DNA of 64,000 nt from Trichocoleus desertorum ATA4-8-CV12 (lineage in GTDB: Bacteria; Cyanobacteriota; Cyanobacteriia; FACHB-46): contig JAHHIL010000024.1 in assembly GCA_019358975.1 (NCBI GenBank), forward strand, positions 1 through 64,000, read 5' to 3'. Below, piece after piece: positions 1 through 64,000 of the stretch. Position numbers and translations under genes: made by a program. Each line of letters opens with the position of its first letter. The first letter of the stretch is position 1. Below the pieces are notes generated by a model. It saw only the letters and a list, made by a program, of their open reading frames with translations. It ran no database searches and was not told where the DNA came from.

Positions 1-1
1 A

Positions 2-115
2 GTAGAAGCTTGGCAAGAGGAGCGCAATCAAGAGAAGACCTGGATTGATTGGCGATTTACGACCGCAGATGCCAGGATAAAACTGCATCGACTTTACCCG
101 TCAACTAATAATTGA
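2..115 (+). CDS. C-terminal end of an IS630-type transposase (5' end outside window)
   Basis: The first 37 codons in frame 2 read VEAWQEERNQ...DARIKLHRLYPS and end at a TGA. This matches the usual tail of IS630-family DDE transposases, where a Trp- and Asn-rich strand is followed by a helix of the type 'ARxKLxRLYP'. The catalytic residues lie upstream of the window, so it cannot be said whether the gene is intact. No terminal inverted repeat was identified after the stop. Recognition is from the tail alone, so it is moderately sure. Confidence 0.55.
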   Translation, partial: VEAWQEERNQEKTWIDWRFTTADARIKLHRLYPSTNN

Positions 116-122
116 CTGACTA

Positions 123-605
123 CTAGGAATCCGCAGATCCTCCTAGTAAAGCGCGATTTAACTCTAGGATGGGACAAAACAAACGAGCTTCCGCCGGAGT
201 TAAGTGCTGCCGCACCACATCTTGCATGAGTTGGTAGGTGACATCACAACTCCGTTCGGCTCCAAACGCTTTCATCACCGTTTGCATCCAGTACAGCAGG
301 CGATCGCGTAGCCAATCGGCGTCATTGAGTAGCATGGCGATCGCGGAATAGCGCAAGACTCGGAGGGTATCTCGCCGCCATTTCCCAGTTACATCTTCAG
401 CGCCATTCTGCAACAAAGTTGGGTCGAGCGATCGCATCTTAGCTTGCACCTGTTGGACAATGGTAGCCTCAGCCACTTGGAGTCTGGCATAAGCACTTTG
501 TCGGAGATTAAAAGACTGGAGATAGTCACTGAAGAACTGTAGCTCTTCATCGGTGGCATAACGACCATCTACGATTTGGCTCAAATATTGTATTTGACTC
601 AGCAT
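123..605 (-). CDS. Phycobilisome-fold (globin-like) protein without bilin cysteine
   Basis: The 160-residue product has the length and helical pattern of a phycobiliprotein subunit (allophycocyanin-like), with the conserved stretch WRRDTLRVLRYSAIAMLL at residues 76-93. In pigmented subunits the bilin is held by Cys in a CLRD-type motif; here the equivalent position is Trp76 (WRRD), so it probably carries no chromophore at that site. It is the last gene of a minus-strand trio and starts 14 nt after the ferredoxin stop. A similar mix of genes occurs in the Synechocystis slr0144-slr0152 cluster linked to photosystem II assembly, so a role there is likely but inferred. Confidence 0.75.
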   Translation of the reverse strand: MLSQIQYLSQIVDGRYATDEELQFFSDYLQSFNLRQSAYARLQVAEATIVQQVQAKMRSLDPTLLQNGAEDVTGKWRRDTLRVLRYSAIAMLLNDADWLRDRLLYWMQTVMKAFGAERSCDVTYQLMQDVVRQHLTPAEARLFCPILELNRALLGGSADS

Positions 606-619
606 GTAGTTAATTGCTC

Positions 620-1102
620 TTAAACATCAGTGGTATGAGGGAAATATTCCCCGACTTTGAAACTCGTGTCTTCTAGTTGTTTCAGCATCGAACGAGTAAT
701 CAATTTTCCGACTTCAACCAGCACTTGGCCTGTAATCGGGTGGAGTAAATCTTGCTCGGCACGTCGCCCAATTAACGCCTCAATATCTTGTAGCGAATTA
801 ATATACATACCAGGTGGCAGTTCTACTACCACACCATTGCCCAAAACCCGCGATTGACAAGCGAGGCGCGAGTTGGGTTTACAGGTAGTAATGATTTCTA
901 GAGTCCGCTGCTCCCGGCGATTCATAGCGGAGAGGGAGTCCATCCCCTGACTCACATAAACGTGACAGGTGGCACACATGCCACGACCACCACACTCTTT
1001 GAGTACGTCTAAGTCTTTGTTAATCAGAATGGAGAGCAGACTACCGTTGGTTTCAACAGAGGTTTGTTGAGCGATCGGTTCTAGTCTGACAATTTTGGCC
1101 AT
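620..1102 (-). CDS. 2Fe-2S ferredoxin-like protein (Fed5/Slr0148 type)
   Basis: The 160-residue protein has a plant-type 2Fe-2S core with ligands Cys37, Cys43 and Cys46 (CGGRGMCATC) and Cys82 (RLACQ), followed by an extra C-terminal region of about 60 residues. The frame is open further upstream to 1261, but the ATG at 1102 starts directly before the ferredoxin beta-grasp (MAKIVRLEP), so this start is preferred. It sits between the Roadblock-like gene (29 nt upstream) and the phycobilisome-fold gene (14 nt downstream), giving a tight operon. In Synechocystis, Slr0148 (Fed5) belongs to the photosystem II assembly cluster that also encodes the kinase SpkG. Electron partner unknown. Confidence 0.85.
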   Translation of the reverse strand: MAKIVRLEPIAQQTSVETNGSLLSILINKDLDVLKECGGRGMCATCHVYVSQGMDSLSAMNRREQRTLEIITTCKPNSRLACQSRVLGNGVVVELPPGMYINSLQDIEALIGRRAEQDLLHPITGQVLVEVGKLITRSMLKQLEDTSFKVGEYFPHTTDV

Positions 1103-1131
1103 ATTTTTAACACTGAATGCTGTAGAAAAAC

Positions 1132-2130
1132 TTATGGAGATTGCTGTAATAAGATTTGTTTTTGGCGATCGTTGAGGGCTCTTTGTTCTACGATGGTCGG
1201 GAAATCCCGAATGACTTGCGAGCACCGCTTGATAAAGGCCATCACCCATTGCTGAATCCACTGCTGCTGCTCAGCCGTAATGAGTTGGTTGGTGCCTTGA
1301 GCTAACGGACTCGAGAAGTTGAGGTGCGCAGAACGGTCAACCTGGAAGTTGTGCAGCCAGTCGAGATCGGGGCGGCTCGATTTCCAATAGTTAGTGATCA
1401 CTGCCGTACCCAGATACTGAGTGGTGAAATGGCTGAGGTGGTTGAGCGTTGCTAGTAGTTCTTTGAGATCCACCGAAGCATCCACTTCTGATGGCGGTGG
1501 CGGCGTGGGCTTGGGTTCAGGAGGGGACGCTGTTGGTGCAGGTGATTCTACTTTGACAGCAGGGTTTGCTTGGGATGGGGCAGGAGAGATCTGCGCTCCA
1601 TTGGGGGTGGCAGTTGGCTCCGCGTCGGAGGATGTGGGGTTGGTAAGAGCAGAGGAACCGCTCCTAAAGGCATGAGAGCCTGTCGCTAAGGTGGAGTCGA
1701 GGGTGCTGGTGGGATTGCCGTCTATCCGCTGCTTCCAGTAGTTGTGGCCTGATATTGTGACATCACTGGCCAATAGCCGGAAGGTCGCGATCGCCGTGGT
1801 GATGTCTTCTTGCAAAGCGGCTTTGAGGTTAACGATCGCTTCTGAATAGTCGGCATAAACTAACTGCGCTCGTGCTAAAACGAGCAAGATAATGCCGTGA
1901 TCAAGTTTATAAATGTAAACTTGGTGCCCCGTGAATTGAAACACGAATGATTCAAATCCATCTGGGGTCGTTTCAACAACTTGCCGAATTCCTTGAGCGA
2001 GTGCTTCTTTTTGTTGAAAGTTCAACGTTTGATCGACACCGCAAAAGTAAGGGCGCGATCGCCCATCCATTAGGGCAACACCCGCAATTCCTGGTAAATT
2101 CAGAAAGTCCCGGACAACCTCCCGCTTCAT
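1132..2130 (-). CDS. Roadblock/LC7-like protein with Pro-rich linker
   Basis: The 332-residue protein has three parts: residues 1-120, an alternating strand/helix domain with the look of a Roadblock/LC7 fold (LPGIAGVALMDGRSRPYFCG); a Ser/Thr/Pro/Ala-rich linker around 165-215; and a C-terminal helical domain of about 115 residues beginning SVDLKELLATLNHLS. No membrane segment or catalytic motif is visible. It is the first gene of the minus-strand trio with the ferredoxin and phycobilisome-fold genes, so it probably shares their role in photosynthetic complex assembly. Roadblock domains usually mediate dimerisation or regulate a partner GTPase; no GTPase gene is near. The domain call is from fold impression and is moderate. 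Confidence 0.65.
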   Translation of the reverse strand: MKREVVRDFLNLPGIAGVALMDGRSRPYFCGVDQTLNFQQKEALAQGIRQVVETTPDGFESFVFQFTGHQVYIYKLDHGIILLVLARAQLVYADYSEAIVNLKAALQEDITTAIATFRLLASDVTISGHNYWKQRIDGNPTSTLDSTLATGSHAFRSGSSALTNPTSSDAEPTATPNGAQISPAPSQANPAVKVESPAPTASPPEPKPTPPPPSEVDASVDLKELLATLNHLSHFTTQYLGTAVITNYWKSSRPDLDWLHNFQVDRSAHLNFSSPLAQGTNQLITAEQQQWIQQWVMAFIKRCSQVIRDFPTIVEQRALNDRQKQILLQQSP

Positions 2131-2377
2131 AGGTGCTCTAAACGCTAAGTTTCATTTATTTTCGATTTCGCTGCAATGGATTCGGTTCAACTTATGCCAC
2201 AAAGTAGTGTGGGGAGGAAATTTGGTTTTCGATTGCCTAACTAGCATCATCCTAGAATCCATACAATACATGCACCCACTATCCCAAATTTCACATTTCC
2301 CTAAATTCTGTAAATTCTGTTAATTTCTGTTCATTGACTTGGTGCTACTAGGCTCCTTTTTCGCAGGTTTAGCCGTT

Positions 2378-3385
2378 ATGTCTGACCTTCCTTTTACCTT
2401 GGATCAACTCCGTATTCTCAAAGCGATCGCCGCTGAGGGAAGTTTTAAGCGAGCCGCTGACAGCTTATATGTCTCCCAACCTGCTGTCAGTTTGCAAGTA
2501 CAGAATCTAGAGCGGCAACTCGACGTGCCGTTGTTCGATCGCGGTGGCCGCCGGGCACAACTGACTGAAGCAGGTCACCTACTCCTCAGTTATGGGGAAA
2601 AGATCTTAACTTTATGTCAAGAAACCTGTCGCGCGATCGAAGATCTGCAAAATCTCCAAGGTGGCACCCTAATTATTGGAGCGAGTCAGACAACCGGAAC
2701 CTACCTACTTCCCCGGATGATTGGTCTGTTTCGGCAGCAGTATCCTGATGTCTCGGTGCAGTTGCACGTTCACTCCACCCGTCGTACGTCCTGGAGTGTA
2801 GCAAATGGGCAAATCGACCTAGCGATCATTGGTGGCGAGGTTCCTCCCGAACTACAGGACTCATTAGAGATTATTCCCTACGCTGAAGATGAACTCGCAC
2901 TCATCTTACCTGTGTTTCATCCTTTTGCTAGGGTTACCACGATTCAAAAAGAAGACCTTTATAAACTGCAATTTATTGCGCTGGACTCGCAGTCCACCAT
3001 TCGTAAGGTAATTGATCAAGTCTTAACGCGGTGCGGGATTGAAACTCGTCGCCTCAAGATTGAGATGGAGCTGAATTCTATTGAAGCAATCAAAAATGCG
3101 GTGCAGTCGGGCTTAGGCGCTGCCTTCGTCTCTGTTTCCGCCATTGAGAAGGAGCTTCAAATGGGAGTCTTGCATCGAGCCAGAATTGATGAAGTGGTGG
3201 TCCAGCGGATGCTCTCAGTGATTCTCAACCCCAATCGTTACCGCTCGAAAGCTGCTGAAGCGTTTCTCAATGAGGTTTTGCCTCGCTTCAGCAATCCGAC
3301 TCAGGCGATGAAGCAGCATGATAGTGAATTACTAGAATCACCCGCTTTGACAGCTGTGGTTCCTAGCTCTAGCGGTATGGACTAG
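2378..3385 (+). CDS. rbcR: RbcR, LysR-type regulator of Rubisco genes
   Basis: The product has a LysR N-terminal winged helix ([36 protein letters not shown]) and a periplasmic-binding-like effector domain. The near-invariant stretches [16 protein letters not shown] and [15 protein letters not shown] are those of RbcR, the cyanobacterial and plastid (Ycf30) activator of rbcLS. The frame opens at 2339, but the ATG at 2378 ([10 protein letters not shown]) matches the family start and gives 335 residues. The gene is divergent from the ferredoxin operon, with about 250 nt between them, so it may regulate itself or the neighbours. The paralogues CmpR and NdhR are less likely given these motifs. 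Confidence 0.88.
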
Positions 3386-3416
3386 CACAATTGCCATCAC
3401 CTGACTGACTAAGCTC

Positions 3417-4745
3417 ATGGATCTTTACTGCACCCGTCCAGGCTGTCCCAGACCGCAAAACTCATGTCCCGACCTAGATAACACTCAAATCTTAAAAACA
3501 GTGGCGCAGAAGTATTGCACCACCTGTGGCATGTCTTTAATTTTAATTGGTCGCTACTTGCCCCTAAAGCTATTGGGTAAAGGTGGCTTTGGGGCCGCAT
3601 TCCTGGCCCGCGATCGCTATACTCCAGCGATGCGGCAATGTGTTGTAAAGCAATTTCAACCTTCTGGCGATCTCAATCCTGATCAGATAGAAGTTGCTAA
3701 AAATCTGTTTGAGCGTGAGGCAGAAGTTTTAGAACAACTTGGCAATAACCACCCTCAAATTCCCGACTTGTTTGCATTTTTCTCTTTGACGGTGCCGAGC
3801 CGTACTGCGAACAAGCAAGATGAGTTTTTCTACTTGGTGCAGGAGTTTATTGACGGCCAAACTATGGAGGAGGAGCTAGCTCAAAAAGGGCAGCTTTCTC
3901 CAGATGAGGTGGCGGAAGTTTTGGTTGAAGTGCTGAAGATTTTGCGATTTGTGCATGACAACCATTCGATTCATCGCGACATTAAACCCTCTAACATCAT
4001 GCGGCATCGGAATGGCCGTATTTACTTGCTAGATTTTGGCGCAGTTAAAAAGGCCGCAGGCGCTGCTGCAAAAACATCGACAGGGATCTACTCCACCGGA
4101 TATGCTCCACCCGAACAAACTTCTGGTGGCCAGGTCTACCCTGCTACAGACTTATACGCCCTTGCTGTCACTTGCCTTCACCTACTAACTGGAAAAGAAC
4201 CCGCCGATCTCTTGGATTCCTATAGTAATTCTTGGAATTGGCGATCGCAGGTAACCGTGAGCGATCGGTTGGCTGCGGTTTTGGATCGGATGCTTTTATC
4301 GGCACCTAGTCAGCGCTTTCAGTCTGTGGCCGAAGTCACAGCAGCGCTAGCGCCCAAGCCTACTCCATCTGTTGCCCCGCCCCTTTCTGTTTCTCCCGCT
4401 GCGGTAACTCCCCCTTCGCCTGTCCCAATTCCTCCTCCGCCTGCTCCAGTTCCTGTCACTCCACCTGCCCCCCCTGCTGTCGCTCGTTCGCAATTCTCCA
4501 CCCTGGAGTTAATTGGCGGCGCGGCGTTTACAGGGTTTGAAGGCGGACTGATTGCGATCGCCTTAACCAGCCTTTTGCAACCAATCTGGCTGGGAGCGGG
4601 TGTTTCGCTCTTAGTCCTGAGTGCTTTAGTGTTGGCTCAGGCTCGTCGGGTGATTGAAAAGGTGGATCTGGTGATTATTACCGGAATCACCTTAGGGCTA
4701 ATGTATCTGCTTAGAGGTTTCTGGAGTCTCGCTTTTGTCCTTTGA
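3417..4745 (+). CDS. Ser/Thr protein kinase with N-terminal zinc ribbon and C-terminal membrane segments
   Basis: The 442-residue protein begins with a Cys-rich module (Cys5, Cys10, Cys34, Cys37) that looks like a zinc ribbon. The kinase domain follows: glycine loop GKGGFG at 54-59, Lys78, HRDIKPSN with Asp188, and DFG at 206-208, so it should be active. Residues 310-350 are Pro-rich and the last 75 residues are hydrophobic, with about three membrane spans. The layout resembles cyanobacterial SpkG (Slr0152), which in Synechocystis phosphorylates the ferredoxin Fed5; a Fed5-like gene lies 2.3 kb away on the other strand, so kinase and substrate may be linked here too. That last point is inference. 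Confidence 0.85.
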   Translation: MDLYCTRPGCPRPQNSCPDLDNTQILKTVAQKYCTTCGMSLILIGRYLPLKLLGKGGFGAAFLARDRYTPAMRQCVVKQFQPSGDLNPDQIEVAKNLFEREAEVLEQLGNNHPQIPDLFAFFSLTVPSRTANKQDEFFYLVQEFIDGQTMEEELAQKGQLSPDEVAEVLVEVLKILRFVHDNHSIHRDIKPSNIMRHRNGRIYLLDFGAVKKAAGAAAKTSTGIYSTGYAPPEQTSGGQVYPATDLYALAVTCLHLLTGKEPADLLDSYSNSWNWRSQVTVSDRLAAVLDRMLLSAPSQRFQSVAEVTAALAPKPTPSVAPPLSVSPAAVTPPSPVPIPPPPAPVPVTPPAPPAVARSQFSTLELIGGAAFTGFEGGLIAIALTSLLQPIWLGAGVSLLVLSALVLAQARRVIEKVDLVIITGITLGLMYLLRGFWSLAFVL

Positions 4746-4753
4746 CCCGGAGT

Positions 4754-4879
4754 TTGTACGTGGTTATTCAACAAAATGGTCAAGCTGAGGAGCAAGCAGG
4801 CGAAGCTTACGCTAATTTTTTATTGACAGAAGAAGGCCAGACTTTAATCGCCAAAGCAGGTTTTGTCAGAATTCGTTGA
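4754..4879 (+). pseudogene. Relic: C-terminal tail of a PstS-like phosphate-binding protein
   Basis: In the 140-nt gap after the kinase stop, one frame reads LYVVIQQNGQ, GEAYANFLLTEEGQTLIAKA and GFVRIR before a TGA. This is the standard ending of PstS-family substrate-binding proteins (LL..EGQ.LI.KAGFV). There is no start codon in this frame and the rest of the gene is missing, so the body of a gene once lying between the kinase and the next binding protein seems to have been deleted. The kinase stop at 4745 may itself be close to the deletion joint. Confidence 0.6.
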
Positions 4880-4885
4880 GCAGCT

Positions 4886-6328
4886 ATGTCCCCCAAAAAT
4901 GAAACGACCGTTCTTGCTGTCTCGTTGCTAATTACCCTAGGTCTTCTGGGTGCTGGTGCTTGGTGGCTGACGCATCGCACCCCTGGTTCGGGGATCGGGG
5001 CTTTGTTGGGTTCTCAAGGTGACAGGGTCGCTAATCCTGATCTGTCTGTCCCAGGGTCAGCGCAAATTAGCTTTGGCGCACAATCTCTAACGGGTGGGAC
5101 GCTTAGCTCTAGCAAACAACAAGGCATGAAAGCCTTGGCTCAAGAAAGCTATGACCAAGCCGTTGCTAATTTTACGGCGGCTTTGCAGGAGCAGCGCAAT
5201 GATCCAGAGACTTTGATTTTTCTCAATAATGCTCGGATTGGACAGCGCAAAAGTTATGCGATCGCGGTTGTTGCTCCCGTTAAGACTGACTTAAATGGAG
5301 CGTTAGAAATTTTTCGGGGGGTTGCTCAAGCCCAAAGCGAAATCAATCAGGCTGGAGGCATTAATGGTGCTTTTCTCAGAGTGGCGATCGCTAATGATGA
5401 TAACGATCCAGATACAGCTAAACGACTCGCCGCCAACTTAGTTGAAAACCAGCAAATCTTAGGTGTGGTCGGTCATTACTCTAGCGATGTGACTTTAGCT
5501 ACTAAGCCAGTGTATGCAGATGGAGAGCTGGTGGCAATTTCTCCGGTCAGTACTTCGGTGGAGCTATCAGCTTCAGGCGGCCAGCCAGCAGGTTCCCCCC
5601 ACTATGTTTTTCGCACTGTCCCTAGTGATTATGTAGCGGCTAGAGCCTTAGCTGACTACATGCTGACGAAGTTGCAGAAACAAAATGCCGTGGTTTTCTT
5701 CAACTCGCAAAGCAATTACAGCAAATCGCTTAAGTCCGAATTCGTCAGTTCGGTTCTGACCCGAGGTGGACAAGTAATGGCTGAAATTGATTTGTCTGAC
5801 CCCAGCTTTAGTGCTGCTAAGAGCATTGAGCAAGCGTTGAAGCAAAATGCTGAGGTGCTGATGTTGGCAGCGAACACGAGTAGTTTGGACAGGGCTTTGC
5901 AAGTGGTGCAACTCAATCGCCAACGCCTGAGTCTTTTGGGCGGCGACGATGTTTATACGCCTAAAACTTTAGAGATAGGCGGTGATGCTGCGGTTGGCAT
6001 GGTCTTATCTGTGCCCTGGCACATTGATGGCGATGCCACGGCTAAATTTCCTAGCCAATCTCGACAGCTGTGGGGTGGGGATGTCAACTGGCGGACGGCT
6101 CTGGCTTATGATGCGACTCAAGCACTCATCGCAGGTTTGCAGCGTAACCCTACCCGCGCGGGTGTTCAGCAAACACTGTCTAGCTCAGACTTTTCAACCA
6201 CGGGTGCGTCTGGAACCATTCGCTTTTTGCCATCTGGCGATCGCAACGCCTCTGTGCAATTGGTTAAGATTGTGCCAGGACAGCGATCGGGAACTGGATA
6301 CGATTTTGTGCCTGTACCATTACAATAG
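4886..6328 (+). CDS. Membrane-anchored periplasmic-binding (LivK-type) protein with TPR-like segment
   Basis: The 480-residue protein has one N-terminal membrane span (about residues 9-28), then a TPR-like pair of helices (GMKALAQESYDQAVANFTAA, about 78-115), then a type I periplasmic-binding domain from about 126. This domain resembles branched-chain amino-acid binding proteins (INQAGGINGAFLRVAIANDD; VVGHYSSDVTLA). No ABC permease or ATPase gene is nearby, so it is more likely a sensor or scaffold than a transporter part. In cyanobacteria such proteins often sit next to Ser/Thr kinases, as here. The ATG lies 6 nt after the PstS-like relic stop. Confidence 0.75.
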   Translation: MSPKNETTVLAVSLLITLGLLGAGAWWLTHRTPGSGIGALLGSQGDRVANPDLSVPGSAQISFGAQSLTGGTLSSSKQQGMKALAQESYDQAVANFTAALQEQRNDPETLIFLNNARIGQRKSYAIAVVAPVKTDLNGALEIFRGVAQAQSEINQAGGINGAFLRVAIANDDNDPDTAKRLAANLVENQQILGVVGHYSSDVTLATKPVYADGELVAISPVSTSVELSASGGQPAGSPHYVFRTVPSDYVAARALADYMLTKLQKQNAVVFFNSQSNYSKSLKSEFVSSVLTRGGQVMAEIDLSDPSFSAAKSIEQALKQNAEVLMLAANTSSLDRALQVVQLNRQRLSLLGGDDVYTPKTLEIGGDAAVGMVLSVPWHIDGDATAKFPSQSRQLWGGDVNWRTALAYDATQALIAGLQRNPTRAGVQQTLSSSDFSTTGASGTIRFLPSGDRNASVQLVKIVPGQRSGTGYDFVPVPLQ

Positions 6329-6847
6329 TTTGCGTTAGAGCAATTCGTGAATTAGTTTTTTGCCCTAACCAAAAAATTTGGTGAGAACCCAGAACTTTGC
6401 TTCCATCTACAACAGTTCTGGTATGAGGTTGCGGAAAAAACACGTTTTTCTACTGATGTCTCTGGCCGTTCTTTCCCTAATATTAAAACCAGTCGTTCTG
6501 ATACCAAGGTAGCTTTAAGTTTTCTTTTTTCTCTGTGCCAAATGTTAAGGCAAGTCTTTTAATATTAAGCTCAAATCTTAATCTTTGTTTGCAGCTCCAA
6601 ACAAGTTTTGGTTCTCAGTTTGATCATAAATCTAATTTAGACCCTGATTTAGCTTCTGATTCAGGTATCTGAAAAACTAGCTTGATTGTTGATAGTCAAG
6701 CGATCGCCGCTCTTCTCAAAGTTCTTATCATGGCTACAGCGATTCCTTAAAACGCGAAGACCGTTGTAACTACGTGATGCTGCCTTAGCTTTCTTATCAG
6801 AGTTTTCTCCAGATTTCTCTTAGTTCCGTAAACCCGTCTCGCTGCCG
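6329..6847. other. Intergenic, 519 nt, no gene seen
   Basis: The stretch is AT-rich with many stops in all frames. A 29-codon frame at 6423-6512 is signal-peptide-like but has no ribosome binding site and ends at once, so it is not called. No clear hairpin terminator, riboswitch or remnant gene was recognised. It probably holds the promoter of the sensor kinase at 6848. Confidence 0.5.
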
Positions 6848-9538
6848 ATGGATAGCCTAAATCAATTACTGCAACATGCACCCATTGGTATCCTCTACGA
6901 AAGTTTAGATGGCGGTATCTTGAGGGCTAACACTGCTTTTTGCCGTTTGATTGGCTATAGCGAAACTGAACTGCGGCGCTTAGATTACCGCACTATTACT
7001 TATCTCCCCGACCTGGCCTTAGAACTCAGTTTGTTACAGCAAATAATTCAAGGACAACAGCGAGAAATTACCCTAGAAAAGCGATTTCTTTCCCAGGACG
7101 GCTCTATCATTTGGACTGAAGTAAAACTGGTCTTAGTTGGCGAGTTGGAAGATGAAGATAGCTATATTCTGATTTTTGTCACAGATCTCAGCGATCGCCA
7201 GAAAGTAGTGGCAGAAATTCAACAACGGCGAGAACGCGAAGCTCTGTTGAGTAAAATTTCAGCCCAAATTCGGACAACTTTTGATTTTTCGGCCATCTTG
7301 CAGTTAGCTGTAGCGCAACTACGAGAGGCACTAGATACAGATCGGGTCTTAGCTTATCAGTTGCTGCCCGACCAGAGTGGTACCTGTATTGCCGAGTCGG
7401 TCAACCTAACCTATCCGCCGATGTTAGGGCAGAATTTTCCAGCCGAGTGTATTCCTCCTCCTCACTTAGAGTCTTATCGTCTTGGTAAGCTCTGGTGCAT
7501 TGCCAATGTTGAGCAAGAACCTTTGGCAGACTGTCACCAAACCATGTTGAAGCAGGTGCACACCCGCAGCATGGTTGCCGTCTCTATCCAACACATTCGA
7601 GAGGCCTTAGATCCCCAAAAGCGCAGTTTATGGGGTTTGCTGGTTGTCCACCACTGTCGAGCCCCGAGAAACTGGACTGCCGATGAGCAACAACTCATCC
7701 AAGCCGTTGCCGATCAGGTCGCGATCGCTTTAGAGCAAGCAAATCTTCTGCAACAGTTGCAAGCCTATGCTCAAGAACTAGAAGGTCGGGTCAACCAACG
7801 CACCCGCTCCTTAGAGCGATCGCTACAGTTTGAGCAACTGATTCGCAACCTCACAGAAACCCTCCGCAAAGGCTTAGATGAAGATCAAGTGCTGCAAGCT
7901 GCTGTCGAGGGTCTAGTAGAAACTTTAGCGGTTGATGGATGCTATGCCAGCCTGTTTCACTCACAACAGCAAGCCCTAGAAGTACGCTCTGAGCACTGCC
8001 AACCCTCCTTTGCTCAGTCCTTAGTAGGTCAATCTTTTAGCATTCAAAGCTGGCCTCCCCAGTATCGCCAAAAGCTTTTGGCGGGTGATGTTTGTGTGCA
8101 TGAAGTTGCTTTAGCGGCACTCTCAGATTTACCCTTACCTGTACCGATCTGGAGCGATCGCCCTAGCTCAGATCGCTTAGACGCCAATGCCACCGTGATT
8201 GCCCAACTGGTTAGCCCCATCCTCGACGACCAAGGTTTGATTGGAGCCTTGTGTGTTTACCACACTCAATCACGCTATTTTGAGCCATCGGAGATCAAGC
8301 TGATCGAGCAAGTCGCCAATCAGTGCGCGATCGCCCTACGCCAAGCCTACTTGTATCGACAAGAACATCAGCAACGAGCCAGCGCCGAACATTTCCGCTT
8401 GTTTCTAGAAAAATCAATTGACATCTTTGTGGAATATGACCAAGAGCATCGCTACATCGCCATTAACCCTGCGGGGATCGCACTCTTGGGATATTCCCTC
8501 CCCGAAATCTTGGGTAAAACGAACCAAGAGTTACTAGGCTCCTCCGCCCAAGAGTTGGATCACCTCATTCATCAAGCCTTCAAAACTGGAGAACCTGTTT
8601 TTGTCGATCACGAATTATCCCTGCCTTCTGGCTTCAGGTTGTTTGAAACCATTTATACGCCAATCACCGATCCAGCAGGGATTGTTCAACGAGTGGTGGG
8701 AGTTTGTCGAGACATCACTGAATTTCGTAGGCAGTGGCAGCTCTTAGAAACCCAAAACCATCAACTGACCGAAACGACTCGCCTCAAAGAAGAATTTATT
8801 GCTACCACTAGCCATGAACTACGAACCCCTTTGACAGCAATCTTAGGCTTCTCCAACGTTTTGCTACAAGAATTTTTCGGTCAGGTGAATCCTAAGCAAA
8901 AAGATTACATCGAGCGCATTCATACCAGCGGTCAGCACTTACTGGATCTGATCAATGACATTTTAGATTTGTCACGCTTAGAAGCCGATCGCCTAGAACT
9001 CGAACTACAGCACATTTTCATCAACGATATTTGTGAAAGTGCCATTAGTTTTATTCAAGAGCGAGCCGAAAACCAAAATCTGCGCTTAGAAATGGAGATT
9101 GAGCCAGAACTGGAATACATCGTGGCTGATCCCAGACGGTTGAAACAAATGCTGCTTAACTTAATGACTAATGCTGTGAAATTCACACCTACTGGAGCAG
9201 TGGGCCTGAAAGTTTACCGCTCTTGCCAGCAGCGATCCGACAATATTCCAGATACCATTAACTTCTTGATCTGGGATACAGGCATTGGCATTGCCGAAGC
9301 GGACCAAGCTCTACTCTTTATGCCCTTCTCCCAAATTGACAGCTCTTTGTCTCGGCAGCATCAAGGTACTGGACTAGGTCTTGTCATTACCCGTAAGTTG
9401 GCAGAACTCCACGGCGGTTCGATCACCTTAGAATCGGCTTGTGGGGAAGGTTCACGGTTTATTTTGTCCTTACCGCTGCAACAGCCATCTCAGTTACTGT
9501 TGGGCTGGAGCTATGCAACCATGCAGCACCCGCTGTAA
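6848..9538 (+). CDS. Hybrid-input sensor histidine kinase (PAS-GAF-GAF-PAS-HisKA-HATPase)
   Basis: The 896-residue soluble kinase has a PAS domain (about 1-115), a GAF domain of phytochrome type (about 145-300), a coiled linker (300-330), a second GAF (about 340-500), a second PAS (about 515-630), HisKA with phospho-acceptor His656 in TSHELRTP, and an HATPase domain with N, G1 (DTGIGI) and G2 (GTGLGL) boxes. The first GAF contains Cys229-His230, the pair that holds the bilin in many cyanobacteriochromes, so it may be a photoreceptor; this needs testing since non-binding GAFs sometimes keep it. No response regulator gene is adjacent, so the partner is unknown. A small hairpin follows the stop. 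Confidence 0.88.
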   Translation: MDSLNQLLQHAPIGILYESLDGGILRANTAFCRLIGYSETELRRLDYRTITYLPDLALELSLLQQIIQGQQREITLEKRFLSQDGSIIWTEVKLVLVGELEDEDSYILIFVTDLSDRQKVVAEIQQRREREALLSKISAQIRTTFDFSAILQLAVAQLREALDTDRVLAYQLLPDQSGTCIAESVNLTYPPMLGQNFPAECIPPPHLESYRLGKLWCIANVEQEPLADCHQTMLKQVHTRSMVAVSIQHIREALDPQKRSLWGLLVVHHCRAPRNWTADEQQLIQAVADQVAIALEQANLLQQLQAYAQELEGRVNQRTRSLERSLQFEQLIRNLTETLRKGLDEDQVLQAAVEGLVETLAVDGCYASLFHSQQQALEVRSEHCQPSFAQSLVGQSFSIQSWPPQYRQKLLAGDVCVHEVALAALSDLPLPVPIWSDRPSSDRLDANATVIAQLVSPILDDQGLIGALCVYHTQSRYFEPSEIKLIEQVANQCAIALRQAYLYRQEHQQRASAEHFRLFLEKSIDIFVEYDQEHRYIAINPAGIALLGYSLPEILGKTNQELLGSSAQELDHLIHQAFKTGEPVFVDHELSLPSGFRLFETIYTPITDPAGIVQRVVGVCRDITEFRRQWQLLETQNHQLTETTRLKEEFIATTSHELRTPLTAILGFSNVLLQEFFGQVNPKQKDYIERIHTSGQHLLDLINDILDLSRLEADRLELELQHIFINDICESAISFIQERAENQNLRLEMEIEPELEYIVADPRRLKQMLLNLMTNAVKFTPTGAVGLKVYRSCQQRSDNIPDTINFLIWDTGIGIAEADQALLFMPFSQIDSSLSRQHQGTGLGLVITRKLAELHGGSITLESACGEGSRFILSLPLQQPSQLLLGWSYATMQHPL

Positions 9539-9545
9539 AGTGAGC

Positions 9546-9564
9546 CTGCGTGGGCAAAACGCAG
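9546..9564. terminator. Short hairpin between convergent genes
   Basis: CTGCGT (9546-9551) pairs with ACGCAG (9559-9564) around a 7-nt loop, 8 nt after the sensor kinase stop. There is no good T-run, so terminator function is only suggested by position between convergent genes. Confidence 0.3.
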
Positions 9565-9592
9565 ACTCTGCTTTACAAGCCAAGCAACGATT

Positions 9593-10276
9593 TTAACGAT
9601 TTGCTAGAGAATCAGCAGGCAGACACAACAAGTTATCGCCCTGATTGTAAATCAATCCCTTTTGGCGCAGCTTACCCATCAAGCGTGTCACTGTAACACG
9701 AGTGGAACCGATCGCGCTGCCAATTTGGGCATGGGTGAGAGACCAAGGCAGAAAATAACCGTTCTCGCAAGGTTCCCCAAATTCTTCGATTAATAAGGTG
9801 AGGAATCCTAATAAACGGTCAATGGTGCGACGCTGCCCTAGAGTACTCAACCACAGTAGTTTGCGCTGGTGCTGGTAGCGGAAGGCATCTAGCACTTCAC
9901 GGCGGAAATGGGGCCAATTGTCCAGGTCATGCCAGTACATCCAAACTACAGAAGTTTGGTCTACGTGAGCATAACTTTGTAGGGTAAAGGGAGACTGGGC
10001 CACAATTTCAAAGGGTTGTCCTGCACCTACAAAGCCCAAGAAAGCTTCTTCAGGGCTAATGCGAGGCAAGCGTGAATTGCTAGTCGCACTAACTTGGGCG
10101 CTGCCAACTAATCGGACAGAACCTTTCTGCACCAGATACAGTAAGCCAGGGCGAGCTGGAATCTTTTCATCTTTGCTGAAGACACGACAGCGGTAGTGCT
10201 CCTGAGACCAATCTAAGATGCGCTGCCAGGTTAGGAAAGGTCGAGATGCTTCTGAAGGTGAGGATACTGAGTACAT
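9593..10276 (-). CDS. Crp/Fnr-family regulator with NtcA-like recognition helix
   Basis: The 227-residue protein has an N-terminal cyclic-nucleotide-binding-type barrel (about 20-130), a dimer helix (about 130-165) and a C-terminal winged helix. The recognition helix IGSTRVTVTRLMGKLRQKG is nearly the same as that of NtcA, so the DNA site may resemble the NtcA box GTA-N8-TAC. The barrel is diverged from NtcA and the sequence MYWHDLDNWPHFRREVLDA is not the NtcA one, so it is a paralogue, not ntcA itself. Effector unknown. It is divergent from the DALR gene, with operator-like repeats between. Confidence 0.8.
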   Translation of the reverse strand: MYSVSSPSEASRPFLTWQRILDWSQEHYRCRVFSKDEKIPARPGLLYLVQKGSVRLVGSAQVSATSNSRLPRISPEEAFLGFVGAGQPFEIVAQSPFTLQSYAHVDQTSVVWMYWHDLDNWPHFRREVLDAFRYQHQRKLLWLSTLGQRRTIDRLLGFLTLLIEEFGEPCENGYFLPWSLTHAQIGSAIGSTRVTVTRLMGKLRQKGLIYNQGDNLLCLPADSLANR

Positions 10277-10439
10277 AAAACCAGGCTTTTAGAAACTAAA
10301 CAAAATAGATCTAAGACGGCAAGCTTAATAAGGGGGCAAGGATTGTTAAGCTCAACTCGACTCCTTAGGCCAAGGCAATTTGATACCGCTAGCTTAGATC
10401 TAGCTTTTTCCAATGTTTCCATACCCGTACTAAAAATCG

Positions 10440-10470
10440 TACATAAACTATGTAAACAGGTGTGTAAACA
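10440..10470. promoter_or_regulatory. Operator-like repeats in the divergent crp-like / DALR intergenic region
   Basis: Two symmetric signals overlap here: the inverted repeat TACATA-AAC-TATGTA at 10440-10454, and a direct repeat of TGTAAACA at 10451-10458 and 10463-10470. The region (10277-10579, about 300 nt) separates a Crp-family gene from a plus-strand gene, a usual place for autoregulation. No gene is seen in it. Function is inference. Confidence 0.4.
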
Positions 10471-10579
10471 CGGAGAAAGCTAAATGTACTAGACTTTCAT
10501 TATTTTTGAAAGTTTCAGTAGCTTTTGGCCCGTTAGCCTAAAGTGAGCAAGGTTGAACCTGGTTATCCTCGTACCATAC

Positions 10580-11620
10580 ATGAGTAAGAGTTTACCGATC
10601 GTTACCTACCCTGCGCTGCAATTATTGTTACTGAGGCGGTTACAAGAGGTAATCTGCCTACGGAGTGATGTTTTTCCTCTTGATTGCTTGTCAACACCCC
10701 TAAAGACAGAAGCAGGATTGCTACTTCTAGGAGAGATAGATCTACCGATTTCTCTGCAACGAGTAAAAGGGACGCTGCCAGTTTTGTATAGGTCTGCGAT
10801 CGCTTTGCAACTCGCTAAGCCTTGCCGTCAGCCAGGGCTAAAACTTGCAGGTGCAATCGCTGAGGGGTTTTCTCAAGGGGCGATCGCTCAGGAGGGATCA
10901 GATTGCTCAGGGCTGGGAATCAAGGAAGTGATTCTCCGAAATTTTACGGTAAAAGTAGATCCACCGGGTTGGCTATCTTTTGAACTCGCCACCTCTGGTT
11001 TAGCGGCTTGGTTGCAGTGCTTAACCCAAGCCTACGTGCCTCTACTAGAACAGGAGTACGATTTAGTTTCTCAAGGCTTCCCGCTAGGATTCACGCCAGA
11101 GCACGCATTGCCGAACTCATCAGATTTCTCTAGGGGTCAGGTTTTTGACCTATTTACAGTTCAGTATGCGCACGCTCGCTGTGCTGCTTTGCTACGCTTA
11201 GCGGGTAGACATGGCATGACTGGAGATTTGACCAACACGGACCAGAATCTACCGAGTGCGATCGCTCCGCAACCGATTCCTTGGCTGAGTGCCGCAGGTG
11301 AGTTGCGCTTAACTCACGCTTCCGAACAAAGTTTAGTTTTTGCCTTGATAGACACAGCGGATCAATTGTTAGATCTGATCACAAGTGCAGCGATCGCTCA
11401 GTCACCGCCTTTAGGGTGGCAAGCCAAGGTGGAGAGATTAGTCTCAGCTTTGGCCCAAGCCTTCCTCGATTTCTATGCCGCTTGTCGGCTTTGGGGAGAG
11501 GTCCAGCAACGAGATCCAGCTTTGGTGCAAGCGCGACTTGGTTTAGTGTTGGCCACTCAACTGATGCTACAGGGAATACTCCGTGATTTTTTAGGTCTCA
11601 TGGCACCTACCGAGTTATAG
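10580..11620 (+). CDS. DALR anticodon-binding-domain protein of unknown function
   Basis: The product has a C-terminal all-helical region with VFDLFTVQYAHARCAALLR, which is the signature of the DALR domain that ends arginyl-tRNA synthetases, but the catalytic HIGH and KMSKS parts are absent. Cyanobacteria commonly carry such a stand-alone DALR protein; its function is not known to me. The N-terminal half (about 1-150) resembles the additional domain of ArgRS only loosely. The frame opens at a TTG at 10553, but the ATG at 10580 (MSKSLPIV) is preferred, giving 346 residues. tRNA binding is a reasonable inference. Confidence 0.7.
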   Translation: MSKSLPIVTYPALQLLLLRRLQEVICLRSDVFPLDCLSTPLKTEAGLLLLGEIDLPISLQRVKGTLPVLYRSAIALQLAKPCRQPGLKLAGAIAEGFSQGAIAQEGSDCSGLGIKEVILRNFTVKVDPPGWLSFELATSGLAAWLQCLTQAYVPLLEQEYDLVSQGFPLGFTPEHALPNSSDFSRGQVFDLFTVQYAHARCAALLRLAGRHGMTGDLTNTDQNLPSAIAPQPIPWLSAAGELRLTHASEQSLVFALIDTADQLLDLITSAAIAQSPPLGWQAKVERLVSALAQAFLDFYAACRLWGEVQQRDPALVQARLGLVLATQLMLQGILRDFLGLMAPTEL

Positions 11621-11815
11621 AAATTAATCGCTGCTGGGAGGAAGAAGTTTGGCTAGAACCCCTGACGTGAAATCGCTCTAGCTTCAAATCCCTTATCACA
11701 GAACTCCCATATTGGAGCTATCTAACGTTGTATCTTATGAAATTTATTTGAAGAAGGGGTGACAAAGCTGTGTCAGTCAGTTATATTAATTCTTGTGTGA
11801 GGAGCGAACCAGTCA

Positions 11816-11860
11816 GGGCACCGAGACGAAACACGGCCAGTCGTCGGTGCCCTTTCTGAC
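11816..11860. terminator. Strong hairpin between convergent genes
   Basis: GGGCACCGA (11816-11824) pairs perfectly with TCGGTGCCC (11844-11852). GTCAG just outside (11812-11816) can also meet CTGAC (11856-11860), giving a bulged extension. It lies between the DALR gene (+) and the HAD gene (-) and is followed by a weak T-run, so it is probably a terminator. The rest of 11621-11902 shows nothing else. Confidence 0.5.
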
Positions 11861-11902
11861 TTTTAAACCAAAATCACCCAAACCAGCTTTTATAAACCCG
11901 AA

Positions 11903-12775
11903 TTACAGTACAAACTCTTCAATCGCAGCGGCGGCTCCATCCAACTCTACGCTGGGAGCAACCCAATCAGCGATCGCTTTTACGTCATTGGGTGCATCTC
12001 CCATCGCCACACCAATTCCAGCGTATTCCAGCATTTCTACATCATTAAAGTTGTCGCCCACAGTCATGACATTCTCGGCTTGGAGGCCCAGGATTTCTTC
12101 GGCTAGGTGCCTTACAGCGACTCCTTTATTCACTAAAGGATTGGTGGCTTCAAAGAAGGTGGCGACAGATTTGGTCAAGTAGAGTTCTGCGGGAGTGTAA
12201 TGCTGGCGCAGACCACCAAATAATCGCTCAATTACGTCTGTGTCATCGCTCAGAGCCAATACCTTAGTCGGTTCATCGCTCAAGGCTCGGCGTAAGTCCC
12301 CCACCACAATCGGCTCCACTTCCGATCGCTCCGCATAAATCTTGGTCTCTGGCGTCAGTTCCCGAACGTAGAGCTGGTCATTGATATAGAAATGCACCGA
12401 TAGCAGCGATCGCAGTTCTGGCTGTTCGAAATAATCTAACAGGCGATGAGCAGTTTCCTTCGACACAGGCCAATGGCGATGAACTTGTTGAGTCACGACA
12501 TCTTTAATCAAGGCTCCTTGATAGGCCAGTAGAGGCAAGTCGGAGCCAACAGCTTGATGAAAGCGTACCGCCGAACAAAGCATTCGACCTGTGGCGATCG
12601 CCACCTTCACACCTTTGGCTTGAGCGGCTCGAATAGCTTGCTTAACAGGTTCACGAACTTGATTTGAGGTTCCGGCGATCGTGCCATCAATATCCAAAAC
12701 CAATAACCGGATGTCTTTGGGCGTAACCTCTGTAGACTTTGCCGCAGTGGGTTGAGCAGCGGTAGATTCCTTCAT
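11903..12775 (-). CDS. Cof-type HAD-superfamily phosphatase
   Basis: The protein has the HAD signature: LDIDGT with nucleophile Asp28 and acid Asp30, a Thr-containing motif II (VAIATGRM), a Lys motif (VNKGVAVRHLAEE) and the motif IV GDNFNDVEML. The large cap between them is the C2 (type IIB) cap of Cof proteins, which dephosphorylate sugar phosphates and small phosphate esters. The open frame starts earlier at a TTG (12823), but the ATG at 12775 has a strong ribosome binding site GAGGAGG five bases upstream, which decides the start (290 residues). The substrate cannot be told from sequence. Confidence 0.88.
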   Translation of the reverse strand: MKESTAAQPTAAKSTEVTPKDIRLLVLDIDGTIAGTSNQVREPVKQAIRAAQAKGVKVAIATGRMLCSAVRFHQAVGSDLPLLAYQGALIKDVVTQQVHRHWPVSKETAHRLLDYFEQPELRSLLSVHFYINDQLYVRELTPETKIYAERSEVEPIVVGDLRRALSDEPTKVLALSDDTDVIERLFGGLRQHYTPAELYLTKSVATFFEATNPLVNKGVAVRHLAEEILGLQAENVMTVGDNFNDVEMLEYAGIGVAMGDAPNDVKAIADWVAPSVELDGAAAAIEEFVL

Positions 12776-12780
12776 CGTGA

Positions 12781-12787
12781 CCTCCTC
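12781..12787 (-). promoter_or_regulatory. Shine-Dalgarno GAGGAGG of the HAD gene
   Basis: GAGGAGG on the minus strand, with a 5-nt spacer to the ATG at 12775. It argues against the longer TTG-started form. Confidence 0.7.
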
Positions 12788-12964
12788 AGGTGCTAGCTGG
12801 TAAGAGTTGGGCTGCTGTGCCAATTTTTATCCCCAGCGTATCAGGCTCAGCCAACCTTGCTCTAGGTGGTATCAAGAGAGCACTATCCAGGCTTAGATAG
12901 GCGCAAATGCAGGACTCAGTCTGGCACAATCCTTTCAAACTATCATTACAGCAGGAGAGTCGCA

Positions 12965-14185
12965 GTGGCGCAGGAACCTGAGGAACTTCAGGGAGAGCAG
13001 GCAGCAGAATGCGATCGCGCTCTGACCCACAAACAACAGCAACAACGATTAACGGAACTCGCACTGGTATTTTTACGGTTGGGGGCGATCGCTTTTGGGG
13101 GGCCTGCGGCTCACATCGCCATGATGGATCAAGAGGTCGTGAGCCGCCGTTAATGGATGAGCCGAGAGAAATTGCTCGATTTGTTGGGGGTAACAAACTT
13201 GATTCCAGGCCCCAATTCGACCGAGTTAGCCATTCACATCGGCTACGAGCGAGCAGGCTGGCGCGGCTTGTTGGTTGCGGGAGGTTGCTTTATTCTGCCT
13301 GCGATGCTGATCGTTTGGGCCTTAGCTGCTATTTATGCTCGCTATCAAACGGTTCCTCAGGTGGCATGGCTGCTCTATGGCATTAAGCCTGTGATCATTG
13401 CCATTGTGGTTCAGGCGATATTGAATCTGGGCCAGAAGGCAGCCAAAGATGGGCCTACGATCGTCGCAGGTGTTGGTGCGATCGCCGCCTACGTGGCTGG
13501 TTTTAACGAAATTTTGGTGCTGATTTCGTTGGGGGTCGTGGTGATGCTAGCCAAGAACTGGCAAACCAGAGGTAACTCAGTCGGAGCATTCTTGTTACCT
13601 TTTTCGGGAATTTTGGCCCAAGGTGGTACCACTACAGCAGCCATCACATCTGTTAGCGGGGTCAGTATCTTTCTCTTCTTTCTCAAAATTGGCTGTGTTC
13701 TCTACGGCAGTGGTTATGTATTACTAGCCTTTCTCCAACGGGATTTAGTCGATCGCCACCAGTGGCTGACATCGCAGCAGCTTTTAGATGCCGTTGCCAT
13801 TGGTCAAATTACACCGGGTCCAGTCTTTACTACGGCCACCTTCATTGGCTATCTGCTGGCAGGAAATTCTGGGGCCATTGCTGGAACCATCGGCATTTTC
13901 TTACCCGCTTTCGTGCTGGTGTGGGTTATTAATCCTTGGGTGCCTAAGTTGCGGCAATCCCTCTGGGCCAGTGGTTTTCTAGATGGTGTGAATGTGGCTT
14001 CTCTGGGATTAATGGCAGGAGTCACCTACACCTTAGGACGAGCCGCACTGATGGATTGGTTAACCGTGCTCGTGGCAATTTTGAGTGCGATCGCGGTGTT
14101 TCAATTCAAAATCAATACAGCCTGGTTAGTGCTGGCAGGAGGAGCGATCGGATTTGTCTCACACCAATTTGGATGGATAGGCTGA
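12965..14185 (+). pseudogene. chrA: Chromate transporter ChrA interrupted by one in-frame stop
   Basis: The frame beginning at GTG 12965 (ribosome binding site AGGAGA at 12953-12958) encodes the ChrA N-terminus [20 protein letters not shown] and runs to VSRR, where TAA (13151-13153) stands before TGG ATG. The same frame continues without change as WMSREKLLDLLGVTNLIPGP to a normal end at 14185. Homologues have RRQWM here, so a CAA to TAA change is the simplest cause. Both halves otherwise look intact: two related membrane domains with the repeated GPxPG-type motif (IPGPNS, ITPGPV). ChrA exports chromate by proton antiport. A recent mutation, sequencing error or read-through are all possible. 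Confidence 0.8.
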
Positions 14186-14262
14186 GCGAGCCATCGACAA
14201 AACCTACACAACGGCTCAGATCCCTTACTGATGCAGGAATAAATTGTGATAGCCTTTGGGCT

Positions 14263-15207
14263 ATGGCTGAGGCATACAGTCGCCGTCGGGCGATCCATCA
14301 AGTTTTATTGGCTACTCTTTGGTTAACACTGCTAATTTTTGCAGTGAAGGTTTGGGCTGGCTGGGCAGCTAAATCTCTCAGTCTGTTAGCGGAATCGGTA
14401 CACACCTTAATCGATGGGTTTAGTACGCTTCTCAGCATCTTAGCGGTCACTTCGCCCTATCGCACCACGGGACGAGAAGTGTGGGGGCATGGTCGCTTAG
14501 AATCCGTTGGTGCCCTCTTACTTGTAGCTCTGCTAGGTTTTTCGAGCCTCAGCTTGCTTGGTGCAGCCTTGCAGCAATTAGAAGCTTCGACTCGCAACGG
14601 TGCTTTGCCCTTTTCTGTCAGCATGAATCTGCCGCTGATCCAACTCTTAGGGGTTGCGATCGCCATTGGTATTTGTTTAGCGTTTTTCGAGCGCTATGAA
14701 GCGAGAGTCCTCGAAAGTGTGGCTCTACGACTCAATGCTAACCATATTTTGCAAGATGCTTGGCTGAGCGTTGTCGTTTTGATTGGGCTCGTAGGAGTCT
14801 GGCGCGGCTACGTTTGGCTCGATCCGTTACTAGCGATCGCAATGATCTTTGCTGCCATCCGGAGTTGTTGGCGAGTGCTGAACTGGCAGCTACCCCTCTT
14901 AGTGCGGCAAGTGGCGATCGCCCCAGAAATTTTGGCGCAACTGGCACGGCAAGTTGAAGGGGTAACCCACTGCTACCGGATTGAGTCGCGTGGGATTGTC
15001 GGTCGGCAGGTATTTGTCGAAATGTACTTAGTGTTGCACCCCGAATTTACGGGAGCCGCCCGCGTCATTGCCGAACGAGTGGAGGGCGCGATCCGGGAAC
15101 GCTACGGCCCCGTACAAACCATTATTCATATAGACACGGATCAAGCCTCCGCAGAAAATTCCCACGACTCGCTCGGAACCAACCACACCCACGACAAACC
15201 CAGGTAA
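14263..15207 (+). CDS. Cation diffusion facilitator (CDF) metal efflux protein
   Basis: The 314-residue protein has about six membrane spans and a C-terminal cytoplasmic domain. The metal site pairs are visible in TM2 (ESVHTLIDG, His47 and Asp51) and TM5 (NANHILQDA, His161 and Asp165), the HD-HD pattern linked to zinc. The C-terminal domain carries a ferredoxin-like fold and ends in a short His-rich tail (NSHDSLGTNHTHD). The frame opens at 14056, overlapping chrA; the ATG at 14263 fits the family. It follows the broken chrA by about 80 nt, so the two may have formed a metal-resistance pair. Exported metal is probably Zn or Fe/Mn. Confidence 0.85.
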   Translation: MAEAYSRRRAIHQVLLATLWLTLLIFAVKVWAGWAAKSLSLLAESVHTLIDGFSTLLSILAVTSPYRTTGREVWGHGRLESVGALLLVALLGFSSLSLLGAALQQLEASTRNGALPFSVSMNLPLIQLLGVAIAIGICLAFFERYEARVLESVALRLNANHILQDAWLSVVVLIGLVGVWRGYVWLDPLLAIAMIFAAIRSCWRVLNWQLPLLVRQVAIAPEILAQLARQVEGVTHCYRIESRGIVGRQVFVEMYLVLHPEFTGAARVIAERVEGAIRERYGPVQTIIHIDTDQASAENSHDSLGTNHTHDKPR

Positions 15208-15236
15208 AGACTAGGTAAGGAGCGGAACTCGCTAGA

Positions 15237-18200
15237 ATGGGATCTATGGCTCAATCTACTTCTGCTGCTGTGTCTACTCAAAATTCCCTGCCAGAAAAGC
15301 ATCCCAAGGTGATTCTGGTTGATGGTCATTCTTTAGCCTTTCGCTCGTATTTCGCCTTTGCTAAAGGGCGAGATGGGGGGTTACGCACTTCCACTGGCAT
15401 TCCCACCAGCGTGAGTTACGGTTTTCTCAAAGCCCTGCTAGAAGTGATGGAATCTGAGCAGCCAGACTACATGGCGATCGCCTTTGACTTGAGTGCGCCC
15501 ACGTTTCGCCACGAAGCCGACGAAACCTACAAGGCAGGCCGTCCCGAAACACCAGAAGATTTCAAGCCAGATCTGCAAAACCTGAAAGAACTGCTCCAAG
15601 CCCTCAACTTGCCCGTGGTCACAGCTCCTGGTTATGAAGCCGACGATGTGATTGGGACTTTGGCCCGACGAGCCAGTACAACCGGGTATCCTGTCAAGAT
15701 TTTGAGTGGTGATCAAGACTTATTTCAACTAATTGACCTCAACCAAAATATTAGAGTGCTGCATTTGGGCAACCCTTTTGCTCGCGGCAACACCGGGCAC
15801 CCGAATGAATTTGGCGCTGAACAAGTAAAAGCCAAATTGGGCATCTTGCCTAGCCAAGTTGTTGATTACAAAGCCCTCTGTGGTGACTCCTCCGATAACA
15901 TTCCAGGGGTGAAGGGCATTGGCGCGAAAACAGCAGTGCAATTGCTCAGCACCTATGGCTCTTTAGAACAGATCTATGCCTCCTTAGATGAGATCAAAGG
16001 AGCCGTGAAGCAAAAGCTGGAAGTGGGGCGAGAAGAGGCGCGTCACTCGCAATGGATGGCCCAGATTCATCTGGATGTACCCTTAGACATCAGCTTAGAA
16101 GACTGCCAGCTCAAGGGCTTCGATCGCGAAGCTGTGGTGCCATTGCTCGAAAAACTAGAGTTTCAGTCTCTGCTCAAGAAAACCTTACAACTGCAAAAAC
16201 TCTTTGGGGGTGCGGAGTCTGACAATGATGCTACCCCCGATTTCTCAGAAACTGACGGAGTCGCAGCCGCATCAGCTGCTCAGGAAGGCACTGCCACGAC
16301 TCAACCGTTTCTGTCAGACTTTGAAAGCGAGGACTTAGCTTTTTTCAGTGCCGAAGAAACTGATGCTGCCCAGCAACAGAAGCATGGCCCTGCCCTGATT
16401 CAGCCCCAAATCATTCAATCGCCAGAGCAGCTAGCCGAACTGGTGCAGCGGTTACAAGCCTTGAGCGATCCAGCGACCCCCGTTGCTTGGGATACCGAAA
16501 CCAGTGACCTAGAGCCACGAGATGCTGAGCTAGTTGGCATTGGCTGCTGCTGGGGAGCGGGCGAAAGTGACATGGCCTATCTGCCCGTGGGACACAAAAC
16601 TGGCTCTAACTTGGACAAAGCCACGGTCCTAGAAGCGCTACGGCCCATCTTGGAAAGCACTGCATACCCGAAAGCCCTGCAAAATGCCAAATTCGATCGC
16701 CTGGTGTTCCGCTGCCAAGGCATTGAGCTAGCAGGGGTAGTGTTTGATTCGATGCTAGCCAGTTATGTGCTTGATCCAGACAATAGCCACAACCTCACCG
16801 ACTTAAGCCGCCGTTATCTAGGGATCACGCCGCAAAGTTATACCGAACTGGTTCCCAAAGGCCAAACGATCGCGGATATTGATATTCCTTTAGTCGCTAA
16901 CTACTGCGGCATGGATGTCTACACCACCTTCCACTTAGTCGCTAAGCTGAGAGCTGAGCTAGTAGAGGTTCCAGAGCTACACCGCTTGCTGCTGGAGATA
17001 GAACAGCCGCTAGAACCTGTGTTAGCGGAGATGGAATATTGTGGGGTCCGCATCGATCAGGAATATCTGCGGGAGTTTTCGCGATCGCTAGAAAAAGAGC
17101 TAGCTTTGATCGAGGCCAGAGCCTACGAAGCAGCGGGTGAGAAATTCAATCTTGGCTCACCCAAGCAACTGAGTGAGCTGTTATTCGACAAACTCAAGCT
17201 CGATCGCAAAAAATCCCGCAAAACTAAAACAGGCTACTCCACGGATGCCGCCACATTAGAAAAGCTGCAAGGTGATCACCCTGTCGTCGATGCCATGTTG
17301 GAGTCTCGGACTCTGTCCAAGCTCAAGTCTACCTATGTCGATGCGCTGCCCAATCTAGTGCGGCCCGATACGCATCGAGTCCATACCAACTTCAACCAAA
17401 CAGGCACCACCACAGGACGGCTCTCCTCCTCCAACCCCAACCTACAAAACATTCCGATTCGGACTGCCTTTAGTCGGCAAATTCGCAAAGCCTTTATTCC
17501 AGAGGAGGGGTGGCTTTTAGCAGCGGCTGATTACTCCCAAATCGAGTTACGGATTTTGGCCCATCTTAGTCAAGAACCTGTTTTAGTTGAAACCTACCGC
17601 AACAATGAGGATGTCCATACCCTCACCGCTCGGTTACTGCTGGAAAAAGACACCATTACCTCTGAAGAACGCCGCTTGGGTAAGATCATCAATTTTGGCG
17701 TGATTTATGGCATGGGGGCGCAGCGGTTTGCTCGTGAGTCAGGCGTGAAAGCTTCAGAAGCCAAGCTCTTTATCGATCGCTTTAACCAACGCTACCCGAA
17801 AGTTTTTGCCTACTTGCAGACCATGCAACAACAGGCGATCGCGCGAGGCTATGTTGAAACCATTTTTGGTCGTCGGCGCTATTTCAACTTTACGAATGAC
17901 AGTTTGCTAAAGCTACGCGGTCGTAAGCCCGAAGAAATTGATCTCGATAGCTTGCGGCCTGGTCAATACGATGCAGGTTTCCTGCGAGCTGCGGCCAACG
18001 CCCCGATCCAAGGCTCTAGTGCTGACATCATCAAGATTGCGATGGCAAAACTGCACGAGATTTTGCGCTCTCACCAAGCTAATTTGCTGCTACAAGTTCA
18101 CGATGAACTAATTTTTGAACTGCCCTTAGAAGAATGGGAGTCACTAAAACCCCAAATTAAATCCACGATGGAAACCGCTGTTCAACTCAGCGTACCGCTC

Positions 18201-18245
18201 TTAGTGGAAATAAACGCAGGTAAAAACTGGATGGAAACCAAATAA
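15237..18245 (+). CDS. polA: DNA polymerase I
   Basis: The 1002-residue protein has all three PolA domains. The 5'-3' exonuclease is at about 20-320 (VDGHSLAFRSYFAF; GDSSDNIPGVKGIGAKTA). The 3'-5' exonuclease is at about 395-600 and keeps its acidic residues (WDTETSD, NAKFDRLVF, YCGMDVYTT), so proofreading is probably active. The polymerase is at about 610-1002, with motif A (DYSQIELRILAHLS), the O-helix (RRLGKIINFGVIYGMG) and motif C (QVHDELIFEL). A second ATG three codons in is also possible. It stands alone, preceded by the CDF gene. Confidence 0.97.
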   Translation: MGSMAQSTSAAVSTQNSLPEKHPKVILVDGHSLAFRSYFAFAKGRDGGLRTSTGIPTSVSYGFLKALLEVMESEQPDYMAIAFDLSAPTFRHEADETYKAGRPETPEDFKPDLQNLKELLQALNLPVVTAPGYEADDVIGTLARRASTTGYPVKILSGDQDLFQLIDLNQNIRVLHLGNPFARGNTGHPNEFGAEQVKAKLGILPSQVVDYKALCGDSSDNIPGVKGIGAKTAVQLLSTYGSLEQIYASLDEIKGAVKQKLEVGREEARHSQWMAQIHLDVPLDISLEDCQLKGFDREAVVPLLEKLEFQSLLKKTLQLQKLFGGAESDNDATPDFSETDGVAAASAAQEGTATTQPFLSDFESEDLAFFSAEETDAAQQQKHGPALIQPQIIQSPEQLAELVQRLQALSDPATPVAWDTETSDLEPRDAELVGIGCCWGAGESDMAYLPVGHKTGSNLDKATVLEALRPILESTAYPKALQNAKFDRLVFRCQGIELAGVVFDSMLASYVLDPDNSHNLTDLSRRYLGITPQSYTELVPKGQTIADIDIPLVANYCGMDVYTTFHLVAKLRAELVEVPELHRLLLEIEQPLEPVLAEMEYCGVRIDQEYLREFSRSLEKELALIEARAYEAAGEKFNLGSPKQLSELLFDKLKLDRKKSRKTKTGYSTDAATLEKLQGDHPVVDAMLESRTLSKLKSTYVDALPNLVRPDTHRVHTNFNQTGTTTGRLSSSNPNLQNIPIRTAFSRQIRKAFIPEEGWLLAAADYSQIELRILAHLSQEPVLVETYRNNEDVHTLTARLLLEKDTITSEERRLGKIINFGVIYGMGAQRFARESGVKASEAKLFIDRFNQRYPKVFAYLQTMQQQAIARGYVETIFGRRRYFNFTNDSLLKLRGRKPEEIDLDSLRPGQYDAGFLRAAANAPIQGSSADIIKIAMAKLHEILRSHQANLLLQVHDELIFELPLEEWESLKPQIKSTMETAVQLSVPLLVEINAGKNWMETK

Positions 18246-18296
18246 CAAGCTGATTGGAATTAGCAAGCTCTTATTCTTGGCTCAAGGAGCATTGGC

Positions 18297-18608
18297 GTGA
18301 CCTTCCGAAAACCAATTACCACTTTGGGTGGCCTCATGTGGTGGCAAAACATCAAGCAAGACATGTACTTCTTGATGCAGGAGCATAAAGTTGGTTTACC
18401 GATTTGGCCCTATAAATATCGCATCCTGCTTCGCGAGAACAGAATGGAGATTGCTAACTCCAATGACCTCCAAGAGATTGAGCTGGATTGGGAATATTTA
18501 CAGGTTCATGCAGTTCCTCAGTTGAATCAAAAGATTGATTTGGGAGCGATCGCTCCTGTGGACGTGATGACAGTTTTGGCAGGAGTCATTAAAGTTTTTG
18601 TCCTCTAA
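18297..18608 (+). CDS. Conserved small hypothetical protein
   Basis: The 103-residue protein, read from a GTG with AAGGAG seven bases before it, contains MWWQNIKQDMYFLMQEHKVG and the closing hydrophobic stretch VMTVLAGVIKVFVL. I do not recognise a family with a known function. There is no signal peptide, and the last 20 residues could be a short membrane-associated helix. It begins about 50 nt after polA and may be co-transcribed with it. A start at the ATG 18336 is possible but has a weaker ribosome binding site. Confidence 0.6.
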   Translation: MTFRKPITTLGGLMWWQNIKQDMYFLMQEHKVGLPIWPYKYRILLRENRMEIANSNDLQEIELDWEYLQVHAVPQLNQKIDLGAIAPVDVMTVLAGVIKVFVL

Positions 18609-18625
18609 AAAAGCCTGTTGAAGGC
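18607..18625 (-). terminator. Short terminator after cobS
   Basis: Read on the minus strand: GCCT-TCAAC-AGGC followed by TTTTTT, directly after the cobS stop. The stem is only 4 bp, so confidence is modest. Confidence 0.45.
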
Positions 18626-18626
18626 A

Positions 18627-19376
18627 TTACAGCACTGTCAGAAGACCCAAAAAAAAAGCTTCTGTCCACTCCACTACGGCTCCGTAGGTATCACCCGTAT
18701 GACCGCCGAGCTTGTGGTTAAACCATGCGCCCATTAGCCAAGCGATCGCCACGCCTCCCACAGCCATCCCTAAGGCAACAGGCCATTGAGCTGGATCGAG
18801 CGCCACTTGCAGCCCACTCAGACCCAACAACAAAAACAAGCTAGGCACTGCCTCCCAGAGCGAACGAATGGCTTCCTTATGAAATGCCCCTTTCCCTGTG
18901 GGTTTGAGGTACGGATAACGCGCGATCGCCACGAGTTGTCCCCAGCGGCCCCAGCCTGCCGCCGCCATCAAAGCCAGCCATCGATCTCCCTCCAAGTCAT
19001 TCAGAGCTGTGGTTTTGAGCAAGACGAGAGCGATCGCCACCATCACTCCAAAAGCACCGGAGCGGCTATCCGTCATTACCTCCAAGCGGCGTTCTGGGTC
19101 TAAAACCGCCAGACCGTCTGCAGTGTCCATCGCTCCATCTAAGTGCAAGCCACCTGTCACAGCTATCCAAGTCGCTACGATCAAGGCACTGCGAGTCAAA
19201 ATAGGCATCGCGATCGCTTGTAAGCCCGCATCCAGCAAGCCTAACAACCCCCCGATGAGCAACCCTATGCAAGGCGCGAGACGAGCTACTCCTTGAAACT
19301 CTAAGGCCCAATTTGGGGGGATGGGCAGACAGGTATAGAAGGCGATCGCCGCCGCTACTCTAGAACTAACTCCCAC
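18627..19376 (-). CDS. cobS: Cobalamin synthase CobS (adenosylcobinamide-GDP ribazoletransferase)
   Basis: The 249-residue, multi-span membrane protein carries the CobS signature [20 protein letters not shown] and the following [11 protein letters not shown]. CobS joins adenosylcobinamide-GDP and alpha-ribazole phosphate in the last steps of (pseudo)cobalamin synthesis at the inner membrane. The start is GTG 19376 ([17 protein letters not shown]), with GGAG five bases upstream. No other cobalamin gene is nearby and no cobalamin riboswitch was recognised upstream. Cyanobacteria normally make pseudocobalamin. Confidence 0.92.
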
Positions 19377-19934
19377 AAATACTCCATTTTATTAGCGCCA
19401 CTACCCCGGCGTTGATTCGCCCCGCTGACCAGTCTCGGTGATTAGAGGGTAGTTTTCAGCCTTTTGACCGAACTCATACTTCCCTGAAACCAGCAAAATT
19501 AAGGAGAAGAATAGACTTTATGGTGGCTTTAGGTTCCTTACTTTAAGACCCCTTCTATGCGGTTGGATCAGAAACCGAGTCCTTAGCTTGGACCCATCTT
19601 AGGTTGGAAACACTCAATAAATTTATTCAAGTGAACTATGGTGACCAACCACCCAAGAGGGTGTTGCTAAATCGGGTAAAATCAGCAGATTCTCTCAAAT
19701 TTTGTTAGTAGCGAACCGAAAATCTTGAGCTAAGATTGTTTCGTACCCAACCTTTTCCTGATCCAGCAGGCACCCTCTCAGGGGCTAGCTGTCCTGAAGT
19801 CGTCCCGTTAGCGTATCTTTAGAGCTGCTTCTAGCTTTGGTCACCAAGTCCTTGGTTACTAAATTCTTAGCCGAGTTCTAGCGTCAATTCTAATCCCTGC
19901 ATCCCGCTATAAGGCCCATTTGAGGCTGTTTCCC
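19377..19934. other. Intergenic, 558 nt, nothing recognised
   Basis: Only very short frames occur. It lies between the divergent cobS and the hypothetical gene at 19935, so it holds both promoters. No riboswitch-like fold, tRNA or repeat was recognised by eye. Confidence 0.5.
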
Positions 19935-20393
19935 ATGAGTCATGATCCCCTGTCTAGAGATATGAGGTTGCCAGCCCCCTGCATTGTTGATACTGGCATC
20001 ATTGTGAGTAAACAAGATATGCAGCGGCTGCTAGCTGACTTGGGCCGAGTTCGCTATGTCTACACCCAAGACGGCAATCTTCTCAGTGAAGGGGAAGGAT
20101 GCGTACTAGAAGTCTTTGCCGATCCGCAACAGTCAACCCTCGTTGCCAACCACGCGCTGTATTTAAACGTTTATAGCTTTGACTACTTAAAGCTAAAAAA
20201 ATCAGTTGAGCTACAACCTTGTTTTGATCTAATTCAAGATGCAAGACAACTCCGGCTGATTCCTGTCTCCAATCCTCTGCAAGATCAAACTACCCGAAAC
20301 TTGAATGCAGCCGCTCTAGAAGCAGTCGTAGCTGAGGTGCTGTCTGCTAATTGGGATGTCAGAATTGATGATGAAGAGAACTTTTCTTTTTAA
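19935..20393 (+). CDS. Conserved hypothetical cyanobacterial protein
   Basis: The 152-residue soluble protein has no motif that I can assign. It includes DTGIIVSKQDMQRLLADLG, a mid-section rich in strands (VYTQDGNLLSEGEGCVLEVF) and an acidic end (IDDEENFSF). The frame starts at a TTG at 19920, but the ATG 19935 is preferred. No signal peptide or membrane span is present. The upstream intergenic region is long and the next downstream gene is a relic, so context gives no hint. Confidence 0.65.
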   Translation: MSHDPLSRDMRLPAPCIVDTGIIVSKQDMQRLLADLGRVRYVYTQDGNLLSEGEGCVLEVFADPQQSTLVANHALYLNVYSFDYLKLKKSVELQPCFDLIQDARQLRLIPVSNPLQDQTTRNLNAAALEAVVAEVLSANWDVRIDDEENFSF

Positions 20394-20420
20394 ATTCATC
20401 TTTACGTCTGGTTTTGATGA

Positions 20421-20809
20421 ATGAAGGTTGCGGTCTTCAGTAGCAAACCCTATGACCAAACGTTTCTAGCAGCTGCCAACACCCAACACGGTCATGAGCT
20501 GCATTTCTTTGAATCTCACTTAACTAGCCAGACTACGGTGCTAGCGGCTGGTTTTTCTGCAGTTTGCGTCTTTATCAACGATTCTCTAGATGCTGAAGCG
20601 CTAGCTGCTTTATTGCAGTAGGGAATTCGCTTGGTTGCGCTGCGTAGTACAGAATTTAATCATGTGGATATAGCAGCTGTCGTTTATTGGCATACGATCG
20701 CGTTCCCAATCCTGCTTATGAGGCGATCGCGGTGGAGTATGTTTTGTTAGCCAACTTACTCGCAGCCTCCGATATTATTACGCTGATGCTACCCAACAAC
20801 CCAACCTAA
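20421..20809 (+). pseudogene. Ruined D-lactate dehydrogenase (2-hydroxyacid dehydrogenase) gene
   Basis: The first 66 codons ([20 protein letters not shown]...AALLQ) are a clear D-lactate dehydrogenase N-terminus, ending at a TAG (20619-20621). The same frame goes on as IRLVALRSTEFNHVDIAAA, the next conserved block, then breaks. A different frame from about 20690 reads NPAYEAIAVEYVLLANLLAA and SDIITLMLPNNPT before a stop, which is the block after the Rossmann core. So about 90 residues, including the NAD-binding glycine loop, are deleted, with a nonsense codon and frameshift as well. The catalytic half is missing. It cannot make an active enzyme. Confidence 0.85.
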
Positions 20810-21059
20810 GACAGATTCAGGGTTAAGGTTCTGATTTTAGGCTTAGGGGATGCTGTAACAGGCTGGTTTAACTGAAACTTTACTTCACAAATTTTGAAGT
20901 TGTTGTTGTTAGCTATCTTGCAATTTGTGAAGCTCTGCTTTAGTGTCAGATATGTTTGAAAACTAGCAAAAACAGTTCTCTAGCTCTGCTAATGTCTACC
21001 GTTAGTTGGAGCTTCTCCAAGCTAGTAATCACCCAGGTCGTCCTTCTAGAGATATTCGT

Positions 21060-21521
21060 ATGAATCCCGAACTAAAAACATCTGATTATATTGAGTCCAG
21101 CACCCCTGAGTTAGCTGACGTTGAGGATAGAGCAGACATTGATGTAACTTCTGCTGAACCTGCTCCAATCGTGGTGTCGCCTCAAACCTCTCAGTCTTCT
21201 GATCAATGGTCACAAATCGGAGAGCGCGTTTCTTACTATCTAGGACAGCTACCCGATCTGTTATCTGATTTCTTTAGTCAGAATCAGCGCCTTCTGATTA
21301 ACTTGGGTCTTTTGTTTGGCGGCATCGTTACTGTCAAGCTGACACTAGCGATTCTAGACGCTGTCAATGACATTCCTCTCCTCGCCCCCACTTTTGAACT
21401 TGTGGGGATTGGTTATTCAGCTTGGTTTGTGTACAGATATTTATTAAAGTCTGAGAATCGCCAAGAGCTATCTCAAGAAATTGATGCGCTCAAGCAGCAA
21501 GTTGTCGGCAGTCAGAAGTAA
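21060..21521 (+). CDS. CAAD-domain membrane protein (CurT/CURT1-like)
   Basis: The 153-residue protein has an acidic, Ser/Pro-rich N-terminus (about 1-65), an amphipathic helix (SYYLGQLPDLLSDFFSQNQR), two membrane spans (LLINLGLLFGGIVTVKLTLA and ELVGIGYSAWFVYRYLL) and a C-terminal helix (QELSQEIDALKQQVV). This is the CAAD domain, first seen appended to cyanobacterial aminoacyl-tRNA synthetases and homologous to plant CURT1, which bends thylakoid membranes. A role in thylakoid curvature is likely by homology. The frame opens at 21006 with TTG; the ATG 21060 is preferred. A good terminator follows. Confidence 0.85.
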   Translation: MNPELKTSDYIESSTPELADVEDRADIDVTSAEPAPIVVSPQTSQSSDQWSQIGERVSYYLGQLPDLLSDFFSQNQRLLINLGLLFGGIVTVKLTLAILDAVNDIPLLAPTFELVGIGYSAWFVYRYLLKSENRQELSQEIDALKQQVVGSQK

Positions 21522-21593
21522 GTAGCCTCAGCGTTGCTAAACTTGACTGCTGCTGATGTGCTCTTGAAGATTTATCCATCGATTTAGTGAAAA

Positions 21594-21625
21594 AGCCCGC
21601 TATTGAAGCTAGTGGGCTTTTTTGT
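21594..21625 (+). terminator. Rho-independent-type terminator after the CAAD gene
   Basis: AGCCCGCTA (21594-21602) pairs with TAGTGGGCT (21610-21618), with one G-T pair, and TTTTT follows. Preceding A residues make it usable from both strands. Confidence 0.8.
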
Positions 21626-21631
21626 GCTAGA

Positions 21632-21711
21632 ACCAAAGCCTTGGGGGCGCTTGCCCCCAAACCCCCGCTGAGGGACGGCTGCGTCCCCCAGACCCCCTCC
21701 AGAAGGGTATT
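21632..21711. repeat. 80-nt double-hairpin repeat, copy 1
   Basis: It matches 60641-60720 at 72 of 80 positions. Two hairpins are formed: TGGGGGC-GCTT-GCCCCCA and GGGAC-GGCTGC-GTCCC. It lies between the CAAD terminator and the pgi stop. Confidence 0.85.
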
Positions 21712-21770
21712 GAGTGTTTGACTCTTTACGCGCCTGATTGGAAAAAAGGGGGATGGGTTCAGTTAAGGGG

Positions 21771-23357
21771 TTATAGGGCGGAAACAGTGAGTTGATTAGG
21801 TTGAGCGGGGTTGCCGTGGATGGTGAGGGTACGCTGGTTAGCGGCTAGATGACGGACGATTTTATAGATCGACTCAATTTGGTCGGGGGAACCTGCTTTC
21901 TCCGCGATCGCTGCTAAGGAGAGGGGTTGCCCGGATTCCTGTAAAGCTTTGACCACTTGTTTTTGCAGGTCGAGGACGGAGGCGGCTGCTTTTTTACCTG
22001 CCTCTACGCCGGGTTGATGGTAGGCGTTGACGTTGACTAGGAAGCCGTACAAGCCTACAGCTCTTTCGTACAGAGCAATTAAGGCTCCGACGTTGTAGGG
22101 ATCAACTTGCGGAATAGTGACGGTGATCGAGTCACGCTGGTTTTCGTAAAGAGCGCGCCGAGTGCCTTGCAGCAAACCGGAAAGGTAGTCGCCTGAGGTG
22201 ACTCCGGGTTCGACTTCTAAGGATGGGCCTTGGCGATCGCGCAGTACTTCAATCAAGGTGATAAAGAAATTGGCGACGCCTTCTCGCAACTGTTGCACAT
22301 AGGCGTGCTGATCGGTAGAGCCTTTGTTGCCATAAACGGCGATGCCTTGATGTACCACTTGGCCGTTGAGATCTTTCTCTTTACCCAGAGACTCCATGAC
22401 TAACTGCTGGAGGTAGCGGCTGAACAGCAGCAAGCTATCTTTGTAGGGCAGCACCACCATGTCTTTTTCGCCCCGACCATTCCCGGCGTAGTACCACGCC
22501 AAGGCTAGGAGAGCGGCTGGATTGCTTTTGAGATTGGGAATCCGGGTCGCAGCATCCATTTCCTTGGCACCCTCTAGCATGGTTCGGATGTCAATTCCTT
22601 GTAGGGCAGCGGGCAACAAGCCTACAGCGGAAAGCTCGGAAGTGCGTCCTCCCACCCAGTCATGCATCGGGAATGTAGCTAACCACTCTTCGGATTTAGC
22701 CAGCTTGTCTAAGCCGCTATCTCGGCCTGTGATAGCGATCGCATACTGAGAAAAATTCAGCCCCTGATCGCTGTAGGCTTTTTGCACTTCCAGCATGCCG
22801 TTGCGCGTTTCGGGGGTACCGCCAGACTTAGAAATCGTGATCACCAGGGTGCTAGAGAGACGGTCTTTGAGTTGAGTCAGGACGCGATCGATGCCTGCGG
22901 GATCAGTGTTGTCAATGAAATGAAGATTAAGGGGCGGAAAATCTGGTGCTAGGGCTGCGGCAACAAATTGTGGCCCTAAAGCTGAACCCCCGATACCGAT
23001 GGAAAGGACATCGGTGAATTTTTCAACCTGGGGAGGACGAATTGCCCCAGTATGGATTTTTTGAGTAAATGCTTCAATCTGCTCTAGCGTTTCAATAATG
23101 TCTTGTTTGAGTTCTGGGGTGGGGGCTAAGTCGGGATCGCGAAGCCAATAGTGGCCGACCATCCGATTTTCGTCCGGGTTGGCGATCGCTCCTTGCTCTA
23201 GATCTGCCATGTCCCGAAAGGCTCGCTCAAATTTAGGCTGTAGTGCTGCGACAAAGGCATCATCAAACCGCATACGGCTGATATCGAGATAAAATCCCAA
23301 GCCCTCGTGGTAGTAAAGCCAGTCTTGGTAACGTTGCCAAAGTGCAGCGGCATCCAT
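21771..23357 (-). CDS. pgi: Glucose-6-phosphate isomerase
   Basis: The 528-residue enzyme interconverts glucose-6-phosphate and fructose-6-phosphate in the cytosol, for glycolysis, gluconeogenesis and the pentose phosphate pathway. Visible family motifs are the sugar-phosphate loop ([33 protein letters not shown]), [14 protein letters not shown] and the later [14 protein letters not shown] 15-nt longer version from the GTG at 23372 is possible. The C-terminal 90 residues ([15 protein letters not shown] onwards) form an extra helical region typical of the cyanobacterial type. It is a single gene, convergent with the CAAD gene. Confidence 0.95.
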
Positions 23358-23428
23358 AAACAGTATTTCCACCTATTATCTTTACCATTCATCAGTTTAC
23401 CGATGGAGTTAGAGTCTGTATGAGAACT

Positions 23429-23698
23429 CTAAACATTCGGCTTCGGAAGGATACGCAAAAATTTGATAATTTGACCTGTAACTTCGATGCCAACAAGGTG
23501 CTGATCGAGGGTAAACCGATAAAAAATTGCCCTAGACCCCATTTGGCGGAGTTCTGGCAAGTCTTGCAATTGTGTGAGCTGTAAAAACTCCACAAAGACA
23601 AATCGGCAAACCCGCTGATACACAGCTGGCTCTAAATCTTTTAAGTCTAAGAGAAAAGACCTCTCGTAACGAATTTCCAGCTTCAAAGGCTTTCGCAA
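23429..23698 (-). CDS. RelE/ParE-type toxin
   Basis: The 89-residue product (RYERSFLLDLKDLEPAVYQR; YRFTLDQHLVGIEVTGQI) has the size and strand-helix order of RelE/ParE toxins, which cut mRNA or block gyrase. The only start in frame is a TTG at 23698; an ATG 36 nt further upstream is separated from it by an in-frame TAG, so the gene may have lost its original start. It lies 67 nt downstream of the putative antitoxin gene. It may be weakly expressed or decayed. Confidence 0.65.
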   Translation of the reverse strand: MRKPLKLEIRYERSFLLDLKDLEPAVYQRVCRFVFVEFLQLTQLQDLPELRQMGSRAIFYRFTLDQHLVGIEVTGQIIKFLRILPKPNV

Positions 23699-23765
23699 TC
23701 TATATTTCTAGCGGTAATTCACGTATTTTGGCATTGCCGCAGCGCTAAATGAATTACAACGTTCT

Positions 23766-23963
23766 TTATAACAAGGGCAGCGATCGCAACGCTTCTTCTA
23801 GAGTTAGCGTGTCACCTGGCTGTAGGGTCTGCTTTGACTCTTGGATCGCCCGAATCATATAAAAGTCGTAATAAAGTGCTTCTAGAACTGGACATAGACT
23901 CTCTACCTCCTCATCGGACAATTGATCAATCAAGCGATGTACCCTACTTCTCAGAGGATTCAT
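23766..23963 (-). CDS. Putative antitoxin of the RelE/ParE-type pair
   Basis: The 65-residue acidic protein (MNPLRSRVHRLIDQLSDEEV...LTLEEALRSLPLL) precedes the toxin gene on the same strand. Its size, charge and position fit a type II antitoxin; the N-terminal basic helix could bind DNA and the C-terminal part could wrap the toxin. It has no clear ribbon-helix-helix or AbrB motif, so the family is not named. The ATG at 23963 is preferred over a TTG two codons earlier. Confidence 0.6.
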   Translation of the reverse strand: MNPLRSRVHRLIDQLSDEEVESLCPVLEALYYDFYMIRAIQESKQTLQPGDTLTLEEALRSLPLL

Positions 23964-24180
23964 ATTCAAATCTGCTGTAGTAACCGATTAGCCCGCGATC
24001 GCGCCGCTACTTTTACAACACAACAATACTGCATTGGCTGAATTTGGTTGCGAAACTATCTAGAGAGATGTGACTCACCTGCCACTCTGAAGCCGATAGT
24101 TGTTGCCAATAGCTGTTGACTGAGGTTGACTGAGGACACCGAGATGATGCAGATTGCTTAATGCAGCGATCGCACAAGTC

Positions 24181-24663
24181 ATGAATATTCGCATTGGCAA
24201 CGGTTACGACATTCACCGCTTGGTAGAAGGACGCTCCCTGATTTTGGGTGGTGTGAACATTCCCCACGAACTTGGCTTATTGGGTCATAGTGATGCAGAT
24301 GTGCTGACCCACGCCATTATGGATGCCATGCTGGGGGCACTGAGTCTGGGTGACATTGGCCTCTACTTTCCCCCATCTGATCCAAAGTGGGCAGGGGCTG
24401 ACAGCCTCAAGCTACTAGAGCAAGTACACCAATTAATCCGAAACGAAGGTTGGCAAATTGGCAACATTGACTCTGTGATTGTGGCGGAGCGGCCCAAACT
24501 CAAGCCCCACATCTCAGCCATGCGCGATCGCCTTGCCACCGTTCTAGAACTCAACCCCAACCAAGTGGGTATCAAAGCCACAACTAACGAGAAGCTAGGC
24601 CCCGAAGGTCAGGAAGAAGGGATTTCCGCTTACGCAGTCGCACTATTGCAGCAAGCAATCTAG
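24181..24663 (+). CDS. ispF: 2-C-methyl-D-erythritol 2,4-cyclodiphosphate synthase
   Basis: The 160-residue enzyme forms the cyclic diphosphate in the MEP pathway for isoprenoids, which supplies carotenoids, chlorophyll tails and quinones. The metal site and family motifs are plain: [10 protein letters not shown] near the N-terminus, [27 protein letters not shown] and the closing [17 protein letters not shown]. The ATG at 24181 gives the normal length; nine further upstream codons are open but do not match the family. The gene stands alone, with a short direct duplication at its 3' end. Confidence 0.95.
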
Positions 24664-24686
24664 CGAGTTATTGCAGCAAGCAATCT
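24644..24686. repeat. Short tandem duplication over the ispF stop
   Basis: The 18-mer TATTGCAGCAAGCAATCT occurs at 24644-24661 and again at 24669-24686, with 7 nt between. The first copy encodes the last residues of IspF and its stop; the second is non-coding, so a 25-nt slip or duplication is likely. Confidence 0.75.
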
Positions 24687-24725
24687 GGCAGGTAGAATCG
24701 AGGCAACCGAGCCACCCCTTTAAAC

Positions 24726-25139
24726 ATGTTTGATCCGTTGCGCCGCTTAAAATTTTTACCTTGGCGATCGCTAGCCTTACTGACCCTTGCGACCTTCGTG
24801 ATTGTGGCAGTGATAGAAGTGATATTAGGGCTGGGCTACACCCAAGTTAGTGTCGTTCGAGCCGTGTTAAATCCCTTGTTTGGCGCACCCTGGGTGGTGT
24901 TGACACTTCTGGCCGCTGGATTTGGTATTGGAGTGTTAGCAGTTTTCCTACTAGAGACTAAGTGGCCTCAGGTATCGATCAATGCTGGTGTATTGTGGGC
25001 ACTGGTGCTGTGCTTGATTTTGGGGGCAGTCATCCGATCTCTAATGCCATTGCCAATAATCTTGGTGAGTCCTGGTCAAACTCAGTTTATGGGTTTCCTG
25101 GTGGGAATATTTTGGCGCGGTCGTCCCTATTGGCGCTAA
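24726..25139 (+). CDS. Conserved hypothetical membrane protein, about four spans
   Basis: The 137-residue protein has hydrophobic stretches at about 16-38, 50-72, 80-102 and 107-127 and ends in basic/aromatic residues (WRGRPYWR). No family with known function is recognised. The N-terminal LRRLKFLPWRSL is basic, as for an inward-facing end. It follows ispF by about 60 nt on the same strand and could share its transcript. Confidence 0.65.
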   Translation: MFDPLRRLKFLPWRSLALLTLATFVIVAVIEVILGLGYTQVSVVRAVLNPLFGAPWVVLTLLAAGFGIGVLAVFLLETKWPQVSINAGVLWALVLCLILGAVIRSLMPLPIILVSPGQTQFMGFLVGIFWRGRPYWR

Positions 25140-25252
25140 AGCACTCACAGCATCACTTGGACTGCTGCCGAGAAAACTGACTTTTCGCTTCACCTGCCTA
25201 CTTCCGAGAAATTGAGATCTATGATGGCAAAGAAGCTTGATGTTCGTGCAAC

Positions 25253-27034
25253 ATGTTCTCTGCTGCTTTTTTGACTCTACCGCTGCGTCGTTTGGGTTTA
25301 GTTGCTTTGGTCGCGACTGTGGCGATCGCCCTGGGTGCTTGCAATCCCACTGACTTAAAGACTGAAGCCGCTCAAGTGCCTCAGATCGTAGTCAGTGCCC
25401 TCAGTGACCCCAAAACCTTCAACTATCCGCTCAGCCAAGAGTCGCCCAACGTTTTTACCTACATTTACGAAGGGTTGATCACCGAAAATGGCAATGGTGA
25501 AGTTGAGCCAGCCCTAGCAGAATCTTGGGAGATTTCTGACGATAAGCGGCAAATTATTTTTACGCTACGCAACGGGTTGAAGTGGTCGGATGGAGCCCCG
25601 CTGACAGCAGACGACATCATATTTACTTACAACGACCTCTACTTCAACGAGAAAATCCCTACCGATGTGAGGGACGTTTTGCGGATTGGCGAAAGTGGAG
25701 CCTTACCCACTGTCACCAAGGTTGACGATCGCCGGATTAAATTTACGGTCCCGGAACCTTTTGCTCCTTTCTTGCGGATTACTGGGTTAGCGATTTTACC
25801 TCGTCACGCTCTGATTGACTCGGTAAAGACCTTGGGTTCGGATGGCAACCCCAAGTTTTTATCGATTTGGGGCGTTGATACAGATCCCAGCAAGATTATT
25901 GCTAATGGGCCTTATATGCTGTCAGGCTATGTTCCCAGTCAGCGAGTGATTCTTCAGCGTAATCCTTACTACTGGCGCAAGGACGCTCAAGGCAAGGCTC
26001 TGCCCTATATTGAACGCTTTATCTGGCAAATTGTTGAGTCTACTGATACATCGTTATTGCAATTTCGCTCTGGTGGTTTAGACACTTTAGGAGTTTCGCC
26101 GGAAAATTTCTCGCTACTGAAGGGGGAAGAAAAACGCGGCAAATTCACGATCTATAACGGTGGTCCCGCAGCTGGCACCAACTTTATTTCATTTAATCTA
26201 AACAAAGCGCGTCGGCCCGATGGTCGGCCCCTGGTGGACCCGATTAAGTCCAAGTGGTTCAATACGCTGGCGTTTCGGCAGGCGGTTGCTTATGCGCTCG
26301 ATCGCCAAACCATGATTAATAATACGTTTCGGGGCATTGGTCAGCCGCAAAACTCGCCCATTTCCTTGCAAAGCCCCTACTATCTCTCAGCGGAGGAGGG
26401 TTTGAAGGTTTATGACTATAACCCCGATAAAGCCAAGCAGTTATTGCTAGGGGCTGGGTTCAAATACAATGCCCAAGGCCAGTTGCAAGATGCGGACGGC
26501 AATCTGGTACGTTTTACCTTAATTACCAATTCTGGCAACAAAATCCGGGAGGCGATGGGGGCGCAAGTGAAGCAAGACCTCCAGAAAATTGGTATTCAAG
26601 TGGATTTCAATCCAATTAACTTCAACATCCTGGTTGAGAAACTCTCCACGACTAGAGATTGGGATGCCTATCTTCTGGGCTTAACTGGAGGGGTCGAACC
26701 CAACGATGGGGCCAATGTGTGGTCCAGCAAAGGCGGATTACACAGCTTTAATCAAGGCCCAACGCCGGGGCAGCCTCCGATTCAAGGTTGGGAAGCAACC
26801 GAGTGGGAAAAAGAGATCGATCGCCTCTATATTCAGGGAGCCCAAGAGCTGGACGAAACCAAGCGTAAAGCTATCTATGCTAGGACGCAGCAGATTACGC
26901 AAGAGCAGTTGCCTGTGATTTATCTGGTCAATCCGCTCTCTTTGTCAGCGGTGCGCGATCGCATCGAAGGGGTGGAGTTCACGGCTTTAGGCGGCTCCCT
27001 CTGGAACATTTACGAACTTAAATTGGCTGAGTAA
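25253..27034 (+). CDS. Oligopeptide/nickel-type ABC substrate-binding lipoprotein (first of two)
   Basis: The 593-residue protein has a lipoprotein signal (VAIALGAC, Cys30) and a full SBP_bac_5 domain (DppA/OppA type): VSALSDPKTFNYPLSQES, SWEISDDKRQIIFTLRNGLK, SDGAPLTADDIIFTYNDLYF and the later RQAVAYALDRQTMIN. Such proteins capture peptides or other solutes in the periplasm. A second copy follows, and no permease or ATPase genes are next to them, so they must use a transporter encoded elsewhere or have another role. The substrate cannot be told. Confidence 0.88.
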   Translation: MFSAAFLTLPLRRLGLVALVATVAIALGACNPTDLKTEAAQVPQIVVSALSDPKTFNYPLSQESPNVFTYIYEGLITENGNGEVEPALAESWEISDDKRQIIFTLRNGLKWSDGAPLTADDIIFTYNDLYFNEKIPTDVRDVLRIGESGALPTVTKVDDRRIKFTVPEPFAPFLRITGLAILPRHALIDSVKTLGSDGNPKFLSIWGVDTDPSKIIANGPYMLSGYVPSQRVILQRNPYYWRKDAQGKALPYIERFIWQIVESTDTSLLQFRSGGLDTLGVSPENFSLLKGEEKRGKFTIYNGGPAAGTNFISFNLNKARRPDGRPLVDPIKSKWFNTLAFRQAVAYALDRQTMINNTFRGIGQPQNSPISLQSPYYLSAEEGLKVYDYNPDKAKQLLLGAGFKYNAQGQLQDADGNLVRFTLITNSGNKIREAMGAQVKQDLQKIGIQVDFNPINFNILVEKLSTTRDWDAYLLGLTGGVEPNDGANVWSSKGGLHSFNQGPTPGQPPIQGWEATEWEKEIDRLYIQGAQELDETKRKAIYARTQQITQEQLPVIYLVNPLSLSAVRDRIEGVEFTALGGSLWNIYELKLAE

Positions 27035-27112
27035 TTTGCCTAGAAATAGCAGTGATGCGGACAGCAGCAACTCAGCGGTTTATGATGCGAAAAGCTTTGC
27101 AACTCCGTCACC

Positions 27113-28942
27113 ATGACCGCTATTTCTTTTGGGGTGAGACTCCGTCGTTGGTTCTCTGTTCTGCTGGTACTGAGTTTGGCGATCGCGACGATCTTCGGGT
27201 TAACGGGATGTCGCCCGACGGAGTTTCGCACTGCCGCAGCTCAAGTGTCGCAATTAGTCCTGACGGCGCTGAGTGATCCCAAAACGTTTAATCCTGCCTT
27301 TAACCAGGAATTTCCTAACGTGTTTCTCTTTACCGAGGAGCACCTGTTACGCGAAAACGGGGTCACGGGTGAAGTAGAACCTGCTCTAGCAGAATCTTGG
27401 AGTATTTCAACAGATAAACAGCGGATTGTTTTCAACCTCAGGCCGAATCTGCAATGGTCGGATGGGCAACCTCTGACTGCTGCCGATGTGGTCTTTACCT
27501 TTGAGCAGGTGATCTTCAACCCAAAAATTCCTACTGATTACGCCGATACCTTGCGGATTGGCGCTAGCCGAGCTTTCCCGCAGGTGCGCCAACTAGACGA
27601 TCGCCGAGTGGAATTTATTTTGCCCGAACCGTTTGCGCCGTTGTTGCGATCGCTGGCGGGCCATGAGGGCGCGCCGATTTTGCCTAAACACACTTTAGAG
27701 CGATCGGTGCAGACGCTTGGTTCAGATGGCAACCCTCAGTTCATCTCTACTTGGAGTACCGCTACAAATCCAAAGCAACTGGTGGTGAATGGCCCCTATC
27801 AAGTAGAGAGTTACGTTTCGGGACAACGGATTGTGTTTCGCCGCAACCCCTACTACTGGCGGCGCGATTCCCAAGGTCAACCCCTACCTTATGTCGAGCG
27901 GATTGTTTGGCAATTTATTGAGAATACTGATACTCAACTGCTCCGATTCCGCTCTGGTGACTTGGATGTGATGGGTGATGTGCGTCCTCTGCGGCCAGAG
28001 TACTTTTCGCTGTTAAAACGGGAAGAAAAACGGGGCAAATTCAAGCTTTACAATGGTGGGCCTTGGTCTGGCACTACCTATCTCACTTTTAACTTGACGG
28101 AAGCTAAAGATAAAAATAATCGCCCCTTTGTGGACCCGATTAAGTCGCGCTGGTTTAACACCTTGGCGTTTCGACAAGCGATCGCCCATGCCATCGATCG
28201 CCCCCGCATGAACAACAACTTGTTTCGGGGCATCAGCGAGTTACAGGATTCGCCCATTTCCGTCCAAAGCCCTTACTACCTCTCACCCCAAGAAGGACTC
28301 AAAACCTACGACTACAATCGGCAAAAAGCGCGACAACTCTTGGAAAGCGCAGGTTTTAAGTACAATGCTCAAGGCCAACTACTCGATGCTGAAAACCATC
28401 TAGTCCGCTTTACATTACTCACAAATGCCGAAAATCGACAGCGCGTAGCGATGGGAGCGCAGATCAAGCAAGACCTCGGTGCCATTGGGATTCAAGTCGA
28501 TTTCACCCCGATTAGCTTTAATACCTTGCTCGACAAAGTTTCTAGTTCGCGGGATTGGGAAGCCCACATGATTGGCTTTACAGGTGGGATTGAACCCCAC
28601 GGTGCCGCCAATCTTTGGATGAGTAGTGGGGGATCGCACGCTTTGAATTTGAAGCAACAGCCAGGACAGCCGCCCATTCAAGGTTGGCAACCTAAAGATT
28701 GGGAGTTAGAGATCGATCGCCTGTATACCGCTGGAGCCAGAGAGCTAGATGAAACCAAACGTAAAGCGATTTATGGCGATTTTCAGCGGATTGTGCAAGA
28801 GCAGTTGCCTGTAATTTACCTGGTGAATGAGATCGCGATCGTAGCGGTGCGCGATCGCGTCCAAGGGTTGAAGTATACAGGTTTACCAAGTTGGGGCCTA
28901 TGGAATATCCCGGAACTTAAAATTGAAGACAATCAAGTTTAA
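27113..28942 (+). CDS. Oligopeptide/nickel-type ABC substrate-binding lipoprotein (second of two)
   Basis: The 609-residue protein is colinear with the preceding one and shares blocks such as SDGQPLTAADVVFTFEQVIF, NPYYWRRDSQGQPLPYVERI and DPIKSRWFNTLAFRQAIAHA. The lipobox is LTGC (Cys33). The gap between the two genes is about 80 nt, so this is a tandem duplication. Differences gather around the first lobe and in the end region (LKIEDNQV). It is followed by larB after 15 nt, which suggests one transcript. Ligand unknown; see the finding on the missing permease. Confidence 0.88.
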   Translation: MTAISFGVRLRRWFSVLLVLSLAIATIFGLTGCRPTEFRTAAAQVSQLVLTALSDPKTFNPAFNQEFPNVFLFTEEHLLRENGVTGEVEPALAESWSISTDKQRIVFNLRPNLQWSDGQPLTAADVVFTFEQVIFNPKIPTDYADTLRIGASRAFPQVRQLDDRRVEFILPEPFAPLLRSLAGHEGAPILPKHTLERSVQTLGSDGNPQFISTWSTATNPKQLVVNGPYQVESYVSGQRIVFRRNPYYWRRDSQGQPLPYVERIVWQFIENTDTQLLRFRSGDLDVMGDVRPLRPEYFSLLKREEKRGKFKLYNGGPWSGTTYLTFNLTEAKDKNNRPFVDPIKSRWFNTLAFRQAIAHAIDRPRMNNNLFRGISELQDSPISVQSPYYLSPQEGLKTYDYNRQKARQLLESAGFKYNAQGQLLDAENHLVRFTLLTNAENRQRVAMGAQIKQDLGAIGIQVDFTPISFNTLLDKVSSSRDWEAHMIGFTGGIEPHGAANLWMSSGGSHALNLKQQPGQPPIQGWQPKDWELEIDRLYTAGARELDETKRKAIYGDFQRIVQEQLPVIYLVNEIAIVAVRDRVQGLKYTGLPSWGLWNIPELKIEDNQV

Positions 28943-28957
28943 TTAATTCTGAATCCC

Positions 28958-29728
28958 GTGACTCAACCTGAAGCAATCCGTCTCCTTCTCCAAGCTGTAG
29001 CCCAAGGTGAGGTAAGCCCTGACTCGGCTCTCGAAAAACTCAAGCATTTTGATTTTGAACCCGTGGAAGATTTTGCTCGTGTTGATCACCACCGCACCTT
29101 GCGTACAGGTTTTCCGGAGGTGATTTGGGGGCCTGGCAAAACTCCAGAGCAGATCATTGAAATTATTAAAGTGATGCGCGATCGCAATCCGGTGGTGATG
29201 GCAACTCGGATCGAGCCTGATGTGTACGCTCAGCTACAAGCCCATATTCCAGACCTGCACTACTATGCCCTAGCGCGGATTTGTGCCTTGGTGCCTGCTC
29301 ACTTGGAGCCTCGCCATTCCGGCACGATTGGTTTGTTGTCAGCGGGTACAGCCGATTTGCCTGTCGCGGAAGAAGCGGCCATTACCGCTGAGCTGTCTGG
29401 TTTCCAAGTCAAACGATTTTGGGATGTGGGGGTCGCCGGAATTCACCGTTTATTGAGTAACCGTCAGGCGATCGCGGCGGCTGACGTGTTGATTGTGGTG
29501 GCAGGCATGGAAGGTGCGTTGCCCAGCGTCGTCGGTGGCTTAACCGACTGCCCGGTGATCGCAGTGCCTACCAGCATCGGCTATGGAGCAAGCTTTAACG
29601 GCTTAGCGGCCTTACTGACCATGCTCAACTCTTGTGCCGCTGGGATTGGGGTGGTGAATATTGACAACGGTTTCGGAGCCGCAGTGCTGGCAGGCCAAAT
29701 CCTCCGCACCGCTCAGAAACTGCGATAA
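28958..29728 (+). CDS. larB: LarB, pyridinium-3,5-bisthiocarboxylate mononucleotide synthesis
   Basis: The 256-residue protein has an N-terminal helical part and a PurE-like core (PEVIWGPGKTPEQIIEIIKV; IGLLSAGTADLPVAEEAA; MEGALPSVVGGLTDCPVIAV; PTSIGYGASFNGLAALLTML). LarB carboxylates and opens NaAD, the first step to the nickel-pincer cofactor of lactate racemase and related enzymes. It starts with GTG 15 nt after the second binding-protein gene. larC, larE and the racemase are not in this window. The nearby nickel/peptide-type binding proteins could supply nickel, but that is inference. Confidence 0.9.
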   Translation: MTQPEAIRLLLQAVAQGEVSPDSALEKLKHFDFEPVEDFARVDHHRTLRTGFPEVIWGPGKTPEQIIEIIKVMRDRNPVVMATRIEPDVYAQLQAHIPDLHYYALARICALVPAHLEPRHSGTIGLLSAGTADLPVAEEAAITAELSGFQVKRFWDVGVAGIHRLLSNRQAIAAADVLIVVAGMEGALPSVVGGLTDCPVIAVPTSIGYGASFNGLAALLTMLNSCAAGIGVVNIDNGFGAAVLAGQILRTAQKLR

Positions 29729-29860
29729 AGATCTGCGAGTGTACCTGGAAACCAGCAAAGGTCTGGTGAATTCTACCGTAGCTATTTCAAAGCCCTGGTA
29801 TAGGTGGGCACCACTGCCTCAATTAGCCAATTTAGCTACTAAGTTAGAATTCACCCTGCA

Positions 29861-30388
29861 ATGGAAACGCCAATCCCTGATCTTTGGGTTCGTCAAGTGG
29901 CTGCTAGCGCGATCGCTGGATACCAGACACATCTCTCTCCGCACAAAGGCTTCTCCTGTGCCCATCGACTGCTGCATGGGGGTGATTCCTGCTCTCAACA
30001 TGTGAAGCGGGTGATTCTAGAGCAAGGCTCATGGGCGGCGATTCTAGCGATGCGATCGCGCTTTGCGGAGTGCAAGGTTGCGAACCAAGTTTTGCAAGCT
30101 CGGCGAACCCGACACCTGCTACAGGCTCAAAGCAGAAGGTCACGAGATGCAGAAAAACCAGGCGATCGCGGCTCCCATTCTCAAAACTCCTGTTCTGAAG
30201 TGGATGGATTAATCTCCTGCCTCGATTGCGCCGAGCCTTGCTCAGTGATGGATTGCAGCAGTATGGACTGCACCAGCATGGATTGCAGCTTAGGGGAGCA
30301 GTCAAACTGCGCTGACTTTGATTGCGGCTCTGGCTTAGATTACTCTGGCTGCGACTGTAGTGGTGCTGATTGCGGCAGCTGTGGCTAA
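29861..30388 (+). CDS. YidD-like protein with Cys/Asp-rich tail
   Basis: Residues 16-62 match the YidD family, which helps membrane protein insertion: AIAGYQTHLSPHKGFSCAHR then GGDSCSQHVKRVILEQGSW. After a basic linker (about 80-105) comes a 65-residue tail with 13 Cys (111 to 174), including three MDC(S/T)S units and DCGSGLDYSGCDCSG. Such a tail may bind a metal or form disulphides. A basic segment (RRTRHLLQAQSRRSRD) lies before it. The gene has no obvious ribosome binding site before the ATG. Function of the tail is unknown. Confidence 0.7.
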   Translation: METPIPDLWVRQVAASAIAGYQTHLSPHKGFSCAHRLLHGGDSCSQHVKRVILEQGSWAAILAMRSRFAECKVANQVLQARRTRHLLQAQSRRSRDAEKPGDRGSHSQNSCSEVDGLISCLDCAEPCSVMDCSSMDCTSMDCSLGEQSNCADFDCGSGLDYSGCDCSGADCGSCG

Positions 30389-30528
30389 GCGATCAGCAAT
30401 CTGAGCAATCCTTCCTGCTGGCAAATTCCCCCTAAATGAGACAATGAAGGCACAAAATCACGGAACCAGTGGGTTATTCGGTTAACTTCATTGAGTACTT
30501 GATTAGTACATCGGGGAAAGGTATAGCA

Positions 30529-31071
30529 ATGCTGAGAAAAATCGCAGCACTCTTGATCGTTTTAAGACTCAGCCTCTCTGGTTGCACCGCTTCAGCCACC
30601 AGCGGCATGACCAGTTATGTTGATAGTATTGATGGCTATCAGTTTTTGTATCCGCTTGGCTGGACTGAAGTCAAAGTCACCAATGGCCCAGATGTGGTGC
30701 TGCATGATTTGATCGAACCGACTGAGAATGTCAGCATTGTGATCAATCCCGTCCCTAACCAAAAAACACTAGAAGATTTAGGCAGTCCAGGTGAAGTTGG
30801 CTATCAGCTCTCCAAAAGTGCGATCGCTCCAGCAGGTTCTAATCGCAAAGCTGAACTAGTTACCGCCGACTCCCGCGAGTTCAACGGCAAAACCTATTAC
30901 ACCCTGGAATATGCAGTTCAGCTGCCCAACAACCAACAACGCCACAATCTCGCTAGTGTAGTGGTGAGTAATGGTCGGCTCTACACGTTGAATGCTTCTA
31001 CCACTGAGCAACGCTGGCCCAAAGTGCATCATTTATTAACAAACGTTGTTAATTCTTTTTCAGTCAATTAA
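30529..31071 (+). CDS. CyanoP, PsbP-like lipoprotein of photosystem II
   Basis: The 180-residue protein has a lipoprotein signal peptide (LSLSGC, Cys19) and a PsbP fold: YVDSIDGYQFLYPLGWTEVK, the LHDLIEPTENVSIVINPVP strand and the closing LNASTTEQRW. CyanoP (Sll1418 in Synechocystis) is lumen-facing and binds early photosystem II assembly forms. The frame opens at 30469; the ATG 30529 begins the signal peptide. Unlike most lipoproteins, the leader has a net basic MLRK start as expected. It is 20 nt upstream of the maf gene, so probably co-transcribed. Confidence 0.88.
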   Translation: MLRKIAALLIVLRLSLSGCTASATSGMTSYVDSIDGYQFLYPLGWTEVKVTNGPDVVLHDLIEPTENVSIVINPVPNQKTLEDLGSPGEVGYQLSKSAIAPAGSNRKAELVTADSREFNGKTYYTLEYAVQLPNNQQRHNLASVVVSNGRLYTLNASTTEQRWPKVHHLLTNVVNSFSVN

Positions 31072-31091
31072 GTCCAGTTAATTAAGGTTGG

Positions 31092-31697
31092 ATGGGTATC
31101 CCACAGTTTGTTTTAGCCTCTGCTTCTCCCGCTCGTCGGCGCTTGCTACAAAACGCGGGCATTCAGCCGCTTGTCAGTCAGAGTAATTTCGACGAGTCTC
31201 AGGTACAGCTAACCAATCCAGCAGACCTAGTGCAAACGCTGGCGTTACGTAAAGCTGAAACCGTCACTCCCTACTTCACAGAAGCCCTGATCTTAGGGTG
31301 CGACTCTGTCCTAGCCATTGATGGCGAAATTCACGGCAAACCCGCTGATGCAGCCGATGCGATCGCCCGTTGGCAACAAATGCGAGGCAAAATTGGCGAC
31401 TTATATACAGGCCACGCTCTGATTGACCTCACCCAAAACAAATCTTTAGTCCGCTGCCGTGTGACTCGCGTCTACTTTGCGACTATCAGCGATCGCCAAA
31501 TTGAGGCATACGTGGCGACAGGTGAGCCGTTAAGTTGTGCTGGCTGTTTTGCGCTAGAAGGTAAAGGTAGTGCCTTTGTCGAGAAACTAGAAGGCTGTCA
31601 CACCAACGTTATTGGCTTGAGTATGCCTCTGCTCCGACAAATGCTGAGTGATCTAGGCTATGACATTACTAACTTTTGGGGTAGGACTATTAGTTGA
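31092..31697 (+). CDS. maf: Maf-family nucleotide pyrophosphatase
   Basis: The 201-residue protein carries the Maf signature [16 protein letters not shown] near the N-terminus, followed by [16 protein letters not shown] and the active-site region [12 protein letters not shown]-like (here [15 protein letters not shown]). Maf proteins hydrolyse non-standard or pyrimidine nucleoside triphosphates and are linked to the septum-arrest phenotype. It is 20 nt after cyanoP. There is no unusual feature. Confidence 0.9.
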
Positions 31698-31891
31698 CAG
31701 GTTAACCCAGTATTGTAACCAAAGGAGTATAAAGATTTCAACAAAAACGAGGCATCTCTGACTAGACTGTAAATAGCACGCAAATCCTGGGGTGGTCTGT
31801 CTTAGATCACATTGCCACAGCTCCATACCAGTTAAAGTTTGTATGAAGCTGGCTCGGAATCTTTTATTCCAGCAGTCATGAGTAAAGTCTG

Positions 31892-33022
31892 ATGGCTCCT
31901 TCATTAACAGATCTATCTAATTTCCGCGCTAACATCCTGAACCAAACGGCACCAGGGCAACTTTGTGGTTCGGTTCAGTTGTTTCGCGATCGCTACAAAG
32001 TTTTGCGAGTTCTAGGTCGAGGTGGCTTTGGTGTCACTTTCCTAGCACGGGATGTCTCCCTGCCCTATCACCCGCTCTGTGTGATCAAGCAACTATGCCT
32101 CAAAGTCAACGATCCCTTGACATTGGAGCGAGCCCGGAAGCGGTTTGAGCAGGAAGCCAAAACTTTGAGCAAATTAGGGAGCCATGCGCAAATCCCTCAA
32201 CTGTTGGACTATTTTGAGGCGGACGGCGAGTTTTATCTCGTGCAAGAGTACGTCCGTGGCTCTACTCTAACCCGTGAAATTCGGCGCTATGGCCCTCAGT
32301 CTGAGGCGGTGGTTAAGCGATTTTTACTAGAGATGCTGCCACTCCTGCGCTACATTCACAGCCATCGGGTGATCCATCGGGATATTAAGCCGCAAAACAT
32401 TATTCGCTGCCGAGATGACGGTAGGCTGGTTCTGATTGACTTTGGTGCTGTTAAGGAGCAAATTGCCCGATTAGAGGACACTAGTCAGCGAGCTCCTACT
32501 ACCCATTTTATTGGCACTGTTGGTTTTGCTCCTCCAGAGCAGTTGTCCATGCGACCCGTTTTTGCTAGTGACCTCTACGCTCTGGGCGTTACTTGTGTGT
32601 ATCTCCTCACAGGCAAGTCTCCCTTCGATTTCGACTACGACCCCGCCACGGGAGAAATTGACTGGCAAGGCTCTGCTCAAGTTAGCGATCATTTTGCTCG
32701 CGTGCTCACCAAAATGTTGCACCATGCACCACGCGATCGCTATCAATCAGCCGATGCTTTGCTTCGGGCGCTTAATCTGGAGCCCTATCTCGATACCCTC
32801 TCTAATTGCATGATTGTGCAACCCCATCGCCCTGAACCAGAACATCCAAATACCCCTGGAGCGGGCGATGGGTATCAGTCTCCCATTACCCGGACAGCGA
32901 TCGCCATTCGAGAGTGGAGAGCCAAGTTACAAAACCGAGATTTGATGAAGCGAAAACATCTAGTTCCTGTGGGTGCCGTTAGTACTCCTGCGCGCACTCA
33001 GTTTCGTCATCAAGACACTTGA
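31892..33022 (+). CDS. Ser/Thr protein kinase
   Basis: The 376-residue protein is mostly kinase: glycine loop GRGGFG (42-47), Lys66, HRDIKPQN with Asp164, DFG (183-185) and the P+1-region TVGFAPPEQL. The N-terminus has one Cys only, so there is no zinc ribbon like that of the other kinase in this window. The C-terminal 90 residues are short and basic, without a membrane segment or repeats. Cyanobacterial Ser/Thr kinases of this form are called SpkB/SpkF-like. It is preceded by 194 nt without genes and followed by a membrane-anchored Ser/Asn/Pro-rich protein. Confidence 0.85.
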   Translation: MAPSLTDLSNFRANILNQTAPGQLCGSVQLFRDRYKVLRVLGRGGFGVTFLARDVSLPYHPLCVIKQLCLKVNDPLTLERARKRFEQEAKTLSKLGSHAQIPQLLDYFEADGEFYLVQEYVRGSTLTREIRRYGPQSEAVVKRFLLEMLPLLRYIHSHRVIHRDIKPQNIIRCRDDGRLVLIDFGAVKEQIARLEDTSQRAPTTHFIGTVGFAPPEQLSMRPVFASDLYALGVTCVYLLTGKSPFDFDYDPATGEIDWQGSAQVSDHFARVLTKMLHHAPRDRYQSADALLRALNLEPYLDTLSNCMIVQPHRPEPEHPNTPGAGDGYQSPITRTAIAIREWRAKLQNRDLMKRKHLVPVGAVSTPARTQFRHQDT

Positions 33023-33253
33023 TGTTTTAGATGCATCCGGATTCGTGTGATGCCATGTATAAATCTTTGATTAGCATTCTGGATAAGTCCTCCGGATGCC
33101 AGAGTTCTGTAGGAGCTAATTGAACTTAGATTAAACTAAGTCAATTTTTAGATGAAGTTCATTCAGACTCCTTGATTTAAGCTTGGATATCTAGGAAACA
33201 GCAGTTATTCTGGCTGTAAGGCTCTGTGTCCCTTCACTTTCCCGCGTAGTGCC

Positions 33254-34390
33254 ATGCCATTCTCGAAACAGCTTCCCGCTCCAGTGAGTCACCTAAAAGC
33301 CAGATTACGGGCTCTCAAGCGGCCTATGGTATGGGGACCTGGCATCATTCTGCTGCTGATTGTGTTCTTTACCCTAGAGTATTGGCTACATCCAGAGTGG
33401 TTTGACAACACCAGGAGCGCGACGAATGTGGAGGAGGGGTTTAACCCTTCAGTTTCCTTAGAAGACGGTGCCATTGGTGCAGACATCGACAGCTTACCGT
33501 TGTTACTTAATCAGCTCAATGGAATTGCGGCTGATGAAGCAGAAGATGCGAGTCAGAAAAAAAACGACAAGACCGCTACAAAACCTAGCTTGTTTAGTGA
33601 ACTGTTGAAATCTCAGGGGCAAGCTGCTAGTCCAGATGGCAACCTGCCTAACAGCAATTCAGCAGCTCCCCAATCATCCCCTAGCTCTTCACTTCTCAGT
33701 GCTAGCAATGTCCCAGGTCAACCTTTAGTTGGCGCAACCCCTGGGTTGACAGGAATAGGTTCCTCCAGTCTACCCTCCGCAGTTCCAAGTTCTCTGCTAC
33801 CTCCATCTGGGATTTCAACTCCAACTCCCAGCTTGAATCTCAATTCACCTAATACCTCTAGCACTAATCCTTCGGCACCCGTGAGTGCCCTGCAAAGAGC
33901 ATTGGAACAGTCCCAAGCGCAAAATAACTCTACTGCTCCCTCAACATCAGGCTCACCCACAGCCGCTGAGTTAGGTAGTAACGTTGCTGCGCCTACTTCA
34001 ACGACTCAAACCTTGACTCAACCCGGTGCGATCGCGCCTGTAGGCAACAGCGGCATCAACTACAGCTCAACACCGGGCGTCAGCAGCGCACCTCCAAGCA
34101 ATTCCTTCAACTATTTGAGCCAACCGCAGCTAGGTAGCAATGTACCTGCTGGCATTGAGCCTGTTGTTCCCACAGCTCCTTCAATTACCCCTGTGGTACC
34201 CAGCAGTAACCTAAACCCTAACTTCGGGCAGTCTTCTCAGGGGCAAAACAACAATGGATTCAATAATTCCGGTTTTTCTGGCAATGCAGTCCAGCCTAGC
34301 CAACTTAATCAGCAGCCTTTCTCGGTACCTCGTCGGGTTCCAGGGCGCAACATTGGTGGAGGTCAGATCAACACCTTCTCCAATCCGTAG
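33254..34390 (+). CDS. Membrane-anchored Ser/Asn/Pro-rich low-complexity protein
   Basis: The 378-residue protein has a basic N-terminus, one membrane span (about 28-46) and an extracytoplasmic part that is almost entirely Ser, Asn, Pro, Gln, Thr and Gly (about 130-378). The end is Gln/Asn-rich and basic (VPRRVPGRNIGGGQ). No domain is recognised. The composition resembles linker or cell-wall-facing proteins. It follows the Ser/Thr kinase with a 231-nt gap and may be its substrate, but that is speculation. Confidence 0.55.
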   Translation: MPFSKQLPAPVSHLKARLRALKRPMVWGPGIILLLIVFFTLEYWLHPEWFDNTRSATNVEEGFNPSVSLEDGAIGADIDSLPLLLNQLNGIAADEAEDASQKKNDKTATKPSLFSELLKSQGQAASPDGNLPNSNSAAPQSSPSSSLLSASNVPGQPLVGATPGLTGIGSSSLPSAVPSSLLPPSGISTPTPSLNLNSPNTSSTNPSAPVSALQRALEQSQAQNNSTAPSTSGSPTAAELGSNVAAPTSTTQTLTQPGAIAPVGNSGINYSSTPGVSSAPPSNSFNYLSQPQLGSNVPAGIEPVVPTAPSITPVVPSSNLNPNFGQSSQGQNNNGFNNSGFSGNAVQPSQLNQQPFSVPRRVPGRNIGGGQINTFSNP

Positions 34391-34412
34391 AAAACTTTTA
34401 ATAGGAATTTAA

Positions 34413-34471
34413 GAGCCAGGAGCCAGGAGCCAGAAAATCTATAAAATTTCTGACTCCTGGCTTTGATTTTT
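34413..34471. terminator. Inverted repeat with AGCCAGG heptamers, probable bidirectional terminator
   Basis: GAGCCAG is repeated three times (34413-34433). AGCCAGGAGCCAGAAA (34421-34436) pairs with TTTCTGACTCCTGGCT (34447-34462) with one mismatch, and T-rich DNA follows. It sits between a plus-strand gene and the convergent icd. Heptamer tandem repeats of this kind are known from cyanobacteria. Confidence 0.6.
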
Positions 34472-34502
34472 GACCTCTAGCTTCTGTCTACTGACTCCTT
34501 TT

Positions 34503-35927
34503 CTAATCGTTGAAGTGCTTAATGATGGCTTCGGCAAATTCAGAACACTTTAGCGGTTCCACCGGAGGCTCTATCATACGAGCCAAATCGTAAGTTACTT
34601 CACCGTGGGAAATGGCAGCACCAAGTCCTTTCTTGATCAAGTCTGCTGCTTCCTGCCAGCCCATATATTCCAGCATCATCACGCCGGATAAAATTACAGA
34701 TCCAGGATTAATGCGATCGAGTCCTGCATGCTTGGGAGCTGTGCCGTGAGTAGCTTCAAAGATGGCACAACTGTCGCCAATATTGGCTCCTGGTCCCATA
34801 CCCAAGCCCCCGACGATCGCCGCTGCCGCGTCAGATAAGTAATCTCCATTCAGGTTCATCGTCGCCAGAATTGAGTATTCATCAGGCCGAGTCTGAATCT
34901 GCTGAAAAATGCTGTCTGCAATGCGGTCATTCACCATGACTTTAGTTTTCCACTGGCCGTTGCCGTGAGTAGCCCCAATGCTATTGAGCACAGCTTCTAC
35001 TTCTTGACGAATCTGGGCTTGCTTTTCTTCTGTTAGATCGTCATATCCCGGTTCAATCTGGCGAGCATTCTCTTCTGTAGAGAGGTTGGAGTTGCTTTCT
35101 TTGTTGCTAAGAATCCAAGATTCGCGCTCTGTTACACACTCTTGGCGAAACTCAGTGGTTGCTAGCTCATAGCCCCAGTCGCGGAATGCGCCTTCGGTGT
35201 ACTTCATGATGTTGCCTTTGTGCACCAAAGTCACCATTTGCTTGTTGGCTGGAAGTCGCAGCGCATGTTTCATGGCCCGTCGCACCAGACGCTGAGAGCC
35301 CGTTTTACTAATGGGCTTAATGCCAATTCCTGAATCTAGGGGAATTTGTTTGTTGCCGTGCTCTGGAGTGGCAGGAATTAGGTCAGTATTGAGTAGCTTA
35401 ATCAGGCGATCGCCAATTTCACTACCTTGCCGCCACTCAATGCCGAGGTAAATATCTTCTGTATTCTCGCGGTAGACAATGACATCTAGCTTTTCTGGGC
35501 TTTTGTGCGGCGAGGGGGTGCCTGGGTAGTACTTACAAGGACGCACACAAGCGTAAAGGTCATGAATTTGGCGCAAGGCCACGTTGAGCGAACGAATGCC
35601 ACCGCCGACTGGAGTTGTCAGAGGGCCTTTAATGGCAACTCCATACTCTTTAATGGCGTTTAAGGTGTCTTGGGGCAAATATTGGTAAGTACCATACTTT
35701 TCGCAAGCTTCATCGCCAGCGTAGACCTTAAACCAGGCAATTTGACGCCTGCCACCATAAGCTGCTTGCACGGCGGCATCAAATACTTTTTGAGCAGCAG
35801 GCCAAATATCAATCCCTGTCCCATCACCCCGAATAAACGGAATAATTGGGTTGTCGGGAACAATCGGTTCTCCGTTCTCAAATGTGATGCGGCTTCCAGT
35901 TTCGGGGGGAGTAAGCTTTTCGTACAT
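34503..35927 (-). CDS. icd: NADP-dependent isocitrate dehydrogenase
   Basis: The 474-residue enzyme converts isocitrate to 2-oxoglutarate and NADPH, giving the carbon skeleton for ammonium assimilation. Motifs: [20 protein letters not shown], the phosphorylation-region loop [27 protein letters not shown], and the coenzyme region [19 protein letters not shown]. Length fits the cyanobacterial type, with an insertion around 270-330 ([15 protein letters not shown]). In cyanobacteria icd is usually controlled by NtcA; a weak GT-N10-AC site is present upstream (36032-36045). Confidence 0.95.
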
Positions 35928-36365
35928 AACCTAACAGCGGCTCCAGATAACCACGCAGCAAAAGGGTCCAGGGGAATATGCTAAGCGATCGCGTGGGCAA
36001 AAAAACACTCAATCTGAACCAAGTTACTTTTGTTGACTTGGCTACTAATGCCCCATATTTCTCTGGTAGGCTATCAGACTTACGATCATTTCGGTTTAGG
36101 GCGGGTTGGTACAGATTAATTGGATTCGTAAGTTTTTAGCTGATTAAAGAATTTTTGTGTTGTCTAACCTTAAGAATGAGTGGCTACTAGGGAATTCTTA
36201 CAACAGGAGTGGTGTGCTTAATCAAGTCGCTAAGGGGCAACAAAATGCAGATAGCAATCTTACCTAAGATTTCGCTGGAGCAATTTCTAGCAAACTAATA
36301 TACAACCTAATTGGGAATGATTGAGTGCCTGTTAAGCTGTTTGTACTGCGTGCGTGAGAGCCTGG
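35928..36365. other. Divergent intergenic region icd / response regulator, 438 nt
   Basis: It holds both promoters. A possible NtcA half-consensus for icd, GTAGCCAAGTCAAC on the minus strand (36032-36045), keeps the GT-N10-AC core but not the full GTA-N8-TAC. A 53-codon frame at 35978-36139 has a GGGG before it but looks spurious. Nothing else is recognised. Confidence 0.3.
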
Positions 36366-37022
36366 ATGAAAAGAATTTTAGTCGTCGATGACGATACTAC
36401 TTTACGAATTGCTTTAACACGCTACCTCCAAAACCGTGGATATGTCGTTCAAGATGCTGGCTCTGGAGTAGAGGGACTATCATCTTTTGAGCAAAGTTCG
36501 CCGGATTTAGTGGTTTCCGACGTCATGATGCCAGAGATGGACGGCTTTGAGTTCTGCCGCCGCCTCCGAGCCCTGCGAGCTGGTCAACTGGTTCCCTTTA
36601 TTTTTCTGTCGAGCCGAGGTGAAGTTGAGGATCGCATCCAAGGGCATGATATTGGAGCAGACGACTACTTAATCAAACCGTTTGAACCTAGAGAGTTAGT
36701 CGCAAAAATTGAGGCTCAACTGGAGCGATCGCGCCGCACTCATGCCGAGATTATTCGCTTAATTCAGCAATCCAACGTTACTACCGAAGCCAGCCCGACG
36801 CCCTTACCCCTTACCCCCGCTGAAGAAAAAGTTTTTTGGGAAGTGATTCAAGGCTACACCAACAAGCAGATTGGCGATCGCTTATTTGTCAGTCCCCGCA
36901 CTGTACAAACCCACCTCAGCAATATCCTTAGCAAGCTCCAACTAGAAAACCGCTCTCAGCTAGTACGCTTTGCCTTTGAAAGAGGCTACCATCCCCCCAC
37001 CGGAGCCAAAGAGGCCGAGTAA
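36366..37022 (+). CDS. NarL/LuxR-family response regulator
   Basis: The 218-residue protein has a receiver domain (RILVVDDDTTLRIALTRYLQ; phospho-acceptor Asp52 in VVSDVMMPEMDG; the switch Thr/Ser region FLSSRG and Lys102 in IKPF) and a LuxR-type helix-turn-helix (LTPAEEKVFWEVIQGYTNKQ; VSPRTVQTHLSNILSKL). This is the layout of Ycf29-type regulators of cyanobacteria and plastids, though I cannot fix the orthology. The ATG 36366 is preferred over an upstream GTG (36354). No cognate kinase is adjacent. Confidence 0.85.
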   Translation: MKRILVVDDDTTLRIALTRYLQNRGYVVQDAGSGVEGLSSFEQSSPDLVVSDVMMPEMDGFEFCRRLRALRAGQLVPFIFLSSRGEVEDRIQGHDIGADDYLIKPFEPRELVAKIEAQLERSRRTHAEIIRLIQQSNVTTEASPTPLPLTPAEEKVFWEVIQGYTNKQIGDRLFVSPRTVQTHLSNILSKLQLENRSQLVRFAFERGYHPPTGAKEAE

Positions 37023-37134
37023 CTTAGCTGAATCCAGGCTCAGCAGAGTTACGGAGTGATTTGTTGGTACGATAAGCAATGGGCGGAGCATCTCCGCAGG
37101 AACTTGAATTGACTGCTGAGCGCAAAGCTAACTG

Positions 37135-37629
37135 ATGATTCCTGGCGTTTACACTTTGACTGAACTACAGCAAGCAATTGCCGCAGCGCCAAACCAATGG
37201 CGACCTTTAGTGCTGACCAATGGTTGCTTCGATCTACTTCACGTCGGACACGTTCGCTATCTTCAAACAGCAAAAACTCTGGGGCGATCGCTGGTGGTAG
37301 GTCTAAACAGTGACGAATCCGTGCAAGCCATCAAGCCTCAGCCTCTAGGACAGCCTGCTCGCCCTATTGTTCCAGCCCCTCAGCGAGCCGAACTCCTAGC
37401 CGCCCTCAAGCCTGTAGATGCTGTTGTAGTCTTTGCTGAGAGCACTGCCGCTCCTCTGATTGCCGCTCTTGAGCCAGATGTCTACGTCAAGGGAGGAGAC
37501 TACAAGCTAGAAACGCTACCTGAAGCTTCTACTGTGCAAGCTTGTGGTGGTCAAATCGAATTCGTTGCCGTAGAAGTACCCACTTCCTCTACTGCCATCA
37601 TTAATCAAATTTTGCAGTCCAGCGGATAA
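37135..37629 (+). CDS. RfaE/HldE-type adenylyltransferase domain protein
   Basis: The 164-residue protein is a stand-alone nucleotidyltransferase: TNGCFDLLHVGHVRYLQTAK with the HxGH motif (His36, His39), then VVGLNSDESVQAIK and PDVYVKGGDYKLETLPEA. In enteric bacteria this domain activates heptose-1-phosphate for lipopolysaccharide; in cyanobacteria it is usually on its own and its sugar or alcohol phosphate is uncertain. A kinase domain (HldE-N) is not attached. It lies 112 nt after the response regulator. Confidence 0.85.
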   Translation: MIPGVYTLTELQQAIAAAPNQWRPLVLTNGCFDLLHVGHVRYLQTAKTLGRSLVVGLNSDESVQAIKPQPLGQPARPIVPAPQRAELLAALKPVDAVVVFAESTAAPLIAALEPDVYVKGGDYKLETLPEASTVQACGGQIEFVAVEVPTSSTAIINQILQSSG

Positions 37630-37725
37630 AGTAACTTTTCTGAGACCCAGCTATTCAGCGGCGATCGCGGTCATTAAGATTCAATCTAATTTTTCCAGCC
37701 AGCGTTGGGCAAGAGCTTCCAGTCC

Positions 37726-38496
37726 ATGAATGAATTGCAGCAACTTGACATGAGCGGTTTTACTACTGATTCAAATCTTTCTTCTGCAACCCATACAGCG
37801 AGTCAACTAGACGACCTCCGGCTCAAGTTAAAGTCTGAGCTTCCTAAGGCTCAGTTGCAAGCCTTACAAGACAGCATTCAGGCAGGTGAAGCAGGGCTAG
37901 TCTTATTGATGGAATTTCTGCTAGAGCGTCGTGCTACAGTTGCAACCTTCGTTGAAGGCACAGCTTATCAAGCGCTTTATGCTGCTAACTCCCCCAAAAC
38001 TGTAGAATTTCTCCAAACCCATTTCCCTACAGGCATTGTCCCTTTACGCTCAGAGCGCAACATCGACTACAGCGAACTGCAAAAACTGCTGGCCCAACAC
38101 GACCTAGAAGCAGCCGATCGCCTCACCTTACAAAAGCTTTGTGAATTAGCTGGCCCTGCCGCAGTTCAGCGCAAATGGGTTTACTTTACGGAAGTTTCTA
38201 GCTTACCAGTTACAGATCTACACACGATTAATAGTCTTTGGCTCGTGCATTCCGAAGGTAAATTTGGCTTTTCTGTACAACGAGAAATTTGGCTAAGCGT
38301 TGGAAAAGACTGGGATAAGCTTTGGCCCAAAATTGGTTGGAAATCAGCGAATAACTGGACAAGATATCCCCAAGGGTTTACTTGGAACCTCAGCGCTCCA
38401 AAGGGCCATCTGCCGCTTTCTAACCAGTTACGAGGCGTACGAGTGATGGCTGCTCTCTTGGCTCACCCAGCTTGGCTCCCTCCCTCAAATGCTTAA
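37726..38496 (+). CDS. gun4: GUN4, regulator of magnesium chelatase
   Basis: The 256-residue protein has an N-terminal helical domain (about 25-115) and the C-terminal GUN4 core (about 120-250): DLEAADRLTLQKLCELAG, WVYFTEVSSLPVTDLHTINS and LWVHSE-type strand LWLVHSEGKFGFSVQREIWL, then DWDKLWPKIGWKS and the Trp-rich loop. GUN4 binds protoporphyrin and Mg-protoporphyrin and activates Mg-chelatase in chlorophyll synthesis. The frame opens at TTG 37705, but ATG 37726 is preferred. It fits Synechocystis Sll0558 in length. Confidence 0.9.
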   Translation: MNELQQLDMSGFTTDSNLSSATHTASQLDDLRLKLKSELPKAQLQALQDSIQAGEAGLVLLMEFLLERRATVATFVEGTAYQALYAANSPKTVEFLQTHFPTGIVPLRSERNIDYSELQKLLAQHDLEAADRLTLQKLCELAGPAAVQRKWVYFTEVSSLPVTDLHTINSLWLVHSEGKFGFSVQREIWLSVGKDWDKLWPKIGWKSANNWTRYPQGFTWNLSAPKGHLPLSNQLRGVRVMAALLAHPAWLPPSNA

Positions 38497-39160
38497 TAGC
38501 TAATAGTGCTTGAATCTAATCGTGCTTGCCATGAGTTGGAGCTGCTTCCACCCTCCTTGTCCCTCTGATGGAAGTCTGCTAGGAGTTGAATATGCCCTTA
38601 ATCAAAAAAAATGTATAACGAACGGGAGTTACTATAACCTATTATTTGGCAGCATAATTTGATACTGCCAATTTTAGGAAATCTTTATTTTGTTCCGGGA
38701 ATTTTACTGGCCCACCTGAAAACTGTAGTGTGGCGAGAGGTGGCAAGTCTTGATTGTGCCTCTGCTTTGTACGCTCTATTTCTAAAGATTGTTTCCGGTT
38801 CAACTAGTTCTCAACATGCTCTTAGTCTGTGTTTTAGTGGTTTTGCTCTTGGCATCAGTATATTCTCGGTTCTGTAGTTACAGTTTGCGTCCTACGGCAG
38901 CTCAAAGCTACCCGATTCAACGGAATGTAGAATGTTGATTGCACTCTAGGTTTGGGCATAGTGAGGGCAGAAACACTAGCAATTTATACCAAGTGCACTT
39001 AAGGGCTTTAGTATTTGCCGATTAATCATAGATTTCATTAATCTCTTGCTTACCACGTTTGTCAGGCACAGAGTTAGGGAATTCTCTGTATAGTTGACTA
39101 CCCTTGGTAAGAGCTAGATGAGTCACATGGTCAACAAGTATGGGGGTAGGGGTTAAAATA
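38497..39160. other. Intergenic, 664 nt, nothing clearly coding
   Basis: A 72-codon frame (38659-38877) is hydrophobic but has no ribosome binding site and no recognised family. The rest has stops in all frames. It includes the promoter of the kinase-like gene at 39161. No terminator or RNA was recognised. Confidence 0.5.
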
Positions 39161-40720
39161 ATGAACCCTGAAAACAGACTATTTTTTCATCACAACAGCT
39201 TGGCAAGCTCAGCTCGAGAACAACAACGCTTATTAGCGTTAGTGGACTTGGGATTGCTAGAGGCAGAGAGTGTTCCAGTTTTTGAAGAGGCCACGCAAAC
39301 AGCTGCCCTTTTCTTAGACATTCCTGTTTGTATTTTGGGCGTTATTGATCAAGATCGCCAATGGATTAAGTCAGCGGTAGGCTTGTCCAGGTTAGGTCTG
39401 ATGAATGAGTTGGCGGCCTCTCGTCAGATGCTACGCAGTGAATCTTTTTGTAGCAAGGTGATCGAGAGCCATCAAGTTCTAGCGATCAATGACACTAGTG
39501 CCGACCCAGAGTTTGCCGCTAGCTTACTGGCCCAACGCTATCGCATCCGGGCTTACCTGGGCGTCCCCTTGCTGGACTCAGTTGGTAATTGCCTTGGAAC
39601 TCTGGCCGTGATGGATTTAGTTCCTCGTAACTTTACGAGCCGCGAGATTCAGTTCTTAGAACTCACAGCGCGCTGGAGTATGAGTGAATTTGAGCGCAAC
39701 CGCCTCGTCAAAGCCCAGCAAGCGATTCCTCTTCAGGGGCAATCTCGCCTAGGCCCTGTTGAAGATGAGTCGGGTTATGAGTTAAGTGCGGCTCCTACCA
39801 GTGCTCTTGCCATTTCGTTAGAGCAAGCTGCCCGGAATGTTAGTCAGGCAGAAAAGTTAGCATTAGCCCAGACACCTCTGAACAACCCAGTCAAAATTCA
39901 ATTGTTGGCTCAACTCACTCAGGAACTACGCACCCCCTTAACCTCGGTGATGGGAATGGCGAGTGTGTTGAATCGGGAGATCTATGGCCCGCTGACGAGC
40001 AAACAAAAAGAATATCTCAACATTGTTTATCAGAGTGGACAGTATCTCCTCTCGCTAGTGAACGAAATTCTGGAGTTGGGGGCGTTAGACGATCGCGCTG
40101 AAACTCTCAACTTGGCATCTGTAGACATTGAGATGCTGTGTCAGCAAGCTATCAATACTCTGGAGCAAGCTGCATGTCGCCGCGAACAAGAAGTTCGTCT
40201 GAGCATTGAGCCAGGTCCTCGCATCTGGTTGCTAGACAAAAATAAAGTCAGGCAAATTCTGTATCACTTAGTTTTCGGGCTGATCCAAGCATCGAGTGCT
40301 GGAAGCATTGTCCGCATTCATGTGTCTCGGAAGCAAAATCGGCTGAATATTGCCATTTGGGTTTCCCATCCTTGGCTAGGAGATAGCTTACCCAACACAG
40401 AGCTTTATACCTATCAATCTCCTGCTGCCGAAACGAGTGGCTCTGAAACAGCGTATTCGGGGCATCAGGCTTGGAATAGTAGTGTAGAGAGCAATGGTTT
40501 GGCAATTAGCACTACGAGTAGCACGCTGACGACTGCGGAAGCTCCAGAACCCGCAGAATTTACTCAGGAAGTTGGTTCGCGTGAAAGTCTAGGAGTGCTT
40601 TTGAGCCGTCAGTTGGCAGAGATGCATGGTGGGCAGATCTCGATCCAAGGGACACCGGAGGCGGGATACCGCTATGTGGTCAGTTTGCCGCAAATGGCTG
40701 ATATGGAAGAAGCGCTCTAG
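39161..40720 (+). CDS. GAF-histidine kinase-like protein lacking catalytic residues (pseudokinase)
   Basis: The 519-residue protein has a GAF domain (about 30-180), a linker and a HisKA-like helix pair followed by an HATPase-like region. Where kinases have SHELRTP it has TQELRTP (Gln254), so there is no phospho-acceptor His. In the ATP-binding part the N box has lost its Asn residues (LYHLVFGLIQASSAG instead of LxNLxxNAxK), and the G1 box DxGxG is missing; only a G2-like LLSRQLAEMHGG remains. So it cannot be a normal kinase. It may bind or allosterically tune another kinase, or sense a ligand through GAF. The ATG at 39161 is used; 39140 is also possible. Confidence 0.8.
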   Translation: MNPENRLFFHHNSLASSAREQQRLLALVDLGLLEAESVPVFEEATQTAALFLDIPVCILGVIDQDRQWIKSAVGLSRLGLMNELAASRQMLRSESFCSKVIESHQVLAINDTSADPEFAASLLAQRYRIRAYLGVPLLDSVGNCLGTLAVMDLVPRNFTSREIQFLELTARWSMSEFERNRLVKAQQAIPLQGQSRLGPVEDESGYELSAAPTSALAISLEQAARNVSQAEKLALAQTPLNNPVKIQLLAQLTQELRTPLTSVMGMASVLNREIYGPLTSKQKEYLNIVYQSGQYLLSLVNEILELGALDDRAETLNLASVDIEMLCQQAINTLEQAACRREQEVRLSIEPGPRIWLLDKNKVRQILYHLVFGLIQASSAGSIVRIHVSRKQNRLNIAIWVSHPWLGDSLPNTELYTYQSPAAETSGSETAYSGHQAWNSSVESNGLAISTTSSTLTTAEAPEPAEFTQEVGSRESLGVLLSRQLAEMHGGQISIQGTPEAGYRYVVSLPQMADMEEAL

Positions 40721-40829
40721 TAATCGGGATTCTTCCGGAGCCAGCTTGCTGAGGGGTTGTTTTTAGGGATAATGGCAATGACCTTTGCGGTCGCTACAGC
40801 CGTTTCCCTTCGATCGCTTAAAACAGCCT

Positions 40830-42260
40830 ATGAACTTAGCATGGCAACAGCTAACTCTCGCCAATCTATCACTGGCTCAGTGGCAGGGTGCGAGCTATTT
40901 ATATCGATTAGTCGGTCCATTACAAGCTTGGCGGCAGAGTAGCTGGCTGGTTCAATGGTCAGAACCCATTGGAGCTTTATTGTTGAGTTTGGTCTTTGGC
41001 CTTGCTCCGTTTGTCTCTAATGCTTTGCTCGGAGTGTTGTTGGTTGCCTGTTTTGGCTATTGGGCACTTCTAACCGTTTCGGACTCCTCTGAGTCAAAAC
41101 TCAGCACTCCCATTCATTTATTAGTGTTGTTGTACTGGGGTGTTTCCACAGTTGCAACGGCTCTATCTCCGGTGAAGCAAGCAGCGATCGCGGGTTGGGG
41201 CAAGCTAACCCTTTATTTAGTGTTGTTTGCTTTGATGGCACGCATCCTGCGATCGCCTCGACTCCGCTCTTGGGTGATTACGCTCTATTTACACGTGTCT
41301 CTGATTGTCAGTGTGTATGGCTTGCAGCAGTGGCGCTTGGGCACAACTGCTTTAGCTACTTGGGTTGATCCAGAATCACCCTTGGCTAAAACCACTCGTG
41401 TTTATAGCTATCTGGGCAATCCCAATTTACTGGCAGGATATTTGGTTCCTGCTGTGGCTTTTAGTCTGGCGGCTTGCTTTGTTTGGCGACGTTGGCCCGC
41501 GAAGGCATTAGCCGTGACCATGACCCTAGTCAACACGAGCTGCTTGTTACTCACGTTTAGTCGTGGTGGCTGGATTGGCTTAGTTGCGGCTGTATTTGCC
41601 TTATTAATACTGTCAACTTACTGGTGGAGTACTTACTTACCTCGATTCTGGCAAACTTGGCTGCTGCCAATGGTTTTGGGAGGGGTCGCAGGTTTCTTAG
41701 TGCTGGCGGTGCTGCTGGTAGAGCCATTGCGCGATCGCGTCACCAGTATCTTTGCGGGTCGGGGAGACAGCAGCAATAACTTCCGGATCAATGTCTGGGC
41801 TGGGGTGATTCGGCTGATCCAGGATGATCCTGATAATCGGCTGCTTCCCAACTACGTCTTGGGTGTAGGACCTGGCAACACTGTATTTAACAAAATCTAT
41901 CCCACCTACATGGTGTCACCTCGCTACAGTGCCTTGAGTGCTTACTCGATTATTTTAGAAATTTTGGTGGAGACGGGAGTTGTGGGCCTAGCTTGTTTTG
42001 CTTGGCTCTTGTTAACCACGTTTACTCAAGGCTGGCTGCAACTGCAACGTCTAAGAAGCCTAGCGAGCCGAGAGGGCTTTTGGCTAATGGCTGCGATCGC
42101 CAGCCTTTTGGGTATGTTGGTGCATGGTCTCGTCGATACAGTGTGGTATCGGCCTCAAGTTAATACGCTTTGGTGGTTGATGATTGCGCTAATTGCTAGT
42201 TACTATGTGCCTCGACCTTGGATAGACAAACACTCAGCTACTGAGAAACCCAATATCTAA
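40830..42260 (+). CDS. ictB: IctB-like membrane protein (O-antigen ligase-like fold)
   Basis: The 476-residue protein has about ten membrane spans, an N-terminal amphipathic helix and a Wzy/WaaL-type periplasmic loop (PTYMVSPRYSALSAYSIILE). Family features include GNPNLLAGYLVPAVAFSLAA, TFSRGGWIGLVAAV and WYRPQVNTLWWL. IctB was first described as involved in inorganic carbon accumulation in Synechococcus, but the fold is that of O-antigen ligases, so its true role is open. A TTG-started longer frame at 40785 is not preferred. Position next to a carbon-uptake island may be coincidence. Confidence 0.85.
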   Translation: MNLAWQQLTLANLSLAQWQGASYLYRLVGPLQAWRQSSWLVQWSEPIGALLLSLVFGLAPFVSNALLGVLLVACFGYWALLTVSDSSESKLSTPIHLLVLLYWGVSTVATALSPVKQAAIAGWGKLTLYLVLFALMARILRSPRLRSWVITLYLHVSLIVSVYGLQQWRLGTTALATWVDPESPLAKTTRVYSYLGNPNLLAGYLVPAVAFSLAACFVWRRWPAKALAVTMTLVNTSCLLLTFSRGGWIGLVAAVFALLILSTYWWSTYLPRFWQTWLLPMVLGGVAGFLVLAVLLVEPLRDRVTSIFAGRGDSSNNFRINVWAGVIRLIQDDPDNRLLPNYVLGVGPGNTVFNKIYPTYMVSPRYSALSAYSIILEILVETGVVGLACFAWLLLTTFTQGWLQLQRLRSLASREGFWLMAAIASLLGMLVHGLVDTVWYRPQVNTLWWLMIALIASYYVPRPWIDKHSATEKPNI

Positions 42261-42271
42261 ACTAGCTGTGG

Positions 42272-42296
42272 GGGCGAATCACGGTTCGCCCTTATT
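42272..42296. terminator. Hairpin after ictB
   Basis: GGGCGAA (42272-42278) pairs with TTCGCCC (42285-42291) around a 6-nt loop, followed by TTATT. It lies between ictB and the convergent smpB, so it is probably a terminator for both. Confidence 0.5.
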
Positions 42297-42327
42297 AGTC
42301 TCGTTTCAGCCTCATCAAGCCTGATGA

Positions 42328-42795
42328 CTAATAACTTTTCATGGCCCGTTCCATATCTCGTTTGTCGTCACGACGCTTCACATCTTCGCGTTTGTCGTGC
42401 AATTTCTTACCCTTGACTAGCGCCAGATCAATCTTGACCCAACCGCGCTTCAGATACATTTTTAGTGGCACTAAGGTTAATCCCTGCTGCTCCACTTTGC
42501 CAATCAGCTTGCGAATTTCTTCGCGATGCATCAATAGTTTGCGCGTGCGGCGGGGGTCGTGGTTAAACGCTTGGTTGGTGGTGGCGTGAGGAGAGATGTG
42601 CACGTTCAGCAACAACACTTCTCCATCTCGCACCAAAGCAAATCCATCTCGCAAATTGACTTGTCCCCCTTTGATGGATTTGACCTCGGTTCCCCTCAGC
42701 TCAATCCCAGTCTCATAGGTTTCTAAAATCTCGTACTGATACCGAGCTTGACGGTTATCGCTAACAATTTTGTAACCGGTACTATCCTTACTCAT
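42328..42795 (-). CDS. smpB: SsrA-binding protein SmpB
   Basis: The 155-residue protein binds tmRNA and directs it to stalled ribosomes for trans-translation. It has the SmpB core: YKIVSDNRQARYQYEILETY, GIELRGTEVKSIKGGQVNLR, FALVRDGEVLLLNVHISPH and the basic tail KKLHDKREDVKRRDDKRDME, which is needed for ribosome entry. The ssrA gene for tmRNA was not seen in this window. The start at 42795 fits the family. Confidence 0.95.
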   Translation of the reverse strand: MSKDSTGYKIVSDNRQARYQYEILETYETGIELRGTEVKSIKGGQVNLRDGFALVRDGEVLLLNVHISPHATTNQAFNHDPRRTRKLLMHREEIRKLIGKVEQQGLTLVPLKMYLKRGWVKIDLALVKGKKLHDKREDVKRRDDKRDMERAMKSY

Positions 42796-42838
42796 AATTC
42801 ACACAATTAAAAAATTAAAACGTTGCTGCTGCCAGCAA

Positions 42839-43105
42839 TTACTCCACTACAACTCGCCACTCGTAAAGCTGATAATCAACACAGCCATTTTCTACAAGTG
42901 GGTCTTGAGCCACGATCGCGCTTGCTTCATCCATTGACTCCGCTTTAAAGATCAACATCCCTCCGCCTCGTTGAGCCCAGTAACCCGTTTTGGCTTCATG
43001 TCCTTTCTCGATTAGAGATTGAACATAAGCTTTGTGGGCTGGAACATATTTGTCAAAGGTTGGTTTATCAAGCAAACCTTTTTCAATTTTCACGAACCAG
43101 GGCAT
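42839..43105 (-). CDS. YciI-like small protein
   Basis: The 88-residue protein has a ferredoxin-like YciI fold: PWFVKIEKGLLDKPTFDKYV, HKAYVQSLIEKGHEAKTGYW, MLIFKAESMDEASAIVAQDP. YciI proteins often carry a catalytic or ligand-binding His-Asp pair; here His26 is present and the Asp position is not clear. Function is unknown in cyanobacteria. It starts 44 nt upstream of smpB on the same strand, so they may be one transcript. Confidence 0.8.
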   Translation of the reverse strand: MPWFVKIEKGLLDKPTFDKYVPAHKAYVQSLIEKGHEAKTGYWAQRGGGMLIFKAESMDEASAIVAQDPLVENGCVDYQLYEWRVVVE

Positions 43106-43165
43106 GCACGTCTTCCTTACAACGGTGTATGAATTGTAGGTAGCCTATCTAGACTAGCTTGCGCT

Positions 43166-43750
43166 TTGAACCAGCAAAAACGTCGTTTCTTCATTGCATT
43201 AGTTCCACCGCAGCCGATCCAGGACTATGCGAATGAGATTAAGCAGTACTTCGCCGAGCACTACGCCAGTCGAGCGGCTCAAAAATCTCCCCCTCACATC
43301 ACGTTACAGGCTCCATTTGAGTGGTCAATGGATGAGATTGACACACTGAAGCGGAGTTTAAGGGAGTTTGCGATCGCTCAAACCCCTATCCCAATCTCAT
43401 TATCCGGGTTTAGTGCCTTTGTGCCACGGGTGATTTATATCAATGTCTTAATCACCCCTGCTTTGCTGAATCTGCACCAAGCTCTCTTAACTCATCTGGA
43501 AGCAGCCTTAGGAATTGAAGATCCGAAAGCAAAACAGCGTCCATTTGCCCCCCATATGACGGTAGCGTTTCGGGACTTAACCAAGCAGAACTTCCGCGCC
43601 GCTTGGCCAGAGTTTCAAGATCGGCCTGTAGAGTTGGAATTCGTCGCCTCGCACTTGACTTTACTGCTCCATGATGGACATCGCTGGAACAGCTACGAAG
43701 ACTTTCCCTTGTCATCATCCGCCACTTCTACCCATCTGCCAATGAGTTAG
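43166..43750 (+). CDS. 2'-5' RNA ligase family (2H phosphoesterase) protein
   Basis: The 194-residue protein has the two catalytic HxT motifs of the 2H fold, PPHITLQAPF (His44, Thr46) and APHMTVAF (His130, Thr132). Such proteins hydrolyse or form 2'-5' or cyclic phosphodiesters in RNA and nucleotides. No ATG lies between the preceding in-frame stop and the conserved strand RRFFIALVPP, so the TTG at 43166 is the start. It ends about 385 nt before cmpA. The substrate is unknown. Confidence 0.8.
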   Translation: MNQQKRRFFIALVPPQPIQDYANEIKQYFAEHYASRAAQKSPPHITLQAPFEWSMDEIDTLKRSLREFAIAQTPIPISLSGFSAFVPRVIYINVLITPALLNLHQALLTHLEAALGIEDPKAKQRPFAPHMTVAFRDLTKQNFRAAWPEFQDRPVELEFVASHLTLLLHDGHRWNSYEDFPLSSSATSTHLPMS

Positions 43751-44135
43751 TTGCTGCGCCCACTGCTGCCAGCGAATATCATACTCCGGACTTTAACATA
43801 GATAAAAATCTATGCTATGAATTGGAAACATTGTATTTTCTTTATGGATTACTAAGAGTATTATCTTGACTATAGAGAAGTCCAATTCCCTTCCACAACA
43901 CATTGCACAGTCCCAAATCGCAGGCTTTGGGGTTGTGCTTTCCCTCCCGACTTTTACCTATTCCAGTGGCAGGAGTCCGTCAAACCGATGATTCGGCATT
44001 AGGTCTAGTCATCTGTTAACGAAACTCTGCCTCAGCTTAATTGCATCTAGAGCTTCTTTGTCTCTAGGGGATTGATATTGGCGTTTTTTCTGGAACCGCT
44101 GCGTTATTCACCTGATGAGTTTCTAAGGATAGGAT
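43751..44135 (+). promoter_or_regulatory. Promoter region of cmpABCD
   Basis: The 385-nt gap before cmpA holds no gene. It includes the inverted repeat CATAGA-N6-TCTATG (43797-43814), overlapped by a match to the published CmpR consensus TTA-N7-TAA (43793-43805). Further downstream is TTGAC followed by TATAGAGAAGTC (43866-43882), which recurs with one change before ndhF3. No transcription start can be fixed from sequence. Confidence 0.5.
43793..43814. promoter_or_regulatory. Candidate LysR-type operator (CmpR box plus inverted repeat)
   Basis: TTA-ACATAGA-TAA (43793-43805) fits CmpR's TTA-N7/8-TAA. The perfect inverted repeat CATAGAT-AAAA-ATCTATG (43797-43814) overlaps it. The same CATAGA-N6-TCTATG occurs before ndhF3. 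Which protein binds is inference. Confidence 0.5.
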
Positions 44136-45494
44136 ATGAGCCCGTTTGATCGTTCAGTTTCGCGTCGCAAGTTTTTGATTACTGCTGGAGCCTCTGCGGT
44201 GGGTTCTGTATTTCTTCACGGCTGTTTAGGAAACCCTCCCGATTCGCTGACTCGATCTCAAGCGGTACAACCTGTCTCAGCAGCTAACTTGAGCCCAGAG
44301 CAAAGGCCAGAAACCACCACAGTTAAGCTGGGTTACATCCCCATTGTTGAGGCAGCCCCCCTAATTATTGCTAAAGAAAAAGGCTTTTTTGCTCGGCATG
44401 GCATGAGTGATGTGGTGCTTGATAAGCAGTCTTCTTGGGGCACCATGCGGGACAACACAGAGACGGGCTTTGAAGGCGGGGGCGTGCATGGAGGGCAGTA
44501 TCAGATGCCGATGCCTCACCTGATTGCAGAAGGAATTATCACAAAGGGCAACAAAAAAATCCCGATGTACAACCTATTGCAGCTCGTTACGCATGGCAAT
44601 GGGATTGCGATCGCGAATAAGTATCGAGATGTGGGATTTGACTTAAATGCCAGTCAGGCAAAAGGGTTGATCAGCAGGGAGAAGTCTGTAGGCTCTCAAT
44701 TTGTGGCAGCACATACCTTTCCCCATGTGAACCAAGACTTCTGGATTCGCTATTGGTTCGCCGCAGGTGGAATCGATCCAGATAATGACATTAGTCTGCT
44801 ACCTGTTCCCTCAGCCCAGACCGTTGCCAATATGAAGACGGGCACGATGGGAGCCTTTAGCACCGGAGATCCTTGGCCCTACCGAATTGTGGCTGACAAA
44901 GTAGGCTTCATGGCAGCCTTAACCGCAGAAATCTGGAAAGAGCACCCGGAGGAATATCTGGCGATTCGGGCGGATTGGGTAGACAAACATCCCAAGGCTA
45001 CCAAAGCGATTCTTAAAGCCGTGATGGAAGCCCAACAGTGGTGCGATGACTTCAACAATCGCCAAGAGTTGTCAGAGATCCTAGCGGGTCGGCAATACTT
45101 CAATGTGCCCGTCAATGTCCTCCTCGATCCTTACATGGGCAAAATCGATATGGGCACAGGTCGTGTAATTGACGATCGCTCGATGGCTCCTCTGTATTGG
45201 AAAGGCGAGAAAGGCAGTATTTCCTATCCCTTCAAGAGCCATGAACTTTGGTTCCTTACCGAGAGCGTGCGCTGGAACTTCCTGCCTCCCGATACCTTAG
45301 CGAGAGCCAAAACCATTATTGATGCAGTCAACCGCGAAGATTTGTGGCGAGAGGCTGCCAAGGAATTAGGAGTTGCCGCTGCGGATATCCCTCAAGGTAC
45401 TTCTCGGGGTGTAGAGACCTTCTTTGACGGCATCAAATTTGACCCGGAAAATCCCCAAGCTTATCTCGACAGTCTTCAGATTAAACGTGTGTAA
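44136..45494 (+). CDS. cmpA: Bicarbonate (or nitrate) ABC transporter substrate-binding lipoprotein
   Basis: The 452-residue protein has a twin-arginine leader with a lipobox (SRRKFLI and LHGC, Cys30), so it is exported folded and lipid-anchored on the outer face of the plasma membrane. The rest is of CmpA/NrtA type: [79 protein letters not shown]. CmpA binds bicarbonate and NrtA nitrate; they are hard to tell apart by eye. Neighbouring NDH-1MS CO2-uptake genes, a CmpR-like box and absence of nirA/narB favour bicarbonate. Confidence 0.85.
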
Positions 45495-45556
45495 GTCGCT
45501 ATTTTAGCTCCGCTCCAAAACCTGACCCCCAAACAACATCAAGGAGAGTTTTTCAA

Positions 45557-46384
45557 ATGACTATCAGCCTCAAAAGAAATCGTCGTAGCTTTGATCTGTT
45601 CGGTTCTGTGGGTAGCCTATTCAAGGCGATTAAGTCACCTGCGATCGCGATCGCCATCTTTTTAGTTATTTGGCAATTGTTTAGCTGGCTACCTGGAGCT
45701 ACACTTCCTGGCCCGATTCAGGTGGTGCAGGATACCTGGATTTTAATCATGTATCCTTTTTACGATCGGGGGGGCACAGATGTTGGTCTATTTTGGCAGT
45801 TGATGGCTAGCTTAAAGCGAGTCGCTGTGGGCTTTACAGCTTCTGCGATTGTGGGCATTGGGCTGGGTATCCTGATTGGGGTCAATACTGGCATCTACAA
45901 ATCTCTCGATCCGCTGTTTCAGCTATTACGCACCATCCCTCCCCTAGCTTGGTTGCCGCTCTCCCTAGCCGCCTTACAGAAAAACGAACCTGCGGCTATC
46001 TTCGTCATCTTCATTACTTCCATCTGGCCGATTTTGATCAATACATCGGTGGGAGTGCGGCAAATTCCCCAAGACTACAACAACGTGGCTAGAGTCTTGC
46101 AGCTCTCGAAACAGGAATATTTCACCAGCATCCTGATTCCTTCTGCCTTACCCTACATTTTTACAGGCTTAAGAATTGGGATTGGTTTGTCCTGGTTGGC
46201 GATTATTGCCGCAGAGATGTTGGTTGGCGGTGTGGGAATTGGCTTCTTTATCTGGGATTCCTGGAACGCCAATAAAATCAGTGAGATTATCTTGGCCTTG
46301 GTTTACATCGGTGTGGTCGGTCTCTTGTTGGACAAAGCAATGGCCTATATCGAGACGCTGATTCTTCCCGCAGAGCAAAAGTAG
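45557..46384 (+). CDS. cmpB: Bicarbonate ABC transporter permease
   Basis: The 275-residue protein is the membrane part of the importer, with six spans and the EAA-like loop before the last spans (NVARVLQLSKQEYFTSILIP). Its family is BPD_transp_1 of the NrtB/CmpB/TauC type (LLRTIPPLAWLPLSLAALQK; GIGLSWLAIIAAEMLVGGVG). A good AGGAGAG ribosome site lies about 10 nt before the ATG. It is 62 nt after cmpA and 104 nt before cmpC. Confidence 0.88.
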   Translation: MTISLKRNRRSFDLFGSVGSLFKAIKSPAIAIAIFLVIWQLFSWLPGATLPGPIQVVQDTWILIMYPFYDRGGTDVGLFWQLMASLKRVAVGFTASAIVGIGLGILIGVNTGIYKSLDPLFQLLRTIPPLAWLPLSLAALQKNEPAAIFVIFITSIWPILINTSVGVRQIPQDYNNVARVLQLSKQEYFTSILIPSALPYIFTGLRIGIGLSWLAIIAAEMLVGGVGIGFFIWDSWNANKISEIILALVYIGVVGLLLDKAMAYIETLILPAEQK

Positions 46385-46488
46385 AGGCGATCGCTTCATT
46401 ACTTGTCATTCTTCTCGCTCCAAACTCACGCCCTTGCCAGTTCAGAGGATTCAAGCAGGCGTTGTCAACCTTACCTTCGAGATGAACC

Positions 46489-48492
46489 ATGTCTACCTTT
46501 GTTGCCGTTGAGCAAATTGATAAAGTCTTTCACCTGTCCGACGGTCAGGAATATATTGCGCTAAAAGGCATTGACCTGCAAATCCAAAAAGGAGAGTTTG
46601 TTTCTCTAATTGGTCACTCTGGTTGTGGCAAATCCACACTCCTAAACATGGTGGCAGGGCTGGATTTGCCCACAGAAGGCATCGTCACACTAGAAGGAAA
46701 AAAGATTGCCCAACCTGGCCCCGACCGCATGGTGGTATTCCAGAATTACTCGCTGTTACCCTGGCGAACCGTGCGAGAAAATATTGCTCTGGCCGTAAAT
46801 TCGGTGATGAAAGACTTACCCGTGAGTGAGCGTCGCTCCATCATCGAACAGCACATTGACATGGTGGGATTGCGGCCCCACGCTGACAAACCACCCGCGA
46901 TGTTATCCGGAGGTCAAAAACAGCGGGTGGCGATCGCTCGTGCCCTAGCCATTCGGCCCAAGCTGCTGCTGCTCGACGAGCCTTTTGGAGCCTTGGATGC
47001 CCTGACGCGGGGCAACTTGCAAGAACAGTTAATGAAAATCTGTGAGGAAAACCAAGTCACCGCCATTATGGTGACGCACGATGTCGATGAAGCGGTGCTG
47101 CTCTCCGATCGCATTGTCATGCTCACCAACGGGCCAGAATCCAAAATTGGACAGATTTTGGAAGTAGATATCCCTCGACCCCGCAAGCGCTTGGAAGTGG
47201 TAGAACATCCCAGTTACTACAGCCTGCGTAGTGAAATTATCTACTTCCTAAACCAACAAAAGCGAATTAAAAAGCTCCGGGCTAGGAAAACTGCGGCGAT
47301 CGCCCGTCATGGCCTAGAAAAAGTCAACCTGGAAATTGGGTTTGTGCCGCTGACCGCTTGTGCTCCTCTGGCGATCGCCAAAGAAAAAGGCTTCTTTGCC
47401 AAGCATGGGTTAGATGAAGTCACCTTGGTGCGGGAAACCAGTTGGCGAGGCATTGTGGATGGGATTGCCGGAGGATATCTGGATGCCGCGCAAATGCCAT
47501 CGGGAATGCCAATGTGGTTAACCCTGGGAGGACATGAAGAGCGATCGCTTCCCACAGTTACTTCCCTCACCATGACCCGGAATGGCAATGCCATCACCCT
47601 AGCCAAACGCTTCTATGAGGCAGGTGTGTATAGTCTCTCTGACTTCCGGAAATATCTTCAGCGTACGGCTCAGCAACGGCACACGATGGGGATTGTCCAT
47701 CCTTCTTCTATGCACAACCTGTTGTTGCGGTACTGGTTAGCGGCGGGAGGCATTGATCCAGATCAAGATGTCTCCCTGACCACGATTCCACCCGCGCAAA
47801 TGGTGGCAGATCTCCAGGCAGGGACGATTGATGGCTATTGTGTGGGCGAACCTTGGAATATGCGTGCTACCGAAGAAGGCGCAGGTTTCGTCATTGCTAC
47901 TGACCTAGAAATTTGGTTGGGGCATCCGGGTAAAGTGCTGGGGGTACGAGAAGACTGGGCAGCCGCTTACCCCAATACCCACATTGCCTTAGTCAAAGCC
48001 TTGCTCGAAGCAGGTCAATATTGTGCTGACCCCGCCAATGCCGCAGAAGTTCGCGAAATCCTAGCTCGCCGCGAGTATCTCAGCACGGATATGGCTTATA
48101 TCCAGATTGAGGAGCATGACCCCACCATCTGTGACCTCGATCGCCCCATGCAAGAATATGCCCACCATCAGTTTTATGGCGAAGGGGTGATTAACCGTCC
48201 CAGCCGCACCGAACAGTTGTGGATTATGACGCAGTTGGCCCGCTGGGGAGATACGCCGTTTCCGCGTAATTGGGTGGAAATTTTGGAACGAGTCTGTCGA
48301 GTTGGAGTCTTCAGCACTGCCGCTCGCGAATTAGGACTAGAAGTGAACTACAACCGCACCCCGATTCAACTGTTTGATCAGGTGCCATTTAATGCAGATG
48401 ACCCGATCGCCTATCTCAACCAATTGAAGATTAAACGCGCTTTCAGCGTTGCAGATGTGGCGGTTCAGCCCTCCACACGTACAGCCGCTTAG
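46489..48492 (+). CDS. cmpC: Bicarbonate ABC transporter ATPase fused to a regulatory binding domain
   Basis: The 667-residue protein joins an ABC ATPase (about 1-275; Walker A GHSGCGKST at 42-50, signature LSGGQKQR, Walker B LLLLDEP) to a CmpA/NrtA-like substrate-binding domain (about 285-655; LEIGFVPLTACAPLAIAKEK; HPSSMHNLLLRYWLAAGGID). This fusion is unique to NrtC and CmpC; the extra domain sits in the cytoplasm and is thought to inhibit transport when its ligand, nitrate or bicarbonate, is high. All ATPase motifs are intact. It is followed by a 253-nt gap with a palindromic repeat before cmpD. Confidence 0.9.
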   Translation: MSTFVAVEQIDKVFHLSDGQEYIALKGIDLQIQKGEFVSLIGHSGCGKSTLLNMVAGLDLPTEGIVTLEGKKIAQPGPDRMVVFQNYSLLPWRTVRENIALAVNSVMKDLPVSERRSIIEQHIDMVGLRPHADKPPAMLSGGQKQRVAIARALAIRPKLLLLDEPFGALDALTRGNLQEQLMKICEENQVTAIMVTHDVDEAVLLSDRIVMLTNGPESKIGQILEVDIPRPRKRLEVVEHPSYYSLRSEIIYFLNQQKRIKKLRARKTAAIARHGLEKVNLEIGFVPLTACAPLAIAKEKGFFAKHGLDEVTLVRETSWRGIVDGIAGGYLDAAQMPSGMPMWLTLGGHEERSLPTVTSLTMTRNGNAITLAKRFYEAGVYSLSDFRKYLQRTAQQRHTMGIVHPSSMHNLLLRYWLAAGGIDPDQDVSLTTIPPAQMVADLQAGTIDGYCVGEPWNMRATEEGAGFVIATDLEIWLGHPGKVLGVREDWAAAYPNTHIALVKALLEAGQYCADPANAAEVREILARREYLSTDMAYIQIEEHDPTICDLDRPMQEYAHHQFYGEGVINRPSRTEQLWIMTQLARWGDTPFPRNWVEILERVCRVGVFSTAARELGLEVNYNRTPIQLFDQVPFNADDPIAYLNQLKIKRAFSVADVAVQPSTRTAA

Positions 48493-48560
48493 TAATTTGC
48501 CCCCCATACTGGCTACTGTGTACACACATCTCTCAACTACCCTCAAAATGCTGCATTCAG

Positions 48561-48636
48561 CCCCCCTAGCCCCCCCAATTCTGGGGGGAACAAAACCTTT
48601 CAAAGTCCCCCAGAATTGGGGGATTTAGGGGGCTAG
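48561..48636. repeat. C/G-rich inverted repeat between cmpC and cmpD
   Basis: CCCCCAATTCTGGGGG (48572-48587) and CCCCCAGAATTGGGGG (48607-48622) are inverted copies, and outer CCCCCCTAG and TAGGGGGCTAG extend the pairing. This is a common cyanobacterial repeat type. It lies inside the cmp operon and could fold in the mRNA, with either a terminator-like or a stabilising effect. Confidence 0.7.
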
Positions 48637-48745
48637 ACAAAGCGTAACCTCAAACAGACTGACTTGTATGCACACGCTAGCCAATTCTAGGGGAATGAAC
48701 TTCAAAATACTCTTCACCCAACGATAATCATTTGAGATTCAACCA

Positions 48746-49612
48746 ATGAACAATCGCACCTTTGCTTACACCAACTCCCAGCCCAGTAGCACCCAGCAAC
48801 GTAGCCCGAGCGCGATCTCCTCGGAACCGTTTCTTAGCATTCAAGATGTCTCCAAGGTCTACCCTACTTCTAATGGGCCTTATTCCGTTTTGCAAGGCGT
48901 GAATTTGACGGTGCAGCAGGGAGAGTTTATCTGTGTGATTGGTCACTCCGGCTGTGGTAAGTCCACCCTGCTCAACATGGTGTCTGGTTTCGCCACCCCT
49001 ACCCGTGGCGAGGTACGGCTGCGATCGCAACCCATCACTCAACCTGGCCCCGATCGCATGGTGGTGTTTCAGAATTATGCGCTGTTGCCCTGGAAAACCG
49101 CGTTAGAGAATGTCTACATTGCCATTGACGCGGTTCACAAGCAAAAGTCTAAAGCTGAGAAACTCGCGATCGCCCGTGACCATCTCGCCTTAGTGGGGCT
49201 GACGGAGGCGGCTGACAAAAAGCCAACGCAACTGTCTGGAGGGATGAAACAGAGGGTGGCGATCGCCCGGGCGCTAGCCGTTCGGCCAGAGGTGTTGATT
49301 TTAGATGAGCCCTTTGGCGCATTAGATGCCATCACCAAAGAAGAACTCCAGGAAGAATTGCTAAAAATCTGGAATGACCATCGTTGTACGGTCTTGATGA
49401 TCACCCACGATATTGATGAAGCGCTATTCTTAGCCGATCGCTTAGTCATGATGACCAATGGCCCTGCTGCCAATATTGGCGAAATTATGACCATCCCCTT
49501 TCCTCGCCCCCGCGATCGCGCCCGAATCATGGAAGATCCGCAATACTACAAGTTACGCAACCAAGCCCTTGATTTTCTCTATCACCGTTTTGCCCACGAT
49601 GATGTGGGATAA
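48746..49612 (+). CDS. cmpD: Bicarbonate ABC transporter ATPase (small)
   Basis: The 288-residue ATPase pairs with the CmpC ATPase to drive import. Walker A GHSGCGKST is at 66-74; LSGGMKQRVAIARALA and LILDEPFGALDA are intact. The first 28 residues are a Ser/Thr/Gln-rich extension that most NrtD/CmpD proteins lack in this form. Similarity to the CmpC ATPase domain is high throughout. The 47-codon membrane ORF follows after 82 nt. Confidence 0.9.
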   Translation: MNNRTFAYTNSQPSSTQQRSPSAISSEPFLSIQDVSKVYPTSNGPYSVLQGVNLTVQQGEFICVIGHSGCGKSTLLNMVSGFATPTRGEVRLRSQPITQPGPDRMVVFQNYALLPWKTALENVYIAIDAVHKQKSKAEKLAIARDHLALVGLTEAADKKPTQLSGGMKQRVAIARALAVRPEVLILDEPFGALDAITKEELQEELLKIWNDHRCTVLMITHDIDEALFLADRLVMMTNGPAANIGEIMTIPFPRPRDRARIMEDPQYYKLRNQALDFLYHRFAHDDVG

Positions 49613-49694
49613 ACCTACTGAATACACTATCCCCCGTTATCTCTTTGCAAATCCAGTACGTTGCTAACTTCTGAGTTTTCTGAGGTATCTAATC

Positions 49695-49838
49695 ATGGCT
49701 TCGACAACTTTTAGCCTGCTTTTCATGATTAATTGGGTACCCCAAGATGCCACTCCTACTCTCAACTTTGCCAGTTTTCTCTTGGTTCTCGCCAGTGCGA
49801 TCGCCCTAGCAACCTTGCAAATTGCCCATAAAAATTAA
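49695..49838 (+). CDS. Candidate 47-residue membrane protein after cmpD
   Basis: The frame runs ATG to TAA over 48 codons, begins MASTTFSLLFMINWVPQD and has one clear membrane span (LNFASFLLVLASAIALATLQ) with a short basic end (IAHKN). GAGG lies nine bases before the ATG. It is in the same direction and 82 nt after cmpD. I do not recognise it. Its span-like composition and position make it a candidate gene, but a frame of this size can arise by chance. Confidence 0.5.
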   Translation: MASTTFSLLFMINWVPQDATPTLNFASFLLVLASAIALATLQIAHKN

Positions 49839-49888
49839 TAGAAACCTAACCCTCCACTCCTTTGCTATCAAGACAGCAAGATTAAAAG

Positions 49889-49926
49889 CCCCTTTCCTAC
49901 AGGAGAGGGGTTTGGGGAGAGGTTTA
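49889..49926. repeat. Short G/C hairpin repeat
   Basis: CCCCTTTCCT-ACA-GGAGAGGGG type hairpin (49889-49910, one mismatch region) followed by TTTGGGGAGAGG. It resembles a dispersed cyanobacterial intergenic repeat. It lies in the leader of the PsiE-like gene. Confidence 0.5.
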
Positions 49927-49950
49927 TCCAAAGAGTGGACGAGAAGGCGC

Positions 49951-50415
49951 ATGTGGAAAGAAATTAGAAGTCAAATCTCTGATTGGAGCGAGGATGAAGC
50001 TTTTCTCATCCGCTTGAAACAGCTGGAAAACCTGGCTTCCAAAGCCTTGTCGATCGCGATGGTCATTGTTATTTTAGTTGCGATCGTTGATTTGGGAGTT
50101 GTCCTAATCAAAGACTTATTATTGCCACCCTACAACATCCTGGGTAAAGATTTACTCGAGATTTTTGGGCTGTTCTTAAATGTTTTAATTGCTCTAGAGA
50201 TTCTAGAAAATATTACAGCTTATCTCCGAAAGCATGTCATTCAAGTTGAATTAGTCATTGTCACTTCAATTGTTGCGGTCGCTCGCAAAATTATTATTTT
50301 GGATTTTGGTAAAACGTCAGGGGTAGATTTAATTGGCTTGGCGATCGCAATCTTTTCCTTAGCCGTTAGTTATTGGGTGATTCACCACACCAATTCCAGG
50401 TCATCTCATCACTAG
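49951..50415 (+). CDS. PsiE-family (phosphate-starvation-inducible E) membrane protein
   Basis: The 154-residue protein has four membrane spans and the PsiE pattern: LFLNVLIALEILENITAYLR, VELVIVTSIVAVARKIIIL. PsiE's function is unknown. The frame is open back to 49822, but that part overlaps the repeat at 49889-49926 and is unlikely to be coding; the ATG 49951 (MWKEIRSQ) is preferred. It lies between cmpD and ndhF3, on the same strand. A role in the carbon island is not known. Confidence 0.75.
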   Translation: MWKEIRSQISDWSEDEAFLIRLKQLENLASKALSIAMVIVILVAIVDLGVVLIKDLLLPPYNILGKDLLEIFGLFLNVLIALEILENITAYLRKHVIQVELVIVTSIVAVARKIIILDFGKTSGVDLIGLAIAIFSLAVSYWVIHHTNSRSSHH

Positions 50416-50580
50416 TCTCGAAGCAAATGCTAGAGTTTTCTGCGTTTAAAGATCGCGTTGCTGTCTTAGCAACCAGCTACGCTTCGCAAACGATACTGCA
50501 ACCCTTAAAATCCAAATAATTTGCCGCCCCCTTTGGGCAGAACTATTTAAGCGATCGCCGTTTTGTTATCATATAAACAC

Positions 50581-50606
50581 TTTCCATAGATTTAAGTCTA
50601 TGGAAA
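50581..50606. promoter_or_regulatory. Inverted repeat CATAGA-N6-TCTATG before ndhF3
   Basis: TTTCCATAGA (50581-50590) and TCTATGGAAA (50597-50606) are perfect inverted copies with a 6-nt centre. The core equals that before cmpA with the same spacing. Confidence 0.6.
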
Positions 50607-50643
50607 ACATTTAACATATTGACTTTTACTTATAGCGAAGTCA

Positions 50644-50662
50644 CTCTATGATGTTCATAGAG
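50644..50662. promoter_or_regulatory. Second inverted repeat before ndhF3
   Basis: CTCTATGA (50644-50651) and TCATAGAG (50655-50662) flank a 3-nt centre; it has the same half-sites as the first repeat but in the opposite order (TCTATG-N5-CATAGA). Confidence 0.55.
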
Positions 50663-50765
50663 CGAACTAGTTGATCGCTTTCAAGCCATCTTCAGGTGCC
50701 TCCTGAGCTTGCAAGCAGCCAACCGCTCGTAATCCCTGTTTTTTAATCATAATTAATCAATTGCT

Positions 50766-52598
50766 ATGAGCCAGCTTCTCCTGCAGAGCGTCTGGTTGAT
50801 TCCTTGCTATGCCTTAGTGGGCACGATACTGGCAATTCCCTGGTCACCAGGATTGTTAGACCGCGTTGGCCCACGACCCGCAGGCTACCTCAACCTATTA
50901 ATGACCAGTGTGGCGTTTGCCCATAGTCTGTTGGCCCTTCAGGCTATTGGGCAACAAGCACCCCAACAAATCCTTTTTCCTTGGCTCCATGCAGCGGGCT
51001 TACAAGTAGATCTCGCTTTCATGGTGTCTCCTGTGACTCTAGGCGCGATCGCTGTGGTTACTGGGCTAAATTTACTCACCCAACTCTATGCGATCGGCTA
51101 TTTGGAGATGGACTGGGGTTGGGCTCGTTTCTATGCCTTGATGGGCTTCTTTGAAGCGGGAGTATGCAGTTTAGCTCTCTGTAATTCTCTATTTTTTAGC
51201 TATGTCTTTTTGGAATTGCTGACGCTGGCGACTTATCTTTTAGTCGGATTTTGGTTTGCGCAGCCATTAGTAGTGACTGGGGCTAGGGACGCTTTCTGGA
51301 CCAAGCGAGTCGGCGATTTGATCCTATTCATGGGCGTAATCGCACTGCTTCCCTTAGCAGGTACTTGGAATTTCACAGACCTAGGAGAATGGGCTGCTAC
51401 TGCCCAACTCTCTCCCTCAAGGGCGACACTGCTAGGACTAGCTTTGATTGCAGGGCCACTAGGCAAATGCGCTCAGTTTCCGTTCCAGTTATGGCTAGAT
51501 GAAGCGATGGAAGCTCCTATTCCTGCTTCGATCTTGCGGAACTCAGTGGTCGTTGGGGCAGGGGCTTATGTGCTGATTAAACTGCAACCAGTTTTAGCTC
51601 TCTCTCCGGTAGCTTTGACTGCTCTGGTAGTCTTTGGGACTGCGACAGCTTTGGGGGCTTCCCTGATCGCGATCGCTCAAATCGATATTAAGCGGGCGTT
51701 GTCTTACTCCGTCAGTGCTTACATGGGGTTTGTGTTTATCGCCGTGGGCACCCAACACCCAGAGGCAGCGCAGTTACTCTTATTAACTCAGTCCTGTGCT
51801 TTTGCTTTGTTGTTCATGGCGGCTGGGGCAGTGATTTGGAGCACGATTACCCAAGACTTGACTCAGTTAGGCGGCTTGTGGCCTCGACGACCCATCTCTG
51901 GTTTGGCCCTACTGATTGGTGCTGCTGGGTTAATTGCTCTCCCTCCCTTCGGTGGTTTTTGGGGACTCTTACAGCTAGCCGATGCGTTATGGACAACAAA
52001 ACCTTGGTTAGTCGGAGTCTTGTTATTGGTGAATGGGTTGACGGCTTTTAGTTTGATGCGTGTGTTTGGTTTAGCCTTTGGTGGCAAACCAACTCAAATG
52101 ACGGAGCGATCGCCCGAAGTGCATTGGCCAATGGCTTTACCCATGTCTGTGTTGACTGTGTTTACGCTGTTGTTGCCGCTAGTTTTACAGCACTTTGATC
52201 TGTTGCCGAACTGGGCAGAACTGAACAGGCAATTGGCTCCATTGCTAGTCTGGTCTACTGTCTTAGGTGTCAGTTTGGGTGGCGCAATTTATTTGGGCAA
52301 TGCTGTGCCCAAGCCTGTAAAGCTGTTCTGGCAACCCCTGCAAGAATTTTTGGCCTACGATTTTTATATTCAGCAACTCTATCAACTCACAATTGTGAAC
52401 TTGGTGAATTCCAGCGCTCGGTTGACTGCTTGGTTCGATCGCCATGTCATTGATGGTGCGGTGAATGCAGTAGGCTTCGTGACCTTGTTTAGTGGTCAAG
52501 CGTTGCGGTATACCGCGTCTGGTCAGTCGCAGTTATACGTTCTGTTGGTCATTTCCAGTTTGATTGCGCTCGGATTTTTAGTCAGTTGGTCGTTCTAG
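50766..52598 (+). CDS. ndhF3: NDH-1 subunit NdhF3 (CO2-uptake form)
   Basis: The 610-residue protein is the distal proton-pumping membrane subunit of NDH-1MS, with about 16 spans. It keeps the antiporter pattern (FLELLTLATYLLVGFWF with the key Glu; later Lys positions in the KRALSYSVSAYMGF helix). The region FPFQLWLDEAMEAPIPASIL followed by RNSVVVGAGAYVLIKL differs from respiratory NdhF1 (usual [20 protein letters not shown]) and is typical for NdhF3/F4. This variant links the pump to CO2 hydration. It is the first gene of the operon and is preceded by two inverted repeats. Confidence 0.92.
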   Translation: MSQLLLQSVWLIPCYALVGTILAIPWSPGLLDRVGPRPAGYLNLLMTSVAFAHSLLALQAIGQQAPQQILFPWLHAAGLQVDLAFMVSPVTLGAIAVVTGLNLLTQLYAIGYLEMDWGWARFYALMGFFEAGVCSLALCNSLFFSYVFLELLTLATYLLVGFWFAQPLVVTGARDAFWTKRVGDLILFMGVIALLPLAGTWNFTDLGEWAATAQLSPSRATLLGLALIAGPLGKCAQFPFQLWLDEAMEAPIPASILRNSVVVGAGAYVLIKLQPVLALSPVALTALVVFGTATALGASLIAIAQIDIKRALSYSVSAYMGFVFIAVGTQHPEAAQLLLLTQSCAFALLFMAAGAVIWSTITQDLTQLGGLWPRRPISGLALLIGAAGLIALPPFGGFWGLLQLADALWTTKPWLVGVLLLVNGLTAFSLMRVFGLAFGGKPTQMTERSPEVHWPMALPMSVLTVFTLLLPLVLQHFDLLPNWAELNRQLAPLLVWSTVLGVSLGGAIYLGNAVPKPVKLFWQPLQEFLAYDFYIQQLYQLTIVNLVNSSARLTAWFDRHVIDGAVNAVGFVTLFSGQALRYTASGQSQLYVLLVISSLIALGFLVSWSF

Positions 52599-52657
52599 AC
52601 CGCAGCATTTTTGGCTTCTCGTTGACAGCATTTGTAAGCATAAAAGGATCAATCGTG

Positions 52658-53404
52658 ATGAGTGTTCGGAAACAGCTTTCCCGTCGGAACATGTTGAAGT
52701 TTGGTGCGGGAGCTTTGGGCAGTGGGGCGATCGCCGTTGGTTTGGGTTCTAAGTCTCAGGCGACTGAACCAGCTGCTGCCAAACCAGCCACCACCAAACC
52801 AGCCGCTGCCAAAGCAAAAGTCAGTAAAGACAATCCCACCCCTGATCAAGCGCTGAAATTATTAATGGATGGCAACAAGCGCTTTGTGACCCGTAAGTTA
52901 GAATATCCGCGTCAAGATTGGGCCAGAGTACAGGAAGTGGCTAAAGGCCAAAATCCCTTTGCTGCCGTTCTGAGCTGCGCCGATTCCCGCATTCCAGCAG
53001 AAATTGTTCTCGACCAAGGATTTGGTGACTTATTTGTCTGCCGTGTTGCAGGTAATGTCGCAACTCCTGAAGAGGTTGGCAGTCTAGAGTTTGGCGCAGC
53101 GGTACTTGGCACCAAAGTAATTATGGTGGTCGGTCATGAACGCTGCGGAGCCGTAGAAGCCACAATCAAGGGTGCCCAGGTACCAGGACAAATTGGCAAG
53201 TTGATTGATGCGATTAAACCTGCTCTAAGTCGCACCAAAAAGTTTACAGGTGATCCGCTGGCAAAGGCAGTGAAAGCCAATGTGTTGCTACAAGTTGACA
53301 ATCTCAAAGCTTCCCCAGTACTAGCCGATCTAATTGCATCGGGACAACTGAAAATCGTGGGCGCTTACTACGACTTGGATGCTGGAACAATCACGTTAGT
53401 TTAA
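52658..53404 (+). CDS. ecaB: Tat-exported beta-carbonic anhydrase (EcaB-like)
   Basis: The 249-residue protein begins with a twin-arginine signal (LSRRNMLKFGAGALGSG) and an Ala/Lys/Pro/Thr linker (38-55), then a beta-carbonic anhydrase. The zinc and active-site residues are present: Cys107, Asp109 and Arg111 (SCADSR) and His160 and Cys163 (HERCG). It should sit in the periplasm or thylakoid lumen. In Synechocystis, EcaB is reported to be thylakoid-associated and to interact with CupA and CupB. Here the gene lies within the ndhF3-ndhD3-cupA operon, 60 nt after ndhF3 and 31 nt before ndhD3. The frame opens at 52586; the ATG 52658 starts the signal. Confidence 0.9.
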   Translation: MSVRKQLSRRNMLKFGAGALGSGAIAVGLGSKSQATEPAAAKPATTKPAAAKAKVSKDNPTPDQALKLLMDGNKRFVTRKLEYPRQDWARVQEVAKGQNPFAAVLSCADSRIPAEIVLDQGFGDLFVCRVAGNVATPEEVGSLEFGAAVLGTKVIMVVGHERCGAVEATIKGAQVPGQIGKLIDAIKPALSRTKKFTGDPLAKAVKANVLLQVDNLKASPVLADLIASGQLKIVGAYYDLDAGTITLV

Positions 53405-53434
53405 TTGATTCACCTTGCTGGAGCGAATTGCGTC

Positions 53435-54949
53435 ATGCTCAGTACAATCATTTGGCTGCCTGTGGTGGGCGCTGCTTTAATCGGATTTTGGCCGCAAACC
53501 TGGAGTCCACAGCGATCGCATTTTGTGGCTTGGGCGATCGCGGGTCTGACTTTTCTCGCCACGGTATTCTTGGCGATCAACTTCGACTTTCACAGCTCAG
53601 GGATGCAATTTCAAGAACATATTAGTTGGATTGCTCCCCTGGGTCTCGACTATCGCCTAGGAGTGGATGGCTTGTCGTTGCCGTTGGTGGTGCTGAATGG
53701 ATTCCTAATTTGGATCGCAATTCAAAGCACTCCTGAGCAAGTGTCCCGCCCTCGACTGTTCTACTCACTAATTTTCTTGCTCAGTGCGGCGGTAGCAGGA
53801 GCCTTTCTGGCCCAAAACTTGCTGTTATTCTTCTTGTTCTACGAGTTAGAGCTGATTCCCATCTATTTACTAATCGTGATTTGGGGTGGCGATCGCCGGG
53901 GATATGCAGCGACCAAGTTCCTGATTTACCAAGCGCTGTCTGGGATTGTCTTGCTGGTTGGATTCTTAGCTTGGGCTTGGGCGAGTGGATCGAGCACCTT
54001 CACGGTGGAAGTGGAAGCGTTGGCATCTTCTTTACCGATGGGACTACAACTCATATTGCTCTCGATTCTGATTCTGGGCTTTGGCATCAAAATGCCGCTG
54101 GTGCCGTTCCATACTTGGTTACCGGATGCCTATGTGGAAGCTTCCACACCTGTTTCAATCCTTTTGGGTGGAATCGTTTCCAAACTGGGCACCTATGGCC
54201 TGATCCGATTTGGTCTTGCTTTGTTTCCCGATGCTTGGAATGTCGTGGCACCTTGGTTGGCTACGGCGGCTGTTGTCACTTCTCTCTATGGCGCTTTAGT
54301 CGCGATCGCTCAGACCGACATGAAGAAGATGATCGCCTACAGTTCTGTCTCCCACCTCAGCTATGTGTTGCTGGCTAGTGCGGCGGCGACTAACCTGAGC
54401 CTCTTGGGTGCAGTTTGTCAGATGGTGGCTCATGGCTTGATCTTGGCACTCCTGTTCTATCTAGTGGGTGTGATTGAAACCAAAACAGGTAGCCGCGATT
54501 TGGCTCAACTGCAAGGACTGTTAAACCCCAAGCGTGGATTGCCCTTAATCAGTGGGATTTTAATCTTGGGGACAATGGCGAGTGCTGGAATTCCTGGAAT
54601 GGTCGGCTTTGTCGGTGAGTTTCTCAGCTTTCAAGGGAGCTATACCATGTTTCCGGCGCAAACGCTGCTCTGCCTAGCCAGTACTGGACTCACCTCCGTT
54701 TATTTTGTGCTTCTGATTAACCGAGCCTTATTTGGTCGCTTAGAAGACAAGCTCAGCTATCTGCCTAAGGTGACTTGGGAGGAACAAATTCCGGCGATCG
54801 CCCTAATCGCGTTGATTGTTCTATTAGGGGTGCAACCGAATGCCCTGGTGAGCTGGAGCCAAACCACTACCAATTCTCTCGTAGCACTGGTATCTGAACA
54901 CAGCCCGCAGCAGGTTGCTCTCACCCCGAATTCCTCTCAATCCGATTAG
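53435..54949 (+). CDS. ndhD3: NDH-1 subunit NdhD3 (CO2-uptake form)
   Basis: The 504-residue protein is the NdhD antiporter-like subunit: LSTIIWLPVVGAALIGFWPQ, LFYELELIPIYLLIVIWGGD (the key Glu), PFHTWLPDAYVEASTPVSIL and KKMIAYSSVSHLSYVLLASA. It pumps protons next to NdhF3. The ATG at 53435 is preferred over an upstream TTG (53405). Subclass D3 instead of D1/D2 is supported by its operon with ndhF3, cupA and cupS. The next gene begins 10 nt after its stop. Confidence 0.9.
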   Translation: MLSTIIWLPVVGAALIGFWPQTWSPQRSHFVAWAIAGLTFLATVFLAINFDFHSSGMQFQEHISWIAPLGLDYRLGVDGLSLPLVVLNGFLIWIAIQSTPEQVSRPRLFYSLIFLLSAAVAGAFLAQNLLLFFLFYELELIPIYLLIVIWGGDRRGYAATKFLIYQALSGIVLLVGFLAWAWASGSSTFTVEVEALASSLPMGLQLILLSILILGFGIKMPLVPFHTWLPDAYVEASTPVSILLGGIVSKLGTYGLIRFGLALFPDAWNVVAPWLATAAVVTSLYGALVAIAQTDMKKMIAYSSVSHLSYVLLASAAATNLSLLGAVCQMVAHGLILALLFYLVGVIETKTGSRDLAQLQGLLNPKRGLPLISGILILGTMASAGIPGMVGFVGEFLSFQGSYTMFPAQTLLCLASTGLTSVYFVLLINRALFGRLEDKLSYLPKVTWEEQIPAIALIALIVLLGVQPNALVSWSQTTTNSLVALVSEHSPQQVALTPNSSQSD

Positions 54950-54959
54950 GAAAACCACG

Positions 54960-55589
54960 ATGCAACCTTCACCCCAGCCAATTTCTTCTGCTTCCGCTCA
55001 ATTCTCAATCAAATCTTTACCGTTTGCGCTGGTGGTGATGCGCTTGCTAATTGCTCCCTGTCTCGTTTGGGATGCCCTGGATCGCAACATATCTGTCTGG
55101 TTTCTAATTGGCTTTATTGCCGCTTTTCTCTCTGATATCTTCGATGGCATGATTGCTCGGCGTTTGGGTGTCAGTACAATGCAGTTACGACAAGCGGATA
55201 GTTGGGCTGATGTGGCACTTTATAGCGGCATCGCGGCCAGTGCTTGGTTAGTCTATCCCCAAGTGTTGATTGACTTCCGCCTTCCCCTGCTCACGGTCAT
55301 GGCTGTACAGGTCTTATTGTTTAGCCTGAGCTGGCTGAAGTTTGGCAAAACTCCCAGTTATCACACCTACAGCGCTAAAGTTTGGGGTCTAACTTTGTTC
55401 GCTGCCACAGTGGCTTTGTTTGGCTTCAATGATGCAGGTTTAGCGTTGTGGAGTGCGATCGCCCTCGGTCTGATCAACAGCCTCGAAGAAATCATCATGA
55501 CACTAGTTTTGCCCACCTGGACTCATGATGTTCTGAGCATTGTCCACGCCCTAAAAATACGACGCGATTATTCAGCTACAGTTTCTTGA
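54960..55589 (+). CDS. CDP-alcohol phosphatidyltransferase-fold membrane protein
   Basis: The 209-residue, six-span protein has the CDP-alcohol phosphotransferase motif: Asp59, Asp62-Gly63 (DIFDGMIARR), Ala66-Arg67, Asp80 and Asp84 (QADSWAD), i.e. all four catalytic Asp. The usual Gly between AR and the third Asp is Leu76 here. Such enzymes move a phospho-alcohol group from a CDP-lipid or CDP-alcohol to make phosphatidylglycerol and related lipids. It lies 10 nt after ndhD3 and 33 nt before cupA, so is surely in the operon. Substrate and link to CO2 uptake are unknown. Confidence 0.8.
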   Translation: MQPSPQPISSASAQFSIKSLPFALVVMRLLIAPCLVWDALDRNISVWFLIGFIAAFLSDIFDGMIARRLGVSTMQLRQADSWADVALYSGIAASAWLVYPQVLIDFRLPLLTVMAVQVLLFSLSWLKFGKTPSYHTYSAKVWGLTLFAATVALFGFNDAGLALWSAIALGLINSLEEIIMTLVLPTWTHDVLSIVHALKIRRDYSATVS

Positions 55590-55622
55590 ATCAATTCCTA
55601 TCCCGAAAAGGAGATCTGCATC

Positions 55623-56909
55623 ATGACAACTGCAACCGCAACCCAGTTACCTCCTTCTACCCATGAATTTGCCGAGGTGATTCATCGGCTAGAAGCGGGT
55701 GGTGCCATGCTGCCTGATACGCCAGAGAACCTCATGCAAATTATTGGTATCTACAAAGCCTATGCAGTGCCGATGGATTTCTACTGGCGCGATCTCCTTT
55801 ATATTGCGGAGCGAGTCTTCCTTAACCCCCTACCCTTTTTCAAGTATTTCCTGCCTCAAGAATATTTAGACCTGCACAACCACTACGCTGGAGACGACGC
55901 AGATTTGCGGATTTGGCGTGGTGAAGCAACTGCCCATCCAGAACTATTAGAGTTCATGCAGAAGGGCGAAACCACCCAAATGCCCAAACTGTTCCACCAT
56001 TTGCTGCACGATCGCGTCAATATGGAGTTTGCCGAAGCTTGTATGCGGGCGATGTTGTGGCACCGAGGCATGGGAGGTAAGTTTGACCCTTATCTCGACA
56101 CCCCAGAATATAAAGCTGCTGCCGATCGCGCCATCAAGGCTTACTTCAAGGGCAACCCTGCCATGCTGGGCCTCTACAAGCTGTTCCCAGAAATGTTTAT
56201 TGAGCAGGTACGGCAGCTCTCCTACTACGCCAACCTGGGTCTGTTCTGGGAAGTCATGGCTCCGGTGTTCTTTGAGATGAGCGATCGCTACGATTGCGGC
56301 GAAATCACCAGCGTTCCCGAAGCGATGAATTTCCTGGTGAATGGCATCTTTGCAGTTGCAGGCCGACCGATTTATCACCATGTCTATATCGGGGGAGAAT
56401 GCTTTGAAATCATCCCCAAATCTTGCGGGTTTACCTGGCTGTATGAAGCCGCTCTCCCTTATGTAGAAGCTGTGTTCTATCGCACCGCTCCTTTCCGGGG
56501 CACCAAGTCTTACAATGCTCAGGCAGAGCAAGTGCCAGCCGAACAAAAAGATTTCCACTACGGTATTCTTTACGCCGATGTGAATCCGGTAGGCACAGCA
56601 GGGATTCCTCCGACATTACTCATGCAGGATATGTTGCACTTCCTCCCACCTTACTTGGTGGACTATTACCAGCAACATTGCCGTGGCAAAGATGACATGC
56701 TGATTCAGCTAGGGGTGAGTTTTCAGCGATCGATGTACTGTGTGACTTCGGCGGTGATCCAAGCCCTACGGACAGCCTTGCTCTATCCTTTAGATGATCA
56801 AAATCCCAAGCATTTGCAAGCCAATCGAGAGTTCTTTGAAGCGCAGATCGATCGCTTTAAACGCCCAGAAGCTCGTTTGCGGGATATTCAGGCTCAGTCT
56901 TATCGATAA
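55623..56909 (+). CDS. cupA: CO2 hydration protein CupA (ChpY)
   Basis: The 428-residue protein is the CO2-hydrating subunit of NDH-1MS, sitting on NdhF3/NdhD3 on the cytoplasmic side. It has the CupA/CupB pattern: MDFYWRDLLYIAERVFLNPL, KYFLPQEYLDLHNHYAGDD, HHLLHDRVNMEFAEACMRAM and NFLVNGIFAVAGRPIYHHVY. In the solved complex a zinc is held by a His and an Arg five residues apart; His126 and Arg131 (HLLHDR) fit this. A strong AAGGAG lies before the ATG. Operon position after ndhD3 points to CupA, not CupB, which is usually with ndhF4/D4. Confidence 0.92.
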   Translation: MTTATATQLPPSTHEFAEVIHRLEAGGAMLPDTPENLMQIIGIYKAYAVPMDFYWRDLLYIAERVFLNPLPFFKYFLPQEYLDLHNHYAGDDADLRIWRGEATAHPELLEFMQKGETTQMPKLFHHLLHDRVNMEFAEACMRAMLWHRGMGGKFDPYLDTPEYKAAADRAIKAYFKGNPAMLGLYKLFPEMFIEQVRQLSYYANLGLFWEVMAPVFFEMSDRYDCGEITSVPEAMNFLVNGIFAVAGRPIYHHVYIGGECFEIIPKSCGFTWLYEAALPYVEAVFYRTAPFRGTKSYNAQAEQVPAEQKDFHYGILYADVNPVGTAGIPPTLLMQDMLHFLPPYLVDYYQQHCRGKDDMLIQLGVSFQRSMYCVTSAVIQALRTALLYPLDDQNPKHLQANREFFEAQIDRFKRPEARLRDIQAQSYR

Positions 56910-57063
56910 CTCAACCTATCCGCAAATGTTCCGCAAAAAGGCGGGTGAAGCATTCGGAAACGCCCCTCTGACTCAATCTTACGCATAGCTGCCCGAATAC
57001 TTCACCCCTACGATGACCGTAACCTATTGTTCTTTAACTTCTCCTCCTTAAACCTCAAACGCT

Positions 57064-57465
57064 ATGGCTGATATTGTTGATATTGCAGTAAGTGCTGGTT
57101 CTTTTAATACGTTGGTGGCAGCAGTCCAAGCCGCAGGTTTGGTCGAGACACTGAAAAGTCCGGGGCCGTTCACAGTCTTTGCTCCAAATGATGCTGCCTT
57201 TGCTAAGCTGCCACCCGGAACCATTCATACGCTGTTGCAAAATATCCCTCAACTGGCCCGCATCCTCACCTATCATGTGGTGCCGGGGAAATGGACTCAA
57301 GCTGACCTCGCCAAGGTAGACTCTCTCACCTCTGTAGAAGGATCACCGATTCGTCTTGATCTGTCCGATGGCTTTGAGGTCAAAAACGCCACGGTGGTCG
57401 CTCCTGACATCGAAGCCGATAACGGCATTATTCATGTCATTGACAACGTGATCTTAATGGGCTGA
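57064..57465 (+). CDS. cupS: CupS, fasciclin-fold subunit of NDH-1MS
   Basis: The 133-residue protein is one fasciclin domain: [60 protein letters not shown] and [15 protein letters not shown]. No signal peptide, so it is cytoplasmic, as for CupS (Sll1735) of Synechocystis, the last gene of its ndhF3-ndhD3-cupA-cupS operon. CupS stabilises or regulates the CO2-uptake complex. It starts about 155 nt after cupA; a HIP1-based hairpin near 57478-57512 follows. Confidence 0.9.
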
Positions 57466-57529
57466 ATCGGTGTGGCAAGGGCGATCGCGCTAGGTTTGCA
57501 CGAATTGCGATCGCTTTGTTTATCTCGGC

Positions 57530-58498
57530 CTATTTATCTCGCCGAATGCGGTTGATCTCTTTTTGCAATTCTTCCAACTGCCGCCGCAACTCTTCTGCTT
57601 CTGCTTGAGGCGATTTTGCTGAAGTATTGACTGCTCCCGCCGCCTCAGCACGGGCATAATGACCTTGGCGAATCTGACGATATTCTTCTGAGCTGGCCCA
57701 TTCGCGGATGTAACGAATGCGCTCAACCGGGAAAGGATGGCTGAGCATGGAGCCTTGAGAACCGTTGCCGTTGTAGAGCAAAAACTTGTAAATCTGATTT
57801 AAGCCATCTTGGTCTAGCTCTTGGTAGCTTTCCGATTGGCGGATAAATTCATTTAAGCTGCACTCTTGCAGATGCTTGCTACTTCCCCCCGCAATTTTCA
57901 TCATGGTTTGCATTACCAATGTCAGGTCGTCGGTGGCGAGGAGTGCGGCGCGATCGGAGGTCAGTTCGGCTTTGCGTCGCCATTCGTAAAAGGCATAGAT
58001 TAAACCACTGCCGACGATGTTGCCCAAACCCATCGTCATTTCTCCGATCGCCGCTACCATCTGAATGGCCCAGTTCGCCATCTGGATTAAGGTGGTATGA
58101 CCGCATTTGATGTGACCTAACTCATGGGCTAGCACGACTCGAATTTCCGCGTCACTGAGTAAGTCCAGCAGCCCTGTATGAAGGACGATATAAGGATGCT
58201 CTTGTCCCAGGGCGTAACTGTTGGCCAGAGGATTTTGCACCACAAATAGGGAAGGCTCCGGTTGAATGTCTAGATCTCGGACACATTCGCGAAAAATGTG
58301 ATAAATCGAGGCGTACTGCCGGGGGCCAACTTGAATACTGTTGCCCATTAGGTAAATCAGTTGGGGCCGTTCATAGAGAAATTCCACAAATTTTCGAGCC
58401 ACGAGATCGAAGCCAGGGACATTGCGTAATGCCTGCTCGGCTTGGCGATCGAGGGGATGCCGAAATGCTTCACTCGAAATTCCGGGATAGGTAGGCAT
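57530..58498 (-). CDS. M48-family zinc metalloprotease
   Basis: The 322-residue protein has an HELGH motif (His125, Glu126, His129) and a third-ligand helix (AELTSDRAALLAT). An N-terminal domain of about 110 residues (RPQLIYLMGNSIQVGPRQYA) precedes it. A hydrophobic stretch after the HELGH (ANWAIQMVAAIGEMTMGLGN) may dip into the membrane. The C-terminus is a charged coiled coil (EAEELRRQLEELQKEINRIR). M48 proteases degrade misfolded or membrane proteins. It is convergent with cupS. The natural substrate is unknown. Confidence 0.88.
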   Translation of the reverse strand: MPTYPGISSEAFRHPLDRQAEQALRNVPGFDLVARKFVEFLYERPQLIYLMGNSIQVGPRQYASIYHIFRECVRDLDIQPEPSLFVVQNPLANSYALGQEHPYIVLHTGLLDLLSDAEIRVVLAHELGHIKCGHTTLIQMANWAIQMVAAIGEMTMGLGNIVGSGLIYAFYEWRRKAELTSDRAALLATDDLTLVMQTMMKIAGGSSKHLQECSLNEFIRQSESYQELDQDGLNQIYKFLLYNGNGSQGSMLSHPFPVERIRYIREWASSEEYRQIRQGHYARAEAAGAVNTSAKSPQAEAEELRRQLEELQKEINRIRRDK

Positions 58499-58659
58499 CG
58501 CAACACTCCTTAATGGTTGATCTCGAAAATCCAGAAGACTCCCAATACTTGTATAACAAGTTGGAGGCTGCTTTTGAGTGATTTCGGAGCGCTAAGTTGG
58601 ATCAAGGCGATCGCTTTTTGTAGCTTACGATTCTACATTGCTCGCGATCGCCCGGAATA

Positions 58660-58914
58660 ATGATGGCAGTTGGCATTCTTCCCCTGCTTATGAAGCCGTA
58701 CCAAACGCTAGCTACGATGCTTTCTACTGTCACCGGACGCTTAACTGTTAACAGTAGCCACAGACGGAGTTACTTCTCGGAAGTTGAGCCGATGCTAGAT
58801 GCTCTACTCCTCGAACATCCGGAGCTGGAACATCCAGAAATTCTGTTGACTCAGCTACCCAAAGAAGCTGCTTTTTCTTCTAGGACAGAAGAAGATTTGC
58901 TGTTGACTCGCTAG
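58660..58914 (+). CDS. Small hypothetical protein
   Basis: The 84-residue frame has no recognised domain. The second half is acidic and Glu/Leu-rich (EVEPMLDALLLEHPELEHPE). A start at 58663 or 58690 is equally possible. A strong terminator follows at 58993, which supports a real transcript. It is divergent from the M48 gene. Confidence 0.5.
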   Translation: MMAVGILPLLMKPYQTLATMLSTVTGRLTVNSSHRRSYFSEVEPMLDALLLEHPELEHPEILLTQLPKEAAFSSRTEEDLLLTR

Positions 58915-58992
58915 TTTGCAGTCTAGTTAGGGACACTACTGCATTGGTCATAGACCCAATACCTGTTTCTCCGAAGCGCGATCTCACACAGG

Positions 58993-59022
58993 TCTCCAGC
59001 CTTACGACTGGAGATTTTTTTT
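58993..59022 (+). terminator. Strong intrinsic terminator
   Basis: TCTCCAG (58993-58999) pairs with CTGGAGA (59008-59014), followed by eight T. It ends the transcript of the small gene at 58660. Confidence 0.85.
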
Positions 59023-59049
59023 GTTTGATTAGCTTGCATTACTGACCCC

Positions 59050-59082
59050 AAAAACTAAAAGCCCCAGTCAAAGACCGAGGCT
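59050..59082 (-). terminator. Terminator of psb34
   Basis: On the minus strand AGCCTCGGTC-TTT-GACTGGGGCT forms a 10-bp stem with two G-T pairs, followed by TTTTAGTTTTT. It lies 73 nt after the psb34 stop. Confidence 0.8.
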
Positions 59083-59154
59083 GGGAAGTTATGTGCTGGC
59101 GGCTTTAAGCTCTCCCAAAGCTTTTTAGGAAAAAATCTCGACTAACAGGGAAAG

Positions 59155-59325
59155 TTAGCTGACAGAGATAGCCAAAAATAGAGAGGCTGCGACCAAAAGA
59201 ACGGCGATCGCGCCTTGGAATAGGTAGCGCTGTTGTTGTTCTGGGGTGGGATATTCGGCGTAGTACATGGCAGGCTCAGCTGCGTAGTTGTTGAGAACGC
59301 CGTTTTCGTCGGTTGTGTAACGCAT
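59155..59325 (-). CDS. psb34: Psb34, small photosystem II assembly protein
   Basis: The 56-residue protein reads MRYTTDENGVLNNYAAEPAM then EYPTPEQQQRYLFQGA and a single membrane span (IAVLLVAASLFLAIS). This is the Psb34 (Ssl1498-like) family, a one-span protein that joins photosystem II intermediates near CP47 and is related to high-light-inducible proteins. It has the RBS-like purine run AAAGAGAAAAAG before the ATG and its own terminator. Too short for usual ORF cut-offs, so easily missed. Confidence 0.85.
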   Translation of the reverse strand: MRYTTDENGVLNNYAAEPAMYYAEYPTPEQQQRYLFQGAIAVLLVAASLFLAISVS

Positions 59326-59594
59326 GTCTTTTTCTCTTTGTTGCTTTATGTAAACTAATGTAACAGATTATTTACAGATTGCAACACTTTTTAGATTTTC
59401 TGCTACTCATTATTTCTGGGGGTAGCTATAAGCATGGCTTAACAATGCCTTCAACCCCGGACAGGCAGGCGATCGCGAGCTTAGGAAGAAAACTTACACC
59501 AAAATAACCGCCACCTTAAAAGGTGCGGCTACAGTTACAAGACTGCCTATGCAGCCTCAGGGTTTTGGATTACGGGGTGGTTAAGCGTCGTGAA

Positions 59595-60455
59595 TTACAG
59601 ACTGTTGGCGGCGAATGTATTGCATTGGTCAGGGTCGCCACCTTGAACCCCCCGGCGGAACCACTCGACTCGTTGCGCTGAGCTGCCGTGGGTAAATGAT
59701 TCAGGCACTACGTAACCTTTAGAGCGGCTTTGGAGGCGATCGTCTCCAATACTACTCGCAGCAGTTAGGGCTTCTTCGATGTCACCTGTTTCTAAAACTT
59801 GACGGGAACGATTGGCTTGGTTGGCCCAGACACCCGCGAAGCAATCGGCCTGTAGCTCTAACCGGACGGAGAGTTGATTGGCTTCGGCTTTACTGCTGGC
59901 TTGGCTTTGGAGCGATCGCACTTTATCGGAAATACCTAGCAAATTTTGGACATGATGGCCTACTTCATGGGCTACGACATAAGCCTGAGCAAAGTCTCCG
60001 GGTGCGTCGTAGCGGTTTTTCAAGTCTTCGTAGAAACTCAAGTCGATGTAAACTTTTTGGTCTCTAGGGCAATAAAACGGCCCGACTGCTGCTTCGGCAT
60101 AACCACAAGCGGATTCCACCGCGCCTGAAAACAGTACGAGTGTAGGTTCAACGTAATCTTCGCCTGCCTGTTGGAAAATTTGGTTCCAGGTGTCTTCGGT
60201 GTCGGCCAGCACGACTGAGACGAAGTCGGCCATTTGGTCTTCAGCAGGGGAATTGGTGGTTTGTGTGGAGTTGGGGGAAGAGCGATCGCCGGAGGGAGAA
60301 GCTTGATCGAGGATGACGCTAGGGTCACCACCTAAAAATGCTACAACCAGTGCCAAGAGTATTGAACCAATGCCGCCACCAACGAGGGGGCCAGAAACTC
60401 TAGAGCCACGCCGATCTTCAACGTTTTCGCTTCTACGACCGAATTCCCAACGCAT
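59595..60455 (-). CDS. YpfJ-type neutral zinc metallopeptidase
   Basis: The 286-residue protein has an N-terminal MRWEFGRRSENVEDRRGSR start, a membrane span (about 22-42), a Ser/Pro/Thr linker (50-72) and a zinc peptidase domain with HEVGHH (His163, Glu164, His167). LELQADCFAGVWANQ is the usual following helix. All family parts are present. No function is known beyond metal-dependent proteolysis; the active site faces outside the cytoplasm. It is followed on the minus strand by the repeat-containing gap. Confidence 0.88.
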   Translation of the reverse strand: MRWEFGRRSENVEDRRGSRVSGPLVGGGIGSILLALVVAFLGGDPSVILDQASPSGDRSSPNSTQTTNSPAEDQMADFVSVVLADTEDTWNQIFQQAGEDYVEPTLVLFSGAVESACGYAEAAVGPFYCPRDQKVYIDLSFYEDLKNRYDAPGDFAQAYVVAHEVGHHVQNLLGISDKVRSLQSQASSKAEANQLSVRLELQADCFAGVWANQANRSRQVLETGDIEEALTAASSIGDDRLQSRSKGYVVPESFTHGSSAQRVEWFRRGVQGGDPDQCNTFAANSL

Positions 60456-60640
60456 GGCAGCTTTCCGAATGGTTTTATGGGTCTAGTTTGGCTTTCCTGG
60501 GCTAGCGATATCACCCTCTGTGGACTTAATCTAGAAGCATCGTTCAATCCACTACCCTATATAAACGGGCAGATTTGTCCCTATTTAACTAGACTGTTGC
60601 GACATCTGCGATCGCCTATGGATTTACCATCTTTTGAAAA

Positions 60641-60720
60641 ACCAAGAGCTTGGGGGCACCTGCCCCCAAACCCCCGCTGAGGGACGGTTGCGTCCCCCAG
60701 ACCCCCTCCAAAAGGGTTTT
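60641..60720. repeat. 80-nt double-hairpin repeat, copy 2
   Basis: It is the partner of 21632-21711 (72 of 80 identical). Hairpins: TGGGGGC-ACCT-GCCCCCA and GGGAC-GGTTGC-GTCCC. It lies between the YpfJ-type gene and the glycosidase pseudogene. Confidence 0.85.
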
Positions 60721-60738
60721 GTGGTAGCAGGTTCAGGA

Positions 60739-61709
60739 TTAAGGAGGAGTTTGCTTTTGAGAGATGGTGGGGCGATCGCTTGATGGCAGTACTAACAAAA
60801 CAGATTTGACGGGGCGTTGGATGGGGTATCCTTCGGTGTCTACTTTGCCGTACGAGGTTTTGCCTTGGTAGTAGAAGGAGGAGGAACTGCCGCCATCTAG
60901 GTTCATGGCTTGCTCTGCACCTAAAGTTTTCAGGAAGGTGGTTAGTTCGGTAAAGGTCATGCCTGAGTCGTTGGGGATTCTGGTTTTTGGGCTACCATGA
61001 CCCAAATTACATCTCCTGTCTGAGTGAGGGCGATCGCGGTTCTGGCGTTGGGTTGATTGATGCCTAACGGATCGCGAATCACTCCACCGTTGACTGTATC
61101 CACAAATCCCTCTGGCTGTGCGGTCAGCTCTGGTAGCAGGCGAGGTCCACCGCCCAAAGTATCTATGAGATGACAGTTGGCAGGGAGAGGCGCGTTGTGC
61201 GGAGCGATGTCGTAGCGGATGGTGGAATCACATTGGTAGCGGCGGAACTCGGTACGATTGAATATTTGGTTGAGATAAGGAGATAGATCTGGGTTGTTGA
61301 CTAAGCGCTCATTTAGTTTTGGATCGGCTATTAATTTGCCTTGTAGGACCACATAGGAAGTCGATTTCTGGTTGGTGGGGTCAAAGAAGCCACCGTTAAG
61401 GACGGCGATCGCCCCATACGCTTTGGCAAAACTTTCTAAAGTATCGATGCTGTCTGAGACTGCGGGCACCACTGTAAATGAGCTTTGCGCTGGAATCCGG
61501 AGGGTATGCACCACGCTATGAGTTAAGGTGTAAGTTTTGTATTGCAATGGCAAGTGCTGTGGCGGTTGGGGGGTAGGAGATGACACTGTTCGCGGCTTAG
61601 AGTCGAAAGTAGATCGGGTTTGCGACATTGCGAGTAGGGCGATCGCCACACCGCCTACGCCTGCTAGCACCCAGATCAGTCGCCACATCTTGCTCACAAA
61701 TAGTTGCAA
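60739..61709 (-). pseudogene. Phosphodiester glycosidase (NAGPA-type) gene with a frameshift
   Basis: Two overlapping frames together form one protein. The first (61709 to 60957) has a membrane-anchored N-terminus, VLNGGFFDPTNQKSTSYVVL and GDVIWVMVAQKPES, then a stop. The second continues as PNDSGMTFTELTTFLKTLGA and MNLDGGSSSSFYYQGKTSYG to 60739. The join is at a C run on the minus strand (GGGG at 60973-60976 on plus), where one more C would restore the frame. The family removes sugar from phosphodiester-linked glycans on the cell surface. The conserved NGGF and NLDGGSS motifs are intact, so the mutation is recent or is a sequencing error. Confidence 0.75.
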
Positions 61710-61790
61710 ACCTTAGAAATTTAACTAGTTTAAGTCGGATGAGAGCGATCGCCAAAGAACGATTTGTCAGCGTGAAGTAAGCTACTGCAA

Positions 61791-62051
61791 TTAAGCAACA
61801 GAGAGTTCGTAGTGCAACACTAGCAGCTCATCTACCTGTAAGACAGCCATGAGATATTCACGTCCTTGTAGATCGGCAAATTCTACTAAATATTGGGTTT
61901 GATCCAATTCTTCATACCTTTCAACAACTGTTCCAACTTGTCCAGGAGGCAGGCTGGAAATAGAGGCATAGCTAGGTTCGGCTAGAATGAGGCGATCGCT
62001 TGAAATTGGCTTGAGTGTAGCAACTGTATCTAGGAGACTGGGAGGTTTCAT
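61791..62051 (-). CDS. DUF4926-type small protein
   Basis: The 86-residue protein has the DUF4926 pattern: LPPGQVGTVVERYEELDQTQ, YLVEFADLQGREYLMAVLQV and the end DELLVLHYELSVA. The usual partner in cyanobacteria is an upstream protein that may act with it as a toxin-antitoxin-like pair. The partner gene here (62053-62237) is frameshifted. Its start lies 1 nt after the partner's stop. Function is unknown. Confidence 0.75.
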   Translation of the reverse strand: MKPPSLLDTVATLKPISSDRLILAEPSYASISSLPPGQVGTVVERYEELDQTQYLVEFADLQGREYLMAVLQVDELLVLHYELSVA

Positions 62052-62052
62052 A

Positions 62053-62237
62053 TTATTTAATAAATGCAGAAACTAAGCGTGGATTTGAATCGCCAGTTCT
62101 AATTTCCCAAATGGTTCGTAGTTCAACTCCATTAGTATCTGGTACAGTCCAATCTACTTTAAACACCTGACCGAATGCTGTAGCGTCTTGCTGACAATTT
62201 CACCTTCTGTCACTGCTGTTTGAATCCATGTTGGCAT
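62053..62237 (-). pseudogene. Frameshifted partner gene of the DUF4926 protein
   Basis: One frame begins MPTWIQTAVTEGEIV, and another frame continues QQDATAFGQVFKVDWTVPDT and VELRTIWEIRTGDSNPRLVS before TAA at 62053-62055. The total length is one base short of a whole reading frame, so a 1-nt loss near 62190 is likely. The C-terminal pattern (RTIWEI.TG...PRLVSAF) is like DUF6883-type proteins that pair with DUF4926. Naming is moderately sure; the frameshift is clear. The protein begins within this ATG or earlier. Confidence 0.6.
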
Positions 62238-62451
62238 AGTAAATGAGTTATTATTGAACGACCGCCAAGGAACATTCCAATTGACCTAGCCTGTGCAAAT
62301 ATCTTGAATAGTAGACCTGCACCCAGCGCCTCACTATCGAGAGCAAGAAACATCACTATTAGCAGCAGTCCTGTTTATAACTGATGCACTTAACTTACCA
62401 AGACTAACTAAATTATTCTTTGGCAATAAACTACAAAGCAAAAATACTACA

Positions 62452-63753
62452 ATGTCACAAAAGAAGGAAGATAACGATTTTGATATTTTTATCGCAAATT
62501 CTATATTTCCAGAAGCTAATTCTATATTCACACTTAATATTAAATCCCTAAAAGAGATTAAAGATTATTGCTATATTGTCGTTGACACAAATGCACTACT
62601 CATCCCCTACACTACAGGGAAACAGAGCCTTGAACAAATTAAAAATATATATAGATCTTTAGTCGCAGAAAACCGTTTAATTATTCCAGGGCAAGTGGCA
62701 CGCGAATTTGCAAAAAATAGAACCAATAAGCTTCTTGAGGTCTATCAACAATTGTCTAGGAAGAGAAATCTTAACTTAACAGTTAGTAGTTATCCTTTAC
62801 TTGAGCAACTTGCTCAATATCAAGAAATCAAAGAGCTCGAAGAAACTATTAGTAAAGCCCTGAAAAACTACAGAAATAAAATAGGTGAGATTTTAGACGA
62901 AATATATGAATGGAACTGGAATGATCCTGTAAGCAGAATATATAATGAGCTTTTCAGCATCAATAATGTAGTATTTGATCTACCAATCGACCGAGAAAAG
63001 TTAGAAAATGATTTAAAAAAACGTCAACTTCATAGTATACTGCCAGGTTATAAAGATTCTTCCAAAGAGGATAAGGGGATTGGCGACCTATTAATTTGGC
63101 ACACAATACTTGAGATTGGCAAGACTTTTGAAAGAAGTGTTATCTTCATCTCTGGAGATGAGAAAACTGATTGGTGGCATCGAAGTGATAACCAACCTAT
63201 ATATCCCAGATATGAACTTGTTAATGAGTTTAATCGTTGCTCTAAAGGTAAATCATTTTATATTATTAGCTTTTCTCAATTTCTGGAACTTTATGAAGCT
63301 AGTGAACCTGTAATTGAAGAAATAAAAAATAATGAACAAAGAGGTGTCCTTAATCAAATCAAAGAAACAGTACCAATTAGCCAAGAAAATATAGAGGAAA
63401 AAGTATTGGATTGGATTATTAATAGGTATCAGGCTCACGGCCCAAAAATTAAATTTAATGTTTTAATCTTTAATTATATTGTTAGTTTTTTAAATCAAGC
63501 CAAGTACGGCATACTAGTAAGAAAAGTTAATAATCATGCAGATCTTATAAGATGTTTGAGTATAACACAGTCTTTATCTATGAGTACTTTGGTAGATAAA
63601 GTAATACTTATACTTGTTTGTGGAGATTTGGAAAGCGCAAATATAGCAGTAGATAGAGTTTCCTATTTAGACTTAAAAAGAAATTTTTCGATTGAGGTGG
63701 GCTATGTTAGCTCTGAAAATAGTTTTTGTCATTTATATAGAAAAGAGTCATAA
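62452..63753 (+). CDS. PIN-like-domain protein, AT-rich, probably horizontally acquired
   Basis: The 433-residue protein has an N-terminal PIN-like ribonuclease domain: VVDTNALLIPYTTGKQSLEQ with Asp45, a central acidic/basic helical region (62-190), and SGDEKTDWWHRSDNQ at the end of the domain. This is PIN_8/DUF4935-like. The second half (about 290-433) is alpha/beta and may be an extra nuclease or partner-binding domain. The base composition is much more AT-rich than the rest of the window and it has no HIP1 site, which suggests transfer. PIN proteins of this type may act in stress or phage defence. Confidence 0.7.
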   Translation: MSQKKEDNDFDIFIANSIFPEANSIFTLNIKSLKEIKDYCYIVVDTNALLIPYTTGKQSLEQIKNIYRSLVAENRLIIPGQVAREFAKNRTNKLLEVYQQLSRKRNLNLTVSSYPLLEQLAQYQEIKELEETISKALKNYRNKIGEILDEIYEWNWNDPVSRIYNELFSINNVVFDLPIDREKLENDLKKRQLHSILPGYKDSSKEDKGIGDLLIWHTILEIGKTFERSVIFISGDEKTDWWHRSDNQPIYPRYELVNEFNRCSKGKSFYIISFSQFLELYEASEPVIEEIKNNEQRGVLNQIKETVPISQENIEEKVLDWIINRYQAHGPKIKFNVLIFNYIVSFLNQAKYGILVRKVNNHADLIRCLSITQSLSMSTLVDKVILILVCGDLESANIAVDRVSYLDLKRNFSIEVGYVSSENSFCHLYRKES

Positions 63754-63890
63754 GGCTTAGTCTTAAAGCCCGATTTAATCTGAAATTGAACTTTGAAGAT
63801 TTAAAGTAACTAAATAAAGCTAATAACAAACGAATTGGTTGGCGATCGCCCCTCTTTTCTCGCTCTTTCAGATAGAGGATCAGCTAAGGT

Positions 63891-64000
63891 TTACAGATAC
63901 TTTGTCAGCAGTTGCCCTAACACTGAAATACCCCGATCAATCTCCGCAGGTGGGGAGGAGTAATTCAAGCGCATGGCTGTGTAGCCTTTTTGGTCGGGGA
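63891..64000 (-). CDS. C-terminal end of a PLP-dependent aminotransferase (cut by window end)
   Basis: On the minus strand a frame reads PDQKGYTAMRLNYSSPPAEI and DRGISVLGQLLTKYL to TAA at 63891-63893. This is the usual ending of class I/II aminotransferases of the LysN/MocR-type (MRLNFS...I..GI..L). The PLP-lysine and most of the protein are outside the window, so the substrate cannot be told. It is convergent with the PIN gene. Confidence 0.65.
   Translation of the reverse strand, partial: PDQKGYTAMRLNYSSPPAEIDRGISVLGQLLTKYL

What the first reader, a model, noticed from the sequence alone, without database searches (positions are those of the whole stretch)
54960..55589. CDP-alcohol phosphatidyltransferase-fold gene inside the CO2-uptake operon
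A six-span protein with all four catalytic Asp residues (59, 62, 80, 84) lies 10 nt after ndhD3 and 33 nt before cupA. The motif Gly is Leu76. Lipid-synthesis enzymes are not part of the known NDH-1MS module. It could supply or alter a lipid bound at the NdhF3/NdhD3/CupA interface, or be an assembly factor. This is the least explained member of the operon.
Basis: partly seen in the sequence, partly recalled or inferred. Interest (0 to 1): 0.75.

Follow-up and report, generated by a model that had tools for sequence, protein, structure and literature searches.

The report
Optional lipid-enzyme gene in CO2-uptake operon
Some cyanobacteria carry, inside the gene cluster for their low-CO2 uptake machine, an intact and strongly conserved gene that looks like a membrane-lipid-making enzyme of unknown product; it is genuinely tied to that cluster in several lineages but is optional, since close relatives have deleted it cleanly and kept the machine.

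Summary
D59, D62, D80 and D84 are present, and Leu76 replaces the motif Gly. It lies between ndhD3 and cupA. I call it CAP. It is not PgsA: the genome has a separate PgsA, and CAP fails every equivalog cut-off. CAP is an uncharacterised subfamily in which the catalytic residues and Leu76 are invariant, under strong purifying selection (dN/dS about 0.05-0.24). The order ndhF3-(beta-CA)-ndhD3-CAP-cupA recurs in 43 of the 80 best named relatives, in at least eight families, so the link is real and old. It is also dispensable. In two even genome draws only 15 of 49 CAP genes lie in the operon, and solo copies occur on plasmids or beside VTT-domain genes. Two congeners of the window genome share a clean CAP deletion while keeping a 98-99% identical CupA. 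Most likely it is an active phospholipid head-group transferase placed under low-CO2 control in some lineages: an optional accessory, not a core NDH-1MS part. Substrate and role are untested. No held paper mentions it in this operon.

The parts
54960..55589 (+). CAP: six-TM protein of the CDP-alcohol phosphotransferase fold (PF01066), uncharacterised subfamily
55134..55211 (+). Motif D59xxD62G63xxA66R67...L76xxxD80xxxD84 (motif Gly2 replaced by Leu, invariant in 61 sequences)
55539..55583 (+). C-terminal helix, residues 194-208
   Evidence: AlphaFold model
54954..55517 (+). Stretch missing in congener G404 (L182); in G398 (L181) the missing stretch is 54946-55517; both end at the same base inside CAP
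50766..52598 (+). ndhF3
   Evidence: TIGR01960
52658..53404 (+). beta-carbonic anhydrase with Tat-like N-terminus
   Evidence: PF00484, 135.9 bits
53405..54949 (+). ndhD3 (true start possibly an internal ATG)
55623..56909 (+). cupA (chpY)
   Evidence: TIGR01964, 774.7 bits
57064..57465 (+). fasciclin-domain gene, cupS-like by position and domain
   Evidence: PF02469

Best explanation
CAP is most likely an active integral-membrane phospholipid head-group transferase of an uncharacterised subfamily. It would use two metal ions held by D59/D62/D80/D84 and a CDP-linked lipid, most simply the CDP-diacylglycerol that PgsA already uses, and transfer the phosphatidyl group to an alcohol that is probably not a phosphate ester. 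In several lineages it sits between ndhD3 and cupA, and so is probably transcribed with the low-CO2-inducible NDH-1MS genes, adding a minor phospholipid or remodelling the membrane when NDH-1MS is made. It is an optional accessory. Shown: gene, fold prediction, invariant catalytic residues, purifying selection, recurrent operon position, and clean loss in congeners. Inferred: catalysis, substrates, co-transcription and any effect on NDH-1MS.
For: PF01066 53.2 bits. AlphaFold model pLDDT 93.6, pTM 0.84; best solved folds are PGP synthase (Z 15.2), PIP synthases, AF2299 and cholinephosphotransferase. D59, D62, G63, R67, L76, R77, D80, D84, Q117, K127, H135, K140, E176 and E177 are invariant in 61 sequences. 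dN/dS 0.05-0.24 in 20 pairs. Separate PgsA in the same genome at 135 bits; in 13 CAP genomes every one has a separate strong PF01066 hit. The best equivalog hit, PssA, is far below cut-off. The residue after D84 is V or I in 51 of 61 (R in 3), where the PgsA sequences have Lys; PMC6506517 says the corresponding PIP-synthase position is always K/R and links it to the phosphorylated acceptor. Order ndhF3-(CA)-ndhD3-CAP-cupA in 43 of 80 named loci. Solo copies are followed by a VTT-domain (PF09335) gene in 7 of 39 loci. CupA contacts several lipids in the NDH-1MS structure (PMC6981117), and NDH-1L binds 15 lipids (PMC7021789).
Against: The motif Gly2, which lines the nucleotide cleft in PIP synthase (PMC6506517), is Leu throughout, so the donor pocket differs and CDP-lipid use is unproven. 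Most subfamily members (34 of 49 in even draws) are not in the operon. Two congeners lost CAP without visible change to NDH-1MS genes. Thylakoids are described with four lipid classes, of which PG is the one phospholipid (abstract of PMC5897459), so a new head group would be unexpected.
Confidence: 0.5

Rival explanations
1. Dedicated NDH-1MS factor: CAP makes, or simply holds, a lipid at the NdhF3/NdhD3/CupA interface, or acts as an assembly factor or extra subunit.
For: Exact slot between ndhD3 and cupA in 43 of 80 named relatives across at least eight families. Operon members cluster on the tree: 6 label changes against a shuffled mean of 29. Positions that distinguish the mostly operonic clade from the solo clade cluster in TM4 and the TM4-TM5 loop: 120, 121, 124, 128, 131, 132, 134, 138. 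Precedent: CupAR, another small membrane protein of this operon, is reported as an NDH-1MS subunit (PMC11456788).
Against: CupA is in 305 of 390 class genomes and CAP in only 43. Clean CAP loss in two congeners, a remnant in G306 and a frameshifted copy in G495. The window CAP itself groups with the solo clade (99/97) and has solo-type residues at several diagnostic positions. Three solo-CAP genomes show no CupA at the threshold used, though two are under 85% complete.
Confidence: 0.25
2. Hitch-hiker: a mobile lipid gene that landed in the operon, with no functional tie to CO2 uptake beyond shared transcription.
For: Solo copies on plasmids, one beside a Tn7-like transposition set; patchy distribution; repeated loss.
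Against: Strong purifying selection on operonic copies and retention in one slot across several families.
Confidence: 0.2
3. Pseudoenzyme: the fold is kept for a structural or lipid-binding role and Leu76 has closed the nucleotide pocket.
For: Leu76 invariant (61 of 61) where PgsA has Gly; the Gly lines the nucleotide cleft in PIP synthase (PMC6506517).
Against: All four metal-binding Asp plus G63 and R67, which contact the alpha-phosphate in PIP synthase, are invariant; the Thiothrix and G044 relatives keep both the Asp residues and the Leu-Arg. Pseudoenzymes usually lose metal ligands (general knowledge).
Confidence: 0.12
4. Second PGP synthase (PgsA paralogue) boosting PG supply under low CO2.
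For: Closest solved fold is PgsA; PG is the commonest lipid resolved in an NDH-1L structure (PMC7021789).
Against: TIGR00560 14.2 bits against 109.1; the Lys after D4 and the Arg-Glu conserved in PgsA of these genomes have no counterpart in CAP; profile alignment with PgsA covers only the N-terminal 69 columns.
Confidence: 0.07

Closest known systems
Bacterial PGP synthase PgsA (solved: 7DRJ/7DRK)
   Same: Six-helix fold (Z 15.2, rmsd 3.0 over 162 residues); same D-D-G-AR...D-D motif order.
   Different: Gly2 to Leu, Lys after D4 to Val/Ile, no Arg-Glu in TM4; about 20% identity; separate PgsA in the same genome.
PIP synthases (5D92, 6WM5, 6H53) and AF2299 (4O6M)
   Same: Fold (Z 10.5-12.6) and the four Asp.
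   Different: Gly2 missing; positively charged residue after D4 missing.
CDP-DAG-serine phosphatidyltransferase PssA (TIGR00473)
   Same: Best NCBIfam hit (E 7e-6, 26.2 bits).
   Different: Far below the 107-bit cut-off.
NDH-1MS operon accessory proteins (CupS; CupAR of Synechocystis)
   Same: Encoded with ndhF3-ndhD3-cupA; CupAR is a membrane protein of the same operon (PMC11456788).
   Different: CAP has an enzyme fold and is absent from most NDH-1MS operons.

Membership tests
PF01066 CDP-alcohol phosphotransferase family | Pfam score over gathering cut-off | tested here: met
   53.2 bits against 22
PF01066 CDP-alcohol phosphotransferase family | Six-TM fold | tested here: met
   AlphaFold pLDDT 93.6, six long helices; Z 15.2 to PGP synthase
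Canonical CDP-AP motif D1xxD2GxxAR...G2xxxD3xxxD4 | Four Asp, first Gly, Ala-Arg | tested here: met
   Asp, G63 and R67 in 61 of 61, A66 in 60 of 61
Canonical CDP-AP motif D1xxD2GxxAR...G2xxxD3xxxD4 | Second Gly (G2) | tested here: not met
   Leu76, invariant in 61 sequences. Filed as a PF01066 homologue with a variant motif, not as a canonical CDP-AP.
[quoted passage not shown]
   needs an enzyme assay
PgsA (TIGR00560) | Equivalog score over cut-off | tested here: not met
   14.2 against 109.1 bits
PssA (TIGR00473) | Equivalog score over cut-off | tested here: not met
   26.2 against 107 bits
Cardiolipin synthase ClsA (NF053678) | Equivalog score over cut-off | tested here: not met
   21.1 against 240 bits
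Core NDH-1MS subunit | Present wherever ndhF3-ndhD3-cupA is present | tested here: not met
   CupA in 305 of 390 genomes, CAP in 43; lost in two congeners
Core NDH-1MS subunit | Co-purifies with the complex | not testable with these tools
   needs proteomics of purified NDH-1MS from a CAP+ strain
Member of the NDH-1MS operon | Same strand, short gaps, conserved order across genomes | tested here: met
   window gaps 10 and 33 nt; medians 105 and 44 nt over 43 loci

The most novel reading that the evidence does not exclude
CAP makes a previously unreported cyanobacterial phospholipid under low CO2 that binds at or tunes the NdhF3/NdhD3/CupA interface, so that lipid chemistry becomes a regulated part of the CO2-concentrating mechanism in some lineages.
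Probability: 0.15. Interest if true: 0.85.

Novelty: new variant of a known kind. Interest (0 to 1): 0.55.

Why it matters
Cyanobacterial thylakoids are described with only four lipid classes, PG being the one phospholipid. A conserved extra head-group transferase in the low-CO2 operon would mean an unrecognised lipid, and would link lipid synthesis to CO2 uptake. The window genome and its two CAP-deleted congeners form a natural comparison in which this is directly testable by lipidomics and CO2-uptake assays without building a mutant.

Tried and rejected
phmmer against the PDB gave no match; the A1 profile gave only a weak PgsA match and a chance hit. No phage relatives; viral fold hits were weak. 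Papers: no held paper joins CDP-alcohol phosphatidyltransferase with NDH-1, or phosphatidyltransferase with ndhD3, and the papers listed have no CDP-alcohol hit; subscription papers are not held, so absence is not proof. Rooting with the Thiothrix and G044 relatives gave very long branches; whether operon placement arose once or more than once is unresolved on the tree, and the deletion scar shows only that it was ancestral within the window's genus. Promoter and terminator scans were no better than shuffles. CAP-CupA co-occurrence is significant (class draw p 0.01; phylum draw p 2e-9) but confounded by lineage and genome size, so I do not lean on it. The wide gaps in G170 and G197 hold unrelated ORFs. 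The first named sample (43 of 80 operonic) is ranked by similarity to the window and therefore biased; the even draws are the fairer count.

Full report
OBSERVATION. Window 54960-55589 (+) is an open frame of 209 aa with a 10-nt gap after ndhD3 and 33 nt before cupA. Pfam gives CDP-OH_P_transf at 53.2 bits (cut-off 22). Neighbours are NdhF3, a beta-carbonic anhydrase, NdhD3, CupA and a fasciclin protein.

FOLD AND MOTIF. The AlphaFold model from 61 sequences has mean pLDDT 93.6. The best solved folds are PGP synthase (Z 15.2), PIP synthases (11-13), cholinephosphotransferase and AF2299. Over 61 sequences the four Asp, G63, R67, L76, R77, Q117, K127, H135, K140, E176 and E177 are invariant. Leu at the second motif Gly is thus a hallmark of the subfamily, not decay; relatives on a Thiothrix plasmid (39.5% identity) and in the contaminated MAG G044 share it. 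In PIP synthase that Gly lines the nucleotide cleft, and the residue after D4, always K or R, is linked to the phosphorylated acceptor (PMC6506517). CAP has V or I after D4 in 51 of 61, while the PgsA sequences compared have Lys. I infer an unphosphorylated acceptor; this is weak evidence.

NOT PgsA. The genome has a separate PgsA at 135 bits, and all 12 other CAP genomes checked have a comparable separate hit. CAP is far below the PgsA, PssA and ClsA equivalog cut-offs.

DISTRIBUTION. A phylum-wide draw of 386 genomes gave 21 with a match: 11 operonic including the window, 8 genomes with solo copies, 1 operonic 3' remnant (G306), and 1 uninformative short contig (G044). A scan of 84,980 species genomes gave 411 relatives; of the best 80, 43 lie in ndhF3-(CA)-ndhD3-CAP-cupA (one contig ends before cupA), in Nostocaceae, Aphanizomenonaceae, Calotrichaceae, Tolypothrichaceae, Nodulariaceae, Oscillatoriaceae, Microcoleaceae, Trichocoleusaceae and Leptolyngbyaceae. 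That sample is ranked by similarity and therefore biased. A class-wide draw of 390 genomes found CAP in 43 and CupA in 305; combining both draws, 15 of 49 CAP genes are operonic, one of them frameshifted (G495), and 34 are solo. Solo copies include plasmid genes, one beside TnsA/TniB/TniQ, and 7 of 39 are followed by a VTT-domain gene. VTT proteins are linked to lipid scrambling (general knowledge).

SELECTION AND TREE. Twenty close pairs, operonic and solo, have dN/dS 0.05-0.24. Operon status clusters on the tree: 6 changes against a shuffled mean of 29. The window CAP is on a long branch next to the solo clade (99/97) and carries a mixture of clade-diagnostic residues. The root is unsure.

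THE SCAR. Two congeners of the window genome have no CAP but 98-99% identical CupA. Alignment shows that both lack window 54946/54954-55517 and end the gap at the same base inside CAP; the last ~24 codons remain, without a start, and in G398 the junction reads through stops. Because that remnant is the conserved CAP C-terminus, the operonic CAP was ancestral in this genus and was deleted, not newly gained in the window genome. NDH-1MS genes survived the loss.

MECHANISM. Shown: an intact, selected, enzyme-like membrane protein in a conserved operon slot, dispensable. Inferred: it transfers a phosphatidyl group from a CDP-lipid to an alcohol and is made with NDH-1MS at low CO2. CupA and NDH-1 do bind lipids (PMC6981117; PMC7021789), so a specific lipid role is possible but not indicated by the loss pattern. 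My weights: active lipid enzyme as optional accessory 0.5; dedicated NDH-1MS factor 0.25; hitch-hiker 0.2; pseudoenzyme 0.12; second PGP synthase 0.07 (these overlap in part).

NOVELTY. The fold family and the operon are known; their union, and this subfamily, were not found in the held literature. I rate it a new variant of a known kind.

Noticed in passing
window 52658-53404: A beta-carbonic anhydrase with a Tat-like signal (SRRNMLK) sits between ndhF3 and ndhD3; it is also in 22 of 43 named CAP+ operons and in many CAP- operons, with a tandem pair in L162.
   Followed up: partly
window 49822-50415: PsiE-family membrane protein gene between the cmpD-like gene and ndhF3; matched in congener G404 (L182) but not in G398 (L181).
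   Followed up: no
L044:7811-7963: Only the last ~45 codons of CAP remain between ndhD3 and cupA in G306.
   Followed up: partly
L212:3871-4408: Operonic CAP split by a frameshift in G495.
   Followed up: no
L087:3476-4132, L090:2994-3650, L158:8590-9252: VTT-domain gene 4 nt downstream of solo CAP, suggesting a lipid-handling pair.
   Followed up: partly
L159:2238-7321: TnsA/TniB/TniQ-type transposition genes upstream of a plasmid-borne CAP in Allocoleopsis.
   Followed up: no
L160:7980-8573: CAP relative on a Thiothrix plasmid, 39.5% identical, with the same Leu-Arg in the motif.
   Followed up: partly
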